A stretch of 64,000 bases of DNA from Candidatus Baltobacteraceae bacterium (GTDB taxonomy: Bacteria; Vulcanimicrobiota; Vulcanimicrobiia; Vulcanimicrobiales; Vulcanimicrobiaceae). The DNA lies in contig DASXGW010000012.1 in assembly GCA_036488875.1 (NCBI GenBank), forward strand, positions 124,001 to 188,000, given 5' to 3'. A program made the translations under genes and the position numbers. Under the pieces are notes generated by a model. That model saw only the letters and a list, made by a program, of their open reading frames with translations. It was not told the origin of the DNA and searched no databases. The number at the start of each line of letters is the position of its first letter. Within the stretch, counting starts at the first letter, position 1. Below are positions 1-64,000 of this stretch, in pieces.

Positions 1-2
1 AA

Positions 3-1856
3 CGCCTTTTGCCCGAGCAGCTCGAAGCCGCGGCGCGCGACGAACGCCACCTCGAAGTGCTCAAGCGTCTGCAGATCCATTCGCTGATGGTCGTGCCGCT
101 GGTTACCGATCACAATGCGTACGGCGCAATCACGATGGTCTCGTCGGAATCGGGAAGAGTTTTCAGCGCGACCGATCTCGAGATTGCGACGAGCGTCGCT
201 AAGCGGGCCGGCATCGCGCTCGAGAATTCCACCGCTTTCGAACGCGAGCGCCGAACGGCGCAGACGCTGCGATTCATCGGCCGCGTCAATCAGCTGCTCT
301 TCGAGTCTTCGGACGTCGGTGCCACGTTCGAACGTCTCGCACGTATGGTCGCGGCGGAGGTCGCCGACGCCTGCACGATCGTGCGGTTGGAAGGCGACGC
401 GGTGCGCGTTGCGTGCGCGGCGCATCGCGATCCGACGAAAAATGCAATCGTGGGCGAGATGCGCGGAAAACGCACGCTGCGGCCCGAGGCCGAGGCCGAG
501 CTCGCGACGAGTTTACGCAAACATCAGAGCATCGTGCGCCACCCCGACGACATCGAGGCGGTCCGCGCTCGCGCATGGCCGTACTTGTCGCCGCAGATTG
601 AAGCCACCGATCCGAAGACCACGGTCATCGTTCCGCTCTATTCGGCACCGGCGACGTACGGCGCGCTGATCGTGTATTACTCCGAACGCTCCTTCGACCG
701 CGACCGGGATTGCGCGTTGCACGAAGAGATCGCGGCGCGCCTTTCCGTCGCGCTGGCGCGCGCCGAGACGTTCGAACGGGAGCGCCGGATCGCAACGACC
801 TTACAGCAAGCCTCGCTGCCGTCGCTCATTCCCAAACCTCAAGGCATGCGCCTGGATGCCGCCTATCTGCCGGCCGGCGACGAAGCGGAAGTCGGCGGCG
901 ACTGGTACGACGTCGTCGAGCTGGACGACGGGTCGGTCGTCGTGAGCGTCGGCGACGTGACCGGACACGGTATCGAAGCCGCGGCGATCATGAGCAAAGT
1001 CCGCCACGCCATGGGCATCGTGCCCAAGCACGTTTCCGATCCGACGAAAATCCTCGATTCCGCCGAGTGGTTTTTGCGTAAACGCTATCCGGAGGCCATC
1101 GTTACCGCCTTCGTCGGCATCGTGAGTCCCGATCGTAAGACGATCCGTTACGCCAATGCCGGGCATCCGTGGCCGTATTTGCGGCACCGCAACGGTGGGC
1201 TGAGCCAACTCGCGTGCGGCGGCCTGCCGCTGGGGATTCGGCACGCGCACGAACCGGCGGCTTCGCAGACGATCGAGCTCGACGCCGGCGACGCCCTCGT
1301 TCTCTATACCGACGGATTGGTCGAGTGGAATCAAGACGTGCTCGAAGGGGAAGCGTCGTTGGAACGCCTGTTGACCAGCGAGGCGATCGTGGCGTCGGTG
1401 GCGCCGGCAAAACTCGTCGCGCGAACGTGTCTGCCGAGTAAGCCGCGCGACGACGTCGCCGTCTTAACGGTGGTACTCGGAGAAACGCCGGTGTGGTCGT
1501 TTGCTACCGAAGACGCGCGCGCCGCCGCCGACGCACGCCTGCATTTCGTTCAGTTCCTGCAAACGCGCACGGACGATCCCGATTGCATCGCGCAAGCCGA
1601 GCTCGTGTTCGGCGAGTTGCTCGGAAACGTCGTATCCCACGCTCCCGGACCCGTCGAGACGCAGCTGTTTTGGACCGGCGGACACGCCGTGCTGCACGTC
1701 ATCGACACGGGGACGGCGTTCGACGTGCAAGCACACTTACCGATCGATATCCTGAGCGAGCGAGGCCGCGGACTCTTCATCGTGCGCCAACTCGCGCGAA
1801 GCGTACGCGTCGAACATATCTTCAACTGCGGCAATCACATCCGCGTCGAACTCTAG
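3..1856 (+). CDS. GAF / SpoIIE-type PP2C phosphatase with C-terminal HATPase domain (5' end outside window)
   Basis: The reading frame is open to the left edge, so the N-terminus is missing. Numbering from the TTG at 9, residues 1-85 are the end of one GAF domain and about 90-255 are a second GAF domain. Residues about 265-480 are a SpoIIE (PP2C-like) Ser/Thr phosphatase, shown by GGDWYD, GDVTGHG, AGHPWPY and YTDGLVEW, which supply the metal-binding aspartates. Residues about 495-615 are an anti-sigma-factor-type HATPase (ELVFGELLGNVVSHA, then ERGRGLFIV). In this family the phosphatase acts on anti-anti-sigma (STAS) proteins and the HATPase resembles RsbW kinases, so a partner-switching sensor is likely; the partner is not in the window. 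The stop overlaps the convergent flavoprotein gene by 4 bp. Confidence 0.9.
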   Translation, partial: RLLPEQLEAAARDERHLEVLKRLQIHSLMVVPLVTDHNAYGAITMVSSESGRVFSATDLEIATSVAKRAGIALENSTAFERERRTAQTLRFIGRVNQLLFESSDVGATFERLARMVAAEVADACTIVRLEGDAVRVACAAHRDPTKNAIVGEMRGKRTLRPEAEAELATSLRKHQSIVRHPDDIEAVRARAWPYLSPQIEATDPKTTVIVPLYSAPATYGALIVYYSERSFDRDRDCALHEEIAARLSVALARAETFERERRIATTLQQASLPSLIPKPQGMRLDAAYLPAGDEAEVGGDWYDVVELDDGSVVVSVGDVTGHGIEAAAIMSKVRHAMGIVPKHVSDPTKILDSAEWFLRKRYPEAIVTAFVGIVSPDRKTIRYANAGHPWPYLRHRNGGLSQLACGGLPLGIRHAHEPAASQTIELDAGDALVLYTDGLVEWNQDVLEGEASLERLLTSEAIVASVAPAKLVARTCLPSKPRDDVAVLTVVLGETPVWSFATEDARAAADARLHFVQFLQTRTDDPDCIAQAELVFGELLGNVVSHAPGPVETQLFWTGGHAVLHVIDTGTAFDVQAHLPIDILSERGRGLFIVRQLARSVRVEHIFNCGNHIRVEL

Positions 1857-2989
1857 TCCAGATAGGAACGGTCGAGCGCACCGACGTCGTGACACCCGAG
1901 CAGCCGCAGCGTGCGAACGACACCGTCGCGCAGAATTGCAATCGCTCGCGCGACGCCGGGGCCGCCGGCAGCGCCTAAACCGTACGCGTAAGCTCGTCCG
2001 ATAAGCACCGCGCGCGCACCCAAGCAGATCGCTTTGACGACGTCGCTGCCGCGGCGAACGCCGCTGTCGAGCAGAACTTCGGTTCGATCGCCGACGGCCG
2101 CAACGACCTCGGGCAGCGCGGCGATTGTGGACGTGACACAGTCGAGTTGGCGAGCGCCGTGATTGGAGACGACGATCGCGTCGGCGCCTTCGTCGACCGC
2201 GCGCCGCGCATCGTCGGCGCTCAACACGCCCTTGACCACGATCGGCCCCTTCCACTCGTCGCGGATCCAGCGCAAATCGTCCCAACCGCACCGCGCGCGT
2301 TCCAGCGCAGCGGCAACGTCGGCATAACTCATGATGCCCTCACCGGGAACGACGACGTTGGGAAACTTCATCAAGCCACCGTCGCGTAAGAAGTCGATCG
2401 TCCACGCGGGTCGCATCGCGAGCTGCCCGATGTAGGGGAGCATCTCGAGGATATTTCCGCTTGAAAGCTCTTTTGCGCCGTTACGAACGTCGCGCTCGCG
2501 CAGACCCGCAACGGGAGTGTCGACGGTAACGACGAGCGCGCCGTAACCCGCCGCGCGAGCGCGCGCGATCGCGGCGGCGGCTGCATCGCGACCCGCCAGA
2601 ACATAGAGTTGGAACCACGCCGGACCGGGCGTCGCGGCCTTAACGTCTTCCAGCCGGCAGCCCGACAGCGTCGACAAAACGTAGCCCGTACCCGCCGCTC
2701 CGGCCTGTGCGGCGGCAACGCATTCGCCGCGCGGGTAAAACAGCCGGCTGCTTCCCACCGGCGCTAAAAGAAACGGCAGCTCCATCTGCGTGCCGAGAAT
2801 CGTCGTTCGCAAATTGCACGGGCCGCTGGGCACCGCCATGCGCGGCCGGAACGTCAGGCGGTCGAACGCGTTGCAATTCTCAGCGAGCGTGACTTCGCCG
2901 TCGGCACCGCCGTCGATATAATCGAAGGCGACCCGCGGCAATCGCCTGCGCGCGCCGCGGCGAAGATCTTCGATCGAGATTGCCTGCAT
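1853..2989 (-). CDS. FMN-dependent alpha-hydroxy-acid oxidase/dehydrogenase (lactate oxidase/glycolate oxidase family)
   Basis: This 378-residue protein is full length for the family, a TIM-barrel flavoprotein that oxidises L-2-hydroxy acids such as lactate to 2-oxo acids. The N-terminus has the typical FDYIDGGADGE. The C-terminal half has the FMN and catalytic signature: KGPIVVKGVLSADDARRA, then VVSNHGARQLD containing the catalytic His and the Arg that binds the substrate carboxylate, then LLDSGVRRGSDVVKA and ARAVLIGRAYAYGL. The substrate cannot be read from sequence; lactate and mandelate are both possible. It starts at ATG 2989, seven bases after the end of the PAP2 phosphatase gene on the same strand, so it probably shares that transcript. 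Confidence 0.88.
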   Translation of the reverse strand: MQAISIEDLRRGARRRLPRVAFDYIDGGADGEVTLAENCNAFDRLTFRPRMAVPSGPCNLRTTILGTQMELPFLLAPVGSSRLFYPRGECVAAAQAGAAGTGYVLSTLSGCRLEDVKAATPGPAWFQLYVLAGRDAAAAAIARARAAGYGALVVTVDTPVAGLRERDVRNGAKELSSGNILEMLPYIGQLAMRPAWTIDFLRDGGLMKFPNVVVPGEGIMSYADVAAALERARCGWDDLRWIRDEWKGPIVVKGVLSADDARRAVDEGADAIVVSNHGARQLDCVTSTIAALPEVVAAVGDRTEVLLDSGVRRGSDVVKAICLGARAVLIGRAYAYGLGAAGGPGVARAIAILRDGVVRTLRLLGCHDVGALDRSYLD

Positions 2990-2995
2990 CGAAAT

Positions 2996-3616
2996 TCATT
3001 TCGGATGAAGGGCGCCGAAATGTAACAGCGCGCCCCACAGCAGCCAGAGCCAACCGCACCCAAACAGCGTGCCTCCGGCGACGTCGGTCGGATAGTGCGC
3101 GCCCAGCGCCAGTCGCGACCAGTCGATACCGGCGATCCAGAGCGACAACACCGCGACGGCGGCGATGACCTGGGGACTCCACCCACCGGCGGAGACGGCG
3201 TAAACCAGCCAGGATCCAAAGAACAGCGCGGCGGTCGACGCATGACCGCTCGGGTACGAGAAACCCAACTCTTGGTGAAAGATCCAATCGTCGGGGCGCG
3301 CGCGTCGAAAACGCCGTTTTGCAAACTCGGCAACGCCTTGCGAGCAGGTTTGCGCCGCGAGAATCGCCGCGGCGACGACGAGATTGCCGTGCAGCGCGAA
3401 GATCCCTACGATCGCAGCAATCGCTACGGCAGCCAGCGCAAACGCGCGGCCGCTCAACGTAAACAGCGCGGCGAGCGGCGTCGCTTGACCGATGAGCGCT
3501 CGCGCGCGCGCGTCGAGCGGCCAAAGCTGCCGCCTGCGGCAAACGGCGTAACCCAGCGCGAGAAACGCGACGAAGCATATCGCGCTCGCCAGGAACAGCC
3601 GCGTTTCGAGCGTCAC
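2996..3616 (-). CDS. PAP2-family membrane phosphatase
   Basis: About 206 residues, starting at GTG 3616 (V-T-L-E-T-R), which overlaps the TGA of the upstream diacylglycerol-kinase-like gene as GTGA, so translation is probably coupled. A longer frame upstream exists, but its residues are low-complexity Arg/Ser and belong to the neighbour's coding sequence. There are about five to six membrane segments. PAP2 motifs are visible: KRRFRRARPDDW (KX6RP), then SYPSGHASTAA (PSGH), then SRLALGAHYPTDVAGG (SRX5HX3D). Such enzymes dephosphorylate phosphatidic acid, lipid pyrophosphates or undecaprenyl pyrophosphate. Pairing with a lipid kinase suggests lipid phosphate cycling at the inner membrane. Confidence 0.87.
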   Translation of the reverse strand: MTLETRLFLASAICFVAFLALGYAVCRRRQLWPLDARARALIGQATPLAALFTLSGRAFALAAVAIAAIVGIFALHGNLVVAAAILAAQTCSQGVAEFAKRRFRRARPDDWIFHQELGFSYPSGHASTAALFFGSWLVYAVSAGGWSPQVIAAVAVLSLWIAGIDWSRLALGAHYPTDVAGGTLFGCGWLWLLWGALLHFGALHPK

Positions 3617-4509
3617 GTGCGATCGAGCGCGCCCGACGCGGTCATCACTCGTAGAGCTGCGGGAACGGCGCGAATCGAGATCGGCGTTTTGCCCAGCACG
3701 TGCCCGTCGACGGCGAAGCGCTGCACCGGATCGGTGCGAATCTTCACCGAATCGAACGTCGACCACAGCCTGGCGCCGTCGATCGATCGCTGTTTGCCCA
3801 GCGCGAGCGCAGCGTACGTGAAGAGCAGCCCCAACCTGCCGCGTTCGTCGCGCACGAAGACGGTCAGCTTGCCGCCCGCCTGGGCCGCGTTTTCGTCGAT
3901 GGGACGATATCCGTAATACCGGCCGTTGGCGACGATGACGTGATGCGTTTGCAGCCGAAGCCGGCGTTTGCCCCAGCGCAGCGCGCAGCGAAACGGACGA
4001 TGACTCAAGAACGGACCGAGCGCCGCAGCACCATATGCAAGCGGCCCGAGAACCTTTTTGAGCGGCCGGGTCGTCTTTCGCGCCACGTCTGCTTCGATGC
4101 CGACGGTCAGAAAGTTCGCAAAGTACGTGCCGTTGACGCGGCCGAGGTCGACCCGCCGTTCGACGCCGTGAGCGATCGTGTCGGCGGCGCCTTCAAACGT
4201 CTGATCGATTCCGAGGTTGCGCGAAAAACTGTTGACCGTTCCCGACGGTACGACGCCCAGCGTCACGTCCCGATGGGCAAATAACGCGACGGCGGACGTC
4301 AAGGTGCCGTCGCCGCCGCAGACAACGATCAGCCCCGAGCGCCGTCGCGCTCGTTTGATCGCCTTGCGCAGCTGCTTTCGCGTTTCGACGCCGCACGTTT
4401 CGACGACGTCGATTCCCCGCTCGGCGAGCATGGCGGGAATCCGCCATAGCGCCTCGGCGCCGCGGCGGGACCGCAGGCGCGCAATAACCGCCGCACGACG
4501 AACCTCCAT
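3613..4509 (-). CDS. Diacylglycerol kinase catalytic-domain protein (YegS/BmrU-like lipid kinase)
   Basis: 298 residues from ATG 4509 (MEVRRAAVIARLRS). An upstream frame to 4641 is open but runs into the divergent propeller gene and is Arg-rich non-family sequence. The nucleotide-binding loop is VVCGGDGTLTSAV (GGDGT), followed by GVVPSGTVNSFSRNLGI, which corresponds to the family's P-x-GTxNDFAR. The C-terminal beta-sandwich portion is present to residue about 298. The family phosphorylates diacylglycerol or related lipids using ATP at the membrane face. It heads a short minus-strand operon: kinase, PAP2 phosphatase (4-bp overlap), FMN oxidase (6-bp gap). Confidence 0.87.
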   Translation of the reverse strand: MEVRRAAVIARLRSRRGAEALWRIPAMLAERGIDVVETCGVETRKQLRKAIKRARRRSGLIVVCGGDGTLTSAVALFAHRDVTLGVVPSGTVNSFSRNLGIDQTFEGAADTIAHGVERRVDLGRVNGTYFANFLTVGIEADVARKTTRPLKKVLGPLAYGAAALGPFLSHRPFRCALRWGKRRLRLQTHHVIVANGRYYGYRPIDENAAQAGGKLTVFVRDERGRLGLLFTYAALALGKQRSIDGARLWSTFDSVKIRTDPVQRFAVDGHVLGKTPISIRAVPAALRVMTASGALDRT

Positions 4510-4553
4510 AATACGAAAGGATTTTCCCCACGATTCGGCGCGATATCGCGAGT

Positions 4554-7500
4554 ATGAAGCGTCTTCTTGCTGCCGCTCTCGCGGTATCGCTCGTCGGTTC
4601 GCCGCTGATGACTCGCGCCGCCGACTCGTCTTCGCCCGCACAGCAGCTCATGAGCAAGCTGCACTGGCGAAATATCGGCCCGTTTATCGGCGGGCGCGTC
4701 GTCGCGGTCGCCGGAGTGGCGACCAATCCCGACCTGTTTTACATGGGCGGCGTTCAAGGCGGCGTTTGGAAAAGCACCGATTACGGCCAAGACTGGACGA
4801 ACATCACCGACGGAAAGATCCCCGGCATTGCCAACCCGATCGGCGCGCTGGCGGTCGCTCCGTCGAACTCGAACGTGATCTACGCCGGTACCGGTGAAGC
4901 TGACATCCGTCAAGATTTCGACACCGGCGACGGGGTCTACAAAACGACCGACGCCGGCAAGACGTGGCACTACGCGGGCTTACGCGAGACGCATATGACG
5001 ACCAAGCTCGTCGTCGATCCGCGAAATGCCAACGTCGTGTACGCGTCGTCGCTCGGTCACGTCTTTACTCCCAACACCGAACGCGGCATCTTCAAGACGA
5101 CCGACGGCGGCAAGTCCTGGCGCAAGATCTTCTTCGTCGACGAAAACACCGGTGCCGTCGACCTTACAATGGCCCCGAGCCAACCGAACGTGCTCTACGC
5201 CGCGATGTGGCAAGTTCAACGCAAGCCTTGGACGCTGACGAGCGGCGGACCGGGCAGCGCGCTGTACAAGAGCGCCGACGGCGGCGCGCACTGGAAGAAG
5301 ATTTCATCCAATCCGGGTTTCGCACGCGGACTGCTCGGCAAGATCGGCGTTTCCGTCGCGGCTAGCAATCCGCGCATCGTCTATTCGATCGTACAAGCGG
5401 CCGACGGCGGCGTCTTCCGCTCCACCGACGGCGGAGCGACGTGGCAGCGGGTCAACGACGAGATGAAGCTGCGCCAGCGTGCCTTCTATTACACTGCGAT
5501 CTTCGTCGATCCGACCAATCCGCAGGTTGCGTACGCTCCCAACGTCGACGGCGTCTGGAAGACGACCAACGGAGGCAAGAAGTGGACGGCGCTGAATCCC
5601 CCGCACGGCGATTGCCACATCGTCTGGATCAATCCGCGTAATCCGAAGATCTTGCTGGAAGGCGACGACGGCGGCGCGACGGTGTCGGTCGACGGCGGCG
5701 ACAACTGGAGCACCGATCACAATCAGCCCACCGGCCAGTTCTATAAGGTCGCCATCGACGATCAATTCCCGTTCCACGTCTACGGCGCTCAGCAAGACGA
5801 AGGCGCGTACGAAACCGTTAGCGCCGCGTGGGACGGCATCGGCGATCAGCACGTGCACACCGTCGCGCTCGGCGAGAGCACGTGGGTCGCACCGCAGCCC
5901 GACAGCCCGCATACGACTTACGGAAGCGGATATTACAGCTCCATGGTGCAGCTCAATCGCGATACGGGACAGTTCAAGAACGTCAGCCCGTGGCCGCGCT
6001 ACATGGCCGGCAGTCACGCAAGCGAAGAGAAGTATCGCTTTGCCTGGACCCACCCGATCTTCTTCAGTCAGGGCAATCCAAAGGAGCTGCTCGTCGGATC
6101 GCAAGTGGTCTGGTCGAGCACCGATCTGGGTCAAACGTGGTCGGCTATTAGCCCCGATCTGACGCGTAACGATCCATCTACCGAGGGACCGTCGGGTGGT
6201 CCGATCTTCCTCGACGAGACCGGCGCCGAAACGTTCCCGGACATCGCGTCGCTGGCCGCGTCGCCGCTCGACGGCAACATTCTGTGGGCCGGTTCGCAAG
6301 ATGGCCTGGTGCACGTGACCACGGATCATGGCGCGCACTGGACATCGATCACCCCGCCGCAGATGCCGCAGTGGACGGAGATCACCACGATCGAGCCGTC
6401 GCACACCGATAAAGGCACTGCGTATTTGAGCGCATCGCGCTACCAATGGGACGACTATCACCCCTACCTGTATAAGACGACCGATTACGGCGCGCATTGG
6501 ACGACGATGACCAATGGCTTGCCGCCGGATCAGTACGTAATGGTCGTGCGCCAAGACCCGCGCGAACCTCGCCTGCTCTTCGCCGGCACGCGCAGCACGG
6601 TCTACGTGAGCCTCGACGGCGGAGCGCAATGGCAGCCGTTGACCTTGGATCTTCCGGGCGTGCAGGTTCGCGACTTAGCGATCAGCGTACGTCAAGGCGA
6701 TCTCGTCGCCGGAACCCACGGCCGCTCGTTCTGGATTCTCGACAATCTCGCGCTGCTCGAGCAGCTCGCGCGTCAGACGTCGTATTCGGTTGCCAACGCC
6801 CAGGTATTTGCACCCGACACCGCATGGCTCACGTCGGAGTTCGGCAGCTCACCGTTCCCCATTCCCAACGTCGGGGAGAATCCGAAGTACGGCGCGACCG
6901 TCTTCTTCAACCTTCCCAAGAGCTACGACGGACGCACGCCCGCGACGCTCTCGTTCGTTGACGCCAACGGGGCGACGATTCGCAGCTTTAACCTGCACCT
7001 CAAGCCCAAACACGAAAAGAAACTCACCGACGAACAGCGCGCCAATCTCGACTCAACGCAGTCGCGTGAGCGCAACCTCGCCGACCTCACCGCGGTCGAG
7101 CCAGGCACGAACGTCTTCCAATGGGATATGAAGAACGAGCCGGGATTCGATCCGCCCGGATTCCGTCGCGCTGAAACCGACGATTTTCCGGACGTGTCGG
7201 ACGGTCCGACGATTCTGCCCGGCAAGTACACCGTCGTGTTCAAGTACGGCGGCCAGACCATGCAGGCGCCGTTCACCGTCGAACTCGATCCGCGCCTGCA
7301 CCCGGGAGCGGGCGATTTGGAAGCGCGTCTCGCGCTCGAGAAACAGATTCTCGACTCGATCAACACGCTCGATCGCGCGATCGCAAGCGCGATGGACGTT
7401 GCAAAGCGGACTCCGTCCAAACGCGCTGCGATCGATGCCGAGATCGCCAAGCTCGTGATGCTCAAGATGCGGTCCAGCGAGTCCGACGTTTTGTATCCGG

Positions 7501-7646
7501 ACATGATCCGCGAACAGCTCGGATTCCTGATGAACTCGCTCGAGGGCGCGTACCAGAAGCCGACCGCCGCGGAGTACGCCGCGTTCGCCGACATCAAAGC
7601 CCTTGCGGCGGCCGGTGAGGAACGGTTAGCGGCCGTTACGCGCTAG
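4554..7646 (+). CDS. Large secreted BNR/VPS10-like beta-propeller protein
   Basis: 1030 residues with a Sec signal peptide (MKRLLAAALAVSLVGSPLMT-RAAD). Residues about 35-740 contain many BNR/Asp-box repeats of the form S/T-x-D-x-G-x-x-W, for example STDYGQDWT, TTDAGKTWH, TTDGGKSWR, STDGGATWQ, TTDYGAHWT. This predicts a double seven-bladed propeller of the VPS10/sortilin or xyloglucanase type. Residues about 780-1030 form a C-terminal module with FnIII-like strands and a helical tail (ALEKQILDSINTLDRAIASAMD). Proteins of this architecture are common in Acidobacteria and Bacteroidetes and are often annotated as glycosyl hydrolases, without proof of activity. The start lies 44 bp from the divergent lipid-kinase gene. 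Confidence 0.85.
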   Translation: MKRLLAAALAVSLVGSPLMTRAADSSSPAQQLMSKLHWRNIGPFIGGRVVAVAGVATNPDLFYMGGVQGGVWKSTDYGQDWTNITDGKIPGIANPIGALAVAPSNSNVIYAGTGEADIRQDFDTGDGVYKTTDAGKTWHYAGLRETHMTTKLVVDPRNANVVYASSLGHVFTPNTERGIFKTTDGGKSWRKIFFVDENTGAVDLTMAPSQPNVLYAAMWQVQRKPWTLTSGGPGSALYKSADGGAHWKKISSNPGFARGLLGKIGVSVAASNPRIVYSIVQAADGGVFRSTDGGATWQRVNDEMKLRQRAFYYTAIFVDPTNPQVAYAPNVDGVWKTTNGGKKWTALNPPHGDCHIVWINPRNPKILLEGDDGGATVSVDGGDNWSTDHNQPTGQFYKVAIDDQFPFHVYGAQQDEGAYETVSAAWDGIGDQHVHTVALGESTWVAPQPDSPHTTYGSGYYSSMVQLNRDTGQFKNVSPWPRYMAGSHASEEKYRFAWTHPIFFSQGNPKELLVGSQVVWSSTDLGQTWSAISPDLTRNDPSTEGPSGGPIFLDETGAETFPDIASLAASPLDGNILWAGSQDGLVHVTTDHGAHWTSITPPQMPQWTEITTIEPSHTDKGTAYLSASRYQWDDYHPYLYKTTDYGAHWTTMTNGLPPDQYVMVVRQDPREPRLLFAGTRSTVYVSLDGGAQWQPLTLDLPGVQVRDLAISVRQGDLVAGTHGRSFWILDNLALLEQLARQTSYSVANAQVFAPDTAWLTSEFGSSPFPIPNVGENPKYGATVFFNLPKSYDGRTPATLSFVDANGATIRSFNLHLKPKHEKKLTDEQRANLDSTQSRERNLADLTAVEPGTNVFQWDMKNEPGFDPPGFRRAETDDFPDVSDGPTILPGKYTVVFKYGGQTMQAPFTVELDPRLHPGAGDLEARLALEKQILDSINTLDRAIASAMDVAKRTPSKRAAIDAEIAKLVMLKMRSSESDVLYPDMIREQLGFLMNSLEGAYQKPTAAEYAAFADIKALAAAGEERLAAVTR

Positions 7647-7647
7647 C

Positions 7648-8139
7648 TTAAAGCCGCTCTAAGACGATGGAGCTAAGGCGCAGCAACTGCGCCTTAGCAT
7701 TCGGCGAGGACGGGAGCGAGACCGAAAAGACGAGGTCGCCGCGGCGCACCGCGTTGGCGGCAAAATCGGGATGGCCGCTTTGCGGGGTTTTCAGCGAGTA
7801 CATCGATTCGCTGCTCCCCGGCACCGATTCGGGATCGTAGTGAGCTCCCGGATCGGAGGCTAGCACGGTTTTGAACGTCTGCTCGACATCGGTCGCCGCG
7901 CCGGCGGGATAGAAGACGTCGAGCTCCACGCCGCCCGTCGCCCCCGATTTGCCGCGGTAGACGCAGTACACGCTGTTGCCGCCGTCATCGACGTTCGCCG
8001 ACGGATGAGACGTTCCGGAAACGCCCGCTGCGGCAAAGTCGGCCGGCGTCAGCACGCACATTCTGGAGCCGGACCCTTTGGGAGCGGCCGCCACCAGGGT
8101 CAGCAGTCCGGCGACGACCACAAACGCATTCATACGCAT
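7648..8139 (-). CDS. Small secreted protein of unknown function
   Basis: 163 residues with an N-terminal signal peptide (MRMNAFVVVAGLLTLVAA-APKG). After it come MCVLTPADFAAAGV and a SVYCVYRGKS segment, giving two cysteines that could pair. This layout resembles small DUF3558-like periplasmic proteins with conserved Cys, but I cannot assign it firmly. It is convergent with the propeller gene, whose stop is 1 bp away. Its last codons carry a perfect 12-bp inverted repeat (7672-7698) that could end transcription of one or both genes. Confidence 0.7.
   Translation of the reverse strand: MRMNAFVVVAGLLTLVAAAPKGSGSRMCVLTPADFAAAGVSGTSHPSANVDDGGNSVYCVYRGKSGATGGVELDVFYPAGAATDVEQTFKTVLASDPGAHYDPESVPGSSESMYSLKTPQSGHPDFAANAVRRGDLVFSVSLPSSPNAKAQLLRLSSIVLERL
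7672..7698. terminator. Perfect 12-bp inverted repeat at a convergent gene end
   Basis: GCTAAGGCGCAG, a CAA loop, then CTGCGCCTTAGC form an uninterrupted 12-bp stem. It sits 26 bp beyond the stop of the large propeller gene and inside the last codons of the opposing small secreted protein. There is no U-tract on either strand, so factor-independent termination is not proven. Position and stability suggest a transcription stop or 3'-end stabiliser for the plus-strand gene. Confidence 0.5.
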
Positions 8140-8188
8140 AGCGCCCGAGTGCTTCGAACGTGCGCCGGTGCAGGCCTTGCGTCCCCAA

Positions 8189-8209
8189 TAACTTTGTGAT
8201 ACAAAGTTA
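8189..8209. promoter_or_regulatory. 21-bp palindromic operator candidate upstream of the creD-like gene
   Basis: TAACTTTGT, a GAT spacer, then ACAAAGTTA are perfect 9-bp inverted arms, AT-rich against a GC-rich background. The centre lies about 30 bp before the GTG start, just upstream of the ribosome-binding site GGAGGG (8213-8218). This is the expected place for a dimeric winged-helix repressor site overlapping a promoter. No regulator gene lies next to it. Confidence 0.6.
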
Positions 8210-8229
8210 ATCGGAGGGACCGTTATTCC

Positions 8230-9417
8230 GTGCTCAAACGATTGATCGCCATCGCCGTGATCTTTTGCGGCGCCGCACTATCTTGGATGATCCTCGGTCA
8301 AACGCTCGTCGCGCGCACGTCGCAATCCGACAGCACGCAGCGCGAACGCTTGAGCTCGTTGTGGGGATCGACGCAAACGCAAGTGGCGCCGCGTGTCTTT
8401 AGCCGCGTCGCGCTGAAGAAAGATAAGGAACTTCTCGTCTTCATTCCGATACGCAGCAGCCGCATCAACGTGGGTCTCAACGTGGAGCAGCGGCGAAAGG
8501 GGCTGCTCTGGTACAACATGTACGACGTCAGCTTCGCCGGACGTTACGTCGTACGCAACGATTCGACGTCACCGCACCTGGTCGTGGAATTGCCCTTGCC
8601 GTCTACGGGCGGAAGCTACATCGACTTGGCCTTTCGTATCGGCGGCCGTCTCATCGACAATGCCAACGCCCTCAACGCGGATCGCGTCGAGTTCAATCTC
8701 GATCCCGGCCAATCGACGACCATCGATGTAGGGTATCGCTCGCACGGCATGGACTCCTGGACTTACGATTTCAAAGCCGACCAATCCGGCGCCACCAGCG
8801 TCGAGTCCGTCCGCGACTTTGCAATGACGATGACGACCAACTTCGATGCCATCGATTTCCCAACGCAAAGCCTTCCGCCGACGCTCGAGACGCGATCGGG
8901 CGGCGGTTCGCGCCTCCAGTGGAACTATCAGAGCCTGGTGACGAGCGACAGCATCGGTATGGTCATTCCGTATCCGCTGCAGCCGGGACCGCTCGCCGAG
9001 CGCATCACGTTCTGGGCGCCGATCGCCTTGCTCTTCTACTTCTTCGTGATGCTTCTGATCACGACGCTACGCGGCATCGACCTGCATCCCGTCAACTACT
9101 TCTTTCTCGCGGCCGCGTTCTTCGCGTTCCACCTTTTGCTCGCGTACTTGGTCGACCGCATCGCACTAGAGGCCGCGTTCGCGATCTGTTCGATCGTGTC
9201 GATGTTCCTCACCGTCTCGTATCTGCGGCTCGTGGTCGGCCTGCGGTTCGCAGCGGTCGAAAGCGCCTTTGCCCAGTTCGTCTACCTCGTCCTCTTCTCG
9301 TACGCACTGTTCAACGAGGGCTGGAGCGGGCTCACGATCACCATCGGTGCCATCGTTACGCTTTTCGTTGCGATGCAGCTCACCGGCCGGATCCGGTGGA
9401 GCGAGCGCTTTGCTTAG
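8230..9417 (+). CDS. CreD-like inner-membrane protein
   Basis: 395 residues, starting at GTG 8230 behind GGAGGG. There is one N-terminal membrane segment (LIAIAVIFCGAALSWMILGQT), then a long periplasmic beta-rich region (about 30-255), then five to six membrane segments from residue about 260. The end GWSGLTITIGAIVTLFVAMQLTG matches the C-terminal signature of the CreD cell-envelope integrity family. E. coli CreD belongs to the CreBC regulon and affects envelope stability; the biochemical role is unknown. The gene stands alone here, preceded by a 21-bp palindrome that probably controls it. It is somewhat shorter than the E. coli protein. Confidence 0.8.
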   Translation: MLKRLIAIAVIFCGAALSWMILGQTLVARTSQSDSTQRERLSSLWGSTQTQVAPRVFSRVALKKDKELLVFIPIRSSRINVGLNVEQRRKGLLWYNMYDVSFAGRYVVRNDSTSPHLVVELPLPSTGGSYIDLAFRIGGRLIDNANALNADRVEFNLDPGQSTTIDVGYRSHGMDSWTYDFKADQSGATSVESVRDFAMTMTTNFDAIDFPTQSLPPTLETRSGGGSRLQWNYQSLVTSDSIGMVIPYPLQPGPLAERITFWAPIALLFYFFVMLLITTLRGIDLHPVNYFFLAAAFFAFHLLLAYLVDRIALEAAFAICSIVSMFLTVSYLRLVVGLRFAAVESAFAQFVYLVLFSYALFNEGWSGLTITIGAIVTLFVAMQLTGRIRWSERFA

Positions 9418-9549
9418 TGTTGCCCCCGCGCCATGCATCCGGTGTCGCCGATCATCAGGACGATTCTCGCCGTCACGAGCGCCACGGGAACGACCACAAG
9501 GGAACGTTCGCTCGACGTCTTACGTACCTTTGCAAAGGGGCGACACGTT

Positions 9550-10836
9550 ATGAAACCGCGCGCGTTATTTCTCACTGTGGCGTTGACGGCCTGCGGTTCG
9601 GTGTTGCCGCAGCAGCATGGGCCATCCACGTTTGTTCCGGCGGCTATGGCGCCGCGAGGCGCGTCGTGTCGTGGAGACGCGCCGAAGGCCGCGGATCCGA
9701 CGGCGGTTCACGGTCTCATGGTCTGGATCGACAGCACCCGCCTAACCACGGCGAATCCCGACATTCTGGAATATCTGCCGAGCGATCCGAAACTGTGCGG
9801 CGCGAGCATCGACTTCCTCTGGTCGGGAATCGACAAGGGCCCCACCGCGGCGCACCAATATCACTGGTCGCTCGTCGAAAAGACGATCGCGCCGTGGATC
9901 GCCGCCGGGAAACGCGCGAACATGTTGTTTATCGGCGTCAACGAAGCCGGCTCGATCGATACGGCCACGCCGAGTTACGTACTCACGGGACCAAACCCCG
10001 TTCCGACCGTCGCGGCGTGCACGAGTCCGGGGCCGGGAATCAATCCGGGACCGCCGACGCCCATCTACTGGAATCCACGGTATAAAGGCCCGTGGCGCGC
10101 GTTCATCGCGGCGGTCATCAAGAAATACGGGCGCGATTCGCGCATCGGCTATATGCGTTTTGGTTTAGGAGCGGGTGCCGAGGACTTTGCGCAGCATGGT
10201 GCCGACGGCAATTGCTTCCCGGCTTGGCAGCAACACGGACTTTCGGGAGCGCGTTTCTGGGCCACGTTTAGCGCGGACTTGACGCGCTACATCGGCCGAA
10301 CCTCGCGCGCAAACCGCTCGACGGTGCAGCAGATCGTTGCGCTCAATCCTTTTATGGATACAGCGTCGCCGTATCCGGTCGCAAGTGCCGTGGCATCGGC
10401 CGCGGCCGGCGTGGGCGTCGGAATCGGAACCGAGAATCTCGGTTCGGGTAACTACGGTTCTACGCCTGAGCCTTGCACCAATGCGGAGTATTGGTGCGGC
10501 GCCTTCAACGCCGCCGCGGGAACCGTGCCGGAGGAGTTTCAGCCCATCAACTTCACGTTGGACACGAAGATTACCATCGCACCGCTGACGAGCTTGCTGC
10601 CGTACGCCATGCTCAACCACGCGCAGATTTTCGAACTCTATCCGCAAGAGTGGCTGACTGCCGACGATCCGCAGTATCCAACCTATTGCCAGTACCATCG
10701 TGCTTGGCAAAAAACGCTGTCGCAAGCCGCCGACATTCTCGGCAGGTCGGGGAAGACGGCGTCGCCGCCGCCCTCCCCATCGCCGTGTCCGTCGCCGGCT
10801 TTACGTCAGCGGCCGGTTACGATGCCAAAGCCGTAG
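9550..10836 (+). CDS. Lipoprotein with a glycoside-hydrolase-like (TIM-barrel) domain
   Basis: 428 residues from ATG 9550, preceded by AAAGGGG. The signal peptide MKPRALFLTVALTAC ends in a lipobox with Cys15, so it is a lipoprotein. Features such as HGLMVWIDSTRL, the region about 110-200 and KKYGRDSRIGYMRFGLGAGAED resemble the barrel strands of GH42/GH5-like enzymes. No catalytic Glu pair can be assigned with confidence. The C-terminus is a Ser/Pro-rich tail. A related protein lies at 16668-17963; both share the layout lipobox, linker, HGL(M/I), and 'W+AF/TF(I/V)..(V/L).K.Y..DSR(I/V)'. The 3' end overlaps the convergent Cache-domain gene by 31 bp. Confidence 0.65.
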   Translation: MKPRALFLTVALTACGSVLPQQHGPSTFVPAAMAPRGASCRGDAPKAADPTAVHGLMVWIDSTRLTTANPDILEYLPSDPKLCGASIDFLWSGIDKGPTAAHQYHWSLVEKTIAPWIAAGKRANMLFIGVNEAGSIDTATPSYVLTGPNPVPTVAACTSPGPGINPGPPTPIYWNPRYKGPWRAFIAAVIKKYGRDSRIGYMRFGLGAGAEDFAQHGADGNCFPAWQQHGLSGARFWATFSADLTRYIGRTSRANRSTVQQIVALNPFMDTASPYPVASAVASAAAGVGVGIGTENLGSGNYGSTPEPCTNAEYWCGAFNAAAGTVPEEFQPINFTLDTKITIAPLTSLLPYAMLNHAQIFELYPQEWLTADDPQYPTYCQYHRAWQKTLSQAADILGRSGKTASPPPSPSPCPSPALRQRPVTMPKP

Positions 10837-11564
10837 CGCCAGCCGCTCACGTTCGATTTGCGATAGACGATCGTTCGCTCCGCGCCGCGGAACGAATACG
10901 TCATGGTCCCGCTATCGTTCGCGAGCATTTCGTCGCCCACTTTGGCCAGTGCGGGCGACATCTTGCGCGGCTCGACGAAAAGGTTCGACGCGTCGCTGTG
11001 AATGGCGATCTTCCCGCTGCCGTCGATCGCCCAGAAGATGACGTTCGGTCCGATGCCGAGCTCTTGCTTGAGCGCTGCGCTCAGCTCTTCGAGAAAGACT
11101 GATCCCGCCAGCACGCCGATCACCGAACCGCTTGCGTTTCGAACCGGGACGGCGACCATCGTCTGTGCTTTCCCCGTCGAACGGCCCGTTATCAAATCGC
11201 CGATCGAAATCCGTCCGCTCATCGCCGTCTTAAAGTAGTCGCGGTCGGCAACGTTGGCGTTAATCTTTCCGCCGGCGAGCGTCCAATACGTACCGTCGGG
11301 CTGCGCAAAGAGCAAACTGCCCGGGATTCCGAGTGCCGCCGCCTCGCGCAACGGTCGCTGTATTTGGCTCCATTGACCCGTTTGCACGGACGGACTTTCA
11401 GCGATGGCTTCGAGTATCGACGCCATCGATTGCATGCGCCCGTCGGAGAGCGCGATCAGCGACGACAATCCAACGTCGCCGTTGACTTGGAAGGGCGCCG
11501 CGGCCTGGGCGGTTCCCGCACAAAGCAGCAGTACGAAGAGGGTTGCAACGAGTCTCTTATACAT
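10806..11564 (-). CDS. Secreted single Cache-domain protein
   Basis: 252 residues from ATG 11564, with signal peptide MYKRLVATLFVLLLCAGTAQA. A longer frame upstream is Arg/Ser-rich and lacks family character. The mature protein has a PAS-like periplasmic Cache fold: ILEAIAESPSVQ, then GTYWTLAGG, then VADRDYFKTAMSGRISIGDLITGRSTGKAQTMVAVPVRNASGSVIGVLAGSV. These are typical of the ligand-binding part of chemoreceptors and histidine kinases. Here the domain is free, with no membrane anchor or output module after it, so it may be a soluble ligand binder or act with a separate receptor. Confidence 0.8.
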   Translation of the reverse strand: MYKRLVATLFVLLLCAGTAQAAAPFQVNGDVGLSSLIALSDGRMQSMASILEAIAESPSVQTGQWSQIQRPLREAAALGIPGSLLFAQPDGTYWTLAGGKINANVADRDYFKTAMSGRISIGDLITGRSTGKAQTMVAVPVRNASGSVIGVLAGSVFLEELSAALKQELGIGPNVIFWAIDGSGKIAIHSDASNLFVEPRKMSPALAKVGDEMLANDSGTMTYSFRGAERTIVYRKSNVSGWRYGFGIVTGR

Positions 11565-11637
11565 GCGGTGTGCTACAGTACGAGGGTGAAAAAGGCCTTC
11601 ATCGCCGCGACCCAGCCTCGCGTGGTGTATTAGCCGC

Positions 11638-12225
11638 CTACCAAAACGCTTCGCCCACCCAGGAATCCTCGAGTTCCGTGACGCGTTCTCTTGCGAGCTC
11701 GGCAATGCACGAGCCGCCTTCGACCGCACACTCCTTTTTCCGATAGACGAGCCACGCTCTTTGGGAGGCTTCCAACGGCGCGCGCAGCTCAGGCGTAATG
11801 CGCGTTCGATAGAGACCGTAAACCCGGCTGAGCTCGGTGTCGACATCAGTCGATATCGGGGCTTGCGCCGCAACGGCACCGTGATCACGTAAGGACTCGG
11901 TCAACGCTTCCAGTCGCTGCGCCCGCGCCTGCGTCATGCGAAAGCCGCACTCGGTCTGCAGCTGCGGCGCGATCGTTCCCGGCAAGTATTGCCGGTATTC
12001 GAATGCGCACGTCTCGTCGCGAGCGCTCCTCCACGCAGCCGTCGCCGCGGCAAACGGCTTGGGATCGATGTGCAGCTTTTGCAGCTCGGCGGCGACACGC
12101 TGCTGCGCAGCATCCAGCGCCTCGCTTGCGGTATCGGCGCGCTTGCTCCAGCACGTTCGCATATCGTAGGTCGTCCCGGTATTGCATTGCTCTACCGTAG
12201 CGACGAGTACGAAGGCAGGAAACAT
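11638..12225 (-). CDS. Secreted protein with LprI/DUF1311-like repeats
   Basis: 195 residues with a short hydrophobic N-terminus (MFPAFVLVATVEQC), probably a signal. Two segments resemble the LprI N-terminal domain (DUF1311): residues about 20-95, with WRSARDETCAFEY, and about 115-190, with LEASQRAWLVYRKKECAVEGGSC. The Trp..R..EC pattern with paired cysteines is characteristic. Members in mycobacteria and proteobacteria are periplasmic, and some inhibit lysozyme. Function here is not established. The gene lies 73 bp upstream of the Cache-domain gene on the same strand. Confidence 0.72.
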   Translation of the reverse strand: MFPAFVLVATVEQCNTGTTYDMRTCWSKRADTASEALDAAQQRVAAELQKLHIDPKPFAAATAAWRSARDETCAFEYRQYLPGTIAPQLQTECGFRMTQARAQRLEALTESLRDHGAVAAQAPISTDVDTELSRVYGLYRTRITPELRAPLEASQRAWLVYRKKECAVEGGSCIAELARERVTELEDSWVGEAFW

Positions 12226-12375
12226 CGCAGAGTGACTACCCCGTCCCCAGGACCTAACCTTTTCGGCCCGATTCTAAAGTCACGACTCCGATGGGCTAAA
12301 GCCTCCGCCGAAGGTGACCCTCGTTACTTACTCGCCGGTCGTGCGAGCCGCATATTGGGACCAGGAGGTTCTCAC

Positions 12376-13155
12376 ATGCGTTTCCCAACGAAACTTCTCT
12401 GCATTTTCGCTGCGAGTTCGGTCTTCGCAGCGGGCTGCGGTGGCGGCGCTTCGGGCCCGTCGCAGGCGGTCGTTCCCACGCAAATGCGCTTAGCCGTGTC
12501 GCCGGCCACCGTCGTTTCGCCGAAATTTCGCCCGGCAAAATGCGATGCCAGTATCACGGTTCACTTCAACGGAAAGACCATCCCCGCGGGAAGCTACGTC
12601 TGGTTCATCAGCAGCTTCTTCCTCAACGGCGTGAGCAGCGGGACGTTCCAAGTGATCAACTCCAAGGTTCTGCTGGACGGGCAAACCTACACGGGCCCCG
12701 ATGCGGTCGTCAACGTTTCCACGTCCGCAACGCAAGCTACCGTAAATTATTCCGGAGGTTTTTTCGATTCGACTTACCCGTCCACGCTCTCCCCGCGAAA
12801 GTTCATGACAGGCATGATCGTCTACCTACCGAGTGGACTCTCAGCGCATCAAAAGGTCACGTGGTCCGCTCACTTTACGAGTCCCGACGCGGGCATGCGC
12901 ATTCATTGGCAGTGGGCCGCAGCGGCTTACTCGCAACTGGGTACGCCCGACGAGCTGGGGATTAAACCCGTCGACGGTCCCAACGGCAGCGTCTACGCAG
13001 ACTCGGCACAAGCCGGCACGCCGGAAAACTACGAACAGTACTGGATTCCCGGCGCACGCAGCGCGGGCAAGAACGACTACACCGGCGCTTGGAGCGGTAC
13101 GGTCATGGTCACTCCTTGCCTGGTGTGCAATCTGCCCGGAGCAAAGAAGAAGTAA
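12376..13155 (+). CDS. Hypothetical lipoprotein
   Basis: 259 residues starting at ATG 12376 behind an excellent AGGAGG (12363-12368). The signal peptide MRFPTKLLCIFAASSVFAAGC ends in the lipobox AAGC. The remainder is beta-rich and Gly/Ser-rich, with a C-terminal VTPCLVC and an internal Cys (PAKCD), which could form disulfides. I recognise no family. The 150-bp upstream region (12226-12375) holds a small hairpin CTCGC/GCGAG (12331-12347) in the leader, but no known riboswitch that I can identify. The gene is convergent with the amidohydrolase gene, 5 bp away. Confidence 0.72.
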   Translation: MRFPTKLLCIFAASSVFAAGCGGGASGPSQAVVPTQMRLAVSPATVVSPKFRPAKCDASITVHFNGKTIPAGSYVWFISSFFLNGVSSGTFQVINSKVLLDGQTYTGPDAVVNVSTSATQATVNYSGGFFDSTYPSTLSPRKFMTGMIVYLPSGLSAHQKVTWSAHFTSPDAGMRIHWQWAAAAYSQLGTPDELGIKPVDGPNGSVYADSAQAGTPENYEQYWIPGARSAGKNDYTGAWSGTVMVTPCLVCNLPGAKKK

Positions 13156-13160
13156 GCGAC

Positions 13161-14918
13161 CTAGGTGCAGCAGCTCCCGCGCCGGCGGCGCGGACGAAGC
13201 GTCGCACGCGAAACGTGCTCGGGATCTGCAGCGTCGTACACGCGCTTACCGTCAAAGTACGTAGCTAAGACCGTCGTGCCCATGACCTCTTCGGGGGCGA
13301 CGGTCATCCAGTCGCGGTCCATGACGACGAAGTCGGCGTACTTTCCGGTCGTGATGGAACCAATGACGTCCTCTTGGAAGTTGGCGCGCGCCGCCCAAAC
13401 GGTCATCGAGCGCAGGGCTTCGTCGCGCGTCATGCGCTGATCCGGATACCATCCGCCGGGCGGTTCGTTTTGTTCGTTCTGGCGCGCGATTGCAGCGTGG
13501 AAAGTACGCAGCGTGTTTACGGGCTCGACCGGCGAGTCCGTGCCGTTGGCAATAATCGTTCCGGTATCGAGAATCGATCGCCACGCGTACGCACCTTTGA
13601 TCCGCTCGGGTCCAAGGCGGCTCTGCGCCCAGCCCATGTCGCTGATTTGATGCGTCGTCTGCATGGAAGCAATCAGCTCGAGCTGCTTGAGACGCGGAAT
13701 ATCTTGCGCGGTCATGACCTGCGCGTGCTCGATTCTAAAGCGATGGCCCTTGACCGGAACGCGGCGCAAAGCCGCCTCGTATGCGTCGAGCACCATACGG
13801 TTTCCTCGATCGCCGATCGCGTGAACGCTCACCTGAAAACCTGCCCGCAGTGCGCGCTCCGCGACTCGCTCGATATGCGCTTGCGGGGTTCGTATCAATC
13901 CGGTGTTGCCGGGATCGTCCGAATACGGCGCGAGCAGTGCCGCGCCGCGCGACCCGAGCGCGCCGTCGGCAAAAAACTTGATGCCCCGAATCCACAGCCG
14001 TCCGTCGTGCAGCGCCGACCGCGGGCCGGCGGACAGTTCGCGATCGATCAACTCGGCATCGTCTTCGAGCCGCGTGTAGTTGCGCAACGACAACTCGCCC
14101 GAAGCCGCCAGCTCGTGGTAGACGCCCAAATCCGCGGCCGACGTGCGCGCTTCGCCGATCCCGGTGACACCCCAGCGATGACACTCGGCTGCGGCGGCTA
14201 GCGCCGCGCGCCGCAGTTGATCGTGGGTCGGCGGCGGAACGGCGCGGTAGATCAACTGCATCGCGTTATCGACGAACACGCCGGTCGGCTCACCGCCGGA
14301 GTCGCGCACGATGCGACCCCCGAACGGATCCGGTGTCGCCTTCGTGATGCCGGCGAGTTTCATCGCCTTTGCGTTGACGAACACGGCGTGACCGTCGACG
14401 CGATCGAGCGCAACCGGGCGATCGGGAATCGCCGCGCTTAGTACCTGATGCGTCGGGAAAACGCGCTGCGGCCAGCGGTTTTGGTCCCAGCCCTCGCCTA
14501 AGACCCACGCGTCGGGCGACGTTTTGGCGAAGGCAACGGTGCGGCGAATCAACTCCTCGAACGACGGCACGCCGTCCAAGTCGACTTCGTGCAGCGCGAG
14601 TCCGATGTCGGTGAGATGGAGATGCGCGTCGATGAGCCCCGGCAGTACCGTTTTACCGGAGAGATCGAGCACTTGCGTGCCGTCGCCGCGCAAGCGCATG
14701 GCACCGTTCGTATCGCCTACAAAAACGAAACGCCCGCCTCGTACGGCGAGCGCTTGCGCGGTGCTCGACGAATCGTCGGCCGTACGTACCGTTGCACCCG
14801 TAACGATCAGATCCGCCGGAGCGTCGGCCGCGCTCGCGCCACGCGGCATCATCGGCAGCCCGAGCAGCGCGAGAAGCGAGCGGAGAAAGCCCGGTCGACC
14901 GAGCTTCATCGTCACCAT
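13161..14918 (-). CDS. Amidohydrolase of the YtcJ/amidohydrolase_3 type, exported
   Basis: About 585 residues. ATG 14918 or ATG 14909 (MKLGRPGFLRSLLALLGL) can serve as start; both overlap or abut the end of the GGT gene, so translation is likely coupled. An N-terminal export signal is followed by LIVTGATVRTAD and TVLPGLIDAHLHLTDIG, where the HxH metal ligands are found. Further metal-site motifs are FQVSVHAIGDRGNRMVLD (His), RIEHAQVM (His) and ANGTDSPVEPVN (Asp). The C-terminal YADFVVMDRDWMTV strand is typical. Members hydrolyse amide bonds in unknown small substrates; YtcJ-type enzymes often act on N-formyl or N-acyl compounds. The pairing with GGT suggests peptide or amide scavenging. Confidence 0.87.
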   Translation of the reverse strand: MVTMKLGRPGFLRSLLALLGLPMMPRGASAADAPADLIVTGATVRTADDSSSTAQALAVRGGRFVFVGDTNGAMRLRGDGTQVLDLSGKTVLPGLIDAHLHLTDIGLALHEVDLDGVPSFEELIRRTVAFAKTSPDAWVLGEGWDQNRWPQRVFPTHQVLSAAIPDRPVALDRVDGHAVFVNAKAMKLAGITKATPDPFGGRIVRDSGGEPTGVFVDNAMQLIYRAVPPPTHDQLRRAALAAAAECHRWGVTGIGEARTSAADLGVYHELAASGELSLRNYTRLEDDAELIDRELSAGPRSALHDGRLWIRGIKFFADGALGSRGAALLAPYSDDPGNTGLIRTPQAHIERVAERALRAGFQVSVHAIGDRGNRMVLDAYEAALRRVPVKGHRFRIEHAQVMTAQDIPRLKQLELIASMQTTHQISDMGWAQSRLGPERIKGAYAWRSILDTGTIIANGTDSPVEPVNTLRTFHAAIARQNEQNEPPGGWYPDQRMTRDEALRSMTVWAARANFQEDVIGSITTGKYADFVVMDRDWMTVAPEEVMGTTVLATYFDGKRVYDAADPEHVSRATLRPRRRRGSCCT

Positions 14919-16666
14919 CCGACGGCTTCGCCGTCCTTGCCGAAGTCCGACCCCGCACTATACGCGCCGTTGGGGAGCACGACGATCGCCTGATATCCGC
15001 CCATCGGCGCGCGACTGCGCGATACGACGTCGTAGCCCATCTTCTGCAGCGAATCGCCGACGAGCGCGTAGAGCGGAGATTCGAGGTAGAGGCGATTGGA
15101 AACTTGGTCGTGGCGGAAGCGCGCCATGTCGCCGGCTTGCTGCACGTTGGCGCCGAGGTCGATCAGATCGACGAGCACCTGCTCGTGTCCCTGCGCTTGC
15201 ATGTCGCCGCCCATCAAACCGATGGTGGCAAACGGCTTGCCGTCGCGCATGACGAATCCCGCGCACAACGTGTTGAACGGATGCTTGTGCGGCGCAATGA
15301 CGTTGGGACTCTTTGGATCGAGCGTGAAGAGGCCGCCGCGATCGTGCAAAATAAAGCCGTACCCCGGCACCGTGACTCCCGATCCGAATCCGTCGTAGTT
15401 GCTGTTGACCAGCGACACCATGTTGCCCCATCGGTCCGCCGTCGACAGCACGATCGTATCGCCGCGCCCGGTGTCCATTGCCGGCGGCGACGTCGCCGAA
15501 GCGCGCGCGGGATCGATCTTCGCGCAGAGCGACGCCGCGTAATCGGTCGAGAGCAGGCGCGCAAGCGGAACCGATTCGACGCCTGGGTCGGCGTCGTGCG
15601 CGTACAGGTCGGCGTAGGCGAGCTTCTTGGCTTCGATCAGGAGATGCCAATACAGCGGATTCGCCGGTCCAAGCGACGCCAGCGTCTGACCGCCGGCGAC
15701 CTTCGGTACGCACTGCTGTAAAACGTTTAGCGCTTCGATCGTCGCAAAGCCTTGCGACGGCGGCGGCAGCTCCATGACGTCGTATCCGTGATAGGTGGTC
15801 CGCACGGGCTGCGTCCAGATACCGCGATACGCCGCAAGGTCGGCAAGCGTCATCGTTCCGCCGAGCGATCTCGACTTCGCCACGATCGCCCGCGCGATTT
15901 CTCCGCGATAAAACACGTCGCGCCCTCGCGCTCCCAAGAGTTCGAGCGCGTGCGCGAGCCGCGGGTTACGAAAGATTTGCCCTTGCGCGGGCGGCTTTCC
16001 GTCAACGTACCACGTCGCCACGGAATCGGGATCGAGCTGCGTGCAGCATTTGCGCAGCGGAAGCGCTTCGGGAAGCTGCCATTCGTGCGCGATCCGCTCG
16101 GAAACCGGAAAACCGTTTCGCGCGTAATCGACTGCCGGCGCCAAAACGCGCGACAACTTCATCGTTCCGTAACGCCGCTCGAGGTCGTCCCATCCCCATG
16201 CGGCGCCCGGTACGGTGACGTCGAGTATTCCGCCGTCCGGCATGCCCGAGCCCGGTCGCGGCGATTTCGGATCGTACGCGTAACCCAGCTCGTTGAGGTG
16301 CGCGAGCGTTGCACCGGTCGGCGCGGTACCGCTCGCGTTGAGGACGTGAACGCGGTGCTCTTTGGCAACGTACACGATCGTAAAGAGATCGCCGCCCATT
16401 CCGGCATTCATCGGCTCGGTAACGTTAAGCACGGCATCGGCGGCAATCGCCGCATCGATCGCGTTGCCGCCCTGCATGAGCACGTGCAATCCGGCTTGCG
16501 CCGCCAGCGGTTGACTCGTGGTGACGACGCCGTTGCGCGCCATCACCGGCGACCGGCTCTGCGGGAGCCATCCTTCGGCCCGATCCCCGCGCACCGCATC
16601 GTTCGCCGCGCCGGTCAGCACCACGATGGCGAGGGCCGCAGCGGCCGCTGCGCGTACTGTGCTCAT
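14912..16666 (-). CDS. ggt: Gamma-glutamyltransferase (GGT, Ntn hydrolase)
   Basis: 584 residues with a signal peptide (MSTVRAAAAAALAIVVLTGA), full length for the family. VMARNGVVTTSQPLAAQAGLHVLMQGGNAIDAAIAA is the canonical start of the large subunit. Autocleavage should occur before the Thr of GDTIVLSTADRWGN, which aligns with Thr391 of E. coli GGT. MGGDMQAQGHEQVLVDLIDLG belongs to the small subunit. The enzyme transfers or hydrolyses gamma-glutamyl groups, mainly of glutathione, in the periplasm. The start is 1 bp from the GTG of the divergent lipoprotein gene. The downstream YtcJ-type amidohydrolase overlaps by 7 bp. Confidence 0.92.
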   Translation of the reverse strand: MSTVRAAAAAALAIVVLTGAANDAVRGDRAEGWLPQSRSPVMARNGVVTTSQPLAAQAGLHVLMQGGNAIDAAIAADAVLNVTEPMNAGMGGDLFTIVYVAKEHRVHVLNASGTAPTGATLAHLNELGYAYDPKSPRPGSGMPDGGILDVTVPGAAWGWDDLERRYGTMKLSRVLAPAVDYARNGFPVSERIAHEWQLPEALPLRKCCTQLDPDSVATWYVDGKPPAQGQIFRNPRLAHALELLGARGRDVFYRGEIARAIVAKSRSLGGTMTLADLAAYRGIWTQPVRTTYHGYDVMELPPPSQGFATIEALNVLQQCVPKVAGGQTLASLGPANPLYWHLLIEAKKLAYADLYAHDADPGVESVPLARLLSTDYAASLCAKIDPARASATSPPAMDTGRGDTIVLSTADRWGNMVSLVNSNYDGFGSGVTVPGYGFILHDRGGLFTLDPKSPNVIAPHKHPFNTLCAGFVMRDGKPFATIGLMGGDMQAQGHEQVLVDLIDLGANVQQAGDMARFRHDQVSNRLYLESPLYALVGDSLQKMGYDVVSRSRAPMGGYQAIVVLPNGAYSAGSDFGKDGEAVGW

Positions 16667-16667
16667 C

Positions 16668-17963
16668 GTGCGCTACTTACGCCCCCGCGTGGCGCGTACA
16701 TCTATCGCGTTTGCGGCAGCGTTGACGTGTGCCGTCGCAGCGTGCGCGGGCCGCTCGCTTTCGCCGCCGGTGTCCAACGTCACGCCCAGTGTGGCCGACG
16801 TCTGCACGGGCCAGACGCCGCCGCCCTCGCCGGCACCCACGGCGAGTTCGCAACGTCCTCGAACCGGCGCGATGAAGACCCCGATTCACGGCCTGATTGA
16901 CCTAGGTCAAGTCATCGCTGACGACATGCCGGAGCCGCCCTCGAACACGCTCTACTACGTGTGCCGGCGCCAAACCGCGATGTCCGGCATCGTCGTCAAC
17001 GATACGTGGGAGCACATGCAGCCCACCGATGGAGCAACCATCGACATGTCGAGTATCGATGCGGCACTAACGGCAATCGCGGCATACAACGGCAAGCCGG
17101 GACGTCACCTCGGGGTGCGCCTGCGAATCTGGGCCGGAATCGACGCTCCGCTATGGGCTAAGAAGATCGGCGGGCCGCCGATTCAGATTTGCGAACAAAA
17201 CGCCGTGCCGTGCCCTTCGACGTCGATTCGAACCGTCGGGCGATTCTGGGCGAACGCCTACGAAACCGCGTGGCGAACCTTCGTAAGCGAGCTCGCAAAG
17301 GCGTATGACGCCGATTCCCGCGTGAGCGAATTCTCGCTGAGCTCGTGCAGCTCGCTGACGGCCGAACCGTTCGTCCAGCCCGAGGATCCGTACTCGCGCG
17401 CGCACCTCATCGCGGCTCATTATTCGGACGCGAAATATCGAGCCTGCCTTCTCAACGCGGTCAAAAACGATTACGTCCCGTACTGGCATCAGACGCCGGT
17501 CGATTTTTCGTTCAACCCGTTCCGCGAAATCGACGCGAGGCCGGCCACCGATCTCGCGTTTACCAAAGCGGCGATCGACGAGTGCCGCACGGTTGCCGGC
17601 TCCCGCTGCATCCTTTTAAACGAAACGATGGCCAAGTTCACGCCGCCGCCCGCTCCCAACCCGTCGCAGACGCCGAGCATAGCGCGGTCGTATTACGAAA
17701 TGTGGAACTATATGCAGCGTCAAGGCGGATCGATCACCTTTCAAACCTCAGCGCCGGTAAAGCTTCTGGCGGCTTGGCAAACCAATCGCGGCGGCTGGAA
17801 TGCGGCGGTTCGACTCGCCGGCCACTTTGGAGCATCGTCGCTGGAGCTCTTTGCGCCAAAGTACGGCGATCCGTGTTACGATGAGCCCTCGCAGCCGTGG
17901 ACAGGCGGCTATACGTGCTTTAGCCCAAGCGTATTAGCCGGTTGGAGCGGCGAACTTCATTAG
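16668..17963 (+). CDS. Lipoprotein with a glycoside-hydrolase-like (TIM-barrel) domain, second copy
   Basis: About 431 residues if GTG 16668 is used (V-R-Y-L-R-P-R-V-A-R-T-S-I-A-F), which gives an Arg-rich n-region, a hydrophobic core and a lipobox AVAAC. GTG 16689 is a shorter alternative, and no clear ribosome-binding site decides. The mature part starts with a Pro/Ser linker, then HGLIDLGQVI, GRHLGVRLRIWAGIDAPLWAKK, AWRTFVSELAKAYDADSRVSEFSL and LLNETMAKF, which read like successive barrel strands of a GH-like fold. WNAAVRLAGHFGASSLELFAP closes it. It resembles the lipoprotein at 9550-10836 in architecture. Activity and substrate are unknown. Confidence 0.62.
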   Translation: MRYLRPRVARTSIAFAAALTCAVAACAGRSLSPPVSNVTPSVADVCTGQTPPPSPAPTASSQRPRTGAMKTPIHGLIDLGQVIADDMPEPPSNTLYYVCRRQTAMSGIVVNDTWEHMQPTDGATIDMSSIDAALTAIAAYNGKPGRHLGVRLRIWAGIDAPLWAKKIGGPPIQICEQNAVPCPSTSIRTVGRFWANAYETAWRTFVSELAKAYDADSRVSEFSLSSCSSLTAEPFVQPEDPYSRAHLIAAHYSDAKYRACLLNAVKNDYVPYWHQTPVDFSFNPFREIDARPATDLAFTKAAIDECRTVAGSRCILLNETMAKFTPPPAPNPSQTPSIARSYYEMWNYMQRQGGSITFQTSAPVKLLAAWQTNRGGWNAAVRLAGHFGASSLELFAPKYGDPCYDEPSQPWTGGYTCFSPSVLAGWSGELH

Positions 17964-17964
17964 G

Positions 17965-17984
17965 GGCCCGTAGGTACCCGGGCC
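17965..17984. terminator. GC-rich hairpin after the lipoprotein gene
   Basis: GGCCCG, an 8-base loop, then CGGGCC begin one base after the stop at 17963. No U-tract follows. It may mark the 3' end of the lipoprotein transcript before the separate GAGGAG ribosome-binding site (17989-17994) of the next gene. Confidence 0.35.
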
Positions 17985-18005
17985 GAGCGAGGAGTAGTTC
18001 CGTTG

Positions 18006-19829
18006 ATGCGGTCTAGGTGGCTGCTGCTTTGCCTTTGCGCGTTCGGTGCGGCGTGGATCGTGGCTGCTGCCGCTAGCAATTTCGGCGTGCGCGGCTTCGC
18101 CTACGGTTGGTACGACGTCGACACGTTTGCGACGACGCAACCATACGTGGTGCGATTCGACTCCCCTCAACCCGACGGCGCCGGAGCGCGGGCAGGCATT
18201 CGTGCCGGTGACCTCCTCGATCTTCGCGAGCAGCCGGCCGAGGTGCGCTGGTGGCTCGCGTTTCAGCCGATCGCGGGGCGGCCGATCACGCTGCAGCTGC
18301 GTCGCGATGCGAAGCCTCTTTCGATCGCGATCGTTCCAAGTACGGTGTGGGACGGCGACTGGCGACTAAAAATCCTGACGATACTCGTCCAGACCCTCTC
18401 GTCGGTTTGGTTCGTGGGCTGCGCGACGATTCTCGTGCTGAGGCGCGCCTCGTTGCGCGAGGCACGAATTCTCGCTCTCATCCTTTTGAGCATGGGTCTG
18501 AGCAATAACTATTTTACCTTGCCCAGCGCCCAGGCTGCGGGGGCGATCTGCATGTTTTCGCAGATCGTTTGCTACGATATCGCGTGGATTTTACTCGTGA
18601 TCCTCGGATCCGGCTTCGGCGCGCGCACGATGGCTCGAAGAATCTTTGAAACCGTGGCCTACGCGTTCGTCGGACTCCAGCTGATCGGTATCACTGCATT
18701 CTCTTACGGCCTTCAAACGCTGAAGATCGATCCGATGCTCTTCGGGCAAAACAATTTTGCGCTCGGCGTGGAGTGGACGACGGCAATCAATACCGTCGTC
18801 GCGGCGGCGATCACCGGCGTGGTGATTTGGGCCGTTGCCGTAACACCTAAGGCCGAACGAGCGCGCGCGGCGTGGCTGTTGCTGCCGGTTCCAATCGCAA
18901 TGCTCTCGTTCACTGCCTTTAATACAATTGGCTTGGACCTGGTGCATTTTTGGTCTGCGACGCAAGCGAGCATTCTCTTGGGCACCGTTTGTAACATTGC
19001 CGGGGCACTCGCAGTTACCTACGCACTTCTCCGGCGCCGAGTTCTCGATCTGGGATTCTTCTTGAGCCGCACCATCGTCGTGGCAACGATCTCGCTGATC
19101 GTAGTAGCAGCATTCGTGCTGCTCGAGTGGATGCTGGGCAACGTTGTTGCCGGCGTCAGCCACACGACCGGTATCGTTGCTAATGCCGCACTTGCCCTAG
19201 TCCTCGGACTCTCGCTGCACTTCATCCACCAGCGCGTCGACCTTGCGGTCGACTCGATTTTTTTCCGCAAACGTCACGAGGACGAGCGGCAGCTGCGCGA
19301 TTACGCAAAAGAAGCGGCGTTCGTCACCGCCGTGCCCGTCCTGCTGGATCAAACGATCGTGAGGCTGGAACGTCACACCGATGCTCGCGGTGCCGCGATT
19401 CTAGTCGACGGTGCCGGCGTTTTTACCGCCGCGCGATCGTACGGCGATTCCCAACGCGTGCCGGTGAGCGAGAACGACGAGGCGATTCTCGCGCTGAAGG
19501 CGTGGCATCGGCCACTGGATCCGCACCACTATCGAACGGATCTGCAGGGAGCGCTCGCGCTGCCGATGCTCGCTCGCGGCCGGCTCTTGGGCGTGCTGCT
19601 CCTCGACGAGCGGACCGGGGGCGAATCCTACGCGCCGGACGAAGTCGAAGCGCTTTCGACGCTCGCGCAAGGCGTGGGGTCTTCGCTCGATGCGCTAACG
19701 GTGAGCGGCTCGTCGGCAAACGCGTTGCTCGATCTTACCGACGCGATCAACAGACTACGCGAGGACATCTCGCAGCGGATGCCCGCGCCAACTCCATTTA
19801 GTGAGGATGCGTCTTTTCATAGCGCTTGA
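18006..19829 (+). CDS. PDZ - 7TM - GAF membrane protein lacking an output domain
   Basis: About 607 residues from ATG 18006 (TTG 18003 is also possible behind GAGGAG). One N-terminal membrane anchor is followed by a PDZ-like periplasmic segment (GAGARAGIRAGDLLDL, about 55-110). Then come roughly seven to nine membrane segments (about 125-420) and the cytoplasmic linker SIFFRKRHEDERQLRDYAKEAAFVTAV. A GAF domain fills about 445-580 (RHTDARGAAILVDGAGVFTAARSYGD). This layout is the sensory half of a histidine kinase or cyclase, yet no catalytic domain follows; the end is a short Ser-rich tail. A paralogue with the same order lies at 60427-62154. The 3' end overlaps the convergent solute-binding gene by 32 bp. 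Confidence 0.75.
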   Translation: MRSRWLLLCLCAFGAAWIVAAAASNFGVRGFAYGWYDVDTFATTQPYVVRFDSPQPDGAGARAGIRAGDLLDLREQPAEVRWWLAFQPIAGRPITLQLRRDAKPLSIAIVPSTVWDGDWRLKILTILVQTLSSVWFVGCATILVLRRASLREARILALILLSMGLSNNYFTLPSAQAAGAICMFSQIVCYDIAWILLVILGSGFGARTMARRIFETVAYAFVGLQLIGITAFSYGLQTLKIDPMLFGQNNFALGVEWTTAINTVVAAAITGVVIWAVAVTPKAERARAAWLLLPVPIAMLSFTAFNTIGLDLVHFWSATQASILLGTVCNIAGALAVTYALLRRRVLDLGFFLSRTIVVATISLIVVAAFVLLEWMLGNVVAGVSHTTGIVANAALALVLGLSLHFIHQRVDLAVDSIFFRKRHEDERQLRDYAKEAAFVTAVPVLLDQTIVRLERHTDARGAAILVDGAGVFTAARSYGDSQRVPVSENDEAILALKAWHRPLDPHHYRTDLQGALALPMLARGRLLGVLLLDERTGGESYAPDEVEALSTLAQGVGSSLDALTVSGSSANALLDLTDAINRLREDISQRMPAPTPFSEDASFHSA

Positions 19830-20592
19830 GCTCGCGCGCGAAAATCCGATCGATCGTTCCGGCGGATTTCATCGTCGCGATACCCGATGAGAACGAGCTC
19901 GCGAGCGCCTTTCCGCACGCCGACTGCTTGCCGAACGCGAGGTACAATCCCTCGGTGACGAAGTCTTGGCTCGCAAACGCGATGCCCGCCGGCGCCGACG
20001 TTATCGCGGTGTAATATCCACTCAAGCCGTATTGCGCCTTTTGGGCCAGGACTTGTTCGAAGACGTCGTGCAGGGTCGGCACGCTATACGTCGTGAGTTT
20101 CGTCGCCAGAAAGTTGTCGAACTTCGTGCCGTAGGATTCGCCCGCGCCGACCACGCCGCGCTTTCCGACGAGGCTGTTCCAGTTCTTGTAGACGAACGTT
20201 TCGCCGGCTCGAATGACGACGGCCGAGGGGTCGGGAGCCAACGCCGGCGACAGATAGTTGTAGTACTGCAAGCGCTGCTGTGTCTTATAGATACCGACGA
20301 TCGCGTCGGCGTGCCCGTTCTGCACCGCCTTCTGCGCATCGTCCCACGTGGGTTGCGCGAGCACGCTCATCTTCACGCCGCTTGCCTGTGCCAAACGGCG
20401 CACGACGTCGATGCCGCCTCCGGTCAGCGTGTTCCCGGACTTCCACGCAACCGGCGGATACGCCGGATGCCCGGTGAGCACGAACCTCGAGCAATTTGCC
20501 GGCTTCGGCGTTACGGTACTCGACGTCGAAGAGCAGCCCACCGCCCCGCACGCAAGCGTCGCGGACAAGACCAGCGCAATTGAGAATTTCAT
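19798..20592 (-). CDS. Solute-binding lipoprotein, SBP_bac_3 family
   Basis: 264 residues with signal peptide and lipobox (MKFSIALVLSATLACGAVGC). The body has the amino-acid-type binding fold: RFVLTGHPAYPPVAWKSGNTLTGGGIDVVRRLAQASGVKM, DDAQKAVQNGHADAIVGIYKTQQR, and AGESYGTKFDNFL. The end has KSAGTIDRIFARE, as in family 3 binding proteins. They deliver polar amino acids or related molecules to ABC importers. No permease or ATPase gene for import lies nearby; the ABC pair at 21666-23941 is an exporter type. It may serve a distant transporter or a receptor. Confidence 0.85.
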   Translation of the reverse strand: MKFSIALVLSATLACGAVGCSSTSSTVTPKPANCSRFVLTGHPAYPPVAWKSGNTLTGGGIDVVRRLAQASGVKMSVLAQPTWDDAQKAVQNGHADAIVGIYKTQQRLQYYNYLSPALAPDPSAVVIRAGETFVYKNWNSLVGKRGVVGAGESYGTKFDNFLATKLTTYSVPTLHDVFEQVLAQKAQYGLSGYYTAITSAPAGIAFASQDFVTEGLYLAFGKQSACGKALASSFSSGIATMKSAGTIDRIFARELKRYEKTHPH

Positions 20593-20661
20593 GGCCTTTT
20601 GAACGTTCGGCTATCAATTCGGGTTATCCGCCGCCCGGGTTTGACGCGTTTTGCCTCTACG

Positions 20662-21615
20662 CTAGCCTACGTCTCGAGCTGCCTCTCGTAACCGTTCCTC
20701 GGCCTCGCGTTCGAGGCGGCCGAGAATGTCCGCGGCACTCTCCACGCGATCGATCAATCCGACCGATTCGCCGGCGTAGACGTGAGCACGCGTGTAATCC
20801 CGCTCTGCCTTCGCCTTGACGAACTCGTCGACCGCGCCTTGGGTCTGCATGAGCTCGTCTTCTTTTCCATGCCAGCGCTCCACGAACGAATTCTGCAGCG
20901 CGCGTCCTGCGAACTCGTCGGGCCACGGCTTGTGTTGCAGACGATCGTAGACGTGGGTTTTGATCGTCTGCGTTTCGTTGCTCGCCGCGATGCGCGTGCG
21001 AGCTTCGTCGGGGGATCGGCTCTCGCGCGCCAACAGAAACGGCGTGCCGATCCACGCACCGCACGCGCCGGCCGCCACCACCGCGGCGACGCCGCGCCCG
21101 GTTGCAATCCCGCCGGCCACGAGCACCGGTTGAGCGGTCATCCCGAGTACGATCTGCATGAGCACCATCGTACCGACGCTGCCGGTGTGTCCGCCGGCTT
21201 CTTGACCCTGCGCGACGAGCAAATCCACGCCCGCGTCGAGCGCGGTTTGCGCCCACGCGCGGCTTTGCACCTGCGATGCGACGAGAATTCCGGCGGCATG
21301 AAGCTTTGCGACGTACGGCTTCGGATCGCCGAACGAGATACTCACGAGTCTCGGTCGCGAACGTATCGCAAGATCGATCAGGTGCGGGCGCGCGTCGAGC
21401 GCCCACGCGGACATGCCGATTCCAAACGTTCGGCCCCCGAGCATTGCCGCCTGTACCGCAATCGATTCCTCGCCTTCGTCTTCGTCGAAACCCAACATCC
21501 CGAAGCCGCCTGCATCGCTGACTGCGGCGGCGAGCGCGCCGCCGGCCTGCGGCGTCATCGGCGCGTTGACGATCGGCACCGCAATGCCCAGCAACTCGGT
21601 TAGCGCCGTCTTCAT
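20662..21615 (-). CDS. Nitronate monooxygenase (2-nitropropane dioxygenase family)
   Basis: 317 residues, full length, an FMN-binding TIM barrel. Key features are LGIAVPIVNAPMTPQAGGALAAAVSDAGGFGMLGF at the start, DLLVAQGQEAGGHTG containing the catalytic-His region (GxEAGGH), and VLVAGGIATGRGVAAVVAAGACGAWIGTPFLLARES, the phosphate-binding loop for FMN. The family oxidises alkyl nitronates or propionate-3-nitronate; some members are enoyl-ACP reductases (FabK), which share this fold. Promoter and neighbours give no further hint. The gene diverges from the ABC exporter, 50 bp away. Confidence 0.85.
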   Translation of the reverse strand: MKTALTELLGIAVPIVNAPMTPQAGGALAAAVSDAGGFGMLGFDEDEGEESIAVQAAMLGGRTFGIGMSAWALDARPHLIDLAIRSRPRLVSISFGDPKPYVAKLHAAGILVASQVQSRAWAQTALDAGVDLLVAQGQEAGGHTGSVGTMVLMQIVLGMTAQPVLVAGGIATGRGVAAVVAAGACGAWIGTPFLLARESRSPDEARTRIAASNETQTIKTHVYDRLQHKPWPDEFAGRALQNSFVERWHGKEDELMQTQGAVDEFVKAKAERDYTRAHVYAGESVGLIDRVESAADILGRLEREAEERLREAARDVG

Positions 21616-21665
21616 AACCGGGTGAAGGTTCGAAACATAACCGGCCGCGCCTCGTATCTGGGGCG

Positions 21666-22388
21666 ATGGAACTCGAAATCCGCGCGCTTACCAAGCGCTA
21701 CCGCAGCGTCGTTGCCGTCGACAACTTTTCGCTCACGCTCAAGCCGGGTATCCTCGGTTTGCTCGGGCCCAACGGAGCGGGAAAGTCGACGCTCATGCGC
21801 ATGATGGCGACCGTTACGCGCCCAACGTCCGGCACGATCGCGCTCGACGGCGCCGACGTGGCCAAACATCCCGACCCGTTGCGCAGAACCCTCGGGTACC
21901 TGCCGCAAGACTTCGGCGTCTATCCGCACCTCAACGCGGTGGAGTTTTTGGAATACGTCGCCGCGCTCAAAGGCCTGGATCGCCGCGCGGCGCGTCCGCG
22001 TATCGATCGGCTGCTCGAGATAGTGAACCTCGGCTATGCGAAACACCGCGCGCTTGGCGGTTTCTCCGGCGGCATGCGCCAGCGCGTCGGAATCGCGCAG
22101 GCACTGCTCAACGATCCCAAGCTGCTCATCGTCGACGAACCAACGACCGGTCTCGACCCCGAAGAGCGCGTGCGTTTCCGCACCATGCTGCGCGAGCTCT
22201 CGGGCGAGCGGATCATCATCTTGTCGACGCACATCTGCTCGGACGTCGAGACCACGGCCGACGACGTCGCGATCGTCGCGCGCGGAAAACTGCTCAAGCG
22301 CGGCTCGCCCGCATCGCTCGTCAACGGTTCCGGCTCGCTGGAGAACGCGTATCTTCGCACGATTGAAGCGGACAAAGCCGCGGCGTGA
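21666..22388 (+). CDS. ABC transporter ATP-binding subunit
   Basis: 240 residues. Walker A is GPNGAGKST (about 38-46), the Q-loop is YLPQDFG, the signature is GGFSGGMRQRV, Walker B is LLIVDEPTTGLDPEE and the H-loop is STHICSD. The closest style is the CcmA/NatA-type subunit used by ABC-2 and related exporters. It overlaps the permease gene by 4 bp (GTGA), so the two form a coupled pair. Confidence 0.92.
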   Translation: MELEIRALTKRYRSVVAVDNFSLTLKPGILGLLGPNGAGKSTLMRMMATVTRPTSGTIALDGADVAKHPDPLRRTLGYLPQDFGVYPHLNAVEFLEYVAALKGLDRRAARPRIDRLLEIVNLGYAKHRALGGFSGGMRQRVGIAQALLNDPKLLIVDEPTTGLDPEERVRFRTMLRELSGERIIILSTHICSDVETTADDVAIVARGKLLKRGSPASLVNGSGSLENAYLRTIEADKAAA

Positions 22389-23941
22389 ACCAGCTGCAGA
22401 TCGTCTATAGCATCGCGCGCGCCGACTTTTTAGAGCGGACGCGGCGTTATCAGTATCTCGCGACGCTGGTCGTTACCCTGATCGCCGGCGTCTTTTTCGT
22501 TCCGCCGCAAAGCGCGAACTACGTGGCCTTTAACGTCGACGGTTATCGTGGCATCTATAACTCGCCCTGGATGGGCGCGATGATGGCGATGCTGGCGACG
22601 ACCGCGCTCTCGCTGTTTGGTTTCTACCTCGTAAAAAGCGCCATCGCGGTCGATCGCGAAACGCGCGTCGGCGAGATCGTCGCATCGACGACCGCCGGAA
22701 AACTCCAGTACGTGTCGGGAAAGTGGCTTGGAAACGCCGCCGTGCTGCTTTCGCTGGGGATCGTCCTCATCGCCGACGCGGTCATCATGCAGTTGGTTCG
22801 CGGTGAAGATCGCAGCATCCATTTGCTGGCGATCGTGACGCCGTTCGCAATGGTGTACGTCCCGGTCGTCGCGCTCGTCGCCGCGATGGCGCTGCTCTTC
22901 GAAACCGTTCCCTTCCTTCGCGGAGGCCTGGGCAACGTCGTCTACTTCTTTACGTGGATCTTCGGATTGAGTATCGGCGCGCAATCCTCGAAAGCAATCC
23001 CCGCGCCCTGGAACGATCCGCTCGGGCTCTTCATGGTCGGCAATCAGGTCCATCATGCGGTCGCGAAGATCGCGACGCACGTAACCAAGGGCTTCGACTT
23101 GATCATGGGCAGCGATCGCGCGTCGGCACACGAGCGTCTGTTCGTGTGGCACGGCTTCGCGTGGACGAGCGCCGACTTCGCCGCCCGTTTAACGTGGTGC
23201 GCTGTCGGCTTCGGAATCGTGTGCTTCGCCGCGCTGCTCTTCGACCGGTTCGCGAACAACGTTTCGCCGGCTCGGGAGCGCGCACCAAAAGCGTGGCAGA
23301 CGAATACGGCCAACGCCGTCGCGCGCGCGTTCGCCCCGGTCTTGGATTTCGTCTTCGCCGGCGACTTCGGCGCGCTGGTGCTCGCCGAGCTGCGCTTGAT
23401 GCTCAAAGGCTCGAGCTTCTGGTGGTACGCGGTCGCTGCCGGTCTCTGGATAGCGACGATCGCCTCGCCGTCGAAGGGCCAAAGCATCGCGCTGGGGTTG
23501 GCGTGGCTGTGGCCGATGTTGACGTGGTCGCAAATGGGAACGCGCGAGTCGCTCAACGACACCGAAGGCTTCGTCTTCCCGTCGCTGCACCCGCTGCGCC
23601 GGCAGTTTGCCGCCCTATGGATCGCCGGCATCGTCCTGGCACTGACCGCCGGAAGCGGCTCGCTGCTGCATTGGGCGGTCGCGGGCAACTGGATTGCCGT
23701 CGTCGCGGTCGTCGTGGGTGCGATCTTCGTTCCCACGCTAGCGCTGGCGTGCGGTGCCATATCGGGCACGAGCCGGTTGTTCGAGATCGTGTATTTGGTG
23801 CTGTGGTACGTTGGTCCGATGAATGCAACTCCCAGCATCGATTTCACCGCCGTCAGCGGTATGGCAATGGCGCTGCCGGGAAGCGCGATTCTCGCGATCG
23901 TCGCATTTGCGGGCCGCCGCTCGCAACTCGCGCACGCCTAA
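22385..23941 (+). CDS. ABC transporter permease subunit (ABC-2-like)
   Basis: 518 residues from GTG 22385, overlapping the stop of the ATP-binding subunit. About twelve membrane segments are visible, for example YLATLVVTLIAGVFFVPP, LLSLGIVLIADAVIMQLV, LTWCAVGFGIVCFAALLFDRF and WIAVVAVVVGAIFVPTLALACGAISG. DRETRVGEIVASTTAGKLQYVSGKWLGNAAVL, near residue 80-110, is the cytoplasmic region seen in large ABC-2-type permeases fused to C-terminal membrane modules. The substrate is unknown. No third component lies next to it. Confidence 0.85.
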   Translation: MNQLQIVYSIARADFLERTRRYQYLATLVVTLIAGVFFVPPQSANYVAFNVDGYRGIYNSPWMGAMMAMLATTALSLFGFYLVKSAIAVDRETRVGEIVASTTAGKLQYVSGKWLGNAAVLLSLGIVLIADAVIMQLVRGEDRSIHLLAIVTPFAMVYVPVVALVAAMALLFETVPFLRGGLGNVVYFFTWIFGLSIGAQSSKAIPAPWNDPLGLFMVGNQVHHAVAKIATHVTKGFDLIMGSDRASAHERLFVWHGFAWTSADFAARLTWCAVGFGIVCFAALLFDRFANNVSPARERAPKAWQTNTANAVARAFAPVLDFVFAGDFGALVLAELRLMLKGSSFWWYAVAAGLWIATIASPSKGQSIALGLAWLWPMLTWSQMGTRESLNDTEGFVFPSLHPLRRQFAALWIAGIVLALTAGSGSLLHWAVAGNWIAVVAVVVGAIFVPTLALACGAISGTSRLFEIVYLVLWYVGPMNATPSIDFTAVSGMAMALPGSAILAIVAFAGRRSQLAHA

Positions 23942-23976
23942 AAAGGCTCGGTCTTCTCGCCTGGAATAGATGCGGC

Positions 23977-26058
23977 ATGACGTTCGCATCGAAATCGCTC
24001 GCCGTCGCCACGGCGCTTGCATGCTGTCTCTACGCCGTCGGAAGCGCGGCCGGGACGAAGCCGCCGGTGAGTGCGGAGGATCTCTACAAGCTCGTTCTGA
24101 TCTCCGATCCGCAGATCTCGCCCGACGGGCGTGCCGTCGTCTTTATCGCGTCGCGCATGAACGGTCCCCTAAACCGCTACGACACCAACCTTTGGACCGT
24201 GAGTACCACGGGCGGTACGGCACCGAAGCAACTGACGACCGACGGTCACGCGTCGTCGCCTTCTTGGTCGTCCAACGGGCACACGATCGCTTTTGCCGAC
24301 GACGCATCGGGCACGTCGCAGATTCAGACGGTGGATACGGCGAGCGGCACGGTCGCTACGTTGACTACGGGAACGCAGAGTTCGGTCGCGCCGCTGTTTT
24401 CGCACGACGGCAGCCGCATCGCGTTCACGCGCATTTCAGTTGACCCACGGCCGCCCGCGCAGATCGATTTCACCGCAGCCGGTTTCACCCCGTCGCCGCA
24501 GCAGAAGACGAGCGACATCCGCGTCATCAACGACGAACGGTACGAAGCCAACGGCGAGGGCTACACCTACGACGTGCACGAGCATCTGTGGGTAATGAAC
24601 GCCGGCGGATCGGGCGCCGCGGCGCTGTTGAGCGACGATCGCTGGCCGGAGACGCCGGTCGCGTGGTCTCGGGACGACAAGCGAATCCTATTCTCATCGC
24701 TGCGGCACGCGACGCCGCTCGCATTCGAAAACGACCTGTACACGATCGCCGCGACCGGCGGCTCCATCGAACGGGTCGCTTCGCCGCAAGAAGCCAATAC
24801 GGCGCCGGCTTTTTCTCCGGACGGCTCGCACGTCTACTTTCTTGCCGGCGGCGTGAAGGACAGCGCGGAGTATCCCGCCCTCGTGCGCACCTCGCTCGAC
24901 GGCAGCGGCCGCGAGACGATTTTCGGCAAGAACCGCCACTTGCTCGGCGACTGGGTGCTCGCCGATTTGAAGATGCCCGGTGCGGTGTGCGGACCGATCG
25001 TCGCGCCCGACGGCAAAACGATCGTCACCGATGAAAGCGGTCCGGGCGTGACGCGACTCGTGCGCGTCGACGTCGCGAGCGGACGCTTCACGGCGCTCAC
25101 GCACGGCGGCGAGGCGTCCGATTGCACCGCAAGCTCGGATGGCACGCGCATTGCGTACGCCTACGCCGACATGCTGCATCCGGCCGAAGTGTACGTCCTT
25201 GACGCGCGTTCCGGAAAGACCACGCGGCTGACGTCGCTCAACTCCGCGTACCTCGACTCGGTCTCACTCTCCGTCCCGCAGCCGTTTTCGGTACGCGACG
25301 AAGCCGGCTTCGAGGTTCCGGCGTGGTTCATGCCGGCAGCCGGCCCTAAGTCGGGTGGACCGCGCCCTACGATCGTCGCGATTCACGGCGGTCCGCAAAC
25401 CGAGGCCGGCGAGACGTTCTTTCACGAAATGCAGTTTTGGTGCGGCCTGGGTTACAACGTCGTCCTCGTCAACGCGCGCGGTAGTACGGGCTACGGATAC
25501 ACCTACGAGCGCGCGCTCGAGGGCCATTGGGGTCCACCGATGGAACGCGACGTGATGGCCGTGGTCGCCGCCGCTGCAAAACGTCCCGGCGTGGATCCCA
25601 AACGGATCGGCGTGACGGGCGGAAGCTACGGCGGATACGCGGTGCTGTGGCTGATCGGCCATACGAACCGGTTCAAAGCGGCAATCTCCGAACGGCCGGC
25701 TAGCGATCTGGCCACGCAGTCGATGACGTGGTTTCTCGCCAGCCCCAATGGATTAGGCGGGAATTACGCGTGGGGAAAACCCTGGGACCCCCATAGCGCC
25801 AATGCGGCGGATTCGCCGTTTACCTACGTCGAGCGCGTCGTGACGCCGGTGCTGCTGCTGCACTCGACGCAAGACACCGAGACGCCGATCGATCAAACGC
25901 TGGACGAGTTCTCCGCATTGCGCCAGTTGGGGAAAACGGCCGTTTTCGTCGAGGTTCCGGGAGAGAACCACGATTTGAACCGAACCGGGAGCCCGCTGCA
26001 TCGCGTGGAACGACTTCACGTGCTCGCCGATTGGTTTGCGCGGTGGCTGAATCCGTAA
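23977..26058 (+). CDS. S9 family peptidase (prolyl oligopeptidase/acylaminoacyl peptidase type), exported
   Basis: 693 residues from ATG 23977 with signal peptide MTFASKSLAVATALACCLYA. Residues about 35-400 are a TolB/WD40-like propeller (ISPDGRAVVFIASR, FSHDGSRIAFTR, FSPDGSHVYFLAG). Residues about 430-690 are the alpha/beta hydrolase. The nucleophile is the Ser of GVTGGSYGGYAVLW, the acid is the Asp of LLLHSTQDTETPI, and the base is the His of VPGENHDLNRTG. PTIVAIHGGPQTEAGETFFHEMQFW forms the oxyanion side. It probably trims short peptides in the periplasm. It is followed after 1 bp by a second S9 gene. Confidence 0.93.
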   Translation: MTFASKSLAVATALACCLYAVGSAAGTKPPVSAEDLYKLVLISDPQISPDGRAVVFIASRMNGPLNRYDTNLWTVSTTGGTAPKQLTTDGHASSPSWSSNGHTIAFADDASGTSQIQTVDTASGTVATLTTGTQSSVAPLFSHDGSRIAFTRISVDPRPPAQIDFTAAGFTPSPQQKTSDIRVINDERYEANGEGYTYDVHEHLWVMNAGGSGAAALLSDDRWPETPVAWSRDDKRILFSSLRHATPLAFENDLYTIAATGGSIERVASPQEANTAPAFSPDGSHVYFLAGGVKDSAEYPALVRTSLDGSGRETIFGKNRHLLGDWVLADLKMPGAVCGPIVAPDGKTIVTDESGPGVTRLVRVDVASGRFTALTHGGEASDCTASSDGTRIAYAYADMLHPAEVYVLDARSGKTTRLTSLNSAYLDSVSLSVPQPFSVRDEAGFEVPAWFMPAAGPKSGGPRPTIVAIHGGPQTEAGETFFHEMQFWCGLGYNVVLVNARGSTGYGYTYERALEGHWGPPMERDVMAVVAAAAKRPGVDPKRIGVTGGSYGGYAVLWLIGHTNRFKAAISERPASDLATQSMTWFLASPNGLGGNYAWGKPWDPHSANAADSPFTYVERVVTPVLLLHSTQDTETPIDQTLDEFSALRQLGKTAVFVEVPGENHDLNRTGSPLHRVERLHVLADWFARWLNP

Positions 26059-26059
26059 G

Positions 26060-28897
26060 GTGAAAATGAAGCGCTTTGTTCTCAAGCTGCTCTCGATTGC
26101 GGCCGGCGTTTTGACGCTGGGCGCCGCGGCCGTCGTTCCCCTGGATTATCGCGCGTACGATGCGTGGAGCGTGCCGTCGACGGCCGCGTTATCGAACGAC
26201 GGACGGTATCTCGCGTACGTTCTCAAACCCGAGGACGGCGACCCGGGGCTCGTCGTCCGCGAAATTGCGACCGGTCGCGATCGCCGCGAGGCCCGCGCGA
26301 GCAATCCCGTCTTCGCCGGAGACGGACGCTTCGTCGTCTTCACGCGCACCGCACCGTTCGCCGCGATAGACGCGGCGACGCGCGCGCACAAACCGCCCGA
26401 CCAAATGCCGCATGGCGGCGCGGGCGTTCTCGATCTTCACGCCACCGCGCCGGCACAAATCACGGAGCAAATCGAACACATCGTCGTACCCAAAGATAGC
26501 GGATCGGTTATCGCCCTGCGCGCGTACGCATCGCCCACGCCCAAAGCATCCGCGTCGCCCGACCCGCTAAAGATCAAGGAACCCGGCGGCACGCTCACGA
26601 TCGAAGATCTCGCCGGCGGCACGCGTGCGGAGGCTGCCGGCGTGACCGACGTCGTTGTGTCGGACAACGATCGGTTTGTCGCCTACGCGACGCAGACGCA
26701 GGCCGGTACGGGCGACGGCGTTCGTATCTACGACGTCGCGCGCGGTGCGACGCTCGACGTTGCAAACGGCGAAGGACGCTATCGCAACCTCGCAATTGCA
26801 AAGGACGGATCGCTTCTCGCTTTTTTGAGCGATAACGCGTCGTATGCGTCGGACGCGCCACACGACGCACTCTACGTCGTCGACTTACGCGCGGCACACC
26901 CGGCCGCGGTGAAGGCGGTCGACGCCGGCACGAACGGGTTGCCGCCCGGCAATGCCCCGAGCGCCAACGGCACGGTCACGATTTCGGATGACGGTAAGCG
27001 CGTATTCTTCGGAACGGCGGCGGCACCGACGCCGCGCCCCGAGTCGATTCCCGAGCGCATGCCGGTCGACTTGTGGAGTTGGAAAGACGACTCGCTGCAA
27101 TCGCAGCAAAAGCACGACGCCGCTGCGGAACGCAAACGCACGTACGCGGCGGTATACGACGTTGCGAGCGCGCGCTTTGCGCAACTCGGCTCGCCGCAGC
27201 ATCGCGACGTCGAGTGGAATCAGAATCCCAACGTGGCTTTGGCGGAAAACGATCTGCCGTATCTGCGCGCCGAATCGTGGCTTGGGCAAACCTACGACGA
27301 TCTCTGCGCCGTCGCGCTCGCCGGGGGCGCGTGCACGCCGCTGGCGACGCGGGCGCACGATCCGTCGCTTTCACCCGGCGGGCGCTTTGCAATCTACTGG
27401 GACGAGTCGAGCCGCCACTGGATAACCGTCGATACGGCAAGCGGAAAGCACGTCGTGCTCGCGCGGCACGCTCCGGTCCGGTTCGATCTAGAAAACGACG
27501 ATCGCCCCGAACTGCCGCAGCCGTATGGGATGGGCGGCTGGGTGACGGGCGACCGCGGCGTCTTCATTTACGATCGCTACGACGTGTGGCTGGCCGATCC
27601 GCGGACCGGCGAGGCCGTTGACTTCACCCGCGGAACGGGTCGCGCGTCACGCACGGTGTACAGCCCCGTTCAACCCGATCCGCGCGCGCGAGCTTTCGAC
27701 GCGTCGAAACCCGTGCTGCTCTCGCTGATCGACGAGCGGTCCTACGCCAGCGGCTATGCACGCGTCGCCGCAACGGGCGGTACGCCGGTCACACTGCTCA
27801 AACGCGACGCCGTCGTCTACGGCGAACGCGAACCGCTCAACGGTAGTCTTCACGACCTCACGCTGCCGCCGGTCGCGGCCCGCAATGCGCCGCAATACGC
27901 GTATCTCGTCGAAACGTTCGAAGATCTCAATCTTTGGACGAGCGACGATTCGTTCGCGCATCCGGTCAAAATCAGCGACGCCAATCCGCAGCAGTCACAG
28001 TATCGCTGGGGCACCGAGCGCATGATCTCGTATCGCCTCAAAGACGGTACGCCGATGCGCTCGGTCATGCTCGTTCCCAACGGATTAGCGCGTAACCGGC
28101 GCGCGCCGGCGATCGTTTACTTCTACGAAGTGTGGACGCCGATGTTCCACACGTACTACCGGCCCGGTCCGGGAACGGAGCCGAACGTAAGCCGCTACGT
28201 CTCTAACGGCTACGTTGTGCTGCTTCCCGACGTGCGTTATCGCACGGGTCATCCCGGTCCCAGTTCGCTGGAATGCGTTCTTCCCGCGGTGGACGCCGCG
28301 GTGGCGACCGGGTACGTCGATCCCAAGCGAATCGGCATCTCAGGCCATTCCTGGGCGGCGTATCAGATCAATTACATGCTCACGAAAACGCATCGGTTCC
28401 GCGCGGCCGAAGCCGGCGCGGCGGTCGACGACATGTTCAGCTCGTACGGCGGGATTCGTCTCGAGAGCGGCATCGTGCGCGAGTTTCAGTACGAGCACAC
28501 CCAGTCGCGAATCGGCGCGACGCCGTGGGACCGTCCCGATTTGTATATCGAGAACTCCGGACTGTTCGGCATCAGGAACGTAACGACGCCGTACCTGACG
28601 ATCCACAACGATCAGGACGGCGCGGTTCCGCAGTTTCAAGGGATCGAGTTCGTCACCGCAATGCGCCGGCTCGGCAAGATGGCGTATCTCTTCTCGTACG
28701 ACGGAGAGTTTCACGGACTGCATTGGCGCGAACAGCAGAAAAACTGGACCGTTCGGCTCGATCAGTGGTTCGACTACTGGCTCAAAGACGCACCGCGCCC
28801 CGCATGGTTCGACGGCATCGATTACCTGCACCGCGGCGAGGAGAACGTCGACGGCCTGTACGGGGAGCCGGTCCCCACCGCATCGCCCGGCCCGTAG
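26060..28897 (+). CDS. S9 family peptidase, long form
   Basis: 945 residues from GTG 26060, or 943 from ATG 26066; both follow the preceding S9 stop within 7 bp. Signal peptide MKRFVLKLLSIAAGVLTLGAAA. The N-terminal two thirds are propeller-like (TAALSNDGRYLAYVL, TISDDGKRVFFGT). The catalytic domain is at the end: GISGHSWAAYQINYM carries the nucleophile Ser in GHSWA, HNDQDGAVPQFQG the Asp, and YDGEFHGLHWREQQ the His. WTVRLDQWFDYWLKDAPRPAWFDGIDY is typical of this subgroup of large S9 peptidases. Tandem S9 genes suggest a peptide-degrading operon. The stop codon TAG lies in the loop of a hairpin (28887-28907). Confidence 0.92.
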   Translation: MKMKRFVLKLLSIAAGVLTLGAAAVVPLDYRAYDAWSVPSTAALSNDGRYLAYVLKPEDGDPGLVVREIATGRDRREARASNPVFAGDGRFVVFTRTAPFAAIDAATRAHKPPDQMPHGGAGVLDLHATAPAQITEQIEHIVVPKDSGSVIALRAYASPTPKASASPDPLKIKEPGGTLTIEDLAGGTRAEAAGVTDVVVSDNDRFVAYATQTQAGTGDGVRIYDVARGATLDVANGEGRYRNLAIAKDGSLLAFLSDNASYASDAPHDALYVVDLRAAHPAAVKAVDAGTNGLPPGNAPSANGTVTISDDGKRVFFGTAAAPTPRPESIPERMPVDLWSWKDDSLQSQQKHDAAAERKRTYAAVYDVASARFAQLGSPQHRDVEWNQNPNVALAENDLPYLRAESWLGQTYDDLCAVALAGGACTPLATRAHDPSLSPGGRFAIYWDESSRHWITVDTASGKHVVLARHAPVRFDLENDDRPELPQPYGMGGWVTGDRGVFIYDRYDVWLADPRTGEAVDFTRGTGRASRTVYSPVQPDPRARAFDASKPVLLSLIDERSYASGYARVAATGGTPVTLLKRDAVVYGEREPLNGSLHDLTLPPVAARNAPQYAYLVETFEDLNLWTSDDSFAHPVKISDANPQQSQYRWGTERMISYRLKDGTPMRSVMLVPNGLARNRRAPAIVYFYEVWTPMFHTYYRPGPGTEPNVSRYVSNGYVVLLPDVRYRTGHPGPSSLECVLPAVDAAVATGYVDPKRIGISGHSWAAYQINYMLTKTHRFRAAEAGAAVDDMFSSYGGIRLESGIVREFQYEHTQSRIGATPWDRPDLYIENSGLFGIRNVTTPYLTIHNDQDGAVPQFQGIEFVTAMRRLGKMAYLFSYDGEFHGLHWREQQKNWTVRLDQWFDYWLKDAPRPAWFDGIDYLHRGEENVDGLYGEPVPTASPGP

Positions 28898-28938
28898 AGC
28901 GGGCCGGCAGGATTCTTGAAACGACTGTTTCAAGAATC
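28887..28938. promoter_or_regulatory. Two tandem perfect hairpins between the S9 and glycosyltransferase genes
   Basis: First hairpin: CCGGCCCG (28887-28894), loop TAGAG, CGGGCCGG (28900-28907); the loop holds the S9 stop codon. Second hairpin: GATTCTTGAAAC (28911-28922), loop GACT, GTTTCAAGAATC (28927-28938), a perfect 12-bp stem ending four bases before ATG 28943. The second, AT-rich arm may be a repressor operator, or at RNA level it may mask the downstream start or protect the upstream message. No U-tract follows. Confidence 0.6.
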
Positions 28939-28942
28939 GCCC

Positions 28943-30493
28943 ATGAGCAAAGGTGCGCGCTGGGCCGCATGGAGCGTGGCGGCCGTGGTTGGATTGGTCC
29001 ATCTCGCCGCGGCGGATCGTTACGGTGCGTTCCGCAACGAACTCTATTTCATCGTCTGCGGCCGCCACCCGGCCCTGGGCTACGTCGATCAGCCGCCGCT
29101 GGTGCCACTGCTGGCGGCGGTCACCCAGTTTGCCGGAACCCACGTGTGGGCGCTGCGCCTGCCGGCGGTCATCGCCGCCGTCGCGCTCGTTCCGCTCACC
29201 GTCGCGCTCGCACAGCTTTTAGGCGCGAGCACGCGCGCGGCGTGGCTTGCCGCCGTCGCGGCCGCGTGCTCGCCGCTGCTCATCGCCATGACGGCCGCGT
29301 TCTCGACGTCGACGTTCGAACCGCTCGATTTTACGGCGATCGCTTACCTAATCGCTCGCGCGATTCTTCGCAACGAACCCAAGGCGTATTGGTGGGCCGG
29401 TGCGGTTGCCGGTCTAGCGTTCGAAACGAAGTACGGCGTCGTGATGTGGGGCGTCGGTCTCGCAGCCGGCATACTGCTCGCGGGTCCGCGTTGCGTGCTG
29501 CGCTCGCGCGATGCGTGGATCGGCGCCGGCATCGCGGCGCTGATCGCCCTGCCCAACGTCGCGTGGCAAGCGGCGCACGGACTTCCCTTCCTCGAGCTCG
29601 TGCGCAACGATAACGCCGGCAATCTCACCGGTTCGCCGGCGGCGTTTACGATCGATCAGATATTTTCGGTAAACGTGGTACTCGCACCGCTCTGGATTAC
29701 CGGCCTCATCGCTCCGTTTACGTTGGCGCGTCTCAAGACGGCTCGATTTCTTTCCATCGCGTTTGTGGTCACGGCCGCACTCGTGATGGCCAGTCACGGC
29801 AAGAACTACTATCTCGCCGGCGCGTATCCGGCGATATTCGCCGCCGGCGCCGCCGCCTGCACGAACCTACCGCGCTTACTCGTCGCGGGGTGGTCGCTGC
29901 TGGCCGCCGTCAATGCTGCGCTCGCGCTGCCGCTGGTGTTGCCGGTCGCTTCTCCCGACGGCTTGCTGCGCATGATGAATCGCATGTCCTTCAAGCCGCC
30001 GCCGATCGAACGCGCCTGCCTCGGCGCGCCCATCATGTGCCAGATGGCCGATCAGTTCGGATGGCCGGAGCTCGCGCGCCGTACGGGCGGTGTCTACGCG
30101 GCGCTTCCTCCGGTCGACCGCGCGAAAGCCGCCATCTTCGCTTCGAACTACGGCGAAGCGGCAGCCATCGACGTTTATGGACAGAATCTTCCACCCGCGT
30201 TGAGTGGAAACAATCAGTACTATTTGTGGGGGCCGCGCGGCTACGACGGCTCGACGGTGATCGCGATCAACGTCGATCCCGCAATCTGGTCGAAGTTCTG
30301 CGACTCGGCGCGCACCGTCGCGACGTTCGGCGACTCACCGTACGCGATGCCGTTCGAGCGCAACCGCCCGATCGTGCTCTGCCGTGGGATGCATCCCCCG
30401 CTAGCGCAGATGTGGCCGAACTTCAAGCACTACGGCGTCGAGAATCTTGGGGAAGGTCCGTATACTCGGCCACCAGCCACGCAGCTCCGGTAA
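28943..30493 (+). CDS. GT39/PMT-like membrane glycosyltransferase
   Basis: 516 residues from ATG 28943; a TTG start at 28916 would lie inside the inverted repeat and is less likely. The N-terminal loop has RYGAFRNELYFIVCGRHPALGYVDQPPLVPLLAAV; the acidic residue of RNELY and the Asp of YVDQPP match the donor-site loop of ArnT/PMT-type GT-C enzymes. About ten to eleven membrane segments follow up to residue 360, then a soluble C-terminal domain (about 365-516). These enzymes move a sugar from a polyprenyl phosphate to lipid or protein on the periplasmic face. The 3' end overlaps the convergent DoxX-like gene by 71 bp. Confidence 0.83.
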   Translation: MSKGARWAAWSVAAVVGLVHLAAADRYGAFRNELYFIVCGRHPALGYVDQPPLVPLLAAVTQFAGTHVWALRLPAVIAAVALVPLTVALAQLLGASTRAAWLAAVAAACSPLLIAMTAAFSTSTFEPLDFTAIAYLIARAILRNEPKAYWWAGAVAGLAFETKYGVVMWGVGLAAGILLAGPRCVLRSRDAWIGAGIAALIALPNVAWQAAHGLPFLELVRNDNAGNLTGSPAAFTIDQIFSVNVVLAPLWITGLIAPFTLARLKTARFLSIAFVVTAALVMASHGKNYYLAGAYPAIFAAGAAACTNLPRLLVAGWSLLAAVNAALALPLVLPVASPDGLLRMMNRMSFKPPPIERACLGAPIMCQMADQFGWPELARRTGGVYAALPPVDRAKAAIFASNYGEAAAIDVYGQNLPPALSGNNQYYLWGPRGYDGSTVIAINVDPAIWSKFCDSARTVATFGDSPYAMPFERNRPIVLCRGMHPPLAQMWPNFKHYGVENLGEGPYTRPPATQLR

Positions 30494-31142
30494 TCAGGAA
30501 ATTCAGCGCGAACTCCGACCAGTTCCCGTGCAGCTCGCCGTGAGTAACCAGCGCGGGCACCCAGACCAGTAAGCCGAACAGCGCGAGCATCAACGCCATC
30601 AAGCGTAAGGCGAGCCGCGCCTGAACGTTGATGAGAATGGCGATTGCCGCGAGCGCGAACGCGATGGTCGTGAGTATCGCCCAGAACATCTGGTTCGGCA
30701 AGATCCACGACGGTACCAGACTCGCCGTGAACTTCAAGTAGGCGATCTGCGCCCAGGCAAACGAGACCGTGCATATGCCCATGCCGATGCGCGAGGGATC
30801 CGGCTCGTACGCCGCAAACGCGCCGCACACGAGCGCGAGAATTTCGAAAAACAGGACGTACGAACCGTACGTACCCGGATGGGCGACGATGCTGGGAACG
30901 CATCCTAACGTAAGCACCGCGTACGTGACGCCTAGAAGGGTTGCTCCGGAACGCGCTGCGCTCGGGAAAAGGATCCCGAGGCCACCGGCAATTTGAGCGA
31001 TCGCGAGAACGTCCGCGAGAATCGGCTGTTTGAAGTACGGCAAAGCCTGCCACGTGTCGGCGTCGTGCCAGATCAGGCCGATAACGCCGAACAGCACCGC
31101 CGACGCGCCGAAGACGATACGCCCGTACAACGCCGTTTGCAT
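30423..31142 (-). CDS. DoxX-like integral membrane protein
   Basis: 239 residues with about eight membrane segments spread evenly (IVFGASAVLFGVIGLIW, ILADVLAIAQIAGGLGILF, ATLLGVTYAVLTLGCVP, VLFFEILALVCGAFAAY and more). YFKQPILADVLAIAQIAGGLGILFPSAARSGA looks like the DoxX/DUF417 core. Members of these families are linked to thiosulfate or other redox handling in a few cases, but most are uncharacterised. The start is ATG 31142. It converges with and overlaps the GT39-like gene by 71 bp. Confidence 0.7.
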   Translation of the reverse strand: MQTALYGRIVFGASAVLFGVIGLIWHDADTWQALPYFKQPILADVLAIAQIAGGLGILFPSAARSGATLLGVTYAVLTLGCVPSIVAHPGTYGSYVLFFEILALVCGAFAAYEPDPSRIGMGICTVSFAWAQIAYLKFTASLVPSWILPNQMFWAILTTIAFALAAIAILINVQARLALRLMALMLALFGLLVWVPALVTHGELHGNWSEFALNFLITGAAWLVAEYTDLPQDSRRRSA

Positions 31143-31229
31143 GGAAACCGTAACGCGCGTGGGCTAAAATCTGTGACCGCATCGAATCGGGCGAGGGGCG
31201 CCGCGCATTTTGCGTGAAAAGACGAGCCC

Positions 31230-32171
31230 ATGTTGGCCTGCGCAGTGCTGGTTGCCGCCTTGAGTTTCTCGGCCACCCTGATTCCCGTCGCGGGCGACAC
31301 CAATCCGGATCTGCAAGGCATCGCGGTCGGACCGGACCGGGCGTTGTGGTTCGTCGAGTACGAGGCCGGCGCCATCGGGCGGGTCACGACCGACGGGAAA
31401 CTCACGGAGTTTCCGTTGCCGAAGGACCGATTCTTCGGCCTGCAGTCGATCGTGGCGGGTCCCGACGGTGCGTTATGGTTCACCGAGTACGTCGCCGGCG
31501 CGATCGGACGGATGACCACTAGCGGGAGCTATACGGAATACGCAATTCCCGACGATGCCGGCTCGGCTTCCCCGACCGGCATTGCCGTCGGCAGCGACGG
31601 TGCGCTGTGGTTCACGCAGTACGAGCGTAGCAAAATCGGGCGGATAAGCGTCGACGGTAAAATTGCCGAATATCCGATCGGCGCCGACGGCGAGCCGTAC
31701 GCGATTGCGCCGGGTTCCGACGGAGCCTTATGGTTTACCGAACGCCATCACGGCATCGGACGTATCGGTACCGATGGAAAGATCAGCGACTATCCCACCG
31801 GTTCGCTCGAGGCCCGCGACCGCGATCCTTTTGCGATCGCGGCCGGCCCCGACGGCGCGCTATGGTTTACCGATACGACCCTCGGCGAAATCGGCCGGAT
31901 TACGACGCACGGAGCGCGCACGTACTACACGGTCGGCGAACACTCGCCACCCGAAGCCATTACCGCCGGATCGGATGGTGCGCTGTGGTTTACGACGTAC
32001 GACGATCAAGAGTTTGGGCGCATCACGACCCACGGCGTCACGACTTTCTACTTACGCAAACGCCACGACGACATGCACGACAATCCGTTCGGACTCGCAA
32101 CCGGCCCCGATGGCGCGCTGTGGTTTACGCGCTATAACGATGCCGCGGTCTCCCGAGCGAGCATCCGCTAA
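31230..32171 (+). CDS. Secreted virginiamycin-B-lyase-like beta-propeller
   Basis: 313 residues with signal peptide MLACAVLVAALSFSATLIPVAG. About seven repeats of roughly 42 residues carry GPDGALWFTE, GSDGALWFTQ, GPDGALWFTD and similar cores, each followed by IGR(I/V)TTDG. This is the seven-bladed Vgb fold (streptogramin B lyase/NHL-like). True Vgb enzymes cleave the ester of streptogramin B; most relatives in soil bacteria are of unknown activity, so I do not claim resistance. The stop overlaps the convergent small gene by 4 bp. Confidence 0.83.
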   Translation: MLACAVLVAALSFSATLIPVAGDTNPDLQGIAVGPDRALWFVEYEAGAIGRVTTDGKLTEFPLPKDRFFGLQSIVAGPDGALWFTEYVAGAIGRMTTSGSYTEYAIPDDAGSASPTGIAVGSDGALWFTQYERSKIGRISVDGKIAEYPIGADGEPYAIAPGSDGALWFTERHHGIGRIGTDGKISDYPTGSLEARDRDPFAIAAGPDGALWFTDTTLGEIGRITTHGARTYYTVGEHSPPEAITAGSDGALWFTTYDDQEFGRITTHGVTTFYLRKRHDDMHDNPFGLATGPDGALWFTRYNDAAVSRASIR

Positions 32172-32491
32172 CCCGGGCCCGTACCGCCGCAGCCGTAGTC
32201 GAGCGTCGTGCTGCACAGCACGAGGTCGAGCGTCGTCTGCGCGCTCTGCTTCACGACGACGTCACGCTTTTGCGGGGGCACGTCGTCGGAGTTCGCCTTG
32301 AGTATGTAGTGTCCGGGCAAAAGACCCGTCAGACGATACGCACCGTGCGCGTCGGTGGTCGTGTGATGCGAACCGATCGCGATCGCGACGCCGGGCAACG
32401 GCTGCCCCGTCGTTGCGTCGGTCACGTGGCCGGCGAGCACGGCTAGCGCTAGGGCGGCGGTTTGGGCAAGCAGGCGGCGGAAACTCCTCAT
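32168..32491 (-). CDS. Small secreted carboxypeptidase-regulatory-like (CNA-B/transthyretin-like) domain protein
   Basis: 107 residues from ATG 32491 (MRSFRRLLAQTAALALAVLA), a signal peptide. The mature part is one Ig-like domain: GHVTDATTGQPLPGVAIAIGSHHTTTDAHGAYRLTGLLPGHYILKANSDD, typical of the carboxypeptidase regulatory-like family. Two Cys near the end (VLCSTTLDYGCGG) could form a disulfide. Such single domains are usually binding or structural modules. It is divergent from the next gene, which starts 23 bp away. Confidence 0.75.
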   Translation of the reverse strand: MRSFRRLLAQTAALALAVLAGHVTDATTGQPLPGVAIAIGSHHTTTDAHGAYRLTGLLPGHYILKANSDDVPPQKRDVVVKQSAQTTLDLVLCSTTLDYGCGGTGPG

Positions 32492-32514
32492 CGGAGTCGA
32501 ATTCTCGTAGCGCA

Positions 32515-33258
32515 ATGATCGGCATCCTGTTGGCGGCAGTGATTATCCCCAATTTTAACGCAGACCGGGCCCTCGTGGTACTTGCTCGCGACGACGAGAC
32601 CGTGGCGGCCTGCACATCGGAGCGACCTGGTTCGCTGCGCCCGGAAAACGTGAAATTGACGCTCCTTTCCCGCGGCCCTGAGCTGGTCTTAGTGGAGATG
32701 TACGACGACACGTGCGTCTGCGGAGCGCACAACTGCCCGTTCTGGATCTACCGCGTGCGCGGAACCGAGGACCAGCGGCTTGCGACGTCGTGGGCCTACG
32801 ACGTAAGGGTCGTCCCGGCCGACGGCGGTGTGCCCGACGTCGTCGGAACCTCTCACGATAGCGCAGCCGTATCGGACGTCGTTCGGTTCGCCTACCGCAA
32901 CGGCACGTACGTGGAGGCCGAGTCGTGGAAGTTGCGAGGCGACGACCGCAAGCCGATCAGCGTTCCGGTGCGCTTCGCGCCGGGGACATCGAGCGCGCGA
33001 TTGCACGGCACGATCGGTCTCGGCTGGACCGACGACTACACCGTCGTCGCCGCCAAAGGGCAAACTTTGGAAGTCTCCGCGGTTGCGGGCAAACGGCCAA
33101 CGCTTATCCGGCTGATGGGTAACGACGTCAATCAAACGCTGACGCCGGGACGTTCCTTCATCCTGCCGGCAGCTGGCACGTACACGATCGACGTCGATCT
33201 CGGCTACACGGACGACGATCGCGACGCAGCCTACGCGTTTACCCTTTCGATCCGCTAA
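32515..33258 (+). CDS. Secreted protein of unknown function
   Basis: 247 residues from ATG 32515 (MIGILLAAVIIPNFNADR), with a short hydrophobic start that may be a signal peptide. A Cys-containing segment (MYDDTCVCGAHNCPFWIYRV) resembles a small disulfide-rich or metal-binding loop. The C-terminal half (SSARLHGTIGLGWTDDYTVVAAKGQTLEVSAVAGKRPT, then LPAAGTYTIDVDLGYTDD) looks like a beta-sandwich of the pre-peptidase C-terminal kind. I recognise no family for the whole. Its end overlaps the end of senB by 20 bp, convergently. Confidence 0.65.
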   Translation: MIGILLAAVIIPNFNADRALVVLARDDETVAACTSERPGSLRPENVKLTLLSRGPELVLVEMYDDTCVCGAHNCPFWIYRVRGTEDQRLATSWAYDVRVVPADGGVPDVVGTSHDSAAVSDVVRFAYRNGTYVEAESWKLRGDDRKPISVPVRFAPGTSSARLHGTIGLGWTDDYTVVAAKGQTLEVSAVAGKRPTLIRLMGNDVNQTLTPGRSFILPAAGTYTIDVDLGYTDDDRDAAYAFTLSIR

Positions 33259-34321
33259 CCCCGCGGGACGCTAACGCAATGGCGCGCGCGAGCCCCGCTC
33301 GCTCGCTACCGAGCTTCACCTTTGGCGCCAGTGCACGAATCTGCCGCCGCAGCAGCCGCGCAAAACGCGGATCGTTCACGAAACGGTCAATGAGCGCCGC
33401 GAGCGCCGCACTCGATCCGACCGCATAATAGCCGGCATACCCGGGTCCGAACACACCGGCGTTTCCGTCGATGCGCGAAGCGAGCACCGGAACGCCGTTG
33501 GCGATCGCCTCGCTTGCGACGTTGGCGCCACCCTCCGAGCGCGACGAAAGCACGAGCGCGTCGCAACCCGCGAGCAGACGCAGCGCGCGCGATCGTGAAA
33601 CTTCACCGAGGTAACGATAGCGCGGATCGCGCGCCTCTACCGCTTTGACGCGCGCCGCGTAGTGGGAATCGAGCGTGCCGCCGGCCTGCCGCACTTCGAC
33701 GTCGACACCTTCGAGATAGCGTAATGCATAAGCGGCCCGCAGCGGATCCTTCTCGCGACGCAAATGACCGAGCACGCAGAGGCGCGCCGGTCGCCCTTTT
33801 ACGCTTCTTCGTCTGACGCTCGCGCGCTGCGCCGACTGTACCACCGCGATCGCGCGTTTTCGCAGCCGTTTGGGAAGCCGCTCGATGGCCAGCGGCTGCA
33901 GCGTGACGATGGCGTTGGCAGCCTCGAGTGCGCGCATCGCCCGCCGGCCGTGCGGAAGCTTCCCGTATACGTCGGTCCCGGTCAGTACGACGACGATTGG
34001 GCGATCCGGGAAGCGCTTGCGAAAGGCAGCAACGAACGGCGCGCTCTTATCCGCGTGCAAAGCAACCAGGATGCCGGCATCGGGGACCGCTTGCGATGAC
34101 GCCGCAATGCGCGTCTTGTATCCCAACGAACGCAATATGCGGGAATACCGCTGCGCGGTGACGGAATTGCCGGACCGAGAACTGGGACTTGTGGGAGATG
34201 CGATGACGACCGACGTAACGGTCCCGCCCGCGGAAGCGCTGCTCGACGCGCGCGCGCGAACGCTCGCGCTCGTCGACGACTTGCGCGACGATCTCCTGCT
34301 CGTGCCGATGCTCGATACCAT
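33239..34321 (-). CDS. senB: Selenosugar synthase SenB (TIGR04348-type glycosyltransferase)
   Basis: The conserved protein begins near VVIASPTSPSSRSGNSVTAQRYSRILRSLGY (about 34216) and ends at residue LASRGVSGSKG. It has the SenB hallmarks: a GNSVTA N-terminus, LTGTDVYGKLP, LCVLGHLRREKDPLRAAYALR, and VLSSRSEGGANVASEAIANGVPVLASRI. SenB joins selenophosphate to a UDP-sugar to give a selenosugar, the selenium donor for selenoneine (known from Variovorax). No ATG, GTG or TTG lies at the expected N-terminus; the nearest standard in-frame start upstream is ATG 34321, given here, which would overlap the start of senA by 119 bp. The true start is therefore open. It is divergent from senA. Confidence 0.85.
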   Translation of the reverse strand: MVSSIGTSRRSSRKSSTSASVRARASSSASAGGTVTSVVIASPTSPSSRSGNSVTAQRYSRILRSLGYKTRIAASSQAVPDAGILVALHADKSAPFVAAFRKRFPDRPIVVVLTGTDVYGKLPHGRRAMRALEAANAIVTLQPLAIERLPKRLRKRAIAVVQSAQRASVRRRSVKGRPARLCVLGHLRREKDPLRAAYALRYLEGVDVEVRQAGGTLDSHYAARVKAVEARDPRYRYLGEVSRSRALRLLAGCDALVLSSRSEGGANVASEAIANGVPVLASRIDGNAGVFGPGYAGYYAVGSSAALAALIDRFVNDPRFARLLRRQIRALAPKVKLGSERAGLARAIALASRGVSGSKG

Positions 34322-35459
34322 CAACCCCATTTTGTGGGAAATCGGGCACGTCGCCTCTTTTACCGAGTTCTGGACGCTGCGCCACTTGCACGGTCGCGAT
34401 CCCATGATCGCCGGTGCCGACAAACTCTACGATTCGGCGAAGGTCGCGCACGACGCACGCTGGTCGCTGCCGTTACCGTCGCGCGCTCGAACGATGGACT
34501 TCATGGCGCGCCAACTCGACGACACGCTCAATCATCCGTGCGACGACGCGCGGGCCGGATACTTCAACACGTTATCTTTATTGCACGAAGACATGCACGA
34601 CGAGGCGCTCATCTACACGCGTCACATCCTTTCGTACCCGCAACCGCAGTTCGGCTTCGCGCCGCTTCCTCACAGCGCCGAACGGATCGAAGGCGACGCG
34701 CACGTGCCCGCCGGCAACTACACGATCGGCGCGCGACCGGGTGACGGTTTCATCTTCGATAACGAGAAGTGGGCGCACGAAGTTTACGTCGACTCCTTTT
34801 CTATCGCAAAGCGCACCGTAACCAACGCCGAGTTCGCCGCCTTCGTCGAAGCCGGAGGATACGCGCGCGACGACCTGTGGAGCCACGAAGGTTTAGCGTG
34901 GCGCAACCAAGCGCGGGCGCAACATCCGGCGTACTGGCGCGAAAACGGCGGCCTGTGGGAACGCCGGCAGTTCGATCGCTACGTTGCGCTGCGCGAGCGC
35001 GAACCGGTCGTCAACGTCAACGCGTTCGAGGCGGAGGCGTATTGCAAATGGGCCGGTCGCCGCTTGCCAACCGAAGCGGAGTGGGAAGCGGCGGCATCGG
35101 GGCCCGCGCACCTTCGCTTTCCGTGGGGTGACACGTCATGGACGCCGGAGCGCGCCAACCTCGACGCGCACTACGGCGGCGTCTGTGAGGTCGACGCCTT
35201 CGCGAGTTCGGCCGGCCCGTTCGGCTGCGTTCAAATGATAGGCAACGTCTGGGAATGGACCGCGACTACGTTTCTCCCCTACCCAGGCTTCTCGCCGGAT
35301 TCTTATAAGGAATATTCAGAGCCCTGGTTTGCCACGCACCGGTCGCTGCGGGGTGGCGCGTGGTCGACGCGGGCTCGCATGGTGTCCAACCGCTGGCGCA
35401 ACTTTTATCGCCCGCAACGCGTCGACATTATCACGGGTTTTCGCACCTGCGCTCGCTAG
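34203..35459 (+). CDS. senA: Selenoneine synthase SenA (EgtB-like, DinB + FGE-sulfatase domains)
   Basis: 418 residues from ATG 34203 with GGGAG (34193-34197). Residues about 5-150 are the DinB-like domain with iron ligands in IGHVASFTEFW (His) and LHEDMHDEAL (HxxxH). Residues about 165-418 are the formylglycine-generating-enzyme-like domain (VNAFEAEAYCKWAGRRLPTEAEWEAAA, WTATTFLPYPGF, RSLRGGAWSTR). The HEDMHDEA and YTRHIL segments are nearer to SenA than to EgtB. SenA is a non-haem iron enzyme that joins hercynine to the SenB selenosugar. Hercynine needs EgtD, which is not in the window. It is the first gene of an apparent operon with the permease and selD. Confidence 0.85.
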   Translation: MTTDVTVPPAEALLDARARTLALVDDLRDDLLLVPMLDTINPILWEIGHVASFTEFWTLRHLHGRDPMIAGADKLYDSAKVAHDARWSLPLPSRARTMDFMARQLDDTLNHPCDDARAGYFNTLSLLHEDMHDEALIYTRHILSYPQPQFGFAPLPHSAERIEGDAHVPAGNYTIGARPGDGFIFDNEKWAHEVYVDSFSIAKRTVTNAEFAAFVEAGGYARDDLWSHEGLAWRNQARAQHPAYWRENGGLWERRQFDRYVALREREPVVNVNAFEAEAYCKWAGRRLPTEAEWEAAASGPAHLRFPWGDTSWTPERANLDAHYGGVCEVDAFASSAGPFGCVQMIGNVWEWTATTFLPYPGFSPDSYKEYSEPWFATHRSLRGGAWSTRARMVSNRWRNFYRPQRVDIITGFRTCAR

Positions 35460-35478
35460 CCTAACGAAGGAGGTACCG

Positions 35479-36558
35479 GTGTCCGTTCGAGAGATCGAAG
35501 GCAAACGCACGACCGACTCGGGCTTGCTCTACGGAACTTTGGCGTTCCTGGCTATGGCCGTCATCGGCCTCTTCATCGTCAAGTGGTTTCCGTATTGGAA
35601 TAAGGCGCACGTAGCGGCCGCAACGCACGCCATCGGGTCGTCGATCGTCAGCGGCAAGAGTATCGCGCCTCCCGCCGCCGGGCTCGCCGCGGCGTGGCAG
35701 TACACCGTCGCCTACTTCAACTCCGTATGGATGGCCGTCGTCCTCGCACTACTGCTCGGAAGCAGCGTTCAAATCTTCGTTCCGCGCCGCTGGCTGCTGC
35801 GCATGCTGGGTGCGCGAAACGCGAAGTCCGCCGCGATCGCCGGAGCGCTCTCGCTCGGCGGGATGATGTGAACCTGCTGCACCGGGCCGGTGGTCATCGG
35901 CCTTCGCAAACAGCATGCCGCCGTCGGCAGCGGGCTTGCCTTCTTCCTCGGCAATCCGGTTCTCAATCCGGCCACGCTCGTCTTCATGGGCTTCATCCTG
36001 GGCTGGCAGTTCAGCGCGATTCGCCTGGTCGTGGGCCTGCTGCTCATCGCGATCGTGGTTGCTATCGCCAACCGAATGACGACCGACGAAGCGTCCGGCG
36101 AAGCGCCGGCACCCGAACTCGCTGCGATCGAGCGCCCCGACCGATCGTTTGGAACGCTGGCTATCGCCTGGCTCAAGGAACTCTGGAACGAGATCGTCGC
36201 CATCATACCGGGCTACGTGCTGATCGTCTTCATTCTTGGTGGATTGCGCGCGTGGTTCTTTCCGCCGGATTTTACCATTCACGCCTCGGGCGTCGCCGGA
36301 ATGACGCTCGTATCGCTGGTCGGAACGTTGTTCGTGATTCCGACGGCGGGCGAGGTGCCGATCGTGCAAACGCTGCTCGCACACGGAATGAGCATCGGCG
36401 CCGCCGTGGCGCTCATCATCACGCTTCCCGCGATCAGCTTGCCGTCGCTCTTCATCGTCCGCAAGGCGTTTCCGGCCAATGTGCTGGCGATGACGTTCGG
36501 CGTGATCTTCGCCGGCGGGTTGATCGCCGGAACCATCGCCCAGCTCGTCGACCGCTAA
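35479..36558 (+). CDS. Selenocysteine-containing ArsP/DUF318-like permease (UGA readthrough at 35869-35871)
   Basis: 359 residues including one selenocysteine, from GTG 35479 behind AAGGAGG (35467-35473). One frame runs through, broken only by TGA 35869-35871 (residue 131). It reads GGMM-U-TCCTGPVVIGLRK, then GLAFFLGNPVLNPATLVFMGFILGW. Cysteine relatives, as I recall, read CTCC here, so UGA replaces the first Cys of a CxCC motif. About eight to nine membrane segments form two halves joined by a cytoplasmic loop (about 205-230). A hairpin with loop UGGUCA starts 12 nt after the UGA, as in E. coli fdhF. ArsP-type permeases move thiol-reactive metalloid compounds. It lies 19 bp after senA and 13 bp before selD, so a selenium-related role is likely. 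A pseudogene or assembly error is the alternative but fits poorly. Confidence 0.85.
35869..35903 (+). promoter_or_regulatory. Sec codon and bacterial SECIS hairpin of the permease
   Basis: UGA at 35869-35871, then a 7-bp stem, GGGCCGG (35884-35890) with TCGGCCT (35897-35903), including two G-U pairs. The six-base loop is TGGTCA (35891-35896). The loop core GGUC is the one that binds SelB in E. coli fdhF, and the distance from UGA to loop (19 nt) is nearly the same. Confidence 0.75.
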
Positions 36559-36571
36559 GGCGTCTTAGTTC

Positions 36572-37621
36572 GTGACGAAAGCAGACATCACGAGGCTAAC
36601 GCACCTCAGCGACTGCGCGGGTTGAGCGTCGAAAGTAGACGCTAGCGTCCTCGCGCAGGTCCTGCGCGGGCTGCCTCCGATCTCGGATCCCAACGTCATC
36701 GTCGGAAACGCGAGCGCCGACGATGCTGCGGTGTATCGCTTGGACGACCAGCGCGCTCTCGTCGTCACGGTGGATTTCTTCACGCCGATCGTTGACGACC
36801 CGTATGATTACGGCCGCATCGCCGCGGCGAACTCGCTGTCCGACGTCTACGCGATGGGAGCGCGGCCGCTATGCGCGCTCGCGATTGCGGCATTTCCGGA
36901 AGACCTCGATCCCAGCGTCATCGCAGCGATTTTACGCGGCGGTATCGACGTCGCCGCATCGGCCGGAATCGCGATCGTCGGCGGTCACACGATCAAAGAC
37001 GCCGAACCGAAGTACGGACTCTCCGTCACGGGCATCGTTCATCCCGATCGGGTTTTGCGTAACGATACCGGACGTGCCGGCAACGCGCTGATTCTTACCA
37101 AACCGCTGGGTACCGGCATCGTTACGACCGCGCGCCGCAGCGACGTCGTCGACGACACCGCGCTTGCTCCGGCGGTCGAGTCAATGGTGACGCTCAATCG
37201 CGCGGCGAGCGAAATCGCGCTGCCGTTCGAGATTACGGCGATGACCGACGTCACGGGCTTTGGGCTGATCGGACATCTGCGCGAAATGCTCGGCGGCCGG
37301 CTGGGCGCGCGGATCGACGGCGCGTCGGTTCCGCTGCTGCCGCACGCCCTGAGTTTGGCCGCGCGCGACGTCATGCCGGGCGGCACGCGCAAAAACTTCG
37401 CCGCAGCGCTAGAAAACGGCGCTCGTTTCGGCGCCCGGCTGCCCGCCGGACTCGCGACCGTTCTGTGCGACGCGCAGACGTCGGGCGGTCTGCTGATCGC
37501 CGTCGACGGCTCGCAGGCTCAAGCATTGCTCGATGCTTTGCGCGCAGGCGGAGTGCGGGACGCGTCCATCATCGGCAGCCTTACCGATTCCGGGTCGATC
37601 GACGTTACATGGGCCGCTTGA
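36572..37621 (+). CDS. selD: Selenide, water dikinase SelD with selenocysteine in the active site (UGA at 36623-36625)
   Basis: 349 residues including Sec at position 18, from GTG 36572; E. coli SelD has 347. The frame reads DITRLTHLSDCAG-U-ASKVDASVLAQVL, aligning Sec with the catalytic Cys17 of E. coli (GAGCGCK) and Lys with its Lys20. The rest is canonical: NASADDAAVYRL, AAANSLSDVYAMGARPLCALAI, VGGHTIKDAEPKYGLSVTGIV, TDVTGFGLIGHLREM and TSGGLLIAV. SelD makes selenophosphate from selenide and ATP, the selenium donor for Sec-tRNA and for SenB. Sec-containing SelD is known in many bacteria. The DUF/permease gene ends 13 bp upstream. The end overlaps the convergent flavoprotein gene by 17 bp. 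Confidence 0.92.
36652..36668 (+). promoter_or_regulatory. Bacterial SECIS hairpin of selD
   Basis: CGCGCA (36652-36657), loop GGTCC (36658-36662), TGCGCG (36663-36668): a perfect 6-bp stem. Its top GCAGGUCCUGC is almost identical to GCAGGUCUGC of E. coli fdhF. The loop begins 33 nt after the UGA, within the range reported for bacterial SECIS. A palindrome GACGCTAGCGTC lies between UGA and the hairpin and could stack below it. Confidence 0.75.
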
Positions 37622-38972
37622 TCGACGACTCGAACATTCGCGCGAGGGTCGGTAAGCCCTCACAATACGTCGGGTGGATGTGCACCGAATCGTCGAGCGT
37701 CTTCCACGTCGAGCCGGCTTGCATGTGCGCGATAAAGACGTGCACGATCTCCGAGGCTTCATAGCCGACGAGGCTCGCGCCGACGATCTTATCGGTCGCT
37801 TCGTCGACGACCATCCGATAAAATCCGCGCTCTTCACCCCATTCGATAGCGCGTGCGACGTCGCTCAGCGGTATCTCCTCCCGCCGGGCACGGATGCCTT
37901 TCTTGATCGCTTGATCGTAGGTGAGGCCGGCGCGACCAACTTGCGGCTCGGTGAAGACCGCGTATCCCAGAACGCGGTCGCTGCGCGTGCGTTTTCCGCC
38001 GGCAATGATATCGACCATCCGGCGATAGTCTTCCCACGACACGTGGGTAAATGCCGGCTGGCCGCTGACGTCGCCGATGGCGTACACGCCCTTGCAAGAC
38101 GTATGGAACTGCTCGTCTATATTGACGTATCCGCGGGAATCTAACGCGATGCCCCCTCGCTGGCAGTCGAGCGCGGCGGTGTTCGGCGTTCGACCGGTCG
38201 CGACGAGAAACCGATCGCCCTCGAAGCGCTTACCGCCGGCGAGCTCGACCGTAAAGACGCCGTCCTTGAACGTCACGCTCGACACCGCAGCGTTGAGCTG
38301 CAGATCGATACCGTCAGCGTGTAGCGACTCTTCCAAGCACGCACTGACGTCGCTTTCTTCATTGTTGAGCACGCGATCGCCGTTGTGAAGAATCGTGACC
38401 TTGCTGCCTACGCGCGCCATGCCTTGCCCGAGCTCCAGACCGATGTATCCGCCGCCGAGCACGAGAAAACGCTTTGGAAGCTCCGTCTGGCCAAAGAAGC
38501 TCACGTTGGTCAGATATGGGGTATCCGCGAGGCCCGTGACGTTAGGGATGGCAGCTGAAGTTCCGGTGTTGATCACGATCAGCGGCGCGGTCACTTCGAC
38601 GTCGCCGCCCTTGACCGTGCGTTGCGCGGTGAAGGCTGCCTCGGCGTGCACGATTTCCACGCCGGCATCGGACAGTTTCTTTTTGATCTCGTCACGGAAG
38701 GACTGCCGGATATCGCGCAAGCGGTTCATGACGAACGGAAAGTCGACGCTGACGGTCGCGTGTACGCCGAGATTCTTTGCGCGGCGCGCTCGCCCGGCAT
38801 TGTGTGCCGCGGCCAGAAACGATTTAGACGGCGTGCATCCGTAGTTGATGCAGCTCCCGCCCAGTTCGTCGCGCTCGAAAAGCAGCACGTGCCGGCCGCC
38901 CTTGGCGAGCTCGACCGCAAGCGGAACTCCGCCTTGCCCGCTGCCGATAACGATCGCATCCGCTTTTTTCAT
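37605..38972 (-). CDS. Mercuric-reductase-like FAD/NAD(P) disulfide oxidoreductase
   Basis: 455 residues from ATG 38972 (MKKADAIVIGSGQGGVPLAVELAKGG, the FAD-binding GxGxxG). The redox-active disulfide is GGSCINYGCTPSK. The NAD(P)-binding site is LVLGGGYIGLELGQGMARVGSKV, the second FAD motif is GVYAIGDVSGQPAF, and the C-terminal dimer interface has HIHPTYCEGLPTLA with the His-xxxx-Glu pair. It lacks the N-terminal HMA domain and the C-terminal Cys pair of true MerA. Such MerA-like proteins reduce unknown disulfides or metals. Its position at the end of the selenium operon, convergent with selD, makes a role in selenium or thiol redox possible but unproven. Confidence 0.85.
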   Translation of the reverse strand: MKKADAIVIGSGQGGVPLAVELAKGGRHVLLFERDELGGSCINYGCTPSKSFLAAAHNAGRARRAKNLGVHATVSVDFPFVMNRLRDIRQSFRDEIKKKLSDAGVEIVHAEAAFTAQRTVKGGDVEVTAPLIVINTGTSAAIPNVTGLADTPYLTNVSFFGQTELPKRFLVLGGGYIGLELGQGMARVGSKVTILHNGDRVLNNEESDVSACLEESLHADGIDLQLNAAVSSVTFKDGVFTVELAGGKRFEGDRFLVATGRTPNTAALDCQRGGIALDSRGYVNIDEQFHTSCKGVYAIGDVSGQPAFTHVSWEDYRRMVDIIAGGKRTRSDRVLGYAVFTEPQVGRAGLTYDQAIKKGIRARREEIPLSDVARAIEWGEERGFYRMVVDEATDKIVGASLVGYEASEIVHVFIAHMQAGSTWKTLDDSVHIHPTYCEGLPTLARMFESSIKRPM

Positions 38973-39063
38973 ACAAGAATAATACCTCAACCCACGCTTG
39001 CTTGGCCTCCCGGAGCCGAATCGTCGAAGGCGCCGCGCCCCCTGCTTAGGAAGACTTCATACG

Positions 39064-40356
39064 ATGCACTCGCCCCCGGGGCCGGACGAGACGCCGCTTG
39101 AGCGGCGTTATCTCACGTTTTTCGCCGAAGTGGGCTCGATCTTCGGCGAGGCGCTGCCGTACGACGCGACCTTGCAGCGCATTTGCGAAGCGGCCGCCCA
39201 GACCGTTGCCGATACCGCGACGATGTATCTTTTCGACGACAACGACGAGCTGCAGGTGGTTGCGGCGGCACACGTCCTTCCCGAGCGCTCGGAGCGTTTG
39301 CGCCACCGTACCGTCGCCCTCATGAACGATCCGCAGGGGCCTCGTACGTGGTTTGAGGCCGCCGTGCGCCGCGCCAAAAGCCTGCTGATACCACACATCG
39401 ACGCGGATACCGTGAAATCCGCGGGCGGCGGCGCGCAGTACGTTCAGTTCATCCTCGACACCGGCGTTCGGTCGTTCATCATCGTCCCGCTCACCGCGCA
39501 AGACGAAGTGCTCGGTGCCATCGCGTTGGTGTACACCGACTACAGCAACCTGCACTACAACTCCGACGCACTCGATCTGGCCGAAGATCTTGGACGGCGC
39601 TGCGGCGCCGCCATCGCGACGGCAAAGGTGCACGAGACCGCGATGAACGTCTCGACGCGATTTCAACTGGCGGCCCTTCCGAAATCCGTGCCGCAAGTGC
39701 CGGGTTTCGAGTTCGATTCGTTGTACGAACCGGCTTCGCATGAGATGCTGGTCGGAGGCGACTGGTTCGATGCGTTCGAGCTTCCCAACGATCGCTTGGG
39801 CATTTCGATCGGCGACATCTCGGGTCACGGCGTCAATGCGGCGGCCTTTACGGGAAGCCTGCGCGATGCGCTTCGGATCGCGATGCTCATGGAACACGAT
39901 CTGCTCAAGGTGCTCGACGCCGCCGACGTGCTCATCACGCAAGAAACCGAGAAGGGCATCTTTGCAACCGCCCTCATCGCGGTCGTCGACAAGCGCCGGC
40001 GCACGTTGAGCTGCGTAGCGGCGGGTCATCCCGGACCGCTGTGCTGGAACCAACGGGAGCAAGTTGTGACGGATCCGTTTATCGAGCGTGGATTGCCGTT
40101 AGGTTACCGCGACCTGTGCGCGTCGCAGCAATCGGTTCAAACGATCGGCTTAGAGCCAGGGACGTTCGCGGTATTCTTCACCGACGGCCTAGTGGAAGCC
40201 GAACACGACTATCTGCGCGGACAAGAGCAACTCGTCGAAGCGATTGGTTGCCGTTCGGTTCGCGAGGCCGCGCATCCAGCGCGCGAGATTCGCGCCCTTC
40301 TTACGCCCGGTCCCCATCCCGACGATCTCGCTCTCCTGACGCTGCGCTCCACCTAA
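39064..40356 (+). CDS. GAF - SpoIIE-type PP2C phosphatase
   Basis: 430 residues from ATG 39064, behind AGGAAG (39046-39051). Residues about 15-195 form a GAF domain (LQRICEAAAQTVADTATMYLFDD, FIIVPLTAQDEVLGAIALVYT). Residues about 205-430 are the PP2C-like SpoIIE domain, with LVGGDWFDAFEL, SIGDISGHGVNAAAFTG, AAGHPGPLCW, FFTDGLVEA and HPDDLALLTL. This resembles the first gene in the window but lacks the HATPase domain. It should dephosphorylate a STAS protein when the GAF domain senses its signal. The start diverges from the flavoprotein gene (91 bp). Confidence 0.9.
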   Translation: MHSPPGPDETPLERRYLTFFAEVGSIFGEALPYDATLQRICEAAAQTVADTATMYLFDDNDELQVVAAAHVLPERSERLRHRTVALMNDPQGPRTWFEAAVRRAKSLLIPHIDADTVKSAGGGAQYVQFILDTGVRSFIIVPLTAQDEVLGAIALVYTDYSNLHYNSDALDLAEDLGRRCGAAIATAKVHETAMNVSTRFQLAALPKSVPQVPGFEFDSLYEPASHEMLVGGDWFDAFELPNDRLGISIGDISGHGVNAAAFTGSLRDALRIAMLMEHDLLKVLDAADVLITQETEKGIFATALIAVVDKRRRTLSCVAAGHPGPLCWNQREQVVTDPFIERGLPLGYRDLCASQQSVQTIGLEPGTFAVFFTDGLVEAEHDYLRGQEQLVEAIGCRSVREAAHPAREIRALLTPGPHPDDLALLTLRST

Positions 40357-40461
40357 CCTCGACTTTACGGCCGAATCCACGATCGTTCCCGAGTTTACCG
40401 AGCTCAAGCAAAATCAACGTCAGTCTCTCGAAGTGGCGAAATCGGGATGGTGGACTGAAAG

Positions 40462-41775
40462 TTAGTTGGCGAGGAACGTAATCTTAAAGTTCCTCGGATT
40501 CCAGACCGCGACGAAACTGCTCACGTCGCAGTGGTCGTCGCTTTGGAACGCATACGCAAGACCCTGAAGCGAATTTGCGTGCATGTAGCTCGAGAATAGG
40601 TTGGTCGTCGGATCCTTGTACCAGTTCTTCATGTTCTTGCACCACGCGCCGTCCGGATTGGTCGTGAACGTCGTATCCGTGAGCATCACGGATCGGTTGA
40701 AAGCGGCAATGAGCGTGCCGAAGATCTGCAGGGCATAGTTCTGCTGTAGACTACCGTCGGTGCCGCATCCCTTGACGCAGAACTTGAAGTTGTTTTCGAA
40801 GACGTCGACCGTTACCGGCTTTTTCCAGGCCATCGGGACGAGACCGAGGGTATTTTTCTCGGGTGTGAAGATGAACTGCCCGTTGACGACCTTACCGGTC
40901 CACGCGACCTTCTTCTGCGAGTTCGGCGGGGGGTCGGCGATAAACGTCAGGGTCGCAGTTTGGTACTTGTCCCAGACGGCGTTTACGTACTTGTCGTAGT
41001 AATTTGCCGCGAAAATCGGCTTCGGAATGTTCTTTGAAGTGTAGGCGGCAATTCCGGTTCCCGGCGCAAGTACGCGGTTCGTACCGGGCAGGACCAGATT
41101 TTTATATGCGTCGTTCGCCTGAATTTGCTTCACGAACTGCGCGGCACCGCCGGGTTTCCAGCCCCGCTTGTAGCTCGCGGCGGTCTTGGTCCCCGGAATC
41201 ACGCCGCTGACGGCAAAATCCATGGGAAGATTTGCGCTCTGCAAGGTCGAGACGTTAAGGTTGAACCGTCCGCTCGTTGCTCCCGTTTCGGGAACGTAAG
41301 TGAGCTCGTAGAAATCCCATTTGGTTCCGTAGTTTGCGTCCTTCGGAACGGCAGGATTCGGCGGAATGATCCGTTTGTCGGCGCCAACGGTCAAGAGCAG
41401 CGGTTTCGCAAACGAAACGTACAGGCGTCCGCCGTTGAGTTCCGGGATGACGAACGACGCGGCAGAGCCGGCGTTCAAACACATGGCGCTCGACGGCTTG
41501 CTCGACTGGACGCTCTTTTTTAGCGCGCCTTTCGCATCGGCCAGATACAGCGGCGTTCCGTTTACCGGGTCCAAGCCATAATAGCAAAACCAGATTTTTG
41601 TCAGCGGCGTGCTGTTCTGGTCGACGAACGTCAGCGTAGTCGACGACCCTGCCGCGCGCTCTCGCAACGTCGGGCTAAATCCGGCTGGCGAACCGGGAAG
41701 CACGTGATTTCCCCCGCCACAGGCAGCCAGGGCCGCGATTAGGGAAGCGACGATAATACGGCGATCAAAAAGCAT
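40462..41775 (-). CDS. GH64-like (beta-1,3-glucanase/thaumatin-fold) lipoprotein
   Basis: 437 residues with lipobox (MLFDRRIIVASLIAALAAC). Similarity to GH64 is spread over the protein: LTFVDQNSTPLTKIWFCYYGL near the N-terminus, NYYDKYVNAVWDKYQTATLTFIADPP, and near the end LQGLAYAFQSDDHCDVSS, which corresponds to the family's YAFPYDDV-type end. The GH64 enzymes release laminaripentaose from beta-1,3-glucan using two acidic residues; I cannot assign them here. It follows the next gene upstream by 14 bp (41790-43307), also GH64-like, as one operon. Confidence 0.68.
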   Translation of the reverse strand: MLFDRRIIVASLIAALAACGGGNHVLPGSPAGFSPTLRERAAGSSTTLTFVDQNSTPLTKIWFCYYGLDPVNGTPLYLADAKGALKKSVQSSKPSSAMCLNAGSAASFVIPELNGGRLYVSFAKPLLLTVGADKRIIPPNPAVPKDANYGTKWDFYELTYVPETGATSGRFNLNVSTLQSANLPMDFAVSGVIPGTKTAASYKRGWKPGGAAQFVKQIQANDAYKNLVLPGTNRVLAPGTGIAAYTSKNIPKPIFAANYYDKYVNAVWDKYQTATLTFIADPPPNSQKKVAWTGKVVNGQFIFTPEKNTLGLVPMAWKKPVTVDVFENNFKFCVKGCGTDGSLQQNYALQIFGTLIAAFNRSVMLTDTTFTTNPDGAWCKNMKNWYKDPTTNLFSSYMHANSLQGLAYAFQSDDHCDVSSFVAVWNPRNFKITFLAN

Positions 41776-41789
41776 CCGTTGACTCCTCT

Positions 41790-43307
41790 TTACGACTTGG
41801 GACAGGGCAGCGGTGTCGGCACCGCCTTGGGGATGGCCCCGGCGAACGGCGGTATCTGCTGAATCGTGACTTTGAGCACCTGCGACGGTTGTGACGTGAA
41901 GGTCGGGCCGTAACCGCCGGGCTCGTCGTATGCCAGCGCGTACGACAAATGCTCGATCATAGAGGCGTGCACGAGCTGGGAATACTTGCTGTCCTCTTTC
42001 TCTTGGTAGAAGAGCTTGAACGGCGGACGTTTACCGGCCGGAAAATCCGTTTGCCACGTCCCGATGGGATGTACCGCGTCGGAGAGGATCGTGCCGCGGT
42101 TGAAATCGATGACCATCGCTTTCCAGAGATAGAACTCTGTTTGATCCTTGAAGATCGTGCCCGGGCCGCCGTAGGGCATCGCGAATATCGCGCTCTGGCA
42201 AATGCCGCTATCGACGACGCCGGTGCCTTTGAGCGTATTCCAGATGGGCATGGAGTACGTCGGATTCTTGAGCGGTTTTTTGCAGGCTGCGGGGCCCGCG
42301 ACCGTATAGAACAGTACATTTGCCGTGCCGTCCGAACTCGCGCAGAATGTTTTGGTCGGTACGTCGATGAGGTGTGCCGTGGTATACGGCCGCGGCTTGG
42401 CCTTGTACTGCGCCAGGACGTAACCGACGTAACCCGACGGGCCGGCGGTGCCGGTGTATTTGGCGGCGTACATGTAGTCTTGCGGGAATCCCCACACGCC
42501 GCCGTTCTGGGTGGCAAGAATGCCGCCAAGCACTTTATGTTTGTTGACGACGGCCGGAAACGCCAGTCTGCTCCAGTAGGGTTTGGCGGCGAGTACGCCG
42601 TCGAGCAGCGCTTTGTATTGCGCGCCGGACGCGAAGCCGATGTTCGCCGTCCCTTGCTGCAGCTGCAAGGGCAGTCCGACTTTGTTGACTTGCGTTACGT
42701 CCGTAATGCCGTGTGGAAGCGTGTATTCGATGTAATCGTAGGGCAGCGCGACGAAGAACGACGAGTTCCAATCCGTTACCGGTCCCGCGTACGAGCCCGT
42801 GCCCGTACCTTTAAACGGCAACGGGTTGGGGATGCCGCCGCCGGGAGCCGGCGTGGCGTACACGAGGTATAAGTTACCGCTCGTATTGGCCGTCGTCGGC
42901 GGCGGAAGCGCGAACGTCAAGCCCTTTCCCGCTCCAATGCTGCCGGGAAAGCACACGAGGGGAATGGCGGGCGCGCTCACGCCGTTTTGGAAGGTCGCGA
43001 GCGTGCCTGCTTTCGTCAGGTATTGATGGCCGCCGGCTCCATTATCGAATCCCGTGACGAGATATAGATAGAGTTGCGCGCCCAAACTCGCGTTGCGATC
43101 GAAAAACTGAACGTTCTGCGGCGCGCTGTTTTTGTTGCCTTTGCCTGCCGCGAAGCCTTTGCAGTAGGCCGGCACCGCCGCTTGCGATCGGGCTACTTTC
43201 CAAGCGTTAGCGGGCGGCGGTAAAACCGAGCCGCCGTGGTTCACGCAGGCGCAGAACACCGTGGCTACGGCAATACAAGCAGACCAAAGCTTCAAAACCG
43301 CTCGCAC
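41790..43307 (-). CDS. GH64-like (beta-1,3-glucanase) secreted protein
   Basis: 505 residues from GTG 43307, behind GAGGAG; a longer frame to 43343 is less likely. The signal ends in VFCACVNHGG, a probable lipobox. Typical GH64 strands are VQFFDRNASLGAQLYLYLVTG, YDYIEYTLPHGITDVTQVNKVGLPLQLQQ and HLSYALAYDEPGGYGP. Cysteines occur in pairs (SICQS, AACKK) and may be oxidised. It may degrade fungal or plant beta-1,3-glucan or bind it. It starts 68 bp from the downstream end of the TAP-type peptidase gene on the same strand. Confidence 0.75.
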   Translation of the reverse strand: MRAVLKLWSACIAVATVFCACVNHGGSVLPPPANAWKVARSQAAVPAYCKGFAAGKGNKNSAPQNVQFFDRNASLGAQLYLYLVTGFDNGAGGHQYLTKAGTLATFQNGVSAPAIPLVCFPGSIGAGKGLTFALPPPTTANTSGNLYLVYATPAPGGGIPNPLPFKGTGTGSYAGPVTDWNSSFFVALPYDYIEYTLPHGITDVTQVNKVGLPLQLQQGTANIGFASGAQYKALLDGVLAAKPYWSRLAFPAVVNKHKVLGGILATQNGGVWGFPQDYMYAAKYTGTAGPSGYVGYVLAQYKAKPRPYTTAHLIDVPTKTFCASSDGTANVLFYTVAGPAACKKPLKNPTYSMPIWNTLKGTGVVDSGICQSAIFAMPYGGPGTIFKDQTEFYLWKAMVIDFNRGTILSDAVHPIGTWQTDFPAGKRPPFKLFYQEKEDSKYSQLVHASMIEHLSYALAYDEPGGYGPTFTSQPSQVLKVTIQQIPPFAGAIPKAVPTPLPCPKS

Positions 43308-43374
43308 GCTTGGCTCCTCTTCAACACAGACGAAAGCACTCACCCGCCAAGTTGCATGCTTCGGAGGCCGGGTA

Positions 43375-44847
43375 CTAAAACCCGTTCATCGACGTCGCGA
43401 ACGGCGGCCGCGCGAAGGAACCGCCGCACGCGTCGACGTTGAGATGTTTCGCGGTGCCGGCCAACACGAAGTCGACCTTGAGCTTATCGATGCACGGCGT
43501 TTCGAACCCGTGTGACGCTCCCTTCACCAGGGCGCGCCGGCCGTTGGGAAGATATTGCAGCTCCACCTTGCCGTATCGTTGCGGGCTGGTTGGATCGTCG
43601 GTGCCCGAGACCATTAGCACCGACACGTCGCTGCGAACCGGCTGATTGAAATCGGCCGAGACCGGCTCGACGTTCCAAATCTTACACGCGCGCTGCTGCG
43701 CGCGCACGCGCGCATCCCCTTCGAACGAACCGGCGCTGGTGCGCGCGATCTCGTCGTCGGTGATGAACGGGATATCCTCGGCGCAGGTCACGGAGAGATT
43801 GAGGCCCGTACCCAAGATCGACGCCAGGCCTTGCGTGGTTTGGTCGATCATACGGCCCAACGGAACGTAGTCGCCGCGATACGCGCGTTCGACGATATAC
43901 GGAACGTACGCGGCCGGCCCGGCGGTATAGAGCGTCTGGCGCAGCCGATCGGCAAAGACTTCCTTTGAAAGCGCAACCTTTTGCGACCGTTTCGTGACCG
44001 GGTTTTGAATCGTGATCTCGAGGGGGCCGTCGTCGAAACGCCGTGCGAGCGCCGCAAAATGTGCTGCGAAGGCCGGAAAGTTTCGGTTGCACTTCAGGTC
44101 GCTTTTGCACGACTCCGCCAATGAGTTCATCGCGAGCTGCGCGCCGTAGGCGTCTTCCAGCGGAATAATCAAGATGTGCGGCGGGGCGACGCCGTCGAGG
44201 ATCGCGCTTTCCACGTAGCCTCGATGACGGCGGATATACACCAAGTAGAAATACGTACCGTACGAGTTCCCGTCGAGCACGAGCTTCGGGTAGCCCATGG
44301 CCGCGCGGAAATCGTCGAGATCGTCGGCGGCCACGTTCGTGGTGTAGAGGCTGAGGTCGGCGTTGCGCGCTAAACGGGCACGACACGCAGTCAACAGCGA
44401 ATCGGGCCAGGTCTGCCGGAAATACAAATCCGGATGCGCGCGCGGCGCGAGATCGCACTGCTGGTAATGCGGTCCGCTCGTGCCGCGATTATCGAGAAAC
44501 GCGATGTCGTAACGGTCGCGCAGGCGGTCGATTTCCTTGAGGAACTGACCGTCGGCGATGAACGAGGCGAACTGCGTCGAGCCTGCACCCGGACCGCCCG
44601 GGTTCCACACTAATGCGCGACCGTTGGGATGACGCGCGTTGAGAATCACCACCGGCAGCGCGATCGTTCGACCCGACCGTGCGGCGCGGTCTTCGTAGAC
44701 CACGAACGTGCCGCAGCGCGAGGGCACCTTCGTTTTTCCGATCGTGCACGGGGCAAGATGCAGTCCCACAGCGCCCTGCGGCAACGGTGAAGCCGCCGCG
44801 CCGACGAGAAAGGAAGCTGCCAGAATCGCTAGGCTTGACGCTCTCAT
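43375..44847 (-). CDS. Tripeptidyl-aminopeptidase-like alpha/beta hydrolase (S33, TAP C-terminal domain)
   Basis: 490 residues with signal peptide MRASSLAILAASFLVGAAASP. The oxyanion-hole motif is VWNPGGPGAGST, the nucleophile is the Ser in LDGNSYGTYF, the acid Asp is in VSGTDDPTSPQ and the base His in GASHGFETPC. The last 100 residues are the TAP-like C-terminal domain with Cys pairs. Relatives cleave tripeptides or prolyl peptides outside the cell. It is read divergently from the DUF427 selenoprotein (43 bp apart). Confidence 0.88.
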   Translation of the reverse strand: MRASSLAILAASFLVGAAASPLPQGAVGLHLAPCTIGKTKVPSRCGTFVVYEDRAARSGRTIALPVVILNARHPNGRALVWNPGGPGAGSTQFASFIADGQFLKEIDRLRDRYDIAFLDNRGTSGPHYQQCDLAPRAHPDLYFRQTWPDSLLTACRARLARNADLSLYTTNVAADDLDDFRAAMGYPKLVLDGNSYGTYFYLVYIRRHRGYVESAILDGVAPPHILIIPLEDAYGAQLAMNSLAESCKSDLKCNRNFPAFAAHFAALARRFDDGPLEITIQNPVTKRSQKVALSKEVFADRLRQTLYTAGPAAYVPYIVERAYRGDYVPLGRMIDQTTQGLASILGTGLNLSVTCAEDIPFITDDEIARTSAGSFEGDARVRAQQRACKIWNVEPVSADFNQPVRSDVSVLMVSGTDDPTSPQRYGKVELQYLPNGRRALVKGASHGFETPCIDKLKVDFVLAGTAKHLNVDACGGSFARPPFATSMNGF

Positions 44848-44890
44848 GGCGGGATTGTATCACTGAAACCTTCGCTGAGCGCGCGCGGTC

Positions 44891-45244
44891 GTGAGACGCA
44901 TGGATCACCCGATTAGGCTCACGCCCGCGGCAGGGCGCGTCGTCGTGCGGCACGGCGACCAGACGATCGCCGATTCGCGTAATGCGATCGCAATGCGCGA
45001 GATGGACTATCCGATCGTTCAATACGTTCCACGCGGTGACGTCGACATGTCGCAGCTGGAGCGTACTACCCACTCGACGTATTGACCCTATAAGGGCGAA
45101 GCCTCGTATTACAGCATTCGAGGCGGCGGCAAACGCTCCGAGAACGCCGTTTGGTCGTACGAGAACCCCTACTCGGCGGTCGCCGAGATCAAAGATTACC
45201 TGGCTTTCTATCCCGACCGCGTCGACGCAATCGACGTTACTTAA
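44891..45244 (+). CDS. Selenocysteine-containing DUF427 protein (UGA readthrough at 45083-45085)
   Basis: 117 residues with Sec at position 65 from GTG 44891, or 114 from ATG 44900. The frame is HPIRLTPAAGRVVVRHGDQ, LERTTHSTY-U-PYKGEASYYSI, then NAVWSYENPYSAVAEIKDYLAFYPDRVDAI, a full DUF427 domain with conserved ends. In ordinary members the motif is TxYCPYKG; the UGA takes the place of that Cys. The same frame then runs to TAA 45242-45244 with normal coding character on both sides. DUF427 proteins have a small mixed fold and no known reaction; the conserved Cys may be catalytic. A hairpin follows (45101-45124). Its stop overlaps the convergent HExxH gene by 8 bp. A split pseudogene is the alternative. 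Confidence 0.82.
45101..45124 (+). promoter_or_regulatory. SECIS candidate of the DUF427 gene
   Basis: GCCTCG (45101-45106) and CGAGGC (45119-45124) form a perfect 6-bp stem with a 12-base loop, TATTACAGCATT, in which A-U and U-A pairs could extend the stem. It begins 15 nt after the UGA. No G occurs in the first two loop bases, so it fits the consensus less well than the other two. Confidence 0.5.
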
Positions 45245-46472
45245 GAACCGTATACGAGCCGCTGCGGCGCGGATCGGCAACGATTCTATAACCGGGCGCG
45301 AGCTTGAGCCTCCACCCCGTACCGCCGATGACGCGACCGCCGGGCAGGTTCGGCACGGCAACCCGCACCGTTTTGAAGTCGGTCGTGACGAGGGCGTTGC
45401 CGCCGGTGACGTCGAGCGAGCCCCACGGCGCCGCCACGCTCACCGTGTGATAAACGGTGCCGAAGCGATCGAGCGTTTCGATATCGCGCGGGTCAAAACG
45501 AATGTGGAACTTCACGAGCGGCAGCGACAGCGTCGCACCTTCCACGAGCTCGCGCGTGTAGGTTTTGTCGAGCGCGGCCTTGCGCGCGGCGCGCGCCGCT
45601 TCTTGCGCCTCGATCGCCTTTCCGCCGTAGCGCGCGAGCGCCGCTTGCGCTTGTACGGCGCTCAGCGTCTCGACGTCCAGTCCGTAGTCGCGCATCGTTA
45701 GAAGGGCGACGTCGCTTGCGGGCGTGATGCCCCGCCGCCAATCCGATCGCGCGGCGTCGAGCAGTTCGGTATATGCGGGCCCCGTTGCGTACGCAAACGC
45801 GCGCGCATAACTCGGCTGTTTTTCGACAAAGGTCATGTCGTAGAGCGCGTACCGGATGCGGCGATTGGGCGGGAGGCCGGCATCTATGCCCGTGCCTTCG
45901 GCTAAGCCTTCGAGCACGTCGAGCTGCCGCTCGCGCGATCCCGTGGTGGCCGAAAGCATGTGACGATACAGGCGCATCGTTAGTGCATCGCGCAGAGCCT
46001 GCGTCCGAGCTTCTCCACTGCTCTGCAACGCGGCGCGCAGCGCGTGCAGCTCGCCGCGCAGCCAGATTCGTCCGGGCTTCGTGTCGAGGAACTCGTCGCC
46101 GGAAATGCTGCCGGTATCGGCGTTACCGTTAAAACCGAGCTTGGGCTGCACGATATGAAACGACTCGTGCATCAAGGTCACGGCCTGCGTGTCGGCGTCG
46201 CCGAACATCGGCCATTGAATCTGTGCCCAATGCCTGCCGGCATAGGTAAACGGCGCGTTGGCGACTTGCGTCCCGGCCGGTAACGTGAGGCCAAAGAGCT
46301 TGCCGTCGCGCGTCGCTCCAGCGACGTCGCGGTTTGCGACGGCTTGCAGCGTGTTGGGATCCGCAAGCATGATCGGCACACAGAGCGACACGCCCCACAG
46401 GCGTCCGTTATCCGCGGCGCACAGCGCGTTTGCCCGCAGGAGCACGGCCATGGCTGCGGCGGCCGGAATCAC
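45237..46472 (-). CDS. Secreted protein with an HExxH motif
   Basis: 411 residues from GTG 46472 (VIPAAAAMAVLLRANALCAADNG, a signal peptide); ATG 46451 is a shorter option. The GTG overlaps the stop of the 37-codon frame upstream as GTGA. At about residue 100 is TLMHESFHIVQ, an HExxH zinc-peptidase motif, followed by LDVLEGLAEGTGIDAG, where a Glu could be the third ligand. The last 100 residues are beta-rich. The motif suggests a gluzincin-like metallopeptidase, but I recognise no named family and the family may be inactive. Confidence 0.65.
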   Translation of the reverse strand: MIPAAAAMAVLLRANALCAADNGRLWGVSLCVPIMLADPNTLQAVANRDVAGATRDGKLFGLTLPAGTQVANAPFTYAGRHWAQIQWPMFGDADTQAVTLMHESFHIVQPKLGFNGNADTGSISGDEFLDTKPGRIWLRGELHALRAALQSSGEARTQALRDALTMRLYRHMLSATTGSRERQLDVLEGLAEGTGIDAGLPPNRRIRYALYDMTFVEKQPSYARAFAYATGPAYTELLDAARSDWRRGITPASDVALLTMRDYGLDVETLSAVQAQAALARYGGKAIEAQEAARAARKAALDKTYTRELVEGATLSLPLVKFHIRFDPRDIETLDRFGTVYHTVSVAAPWGSLDVTGGNALVTTDFKTVRVAVPNLPGGRVIGGTGWRLKLAPGYRIVADPRRSGSYTVLK

Positions 46473-46582
46473 GGCACGATCCTCACGATCCGGACGTTCT
46501 TGTCGCCGGCGACGTAGACATTCCCGCCCCGCGACGGATCGTCCGCGGGAGACGCCCGCGCTTCGGCGTACGTAGTTCCCAC
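46469..46582 (-). pseudogene. Small frame, possible end of a beta-propeller gene
   Basis: 37 codons from GTG 46582, ending in GGNVYVAGDKNVRIVRIVP and TGA 46469-46471. The sequence has coding character and looks like the last strand of a propeller blade. It overlaps the HExxH gene start by 4 bp (GTGA). An in-frame stop lies seven codons before the GTG. It may be a gene remnant or a very small gene that couples translation of the next one. Confidence 0.3.
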
Positions 46583-46583
46583 T

Positions 46584-47969
46584 ATGATCGATTGCCGTTG
46601 TCCTCACGCGCCGTACTCGCACCGCGTTTATCGCGAGGCCAAACATTCGCTCGAGCGGCGAGCGTTTCTCGCCGCATTGGCCGCGACCGGCGCAGCACTG
46701 ATGGTACCGTGGAAAGCGTCGGCGGCGTCGAACGTCGTCGTTCTCAAGGCGGCTCGCTTGTTTACGGGCACGACGCTCCAAACGCCGGGCGTGCTCGTGA
46801 TCAAAGGCGATCGCATCGCGTCGATGAGCGAAGGCGACGCCGGCAGCGGCGCGACGACGATCGAGTTGGGCGACGCGACGATTATGCCCGGACTTATCGA
46901 CTGTCATACGCACGTGTCGCCGTTCATCATGCCGTCGTATTACATGACGTTGATGTTTCCGAAGTACCGGACTGCCGACAACGTTCCCGAAGCGACGATC
47001 TACGCCGTACGCAACGCGCAGGCGATGCTTCGCAACGGATTCACGACGATCCGTGACGTCGGCGGCGGTGCCGGCATCGACTTGGCCGTGCGCGACACGA
47101 TCGCCAACGGCGCGATCGTGGGTCCGCGCGTCTTAGCCGCCGCGCAGGCTCTTTCGATTACCGGCGGCCACGGCGATTCCAACGACGTGCCGGGCTGGGT
47201 GGAAGAGGATCCCAGCGTGAAAGGCGGCGCGATCGCATACGGCCCATACGCGTTCCGTGAAAAAGTCCGGGAGAACGTCAAGCTGCACGCCGATCTCATC
47301 AAGATTCTTTCGACCGGCGGCGTGCTGTCGTACGGCGACACATGGGACATTCCGCAGTTCAATCTCGACGAAGTCCAAGCCGTCGTTGAAGAGGCGACGA
47401 AGTTCGGGCGCAAAGTTGCCGCTCACGCGCACGGCGATCCCGGCATCGCGATCGCGGTCGAAGGCGGCGTGCATTCGATCGAACACGGAACCGGGGTCAG
47501 CGAAAAAACGCTCGTGAAGATGCAGCAGCGCGGCACGCATTTGGTACCGACGATTTGGGCGCTGGATTCGATTCTGCAGCCGGGCAATCCGAATCACATT
47601 CCGCCGTCGTCGGTGCAAAAGGCCGAGTACGCCGCAACGTTGCGTAACGAGGGTATGCACCGCGCGATTGCATCGACCGTAACGATTGCCTACGGCACCG
47701 ATGCCGGCGTGTTCCCGCATCACGAGAACAACAAGGACTTTGCGTTGATGGCCGGCCTTGGAATGCGTCCGATCGACGTCTTGCGTTCCGCGACGGCAAA
47801 CGCAGCCGAGTTGCTCGGCACGGCGGACCGCGGCGTTTTGGCGCCCGGCAAGTTTGCCGACGTGGTGGCTTTCAAGGGCGATCCGACGCGGCAGATGTCG
47901 GCGATGGAGAGCGCTCCGGCGCTCGTGATGGTCGGCGGACGAAAAGTCGCCGCAAGCGCAATGGTATAA
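46584..47969 (+). CDS. Amidohydrolase (imidazolonepropionase/prolidase-like), Tat-type export
   Basis: 461 residues from ATG 46584. The N-terminus has SLERRAFLAALAATGAALMVPWKASA, a twin-arginine-type signal. GLIDCHTHVSPF gives the HxH metal ligands, SILSTGGVLSY the region of the bridging Lys-like residue, KVAAHAHGDPGIAIAVEGGVHSIEHGTG two His ligands, and AYGTDAGVFPHHENN the catalytic Asp. This is the Xaa-Pro/Xaa-Arg dipeptidase-like branch (Sgx9260 type). It probably cleaves dipeptides in the periplasm. It is divergent from the HExxH gene and followed by a propeller lipoprotein after 5 bp. Confidence 0.88.
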   Translation: MIDCRCPHAPYSHRVYREAKHSLERRAFLAALAATGAALMVPWKASAASNVVVLKAARLFTGTTLQTPGVLVIKGDRIASMSEGDAGSGATTIELGDATIMPGLIDCHTHVSPFIMPSYYMTLMFPKYRTADNVPEATIYAVRNAQAMLRNGFTTIRDVGGGAGIDLAVRDTIANGAIVGPRVLAAAQALSITGGHGDSNDVPGWVEEDPSVKGGAIAYGPYAFREKVRENVKLHADLIKILSTGGVLSYGDTWDIPQFNLDEVQAVVEEATKFGRKVAAHAHGDPGIAIAVEGGVHSIEHGTGVSEKTLVKMQQRGTHLVPTIWALDSILQPGNPNHIPPSSVQKAEYAATLRNEGMHRAIASTVTIAYGTDAGVFPHHENNKDFALMAGLGMRPIDVLRSATANAAELLGTADRGVLAPGKFADVVAFKGDPTRQMSAMESAPALVMVGGRKVAASAMV

Positions 47970-47974
47970 AACCT

Positions 47975-49042
47975 ATGGCCGAGCGGTTCTCCGTCGCCTC
48001 GAGCGCTGCTCTGGCGTTGCTCGTGGCCTGCAGCGGTCCCGTTTCGCCGACCGTGCCCGCGCGAGCATTCGCGGCGCAAGCGCGGCCCGATCTTGCGTAC
48101 GTGCTCGAAAGGTGCTTTCGCCGCTCAACCACCTGCCCGAAAGCCGGCGGCTTCGTTCAGATTCTCGGCGGCGCGACCATCACGAACGGGATCCAAAATC
48201 CGGTTTCGATTGCGGTGAACCCCGCGACCGCGGAACTGTACGTCGGAAACAATCTCACCAAAGCGTTCGGGTCGGTGACGATTTATGCACCCGGACGGGT
48301 ACGGCCGCAAAGTACGATCCCGCATATTAAAGGCGATCCTCACGCCATTTCGATCTATCGCACCGGCGACGCCTACGTGGCAAGCCAGTACGTGTTCCAG
48401 TGCTGTCAGCTTCGCAGCCGCGTCGCGAGCTATGCGGCCGGATCGTCAAGGCCGGTGCGCGAGCTGCGGGACCTCGGAGCCTTGGCAGGCGCACCAGCCT
48501 ACGACGCGTCCGGACGGTTATACGTGCAGAACTTCGCCGTCTTTCCAGGGTGGATAGCCGTTTACGCGCCCGGAGAAAGCACGCCGTCACGACTGGTGCG
48601 CGACGGCATCGGATTTCCCGAAGGACTTGCCGTCATGCCCGACGGCACGCTGTTCGTCTTGAATCGGAAGTTCGACCATACCTCCGACGTCCTCACGTAC
48701 GCGCCGGGAGGCGGCAAGGTCACTCGCAGGATCGCTACGGGATTCGATCGGCCGCTAGCCATCGCGCTCGATGCCGCCGGCAATCTCTACGTTGCCAACT
48801 TCGGCCGGCGAAAGCATTCCGGCAACGTTTGCGTCTATCTCGCGGGAACGTCGTCGGTCGCACGCGTCATCCGCACCGGCGTCGATCGTCCGGTCGATCT
48901 CGCGATCGATCGCTCCGGGCACCTGCTGGTCCTCAACGCGCCGGCGCACGGCGTCAACACCGTTACCGTCTACGCGAACGGCGGCTCGTCACCGCTTCAA
49001 ACGTTTGCGTTAGCGCAATCCGCAACAACGCTAGCGTTGTAA
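47975..49042 (+). CDS. NHL/SMP-30-like beta-propeller lipoprotein
   Basis: 355 residues. MAERFSVASSAALALLVAC ends in a lipobox. Repeats such as ATAELYVGNNLTKAFGSVTIYAPG, ASGRLYVQNFAVFPGWIAVYAPG, DAAGNLYVANFGRRKHSGNVCVYL and DRSGHLLVLNAPAHGVNTVTVYANG predict a six- or seven-bladed propeller. Close relatives occur as many paralogues in the same kind of genome and are of unknown role. The gene is next to the amidohydrolase (5 bp) and may be cotranscribed. Its end overlaps the next gene by 12 bp, convergently. Confidence 0.75.
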   Translation: MAERFSVASSAALALLVACSGPVSPTVPARAFAAQARPDLAYVLERCFRRSTTCPKAGGFVQILGGATITNGIQNPVSIAVNPATAELYVGNNLTKAFGSVTIYAPGRVRPQSTIPHIKGDPHAISIYRTGDAYVASQYVFQCCQLRSRVASYAAGSSRPVRELRDLGALAGAPAYDASGRLYVQNFAVFPGWIAVYAPGESTPSRLVRDGIGFPEGLAVMPDGTLFVLNRKFDHTSDVLTYAPGGGKVTRRIATGFDRPLAIALDAAGNLYVANFGRRKHSGNVCVYLAGTSSVARVIRTGVDRPVDLAIDRSGHLLVLNAPAHGVNTVTVYANGGSSPLQTFALAQSATTLAL

Positions 49043-49417
49043 ATCTCGCCGGTTGGCGGTCGCCAGAAAGGTTGCCTCGTCGGACTCGAGCAGCAGGCGT
49101 TGTGCGAGAAGCTTGTCGTAGGCCGGGACCCATCCCAAGACGCGCAGGCAGTACTCGTCATCGCCGGAACGGATGTTAAACGCTTCGTACGGCCGCAGCG
49201 TATAGCGTCGTCCGCTGCTCGCGACGACGGTCAAGTGCCGGTCGTGCTGCCAGCAATAGCGTTGCGCGTCGTCGAGCTTCGACAGAAAGAGTCGCTTCGC
49301 GCGCAACCAGGAAACCGGTGAAATCGTCCCTTCGTTGATCGGGAGCACGAGAAGGATCGCGAGAGCAACCGAAACCGCCAGCAGCGCTAAGGCGACCGTC
49401 ACCTCATCCACCGGCAA
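49031..49417 (-). CDS. Small membrane-anchored protein, unknown
   Basis: 128 residues with one N-terminal membrane segment (VTVALALLAVSVALAILLVLPI), then a cytoplasmic-looking domain (SWLRAKRLFLSKLDDAQRYCWQHDRHLTVVASSGRRYTLRPYEAFNIRSGDDEYCLRVLGWV). No family recognised. It overlaps the upstream small gene by 14 bp. Confidence 0.6.
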   Translation of the reverse strand: MPVDEVTVALALLAVSVALAILLVLPINEGTISPVSWLRAKRLFLSKLDDAQRYCWQHDRHLTVVASSGRRYTLRPYEAFNIRSGDDEYCLRVLGWVPAYDKLLAQRLLLESDEATFLATANRRDLQR

Positions 49418-49640
49418 AGCGTGGCGTAACGATCACTTCGCAAGCGCGCGGATCGAAGGTCTTCAACACCTTCCCCGGCATCGTGGAGACGTCAAAGGCG
49501 GTGAACCCGCGTTCCATCAACTCGCGAAAACGCGTCTCGACGTCTTTGATTTGATCGGTGTTTTGGGGATCAAAACTCAGTTGGGTATCGCCGCGCGCGT
49601 CGAGGATGCGCAGCACGTGCAGTTTGGGTGATTTTCCCAT
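49404..49640 (-). CDS. Small conserved-looking protein, unknown
   Basis: 78 residues from ATG 49640, with GAAGG five bases ahead. LHVLRILDARGDTQLSFDPQNTDQIKDVETRFRELMERGFTAFDVSTM is compact, with a beta-strand, an acidic/basic helix and a strand, suggesting a small soluble fold. It overlaps the following membrane protein gene by 14 bp, so the two are probably cotranslated. The 49692-49785 gap upstream holds two small hairpins with the same arms (GCCGA/TCGGC at 49707-49719 and 49729-49742). Confidence 0.6.
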   Translation of the reverse strand: MGKSPKLHVLRILDARGDTQLSFDPQNTDQIKDVETRFRELMERGFTAFDVSTMPGKVLKTFDPRACEVIVTPRFAGG

Positions 49641-49785
49641 CGTGGCCTTCACAGTTACGAAGTTATTGCGCGATATACCCCTCGCCCGCAAGGGCTAACT
49701 AGCGAGGCCGAGCTTCGGCAAGCATCACGCCGATTGCTCGGCATGCGTTTGCGGCGACGCGTGTAACTCCACTCGCTTCAAGCTC

Positions 49786-50571
49786 ATGCTGACGAAAAAA
49801 TGGTGTTTTGTTGCGGCGCTCGCTGCGACGCTTTCAACGCTCGCCGCTTGCAGCGGCGGCGGAGATAGCGGCTTCCCTGTAACGCCGAGCGTACCGGGTT
49901 CGGTTGACGGCGGTCCGGATATGCCCGAAACCACGGAGTCGGCAGAGCCGGCGGAATCGGCGGAGCCGGCGCCCGGGGGCGGTTCGGTCGTTCCGCAACC
50001 GCTCGGCACACCGGTCGTCATCGCGTCGAGCAATCCAAGCCCACTGCCGAGCGCGAGCGCCACGGGAAATACGGTGTTCGTTCCTCATGCAAGCGGCAGA
50101 CCGATTGCCCCCGCCGTCCCCACGGCGGCCGCCTTTACGTTACGCAGCACGACGTTCAAAGACGGCAAGTTCGTGCCGCTAACGATGGTGCGCAAAGGCA
50201 ACGGTTGCGACGGCGGCAATATGTCGCCGGAACTTCACTGGACCGGCGCGCCGAAAAAAACGAAGAGCTTCGCCGTTCTCATGTTCGACGCGACCACCAA
50301 GCTCGGGCATTGGGGGATGTACGGCATTTCGAAAACTTCGACCAGCCTTCCACGAAATGCCGCGACGGCTTCGAGCAAATACGGCAAGCAGGTCTTCAGT
50401 TACGACGGTCCGTGCCCGCCCCGCGGAAAGACGCACCACTACGTCTTCACGCTCGATGCTCTGGATACGGCGTTGAGCTTGTCGCCTTCCGCTCGCGTCG
50501 AAGACCTCAACGTCGCAATCCGCGGGCACGTTCTGGGAACCGCTTCGATCGCCGGCCTCTACAAAAAGTAG
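49786..50571 (+). CDS. YbhB/YbcL-type PEBP-like lipoprotein
   Basis: 261 residues with lipobox (MLTKKWCFVAALAATLSTLAAC). A Pro/Ser/Glu-rich linker (about 25-115) precedes the phosphatidylethanolamine-binding-protein fold: FTLRSTTFKDGKFVPLTMVRKGNGCDGGNMSPELHWTGAPKKTKSFAVLMFDATT, HWGMYGISKTSTSLP, YDGPCPPRGKTHHYVFTLDALDT and VAIRGHVLGTASIAGLY. The two key pocket elements (SPELHW and GPCPP) are intact. PEBP-like proteins of bacteria have unknown ligands. The linker places the domain away from the membrane. Confidence 0.88.
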   Translation: MLTKKWCFVAALAATLSTLAACSGGGDSGFPVTPSVPGSVDGGPDMPETTESAEPAESAEPAPGGGSVVPQPLGTPVVIASSNPSPLPSASATGNTVFVPHASGRPIAPAVPTAAAFTLRSTTFKDGKFVPLTMVRKGNGCDGGNMSPELHWTGAPKKTKSFAVLMFDATTKLGHWGMYGISKTSTSLPRNAATASSKYGKQVFSYDGPCPPRGKTHHYVFTLDALDTALSLSPSARVEDLNVAIRGHVLGTASIAGLYKK

Positions 50572-50616
50572 GAACGTAGTGGGCGATTGCCTGCCGCCGT
50601 AGAAGAGGACCGGTCC

Positions 50617-52743
50617 ATGATTGCCGCACGCGAAGCGCTCCGGCGCTTTTCGGATGAAATCGTCGGCCGCCGGCGCGAGATCGCCGAGATCGAGCGGCTG
50701 CTCGAGGACGCGCGGCTGGTCACCGTGGCTGGCCCGGGCGGCATCGGAAAAACGCGCATCGCGGCCGAGATCGCATCGAGGCGCCGCAATCGCCGCGCGG
50801 CGGCAACGTTTGTCGAACTGAGTTCGATCAACGACGAGGCGCTCGTAGCCGACGCCGTCGCGTCGGCTGCCGGCCTGGAACTGCCCCCGCATCAGGAGCG
50901 CGCGCAGGCGCTGGCGACCGCGCTCGGGGATCGATCGGCACTGCTCGTTCTGGATAACTGCGAACAAATAAGCAAAGGGGTGGGCGCGCTCGTCGCGCAC
51001 CTCGCCTCCGCGTGCCCGAACTTACACGTGCTCGCAACGTCGCGCGAGTCGCTTGGCATCGCCCACGAGTTCGTCTACCGCCTCGATGCGCTCGACGAAT
51101 CCTCGGCCGTAGAGTTATTCGTCGCTCACGCGCGCCGCGCGAATCCACGCTTTGAGCCGAACGCGGCGACCGGACCCGCCGTCGCACGGATTTGCGCGCG
51201 GCTGGATCGCGTGGCGCTCGCAATCGAGTTGGCCGCGGCACGTACGCGCTCGATGACGCTCGAGCAGCTGCTCGAACATCTCGACGACCGCTTCAATCTG
51301 CTCTTGAGCGGAAGAAACGCCGACGTTCTGCGACATCAAACGATGCAGGCGTGTCTGGATTGGAGCTACGATCTGCTCGACGACCGCGAGCGAAAGGTCT
51401 TCAATCGCCTCGGCGTGCTTTGCGGTGATTTCACGCCCGAAGCCGCCGAAGCCATCGCGTCGGACCAGAACATCGGACCGCGTGACGTACTGCGCGAAAT
51501 CGGGGCGCTCGTCGACAAATCGCTGCTCGTTCCCGGCGGCGATCGCACGCACTGCCGCATGCTCGAGACGATTCGCGAGTACGCGATCGTACGGCTCGAC
51601 GAAAACGAAGGACAGGATTCGGCGCGGCGCGCGCACGCCCGGTACTTTGCCGGACGCAGCGCCGCGGCGGCGTCGAGCTTCGGGTTCGAACGCGAGGAAA
51701 CGTGGCGCGAACGCTACGCCTTCGACCTCGAAAACTTTCGCGCGGCGCTCGACTGGACGACGCAAAACGATCTCGACGTGGCGACGCGCATCGTCGCGAA
51801 CTTGGCGGAGTTTTGGGAAGTCAACACGCAAGTCAGCGAAGGTTTGCAGCGCTCGTCGACGGTCCTCGCGCACGTGGAAGCGCAACGCGGCAGCGTCGAC
51901 GCCGGCGTTCTGCTGGCCGTCGCGCGTTGCGCCTTTTCGACCCGCGATTTTCGGCGCTGCCTAGAACTGGCCGAACGCGCCTTGACGCTCGCCGCAACAC
52001 CGGCCGAAGTGGCTTCGGCCAATCATCTCGCCGGCGCGTCGCGCTGTCTGCTCGGAGTCGACGCGCAGCATAGCATCGCGCAGCTGCACCGCGCGAGCGA
52101 CTTTTTCGAGACACAGGAAAACCCGTTCTACGCCACGCGAGCCAAACAGGATTACGCCTATGCGCTCGCCCAGCACGACCCTTCGGAAGGCCGCCGGTTA
52201 CTGCTGGAAAGCATGAGCCGCGCCGGCGATTGGCCGCGCTTGGCCGGGCGCATCGAAATTCGCTTGGCCGAGCTGGAGTTCCGCACCGGCAACGTGCGCC
52301 TGGCCATCGAGCACGCGCGCAGCGTCGTTGACGGGCTGCGATCGAAGCACTCACCGCTGTCGCTCGGACACGCGCTCGTGAATCTCGGCTCGTATCTGAG
52401 CGTGGCCGGCGAATACGACGACGCGTTTACCGCCGCGTGCGAGGCGACGTCGATCGCCCGCGCGTGCGAGATTCCGCAGTGGGTCGCGATCGGCGTGCAA
52501 ACCCTCGCACTCGTGCACGCCGCGCGAGGAAACCCCGCCACCGCATCGTTGCTGCTGGGCTACGTCGACGCTTTCTACGAGCGCTACGGCATGAAGCGCG
52601 AACCGACCGAAGGTGCGGTATACGATAAAATGCTGGAGCTTCTACCGCAGCGGCTCGACGCCGCCGCGATCGCGCACTACGTCCGCCTCGGCCGCTCGCA
52701 GTCTGAAAGCAAGGCCGTAGCCCTCGGCTGCTCGCGCGACTAG
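50617..52743 (+). CDS. Predicted ATPase of the COG3903/AfsR-like NB-ARC type
   Basis: About 708 residues from ATG 50617, with AGAGGA close before (TTG 50587 is another start). EIVGRRREIAEIERLL is followed by the P-loop GPGGIGKTRIAAEIA (Walker A), LLVLDNCEQ (Walker B) and LATSRESLGI (sensor). SYDLLDDRERKVFNRLGVLCGDFTPEAAEAI is the winged-helix region, and about 340-708 are helical TPR-like repeats. Usually such ATPases carry an N-terminal DNA-binding or cyclase domain; none is present here, and no candidate partner lies next to it. It may be a signalling switch whose output is a separate protein. Confidence 0.8.
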   Translation: MIAAREALRRFSDEIVGRRREIAEIERLLEDARLVTVAGPGGIGKTRIAAEIASRRRNRRAAATFVELSSINDEALVADAVASAAGLELPPHQERAQALATALGDRSALLVLDNCEQISKGVGALVAHLASACPNLHVLATSRESLGIAHEFVYRLDALDESSAVELFVAHARRANPRFEPNAATGPAVARICARLDRVALAIELAAARTRSMTLEQLLEHLDDRFNLLLSGRNADVLRHQTMQACLDWSYDLLDDRERKVFNRLGVLCGDFTPEAAEAIASDQNIGPRDVLREIGALVDKSLLVPGGDRTHCRMLETIREYAIVRLDENEGQDSARRAHARYFAGRSAAAASSFGFEREETWRERYAFDLENFRAALDWTTQNDLDVATRIVANLAEFWEVNTQVSEGLQRSSTVLAHVEAQRGSVDAGVLLAVARCAFSTRDFRRCLELAERALTLAATPAEVASANHLAGASRCLLGVDAQHSIAQLHRASDFFETQENPFYATRAKQDYAYALAQHDPSEGRRLLLESMSRAGDWPRLAGRIEIRLAELEFRTGNVRLAIEHARSVVDGLRSKHSPLSLGHALVNLGSYLSVAGEYDDAFTAACEATSIARACEIPQWVAIGVQTLALVHAARGNPATASLLLGYVDAFYERYGMKREPTEGAVYDKMLELLPQRLDAAAIAHYVRLGRSQSESKAVALGCSRD

Positions 52744-52797
52744 CCCGGCTCGATCCATTGGACGGACTGTGGACGGGGCCCGTGCGAAGATAGGTTC

Positions 52798-53565
52798 GTG
52801 CTAGCCGACTGGATCAGCATCGACATCCCGTGGTGGGCCATCGTCCTTGGCTTTTTCGGCCTGGTCTTTTGGCCTCTCACGATCGCCGCAGCGATTACCG
52901 GACTTGCCGCCTGGCGAATACCCGCACTCGCCGTGCGCATCGTCTTTGGCGTTGCGTTGGTACTGTGGCTCACTTCAGCCTTCGTCAATCTCATGTCCAT
53001 CGGCAGCACCATCGTCGATAACATTCGAATCCACAATCGGCACTACACTCCCGGAGCGATCGGCGACACGACGCTGCTGGCCGATACCGCGATCGACGGG
53101 ATCCTGTGTTCGCGTGCCGGCGTCGTGCACACCGATTTTCTGGGAAAGCTCGACCAGTGTACGCTCGCGCGGCCGCAACTCGTTCGCGGCGTGCCCTGTA
53201 CGGGGCTAGTGAACTTCACAAACGGCGTGCAGTGCGTGCTGTCGTCGGATTTTCCGCGCTTCGGCTACGTGTGGCGCGCGGCGACACAGGTGCGCGACTC
53301 CGGCGACGGCACCATCTGGTTTCAGATCGGTGCAAACGCGCCGTCGATGACCGTGCTCGGTTCGCCTCTGCTGCCGGATTCGGAAGTCACGTATCAAGAA
53401 GGCAAGCTTCTCTCGATTACCTTCGTCGACCATCCGTTGCACTACGGCAGTTGCACCTTCGATCAAATTATCGGCGACGACGGGCGGTTGGAAGCGCAAT
53501 GCGACGGTAACCAGCGGGCAACGCTCCCTGCGACGGCGCTGCGCGCGCGACAGGACGGCCCGTAA
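52798..53565 (+). CDS. Membrane protein of unknown function
   Basis: 255 residues from GTG 52798. Two strong membrane segments at the N-terminus (WWAIVLGFFGLVFWPLTIAAAITGLAAW, and ALAVRIVFGVALVLWLTSAFVNLM) are followed by a soluble Cys-containing domain (GILCSRAGVVHTDFLGKLDQCTLARPQ, GVPCTG, VQCVLSS, YGSCTF). Four to six Cys suggest disulfides in the periplasm. No family recognised. The gap to rpiA is 47 bp. Confidence 0.6.
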   Translation: MLADWISIDIPWWAIVLGFFGLVFWPLTIAAAITGLAAWRIPALAVRIVFGVALVLWLTSAFVNLMSIGSTIVDNIRIHNRHYTPGAIGDTTLLADTAIDGILCSRAGVVHTDFLGKLDQCTLARPQLVRGVPCTGLVNFTNGVQCVLSSDFPRFGYVWRAATQVRDSGDGTIWFQIGANAPSMTVLGSPLLPDSEVTYQEGKLLSITFVDHPLHYGSCTFDQIIGDDGRLEAQCDGNQRATLPATALRARQDGP

Positions 53566-53612
53566 CTGATTGGGCGACAGGCACTAGCGCCGTAAAACAA
53601 TAAGAGGCGGGC

Positions 53613-54299
53613 ATGAGTGACGACGCAAAACGGGCCGCCGGCTACGCTGCGGTCGACCGTTATGTGACCGATGGTGACTGCATCGGTCTGGGGACCGGAA
53701 CGACCGCATATTGGGCCGTCGAGCGCGTCGGGCAACGCGTAGCGGCCGGCGAGCGCATCGCCGCGGTCGCGACGTCGAGTGAGACCGAGGCGTTGTGCCG
53801 TCAATGGAACGTTCCCGTGCTGACCTTGCTCGAACGCCCCATGACCGTCGCGATCGACGGCGCGGACGAAGTCGCCGCCGACTGGTCGCTCACCAAAGGC
53901 GGCGGCGGTGCGCTCTTCCGTGAAAAGGCGGTCGCGCTATCGGCAGAGCGGTTCGTCGTGATCGTCGACGAAGGAAAACTCGTCGCCAGGCTCGGCGCGT
54001 TTCCGCTGCCGGTGGAAATCGTGCCGTACGCGGCGCCCTACGTCCGCCGCGAAATTTTACGAAGGTTTGGGGACCTGACGATCGTGCGCCGCGGTAGCGA
54101 AGAAACGCCGTACGTCACCGATAACCACAACTGGATCTTCGATTGTCACTTCGGGCAGATCGACGATCCGCGCTCGCTCGACGAAACGCTGCGGTACATC
54201 CATGGCGTCGTCGCGACGGGAATCTTTTTTGGAATCGCTTCGGACGTGATCGTCGGCGCGGCTAACGGAACGTCTCGACGTATCGATCGACCTCGCTAG
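53613..54299 (+). CDS. rpiA: Ribose-5-phosphate isomerase A
   Basis: 228 residues, full length. The phosphate/sugar-binding loop is IGLGTGTTAYWAVE, the substrate-contacting motif DGADEVAADWSLTKGGGGALFREK (with the catalytic Asp and Lys of the RpiA family), the C-terminal motif TDNHNWIFDCHF. It interconverts ribose 5-phosphate and ribulose 5-phosphate in the pentose phosphate pathway. The end overlaps the convergent DUF885 gene by 38 bp. Confidence 0.95.
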   Translation: MSDDAKRAAGYAAVDRYVTDGDCIGLGTGTTAYWAVERVGQRVAAGERIAAVATSSETEALCRQWNVPVLTLLERPMTVAIDGADEVAADWSLTKGGGGALFREKAVALSAERFVVIVDEGKLVARLGAFPLPVEIVPYAAPYVRREILRRFGDLTIVRRGSEETPYVTDNHNWIFDCHFGQIDDPRSLDETLRYIHGVVATGIFFGIASDVIVGAANGTSRRIDRPR

Positions 54300-55932
54300 C
54301 GACCATCGTCAGCGGCATGCCGCCGTTGGTAACGATGCGGTCGTGAAACGCGCGTACGTCGAACGTGGCGCCCAGCGCCGAGCGCGCCCTTTCTCGCAGC
54401 TCCGCGAACGTCAGCGATCCGAGCTTGTAGGCAAGAGCCTGACCCGGAAGATCGGTCGCGTACCGCGGGAGCTCGCTTGCAATCTCGGTTTCCGACATGA
54501 GCGTATGCTCGCGTAAGAAATCGGCGGCCTTATCGTGACTCCAGCCCAAGGCGTTCATCCCGGTATCGACGACGAGCCGCGACGAGATGAAGATGTCGAG
54601 AGCGTGCCGCCCGTAGAGGTCGTAGGGATCTTCGTAGGCACCGAACTCTTTGCCGAGGTCGGCGGCGTACTCGGCGTAGCCCTCGTGATAGGCGGCGATA
54701 TACGTCGAAATCGCGTGAAAGGCGCGGAAGCGCGGCAGCGCTTCGTTCTCTCGCGCAACGTTGATCTCGTAGTGATGGCCGGGGACGAGTTCGTGCAGCG
54801 CAAGTGACGCCAGACTGAGCAGCGATCGCTCCGGGAGCTTTGAGCCGTTGAAGAGATAGTAGCCGGCCTCGCCGGTTTTTGCGCCCGGATGGTAATAGCC
54901 GAACGTCATTCCCGCTTCCAGATCTTCGGGAAGACGCTTTGCGCCGAACGGCGCCTTCGGCCGGCGTGCAAAGAACGTGTCGAGCGCGTCATATCCGATT
55001 CGAGCGAAGTGCTCGAGTTTCTCGCCAATCTGGTCCGGCGACTGCGGAACGAACTGCGGATCGACGCGCAGCCGCGCGTGGAACTCGGCGGCGGTACCGG
55101 TGAAGCCGAGCCGCGCGCGAACCGCCGCCATAGCGTCCCCCAACTCCCCGACGACGCGCAAGCCGCGCTCGTGAATCTGCTCCGGCGTCAACTCGGTCGT
55201 CGTGTTGTCGCGCACGCAGTAGCGATAGTGCTCCGCGCCTCCCGGCATGGCCGACTGCCCCCAGCCTTCGGAAGCGGCGGCGGCGTAGGGCCCCTCGAGA
55301 TACGCGACGAGCTCGGCAACCGCCGGCATGACGTGACTGCGCAGCGCGTCGTCCGTTCCGTCCGGTGCGCCGCCGCGGCCCGGAAGAAACGGGCTCTTCT
55401 CGATCGACATAGCGTCGCGGTGCGTGGCGATGATTGCTCCGAGCACGCGGCGCGGCAGCACGATACCGCGCCGTACTTGGCCCTCCAGTTTAGCCCTTGC
55501 CGCACGTGCGTACGTGCCGACGTCGCGCAATACGGAAAAGTAGCGTTCGCGCGCTTCATCGTCGTCGACCGCCAGGCCGCGAAAGATCATCTGAAAGGCC
55601 GATGGGAAGCAGCGGTAGGGCGTCACGGTGATGACGTGCCAGTAGTGTTGCGTTGCTTCGAGCCGGCGAGCGACGGCGTGCCGCAGCACCGCGAGCGAGA
55701 GGCGATCCTGATCGTCGAGCGACGTCGCGTCGATTTCATCGAGGCGGCCGAGCGCCGCGCGGCACCACGCGGCGGCTTCCTCGCTGAGCGTCTCGGTTTC
55801 CGGCGCGATGCCCGAGATCGGCAGACCCTGCCCGGCGCGATAGATCGCGGTGAACGCGGCTCCCCGCAGGGGTCCGTGCTCGTCGCGGTTGGTCGATTCG
55901 TAAGCGTCGATCGCCGCTTGTAATGCGTGCAT
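54262..55932 (-). CDS. DUF885 family metallopeptidase-like protein
   Basis: 556 residues from ATG 55932. HELVPGHHYEI is the HExxxGHH-type zinc motif of DUF885, a family related to gluzincins. The C-terminal part has AYHEGYAEYAADLGKEFG (the helix with the further Glu ligand) and PGQALAYKLGSLTFAELRERAR, which is diagnostic. No signal peptide is visible, so the protein may be cytoplasmic. Its start overlaps the divergent transporter's ATG by 2 bp, so the two promoters must lie within coding sequence. The family is thought to be peptidase-like. Confidence 0.87.
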   Translation of the reverse strand: MHALQAAIDAYESTNRDEHGPLRGAAFTAIYRAGQGLPISGIAPETETLSEEAAAWCRAALGRLDEIDATSLDDQDRLSLAVLRHAVARRLEATQHYWHVITVTPYRCFPSAFQMIFRGLAVDDDEARERYFSVLRDVGTYARAARAKLEGQVRRGIVLPRRVLGAIIATHRDAMSIEKSPFLPGRGGAPDGTDDALRSHVMPAVAELVAYLEGPYAAAASEGWGQSAMPGGAEHYRYCVRDNTTTELTPEQIHERGLRVVGELGDAMAAVRARLGFTGTAAEFHARLRVDPQFVPQSPDQIGEKLEHFARIGYDALDTFFARRPKAPFGAKRLPEDLEAGMTFGYYHPGAKTGEAGYYLFNGSKLPERSLLSLASLALHELVPGHHYEINVARENEALPRFRAFHAISTYIAAYHEGYAEYAADLGKEFGAYEDPYDLYGRHALDIFISSRLVVDTGMNALGWSHDKAADFLREHTLMSETEIASELPRYATDLPGQALAYKLGSLTFAELRERARSALGATFDVRAFHDRIVTNGGMPLTMVASEVDRYVETFR

Positions 55933-57301
55933 GAGCAATGAGTTAGGCGGCGGCCGGGGAAGTTACCGCCGCATCAGCAAGATTCGTCTCGTCAACTACT
56001 CGTTGCCGATCCTCGCGATCGAGTTCGTGATCTTTCCCGTTCTCGCGATTCTTCCGTCGTTTTACGTCAACTTCAGCGGCGGCGAACTCGCCTCGTACGC
56101 AACCGCAATCCTCATCTCACGCCTGGTGTACTCGTGCAGCGGGCCGGTCGTCGGCTACTTGAGCGACCGCTTTACAACCCGGTGGGGTAGGCGTAAACCG
56201 TGGATGGTCGCCGGAACGGTCGTCGAGGTGATCAGCGTCTATCTGGTCTTCGTGCCGCCGGCGCACGCCGGGCCTAACTACTTCGCCTGGACGGCAGCAC
56301 TCGCGCTTCTCGGCTTCAGCATGATCGACGTTCCCTATATTGCGTGGGGCAGCGAGTTGACTCGCGACTACGCCGGACGTTCGCTCATTGCTTCGTACCG
56401 AGCCGTGTTTGCCGTCTTGGGCCAGGTCGTTTTTCTCGCGCTTCCGATGACGCCCGCGTTTGGCGGAAAAAATCTTCTCGAAGCGTCGACGATCGCACGT
56501 CTTGGTTTTGTGGCCATGCTGCTGCTTATGGTAACGATGAGCGTCGCGCTGCTGTGGGGACCGAAAGCGGAGGCGGAGGAAACGGCCCCGGCCGAAGCGG
56601 GCGTCTTTGCGCTGGTCGCCGACATGGTGCGCAACGTGCCGATGCTCTATCTCACCGGGGCGACCGTCTTCGCATTTCTCGGATATTGCATGCAGTTGAC
56701 CATCGCGCTGCAGTTTATGGCCTCGATCGGATTTGCGAGCGCGTTTAGCGCGCTAACGCTGGCCGGACTCGTGCTTTCGATTCTCACGGTGCCTTTTTGG
56801 GAGATGGTGACCAAGCGCGTCGGCAAGAATAAGTGCTGGGCTGCAGCGCTCGTCGTGAGTTTCCTCGGACTGCCCGCGTACTTTGTCGTAGCACCGCTCT
56901 TTGGTACCTTTGCGGCGCTGGTCGTCTCGTCGATCGTCGTCGCACTTCCAAACACCTACATGCTGACGTCGCTGCCGTATTCGATCATGGGCGACGTGAT
57001 CGATTACGACGAGTTAAAGTCCGGCTCGAATCGCTCGGCAAACTACTCGGCTATCATTCTGCTCGTCATTCGGCTGCAAGTGGCGATCGGCGGCGCCATC
57101 GCCTTCTTCATCCTCAGCGCGATGCGGTTTGACGTCCACCGGGTGAGCTCGCACGCGGTGCAGCCCGCGATGATCGCGGCGTACTTCGTCGTGCCGGGAG
57201 TTTTCATGCTCCTGGCGTTAGCCTGCACGTGGCCGTTCCCACTCGACGCGCGACGCGCGGCGATCGTCCGTAGGCGACTCGAACGTCGCGCTGGAGGGTA
57301 A
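55931..57301 (+). CDS. MFS transporter of the GPH (glycoside-pentoside-hexuronide:cation) type
   Basis: 456 residues with about twelve membrane segments. GYLSDRFTTRWGRRKPWMVAG is the family's loop between helices 2 and 3 (the MFS signature with the GRRKPW end typical of MelB-like carriers). Later, MGDVIDYDELKSGSNRSANYSAI is the GPH-type segment of helix 10-11. The substrate is unknown, perhaps a sugar or glycoside. The start ATG 55931 overlaps the DUF885 start by 2 bp. The stop overlaps the GGAGGG of the next gene. Confidence 0.85.
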   Translation: MSNELGGGRGSYRRISKIRLVNYSLPILAIEFVIFPVLAILPSFYVNFSGGELASYATAILISRLVYSCSGPVVGYLSDRFTTRWGRRKPWMVAGTVVEVISVYLVFVPPAHAGPNYFAWTAALALLGFSMIDVPYIAWGSELTRDYAGRSLIASYRAVFAVLGQVVFLALPMTPAFGGKNLLEASTIARLGFVAMLLLMVTMSVALLWGPKAEAEETAPAEAGVFALVADMVRNVPMLYLTGATVFAFLGYCMQLTIALQFMASIGFASAFSALTLAGLVLSILTVPFWEMVTKRVGKNKCWAAALVVSFLGLPAYFVVAPLFGTFAALVVSSIVVALPNTYMLTSLPYSIMGDVIDYDELKSGSNRSANYSAIILLVIRLQVAIGGAIAFFILSAMRFDVHRVSSHAVQPAMIAAYFVVPGVFMLLALACTWPFPLDARRAAIVRRRLERRAGG

Positions 57302-57305
57302 GCCT

Positions 57306-58070
57306 ATCATCGTTCATCTCGTCGACGGAACCTACGAGCTGTTTCGCCACTTTTACGGATTGCAGCGAGCGCCGGCCGAGAAGCGCGGTCCATTGGGGGC
57401 CGTTGCCGGCGTGGTCAACACGGTCCGGCAAATGATAGCCGAGGGAGCCACGCACGTCGGAGTCGCGACCGATCACGTGATCGAGTCGTTTCGCAACGAG
57501 CTTTGGAGCGGCTATAAAACGGGAGAGGGCATCGACCAGGCGCTGTTCGCGCAGTTCGAACCGCTCGAGGACGCGTTGCGAGGGATCGGCGTCGTCGTGT
57601 GGGCCATGGTCGAGCTCGAAGCCGACGACGCGCTGGCATCCGCCGCCGAGATTGCGTCGCGCGATTCCCGGGTTGAAAAAATCTGCATCTGGACGCCGGA
57701 TAAGGACCTGGCTCAATGCGTCCGCGGAGATCGCGTCGTGCAAGTCGACCGAAGGAGCAAGATCATTCGCGACGCCGCCGGCGTTCGTTCGAAGTTCGGC
57801 GTGGATCCCGAGCTTATCCCCGACTATCTGGCCCTCGTAGGCGATGCGGCGGACGGCTTTCCGGGCATCAAAGGCATTGGTGCGAAGGGAGCCGCATCGC
57901 TGATCGCGCGATATGGCAAAATCGAGGACTTTCCGGCCGAGGTGCTCGGCGAACACCGCGCGCTCGCTTTATTATTCAAGCGGCTCGCAACGCTTCGGAC
58001 CGACGCGCCGCTCTTTGCCAACGTCGACGAGCTGGCATTTCACGGAGCCGCGTCCCCGTCGGCCCCCTAA
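57306..58070 (+). CDS. Stand-alone 5'-3' exonuclease (FEN/PolI N-domain type) with apparent AUC start
   Basis: About 254 residues. The conserved start IVHLVDGTYELFRHFYG lies before any ATG, GTG or TTG (the first is TTG 57360, inside the domain). ATC 57306 stands seven bases after a strong GGAGGG (57293-57298), so an AUC start, or CUG at 57291, is likely. The acidic metal sites are VDGTYELF, VELEADDALAS and WTPDKDLAQ. The H3TH DNA-binding motif is DGFPGIKGIGAKGAASLIARYG. Compared with PolI this has only the N-terminal nuclease domain. It acts on flaps, perhaps in RNA primer removal. It is cotranscribed with the transporter gene. Confidence 0.85.
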   Translation: MIVHLVDGTYELFRHFYGLQRAPAEKRGPLGAVAGVVNTVRQMIAEGATHVGVATDHVIESFRNELWSGYKTGEGIDQALFAQFEPLEDALRGIGVVVWAMVELEADDALASAAEIASRDSRVEKICIWTPDKDLAQCVRGDRVVQVDRRSKIIRDAAGVRSKFGVDPELIPDYLALVGDAADGFPGIKGIGAKGAASLIARYGKIEDFPAEVLGEHRALALLFKRLATLRTDAPLFANVDELAFHGAASPSAP

Positions 58071-58987
58071 TAGAACGAAGGCATTGGCTGCGGAACGTTT
58101 TGCAGGATGTCGTAGAGGATATCGTGCTCTTTTGCCTTCTCGTGTTGGGCATATGCGGCCGAGTCGAAAAGCCAATCGGGTAAGGCATTGGGAAAGGCGA
58201 TTTCGCCGACGTGCGTATCGAATCCGAACTGCGAACCGTCGTAATCGTAACTCCACGCCAGTCGGTAGACGATCCAGTACGGCGGAATCGGCCGGAAATA
58301 AGCGGTGATGTCGCTCGGAACGAGCGGAGGAGTGCCATAGGGCACCAACGCAGGATAGCTTCCGACGAAGTGCGCCTTCCAGATATCGAACGTTGTGACG
58401 TCAACCCACAGGTCGCGCAAATTGTGTCGTTGAGGATCGTCGAGCGGGCGCAGTCGCAAGTGATACGCATTGTGCCCGTCCGCCGCCTCGGTGCCGATCA
58501 AGTCGAGTGCATAGGCCGGCTTCGCATACGCTGTAACCGTTGCTATCGTCTTCAAGCCGGCGATATCGGGCCGCATCGGCGAAGGGACCGCGGACTGCGC
58601 GGTGACGTTCGACTGCAACGTCCACGCGAACGGTCCCTCGAATACCGAAGAAAAGTGCGCGTCGGGAAGCGGTCCGCTCCGCGCCGGTATAGTCCACGTG
58701 ACGTTTTGAAGCCCGTCCGACGTTCGTTCGGCAAAACGCTCTGCACGACGCCACCTCGACCGTTTATCGGCCCACCCGCCGGTCGTCGACTTCACCAGTT
58801 GCGATGCAGTGCGCGCGATGAACCAGTCGTTCGTCCACACCGCGTAGCTCGGCACCGGATAGGTGCGGAGCTTTTCTAGAGCCCGGGAAAGGATCTGCGC
58901 CGGCGACGGAGCGGGATTCGTCGCCGGTGACTGCGCCGTAAGGAGTGGAACTAACGCGCAAATCAGTGGATAGGCTCGAATCGTCAC
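58067..58987 (-). CDS. Secreted protein of unknown function
   Basis: 306 residues, from GTG 58987 (VTIRAYPLICALVPLLTAQ), a signal peptide. SPAQILSRALEKLRTYPVPSYAVWTND and HAYHLRLRPLDDPQRHNLRDLWVDVTTFDIWKAHFVG read like a LolA/LppX-type half-barrel (strand-rich, with a typical D-x-W strand). No catalytic motif. The start overlaps the upstream small gene as GTGA and the end overlaps the exonuclease by 4 bp. Confidence 0.68.
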   Translation of the reverse strand: MTIRAYPLICALVPLLTAQSPATNPAPSPAQILSRALEKLRTYPVPSYAVWTNDWFIARTASQLVKSTTGGWADKRSRWRRAERFAERTSDGLQNVTWTIPARSGPLPDAHFSSVFEGPFAWTLQSNVTAQSAVPSPMRPDIAGLKTIATVTAYAKPAYALDLIGTEAADGHNAYHLRLRPLDDPQRHNLRDLWVDVTTFDIWKAHFVGSYPALVPYGTPPLVPSDITAYFRPIPPYWIVYRLAWSYDYDGSQFGFDTHVGEIAFPNALPDWLFDSAAYAQHEKAKEHDILYDILQNVPQPMPSFY

Positions 58988-59238
58988 GATCCTTCTATTT
59001 CAAAGAGCCTCAAGCCAACCTCTTGGCAGCGCCGTAGAAAACGATCGAGCGGAACCCGGGCGACCGCCGGATTGAGCGCGGCCGCTTCGCGATAGGCGCG
59101 TCCTAGTGCGCTGCGCGAGAGACACAGGAAATCGAAAAGCGACTGTTGTTCGGCAGCGGTCAGTGCGCCGTACTTCTCGGTCACCTTCGGATCGAGCACG
59201 AGCGCCGCCAACGCAAGCGACAACGACGAATTCGTCAC
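58984..59238 (-). CDS. Small helical protein, unknown
   Basis: 84 residues from GTG 59238 with GGAGG eight bases ahead, lying across the end of the upstream hydrolase gene. SLSLALAALVLDPKVTEKYGALTAAEQQSLFDFLCLSRSALGRAYREA is all helical. The short helix and LTAAEQQ segment resemble LigA-like helical domains or leader-type peptides, but too little is conserved to say. It is coupled to the downstream gene (4-bp overlap). Confidence 0.6.
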   Translation of the reverse strand: MTNSSLSLALAALVLDPKVTEKYGALTAAEQQSLFDFLCLSRSALGRAYREAAALNPAVARVPLDRFLRRCQEVGLRLFEIEGS

Positions 59239-59242
59239 GGGC

Positions 59243-60409
59243 CTAGCCTCCAATATTGTTCGGTGTGACGATCGTCGTGAGAGCCCGAAAGAGCGCGGGG
59301 GCCGGATCCTTATCGTTTGGACCGGGGATGTCGGAGTTGACTTCGATAACCATCGTGGCGTCTTGGGCGGGTAAGTAGAACGCCGCGGTATTATATCCGG
59401 GCAGTTCGCCGGTATGACCGAGCCAGCCGTGATCGAAACCGATTCCCAATCCGTACTTATGGTCGGGCACGTTCGGCGGCAGCGTGACCCACGTCAAACG
59501 CTGCTTCTGTATCGCGGCCGAGAGCTGTGCTCCGGTCGTGTACGCTTTCACCCACGTCCGCAGATCCTGCGCGTTCGAGACGATTTGGCCGGCGGTAAAT
59601 CCCCAACTTGGATTCCAAAGCGACGCGTCGACTTTCTCTTTGTTGAGGGGCTGAATAGAGAAGCCATGCGCGTACGGCGAAGGCATATTTCCGCCGGTGG
59701 GCCAGAACGTATTCGTGAGTCCCAGCGGCGCAAACGACATCGTCTTGAAATCGTCCCCGATGGCGTGCTTCGTAACCTTCTCGAGAATCATTCCAAGCAG
59801 CACGGTGTTGGTGTTGCAGTACTGCCAACCCTTACCGGGCAGAAACGGCGGTTTGTGCTTGATGGAGATGTCGACGAGTTGACGCGGAGTCCACGGGCGA
59901 TGCGGATCGGAGAATAAGTCGTGAACGAACTGCTTGTCGAACGTATAGCTAAAGAGGCCGCTGGTCATGTTCGCGAGCATGCGCAGCGTGATGTTTTTGC
60001 CGTTGGGGACGAACGGCTCGTACTTGCTTACCGGATCGTCGAGACTGAGCCGCTTCTTATCGGCAAGCTGCAAGAGCAGCGTAACCGTGAACGTTTTGGT
60101 CACGCTGCCGATCCGCACGTGATCGTCGAGACTCATCGCCTTCCCGGTCGCTGGATCTCCCTTGCCGCGAGCCACGATGTACGACCCCTTGCCAGGAATT
60201 GTGATCGCGACGACCACGCCTGGTGCTTTGAACGCTGCAAACCAGTTTGCGATGGCAGCGTCGAGTTTCGATACGGTTGCCGGCGGAAACGCGCCGGTAG
60301 ACGGCGACGGCGTCAGCGCGAGCGCGGTGCTCGCGCGCCCGGCCGCGATCGCGGTAACGGCGAGCGCGGCGGCCACACGCAGACACTCGACAAAACCTCT
60401 GCTCATCAC
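59243..60409 (-). CDS. Serine hydrolase of the beta-lactamase class C family
   Basis: 388 residues with a signal-like N-terminus; ATG 60406 is next to GTG 60409. SxxK is in RIGSVTKTFTVTLL, the YxN is in WQYCNTNTVLLG, and HTG is in GHTGELPGYN, all in the order of class C penicillin-binding proteins and esterases. The family includes D-amino-acid amidases, esterases and peptidases; a true beta-lactamase role is not supported, and no regulator is present. It lies 17 bp downstream of the PDZ-7TM-GAF gene. Confidence 0.87.
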   Translation of the reverse strand: MMSRGFVECLRVAAALAVTAIAAGRASTALALTPSPSTGAFPPATVSKLDAAIANWFAAFKAPGVVVAITIPGKGSYIVARGKGDPATGKAMSLDDHVRIGSVTKTFTVTLLLQLADKKRLSLDDPVSKYEPFVPNGKNITLRMLANMTSGLFSYTFDKQFVHDLFSDPHRPWTPRQLVDISIKHKPPFLPGKGWQYCNTNTVLLGMILEKVTKHAIGDDFKTMSFAPLGLTNTFWPTGGNMPSPYAHGFSIQPLNKEKVDASLWNPSWGFTAGQIVSNAQDLRTWVKAYTTGAQLSAAIQKQRLTWVTLPPNVPDHKYGLGIGFDHGWLGHTGELPGYNTAAFYLPAQDATMVIEVNSDIPGPNDKDPAPALFRALTTIVTPNNIGG

Positions 60410-60426
60410 CTAGTGGCTATTGGACG

Positions 60427-62154
60427 CTAGGGGGTTGAGGCCTTGGCGTTGCCCGGGTCCGTCGGCGGCGCGAGTCGATCGAGACGCGCCGAAAGCGCGG
60501 CAAACATCGCTGCAATTTGCGCGAACGTTGACGCGTCTCGATCGTCGCGCTCGAGATTGTCGATCGCAAGACCGACGCCGTGTGCGAGTTCGCGAATCGC
60601 GTCGATCTCGTCGGGAGCGTAGCGTTCGCCCGTACGCTTCGGCCCACAGAGGATCGCTCCCACGAACGTTCCGTGTGCGAGCATCGGAAACGCCATCTCG
60701 CCGGGCAGCGACGTGTCGCATTGGTTGAGATCGACCGGCTCATGCCACGCGCGCATGGTAACGGCTGCCGCGTCGTTCGGCTCGATTTCGGCGGCCATTA
60801 CGACTTCGGCCGTCGTCGCTTCGCTATGCGAAAGGATGGTCGTACCGGCGCGTTCCACGAGCGTTTCGACATCGGTAAAAAATGCGGCTTCGCGCGCAAA
60901 GCGCCGGAGCGCGGTCTCGTTCTCGTGCCGTTTACGGAAAAACACGTTATCGACGGCTGCGTCGATTTTTTGGTGCACGAATCGGATGGAGAAACCTAAG
61001 ATCAGCGCCAGGGCGGCATTGACCGCTAGGCTCGTGGCGTGGCTGACGTTTTCGAACCATTTGCCGAGCGCCCACTCGACCAGAACGAATGCGCCCACGA
61101 CGACGACTGAGACGCCGGCAAAGACCGCAGCGCGGTTCACGACGAAGCTGACGTCGAACATCCGCTTCGCGAGCGCAGCGTATGTTAGTCCGGCCGGGAT
61201 GAAGAAAAACGACGCGTTCTGCACGGCAAACGCGGCCGAAACAACATCTCCCGCGCCAAGCATCCTCGCGAAATAGATGCCGACCGCGATGCCCAGCAAA
61301 TAGGGTGTAAACGAGGCGATAACCCAAGCCAACCGTTGGCGTTCGTCTAGGCGGGCAGCCGGAATCGCCACGGCCACGCACAGAAGCGAGGAGAAAAGCT
61401 GATGCCAAGTGAGGGCGCCTCCTAAGAAGCTGCCGTTCAAAATACCGCTATTGGGATCTGTCCACGGATACAGTGCCGCCGACCCCCCGACCGCCGCCGA
61501 CGCGAGGTCGAACGGAACACCTATGTAGACGATTGCCGCCAGCAATTTGCGTAACGTGGATAGCGGCCGGCCGAAGCACCCGGCGTAAAGGACCAACGCG
61601 ACGTTTGCGACAGCCCAGCAGATCGGCGAGATGATCGCTCCTGCGAAAAACGTGACGCGGCTGTCTGGCCAAACCATTCGATCCAGCGAGCTGACCATCG
61701 CTAGCGCGAGCAAAATCGCGAGCAGTAACCCGTTTTCGCGCGTCGGTGCGCCGCGGATCGCAATCAGGGCGGCAAACCCGAGCGACCAGAACACCGCAAC
61801 GAGCCGCTCGACCTGGGAGGGATCCAGCGGCGCTTGGACCGGAACGATAGTGGCCGCGATTGTGTGCGTCCCGCGGTGCGCAATCATGCGGAAAGGCACG
61901 CCGGGTATTGGATTGGCGAAGCCTTCGAGGCTATAAAGTTCACGGGCGTCTAGACGATCGCCCGCGCGAAATCCGGCGCTAAGCGCCGGGTCGGAAACTG
62001 CGGCCGCCCGTAGCTCGAAGGGCTCGTCACCTTGCAACAACGTCATTCCAGTACTGCCGTTCCAATGCAGCACCGTGAGCGTCGCCAGCTCCCAGCAATT
62101 GGCAATCGCCGCAACGGCAAAAAGCCACGGCACCAGACGCCGAAACACAGTCAC
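60427..62154 (-). CDS. PDZ-like - 7TM - GAF membrane protein lacking an output domain, second copy
   Basis: 575 residues from GTG 62154. A first membrane segment (LVPWLFAVAAIANCWELAT) precedes a periplasmic PDZ-like segment (DPALSAGFRAGDRLDARELYSLEGF). About eight membrane segments (120-400) end in VNAALALILGFSIRFVHQKIDAAVDNVFFRKRHENETALRRFAREAAFFTDV. The GAF domain covers about 430-545 (EMAFPMLAHGTFVGAILCGPKRTGERYAPDEIDAIRELAHGVGLAID). The order, the FFRKRHE.E..LR.(Y/F)A(K/R)EAAF linker and the PDEV/IDA...L(A/A).GVG segment match the protein at 18006-19829. There is no kinase or cyclase after it. The serine hydrolase gene follows on the same strand. Confidence 0.77.
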   Translation of the reverse strand: MTVFRRLVPWLFAVAAIANCWELATLTVLHWNGSTGMTLLQGDEPFELRAAAVSDPALSAGFRAGDRLDARELYSLEGFANPIPGVPFRMIAHRGTHTIAATIVPVQAPLDPSQVERLVAVFWSLGFAALIAIRGAPTRENGLLLAILLALAMVSSLDRMVWPDSRVTFFAGAIISPICWAVANVALVLYAGCFGRPLSTLRKLLAAIVYIGVPFDLASAAVGGSAALYPWTDPNSGILNGSFLGGALTWHQLFSSLLCVAVAIPAARLDERQRLAWVIASFTPYLLGIAVGIYFARMLGAGDVVSAAFAVQNASFFFIPAGLTYAALAKRMFDVSFVVNRAAVFAGVSVVVVGAFVLVEWALGKWFENVSHATSLAVNAALALILGFSIRFVHQKIDAAVDNVFFRKRHENETALRRFAREAAFFTDVETLVERAGTTILSHSEATTAEVVMAAEIEPNDAAAVTMRAWHEPVDLNQCDTSLPGEMAFPMLAHGTFVGAILCGPKRTGERYAPDEIDAIRELAHGVGLAIDNLERDDRDASTFAQIAAMFAALSARLDRLAPPTDPGNAKASTP

Positions 62155-62198
62155 CTGCTTGAATCGTTCGTGTAGGAGCGCAGCATCCCCCTGGGAAC

Positions 62199-62238
62199 CT
62201 TACGCCCACGAGCGTAAGAGCGACCATCGCATGGTCGC
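62199..62238. promoter_or_regulatory. Two tandem hairpins in the leader of the DEAD-box helicase gene
   Basis: Perfect stems CTTACGC/GCGTAAG (62199-62218, 6-base loop) and GCGACCAT/ATGGTCGC (62220-62238, loop CGC). They lie in the 232-bp space 62155-62386 between divergent genes; the rest of that space has no gene I can see. They could form a structured 5' leader of the helicase message or a divergent regulatory site. Confidence 0.45.
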
Positions 62239-62386
62239 AAGCCGTCGAAGCATTTACGAAAACGAAGCACGAGCGCATCAAGCACGAAGCCCTAGCTGCG
62301 CGAAAGCGATCTGCTCGGTTACCCTTCCTTTGATAAGGCCCTCAGACGCAGCAGATTGGCCTCTCCGCGATCAGGTGGCGCTGCCC

Positions 62387-63700
62387 ATGGACGTTTGGCT
62401 GTATAAGGGGTTGCGCCGGGGAGGAATCTGTGAGACACTCCTTCCCGCCCAAAGCGCGATCTTTCGAGTGGTCGATGAATTGCGCCCACCGAAAGATAGG
62501 TTCGATATTTCCACCTTTTTAGAACTTCCGTTGAACGCTGCAATTCTTCGCGGCATCGCGGACCTCAACTTTACCGAGACTACACCGATCCAGCGCAAGG
62601 CCATTCCCGTGGCCCTTGCCGGTCACGACGTCTTTGCAAGCGCTCCAACCGGAAGCGGCAAGTCCGCGGCGTTCGGCATCCCGCTGCTGCAAACGTTGCT
62701 CGAATCGCGCGGCCGTCGAAGCACCGCGCTCGTACTGACGCCCACGCGCGAGTTGGCAGAGCAAGTCGCTCGGTTCCTCCGGCAATTAGCGAAGCACACG
62801 GAGTTGCGCGTTACGCCGATATACGGCGGCGTGGCGATGAATCCCCAAATCAAAGCCATGCGGCGCGGCACCGACGTCATCGTCGCAACGCCCGGCCGGC
62901 TCATCGATCTGATGCAGCAGAACGAAGTCTCGCTAGCCAACGTTGAAGTCTTCGTGCTCGATGAAGCCGACCGCATGCTCGACATGGGATTCTTGCCGGC
63001 CGTAAAGCGCATTATCGCCAAGCTTCCAGCCCGCCGCCAAACGTTGTGCTTTTCGGCCACGCTCGACGGTGAAGTCGCGCTGCTGGCACGCGATTTCATG
63101 CGCGAACCGGTGCGCATTGCGTTAGCGCCGCGTACCGTGCCCGTCAGCACCGTGACCCAGTCGGTATACGACGTGGAGCCGCACAAGAAAACGGACCTGC
63201 TCGTGGACTTGCTCAAAGACGGCCGCATCTTCAACGCCATCGTCTTTACGCGAACCAAATCGCGAGCCGAGCGCGTTGCCGGAGCCCTGATGCGGCATCA
63301 GGTCGGCGTGGATCGCATTCACGGCGATCGCTCGCAGGCGCAGCGCTCGCGTGCCCTCGAGGCATTCAAAAAGGGGCGCCATCGCGTCTTGGTCGCCACC
63401 GACGTCGCCGCGCGAGGAATCGACATCGACGACCTCGGGCACGTCATCAACTACGACGTCCCCGCGGAGCCTACCGATTACGTCCACCGAGTCGGACGCA
63501 CGGGACGGGCTCAGAAATCCGGCGAAGCTATTACCTTCGTATCGCGCGACGAGGCCGGCTTGTTCGCGCGTATCGAGGGCGCCATCGGCGCGCGTTTACC
63601 GCGCACGGAGCACGAGTTCGTCGACTTGGGTGCCGAGCGTGCATTGACAACCCCGCCGGAAGTGCGCCGCAGGACGTTTCAGCGGCGGCGCCGCCGGTAA
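62387..63700 (+). CDS. DEAD-box RNA helicase (RhlE-like)
   Basis: 437 residues from ATG 62387; GTG 62468 or TTG 62480 are alternatives nearer to the conserved core, and no ribosome-binding site decides. Motifs in order: Q-motif region FTETTPIQRKAIP, I ASAPTGSGKSAAF, Ia PTRELAEQ, Ib TPGRLIDL, II VLDEADRMLDMGF, III SATLDGE, IV IVFTRTKSRAERV, V TDVAARGIDIDDLGHVINYD, VI HRVGRTGRA. A short basic tail (PEVRRRTFQRRRRR) likely binds RNA. Such helicases unwind structured mRNA or rRNA and are often cold-induced. The IF-1-like gene follows 21 bp downstream, making a translation-related pair. Confidence 0.93.
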   Translation: MDVWLYKGLRRGGICETLLPAQSAIFRVVDELRPPKDRFDISTFLELPLNAAILRGIADLNFTETTPIQRKAIPVALAGHDVFASAPTGSGKSAAFGIPLLQTLLESRGRRSTALVLTPTRELAEQVARFLRQLAKHTELRVTPIYGGVAMNPQIKAMRRGTDVIVATPGRLIDLMQQNEVSLANVEVFVLDEADRMLDMGFLPAVKRIIAKLPARRQTLCFSATLDGEVALLARDFMREPVRIALAPRTVPVSTVTQSVYDVEPHKKTDLLVDLLKDGRIFNAIVFTRTKSRAERVAGALMRHQVGVDRIHGDRSQAQRSRALEAFKKGRHRVLVATDVAARGIDIDDLGHVINYDVPAEPTDYVHRVGRTGRAQKSGEAITFVSRDEAGLFARIEGAIGARLPRTEHEFVDLGAERALTTPPEVRRRTFQRRRRR

Positions 63701-63721
63701 AGCGGAGAACGGAGGATCGCT

Positions 63722-64000
63722 ATGCCAAGACGCAATCGAAATCGCAATGCAAACCCGCGCGTTTCGAAAAACCACACGGTAAAAGACACCAAGGAAGCGC
63801 CGCTGGAAGTCTTCGGCAGCATTCTACAGGTCTTCCCCAGCACGACGTTTTCGGTCGAGCTGGATAACGGACATACCGTTCTAGCCCATATCGCCGGCCG
63901 TTTACGCCGGCATCACATCAAGATTCTTCCGGGCGACCGCGTAGACGTCGAACTTTCCCCCTACGATTTGACGAAGGGCCGCATCGTTTATCGTTATCGT
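63722..64000 (+). CDS. infA: Translation initiation factor IF-1 with basic N-terminal extension (stop codon outside window)
   Basis: 93 codons are visible, ending at YRYR, where IF-1 normally ends, so the stop should be the next codon. ATG 63722 follows CGGAGG (63708-63713). The OB-fold core [64 protein letters not shown] is IF-1. In front is a basic, Asn-rich stretch of about 28 residues ([20 protein letters not shown]) that ordinary 72-residue IF-1 lacks. IF-1 occupies the A site of the small ribosomal subunit. It sits after a DEAD-box gene, not in the usual ribosomal-protein operon, so it may be a second, stress-related copy. Confidence 0.87.

Follow-up and report, generated by a model that had tools for sequence, protein, structure and literature searches.

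Comparison of homologous loci indicates that a YraQ-type (ArsP_1/PF03773) permease gene of Candidatus Baltobacteraceae bacterium is almost certainly a genuine selenoprotein gene, in which UGA131 is predicted to be decoded as selenocysteine (Sec). The gene (positions 35479-36558, forward strand) lies in a window of 64,000 nucleotides, the whole stretch of DNA analysed here (GCA_036488875.1, contig DASXGW010000012.1, 124,001-188,000, forward strand). Preceded by a ribosome-binding site AGGAGG (35468-35473, forward strand), it starts with GTG, ends with TAA and encodes 359 amino acids including Sec131. The initial annotation had described one permease frame broken only by a TGA, and its coordinates were exact: the TGA at 35869-35871 (forward strand), within the motif GMM-U-TCC, is the sole interruption between GTG and TAA. 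With the TGA translated as Cys, the Pfam match to ArsP_1 runs through it (E = 2.2e-32, residues 76-355), and the PF03773 score of 112.8 bits exceeds the gathering threshold of 32.3. The codon pattern of purifying selection and the amino acid identity are alike upstream and downstream of the TGA, hence the region 3' of it is under the same protein-level selection as the 5' part.

Among 103 genomes searched in the order, a close homologue was found in 22, with exactly one in-frame TGA in 12, and a phylum-wide search added one further Cys form. Every TGA codon aligns to the one column in GMM-U-TCC, where the remaining Eremiobacterota orthologues have TGC or TGT. The permease is also present in 5 of 43 genomes of the phylum of L069, a metagenome-assembled genome (MAG) titled Bacillota; in this second phylum the TGA was found in three of the five permease genomes, two of which carry a second, Cys, copy. 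Counting each genome once, the same codon is thus TGA in 15 genomes, 12 of them Eremiobacterota and 3 from the second phylum. The other close orthologues examined (more than 60) have Cys at the site, never another residue; when 84,980 species genomes were scanned, each of the 80 loci obtained, L069 among them, had either Cys or TGA there. In the phylum of Clostridium carboxidivorans (398 genomes), the family was found in 13 genomes and the TGA in none. The permease therefore shows the mark of a selenoprotein, a UGA where homologues have Cys, and a read error is very improbable given that the TGA recurs across many genomes assembled independently of one another. The initial interpretation of a Sec-containing PF03773 permease is supported: the first Cys of the motif in Cys homologues aligns with U131, related genomes have UGA at the same site, and neither a stop codon nor an unrelated residue, which would have spoken against it, was seen in the relatives. 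Its placement of the UGA at a conserved Cys held, but no actinobacterial relative of the kind it had named was seen; the close relatives found were YraQ-type permeases of Eremiobacterota, Bacillota-titled MAGs, Burkholderiales and Enterobacterales.

A bacterial SECIS-like hairpin, GGGCCGGT-GGTC-ATCGGCCT (35884-35903, forward strand), begins 12 nt after the UGA. The hairpin had been noted at this place with 7 bp; it is present, and is best read as 8 bp, with an additional closing U-A pair, and the loop GGUC. With 20 nt from UGA to loop and -11.7 kcal/mol, it falls within all limits of the bacterial SECIS (bSECIS) model, namely a stem of 4-16 bp, a loop of 3-9 nt with G in the first two loop positions, a distance of 16-37 nt from the UGA and an MFE <= -7.5 (PMC13188914). 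Synonymous recoding gives an equally good stem in 12% of cases for the window sequence, 9.5% for L033 and 2.3% for L157, so the hairpin of a single sequence is weak evidence; chance is excluded by conservation, that is, by the same TGA in both phyla and by synonymous codons. In representative Sec forms, synonymous-codon identity over the 11 codons from UGA to +10 was 92% versus 47% elsewhere, ranking first of 337 codon windows; in the Cys forms, codon conservation in the codon window that begins at +3 is about the 91st highest of 373. A perfect stem of at least 8 bp with a loop GGC, GGU or GGUC 20 nt after the UGA was found in 13 of 14 folded TGA sequences. Between the phyla the stem stays paired through one double change from G-C to C-G and another from U-A to C-G, both in the same codon register, and the covariation score of the stem exceeded all 500 shuffles and all slid controls, where the shuffles ignore relatedness and both double changes, common to two related sequences, count as one event each. 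The TGA of L161 (G190) is not followed by a hairpin meeting the simple bSECIS model, and this genome might have either a variant SECIS or a relaxed case. In L161 and L166 (G190) the TGA is at the same codon, senA and senB are adjacent and the branch is long. The Rfam scan of the 64-kb window gave no match at threshold.

The genes selA, selB and tRNA-Sec (78 bits versus a threshold of 47), whose lack would have spoken against the initial interpretation, were all found in the host genome, which with selD holds the set required for Sec synthesis and insertion. Moreover, selA was found in each of the other Sec-form Eremiobacterota genomes as well as in G149, and tRNA-Sec in 3/3 Sec-form genomes of the second phylum. 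The Cys-form Eremiobacterota also keep selA and a Sec-containing SelD, thus Sec is not essential for permease function; the only one of these Cys-form genomes without selA, G088 (84% complete), has no tRNA-Sec above threshold either. At least five changes between Sec and Cys are required on a tree of the 54 YraQ-type rows, an approximate figure given the open forks of this quick tree, and the Sec form of the window is nested with a Cys genus. This nesting, together with the retained Sec machinery of the Cys forms, shows that Sec and Cys have been exchanged without loss of the Sec system. Table 11 reads TGA as stop and downstream GTG starts exist, so the UGA might be a real stop in a pseudogene or split gene, yet we regard this as very improbable in the face of a TGA shared by 15 genomes, conservation and a codon-position pattern unchanged after it, Cys in all other orthologues and the Sec machinery of the host. 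A single in-frame TGA would look alike if this lineage had reassigned the codon to tryptophan or used a suppressor to read it, but the adjacent selD ends in TGA, the relatives have Cys rather than Trp and tRNA-Sec is present, leaving reassignment with hardly any probability.

The position of the gene between senA and selD was likewise confirmed by profile searches. The selenoneine synthase gene senA (34203-35459, forward strand) scored 475 bits with NF041186 (cut-off 420) and the selenophosphate synthetase gene selD/senC (36572-37621, forward strand) 376 bits with TIGR00476 (cut-off 125). The selenosugar synthase gene senB (33239-34210, reverse strand), divergent from senA and with an uncertain 5' end, was marginal with TIGR04348 (299.1 bits versus a cut-off of 300); with this proviso senA, senB and selD/senC stand together as a selenoneine cluster. 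The selD gene is itself a selenoprotein gene, with an in-frame TGA at 36623-36625 (SDCAGUASK), a 9-bp hairpin with loop GTC and a terminal TGA as normal stop, so that selenoproteins account for two of the four genes of the cluster. SelD was in the selenoprotein form in every examined Eremiobacterota locus having selD, and two selenoprotein genes are thus adjacent within the sen cluster.

Neighbouring genes in relatives were located by targeted tblastn, longest-ORF clustering being dropped because of antisense ORFs in GC-rich DNA. In 14 of the 15 Sec-form loci (the window, 10/11 and 3/3), sen genes or selD were located no more than 4.5 kb away; the exception is on a contig that stops at the gene. 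Of the 11 Eremiobacterota Cys forms, 9 have such neighbours within this distance too. Among proteobacterial Cys loci, the permease is directly behind mnmH, encoding selenouridine synthase, in 45 of 52 (18 of them as selD-mnmH-permease), many being close relatives and therefore far fewer than 45 independent cases; it is the Burkholderiales Cys relatives that have the permease in this place behind mnmH. Genomes G149 and G188 hold both forms, the Sec copy adjoining senA and the Cys copy located elsewhere. No adjacent selenium genes were seen for the Cys copies of the second phylum, Bacillota and Enterobacterales (yraQ), and such copies away from selenium genes suggest that the substrate of the family may be broader.

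The permease belongs to the YraQ-type subfamily by near full-length similarity and the M-C-x-C-C motif. The nearest known protein is the enterobacterial YraQ (UPF0718), 44-46% identical in an alignment that covers 92-93% of the protein and with a GMMC(T/S)CC motif; however, it has Cys instead of Sec and no selenium gene neighbours, the yraQ locus of Enterobacterales adjoining dolP, diaA and yraN. In the initial annotation the family was not known as a described selenoprotein. This holds for the YraQ type, whose Sec form was found neither in the papers searched nor in NCBIfam, but not for PF03773 as a whole: a Sec form of the SO_0444 family Cu/Zn efflux transporter (NF033936, UxC, WP_014809615.1), annotated in GenBank, is included in the 2026 catalogue of prokaryotic selenoproteins (PMC13188914). 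In a profile alignment made with Cys members of that family rather than WP_014809615.1, the first Cys of its CSC aligns exactly on Sec131, which together with the catalogued form gives Sec at this PF03773 site a precedent. SO_0444 is nevertheless a distant subfamily (50.3 bits versus the NF033936 cut-off of 300), and no selenium gene cluster is mentioned in the catalogue for its Sec form (PMC13188914). The best NCBIfam match was SaoE (NF040736), the permease of the selenoprotein-rich Sec-assisted organometallic (SAO) system, but at 79.5 bits versus a cut-off of 325, and SaoE itself is absent as a selenoprotein from the catalogue (PMC13188914). YeeE/YedE and SAO components are among the transport selenoproteins listed there (PMC13188914). 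YeeE/YedE (PF04143) resembles the permease as a candidate selenium transporter with ties to selD-type genes, a Sec form (GUxSG) and, among its sulfur-related homologues, a Cys that never varies (PMC5322559, PMC13188914), but is a separate Pfam family. It adjoins a YraQ-type permease on plasmid pMP1046A of Ligilactobacillus salivarius (L155), where TusA, rhodanese and D-proline reductase genes are also nearby.

An AlphaFold2 model built with 37 sequences (pLDDT 84.6, pTM 0.86), replacing one with 16 sequences that was too weak (pLDDT 66.6), placed residue 131 at a break between helices 115-128 and 132-144; the second half of the model mirrors this break at 285-291 (FVIPTAG). Foldseek comparison with the PDB gave no match with E below 0.001, the best hits, too weak to use, being TRAP 8y4w, CNT and sodium/dicarboxylate carriers, with a hint of an elevator-type fold. 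The PDB sequence search returned nothing beyond weak hits on copper ATPase domains, located around the CxC motif (best E 0.012). The model is compatible with direct contact of Sec and two Cys at the broken helix with a soft substrate.

From the gene context, which like the UGA-decoding signals and the conservation of the site is established by comparison, we infer that the permease quite likely handles a selenium species and, given a selenium substrate, import is somewhat favoured over export. We propose that UGA131 is decoded as Sec and that the Sec permease probably moves reduced or thiol-bound selenium species for SelD. SelB with tRNA-Sec would read UGA131 as selenocysteine, aided by the hairpin that follows closely. 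This Sec, a Cys in most relatives, and the next two cysteines (U-T-C-C) would lie where a discontinuous membrane helix breaks, the usual substrate-binding place of such transporters, and Sec131 may touch the substrate. The candidate cargo would be selenide, a selenotrisulfide or similar, carried across the inner membrane for SelD, the source of selenophosphate for selenoneine (senA/senB) and for Sec.

Two other roles for a true Sec permease have to be weighed against this supply of SelD, both of them unlikely in our estimation. The protein might pump out organoarsenicals or soft metals in the manner of ArsP, SO_0444 or SaoE, and stay near selenium genes for the sole reason that Sec supply and soft-metal stress coincide. 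It shares the Pfam family and the CxC site with SO_0444, its closest HMMs (SaoE and SO_0444) carry efflux names, and a gene for a MerA/RclA-like FAD oxidoreductase follows selD; both matches are, however, far below cut-off, the genes associated with the permease in separate lineages, Cys forms included, are selD, senA, senB and mnmH, and the Burkholderiales neighbour is a tRNA selenouridine enzyme. Alternatively, a Sec-containing exporter could remove excess selenide or methylated selenium, or carry selenoneine out of the cell. Characterised PF03773 members such as ArsP are exporters, and this role, like the sen cluster neighbours in two phyla, speaks for export, but selenoneine export leaves the selD-mnmH-permease operons without senA unexplained. 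A selenium species used by SelD is preferred over selenoneine export because the selenoneine and selenouridine pathways share the selenide/selenophosphate supply.

According to two reviews, prokaryotes have no known specific system of high affinity for selenium transport (PMC13188914, PMC9312934), and of five candidate loci deleted in Methanococcus none proved to be required (PMC11097638). The YraQ-type permease is a concrete conserved candidate for a selenium transporter, with homologues in E. coli (yraQ) and Paraburkholderia. Tentatively, permeases of this type might be the missing dedicated bacterial selenium transporters feeding SelD for selenoneine, Sec and selenouridine, with Sec at the substrate site in two phyla; if so, synthesis of the transporter would itself depend on the selenium it handles. 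A term search of the 2026 catalogue found no YraQ-type or selenoneine-linked permease (PMC13188914), and neither the papers searched nor NCBIfam yielded a YraQ-type Sec form or its association with a selenium cluster, although an earlier mention elsewhere is possible. As far as these sources show, the YraQ-type subfamily, its set of Sec and Cys forms in two phyla, the covariation of the SECIS and the link to selenium clusters are new, adding one more selenoprotein subfamily with natural Sec/Cys pairs.

Several further features of the loci were observed. The predicted starts of the divergent senB and senA nearly coincide or overlap (33239-34213), and an ordinary start codon of senB is not obvious just before the conserved IASPTSP. 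The FAD oxidoreductase gene of the MerA/RclA group (37605-38990), convergent with selD, possibly belongs to the selenium locus. The streptogramin B lyase-like (Vgb-like) gene at 31230-32171 scored 218 bits versus a curated cut-off of 600 and probably encodes another beta-propeller protein. In one relative, L148 (G064:C9:242914-244846), the Sec permease breaks off directly behind U-TCCTGPL, within the SECIS hairpin; the two matching parts, residues 8-139 and 304-354, are about 1.4 kb apart, reflecting an insertion, a rearrangement or an assembly fault.
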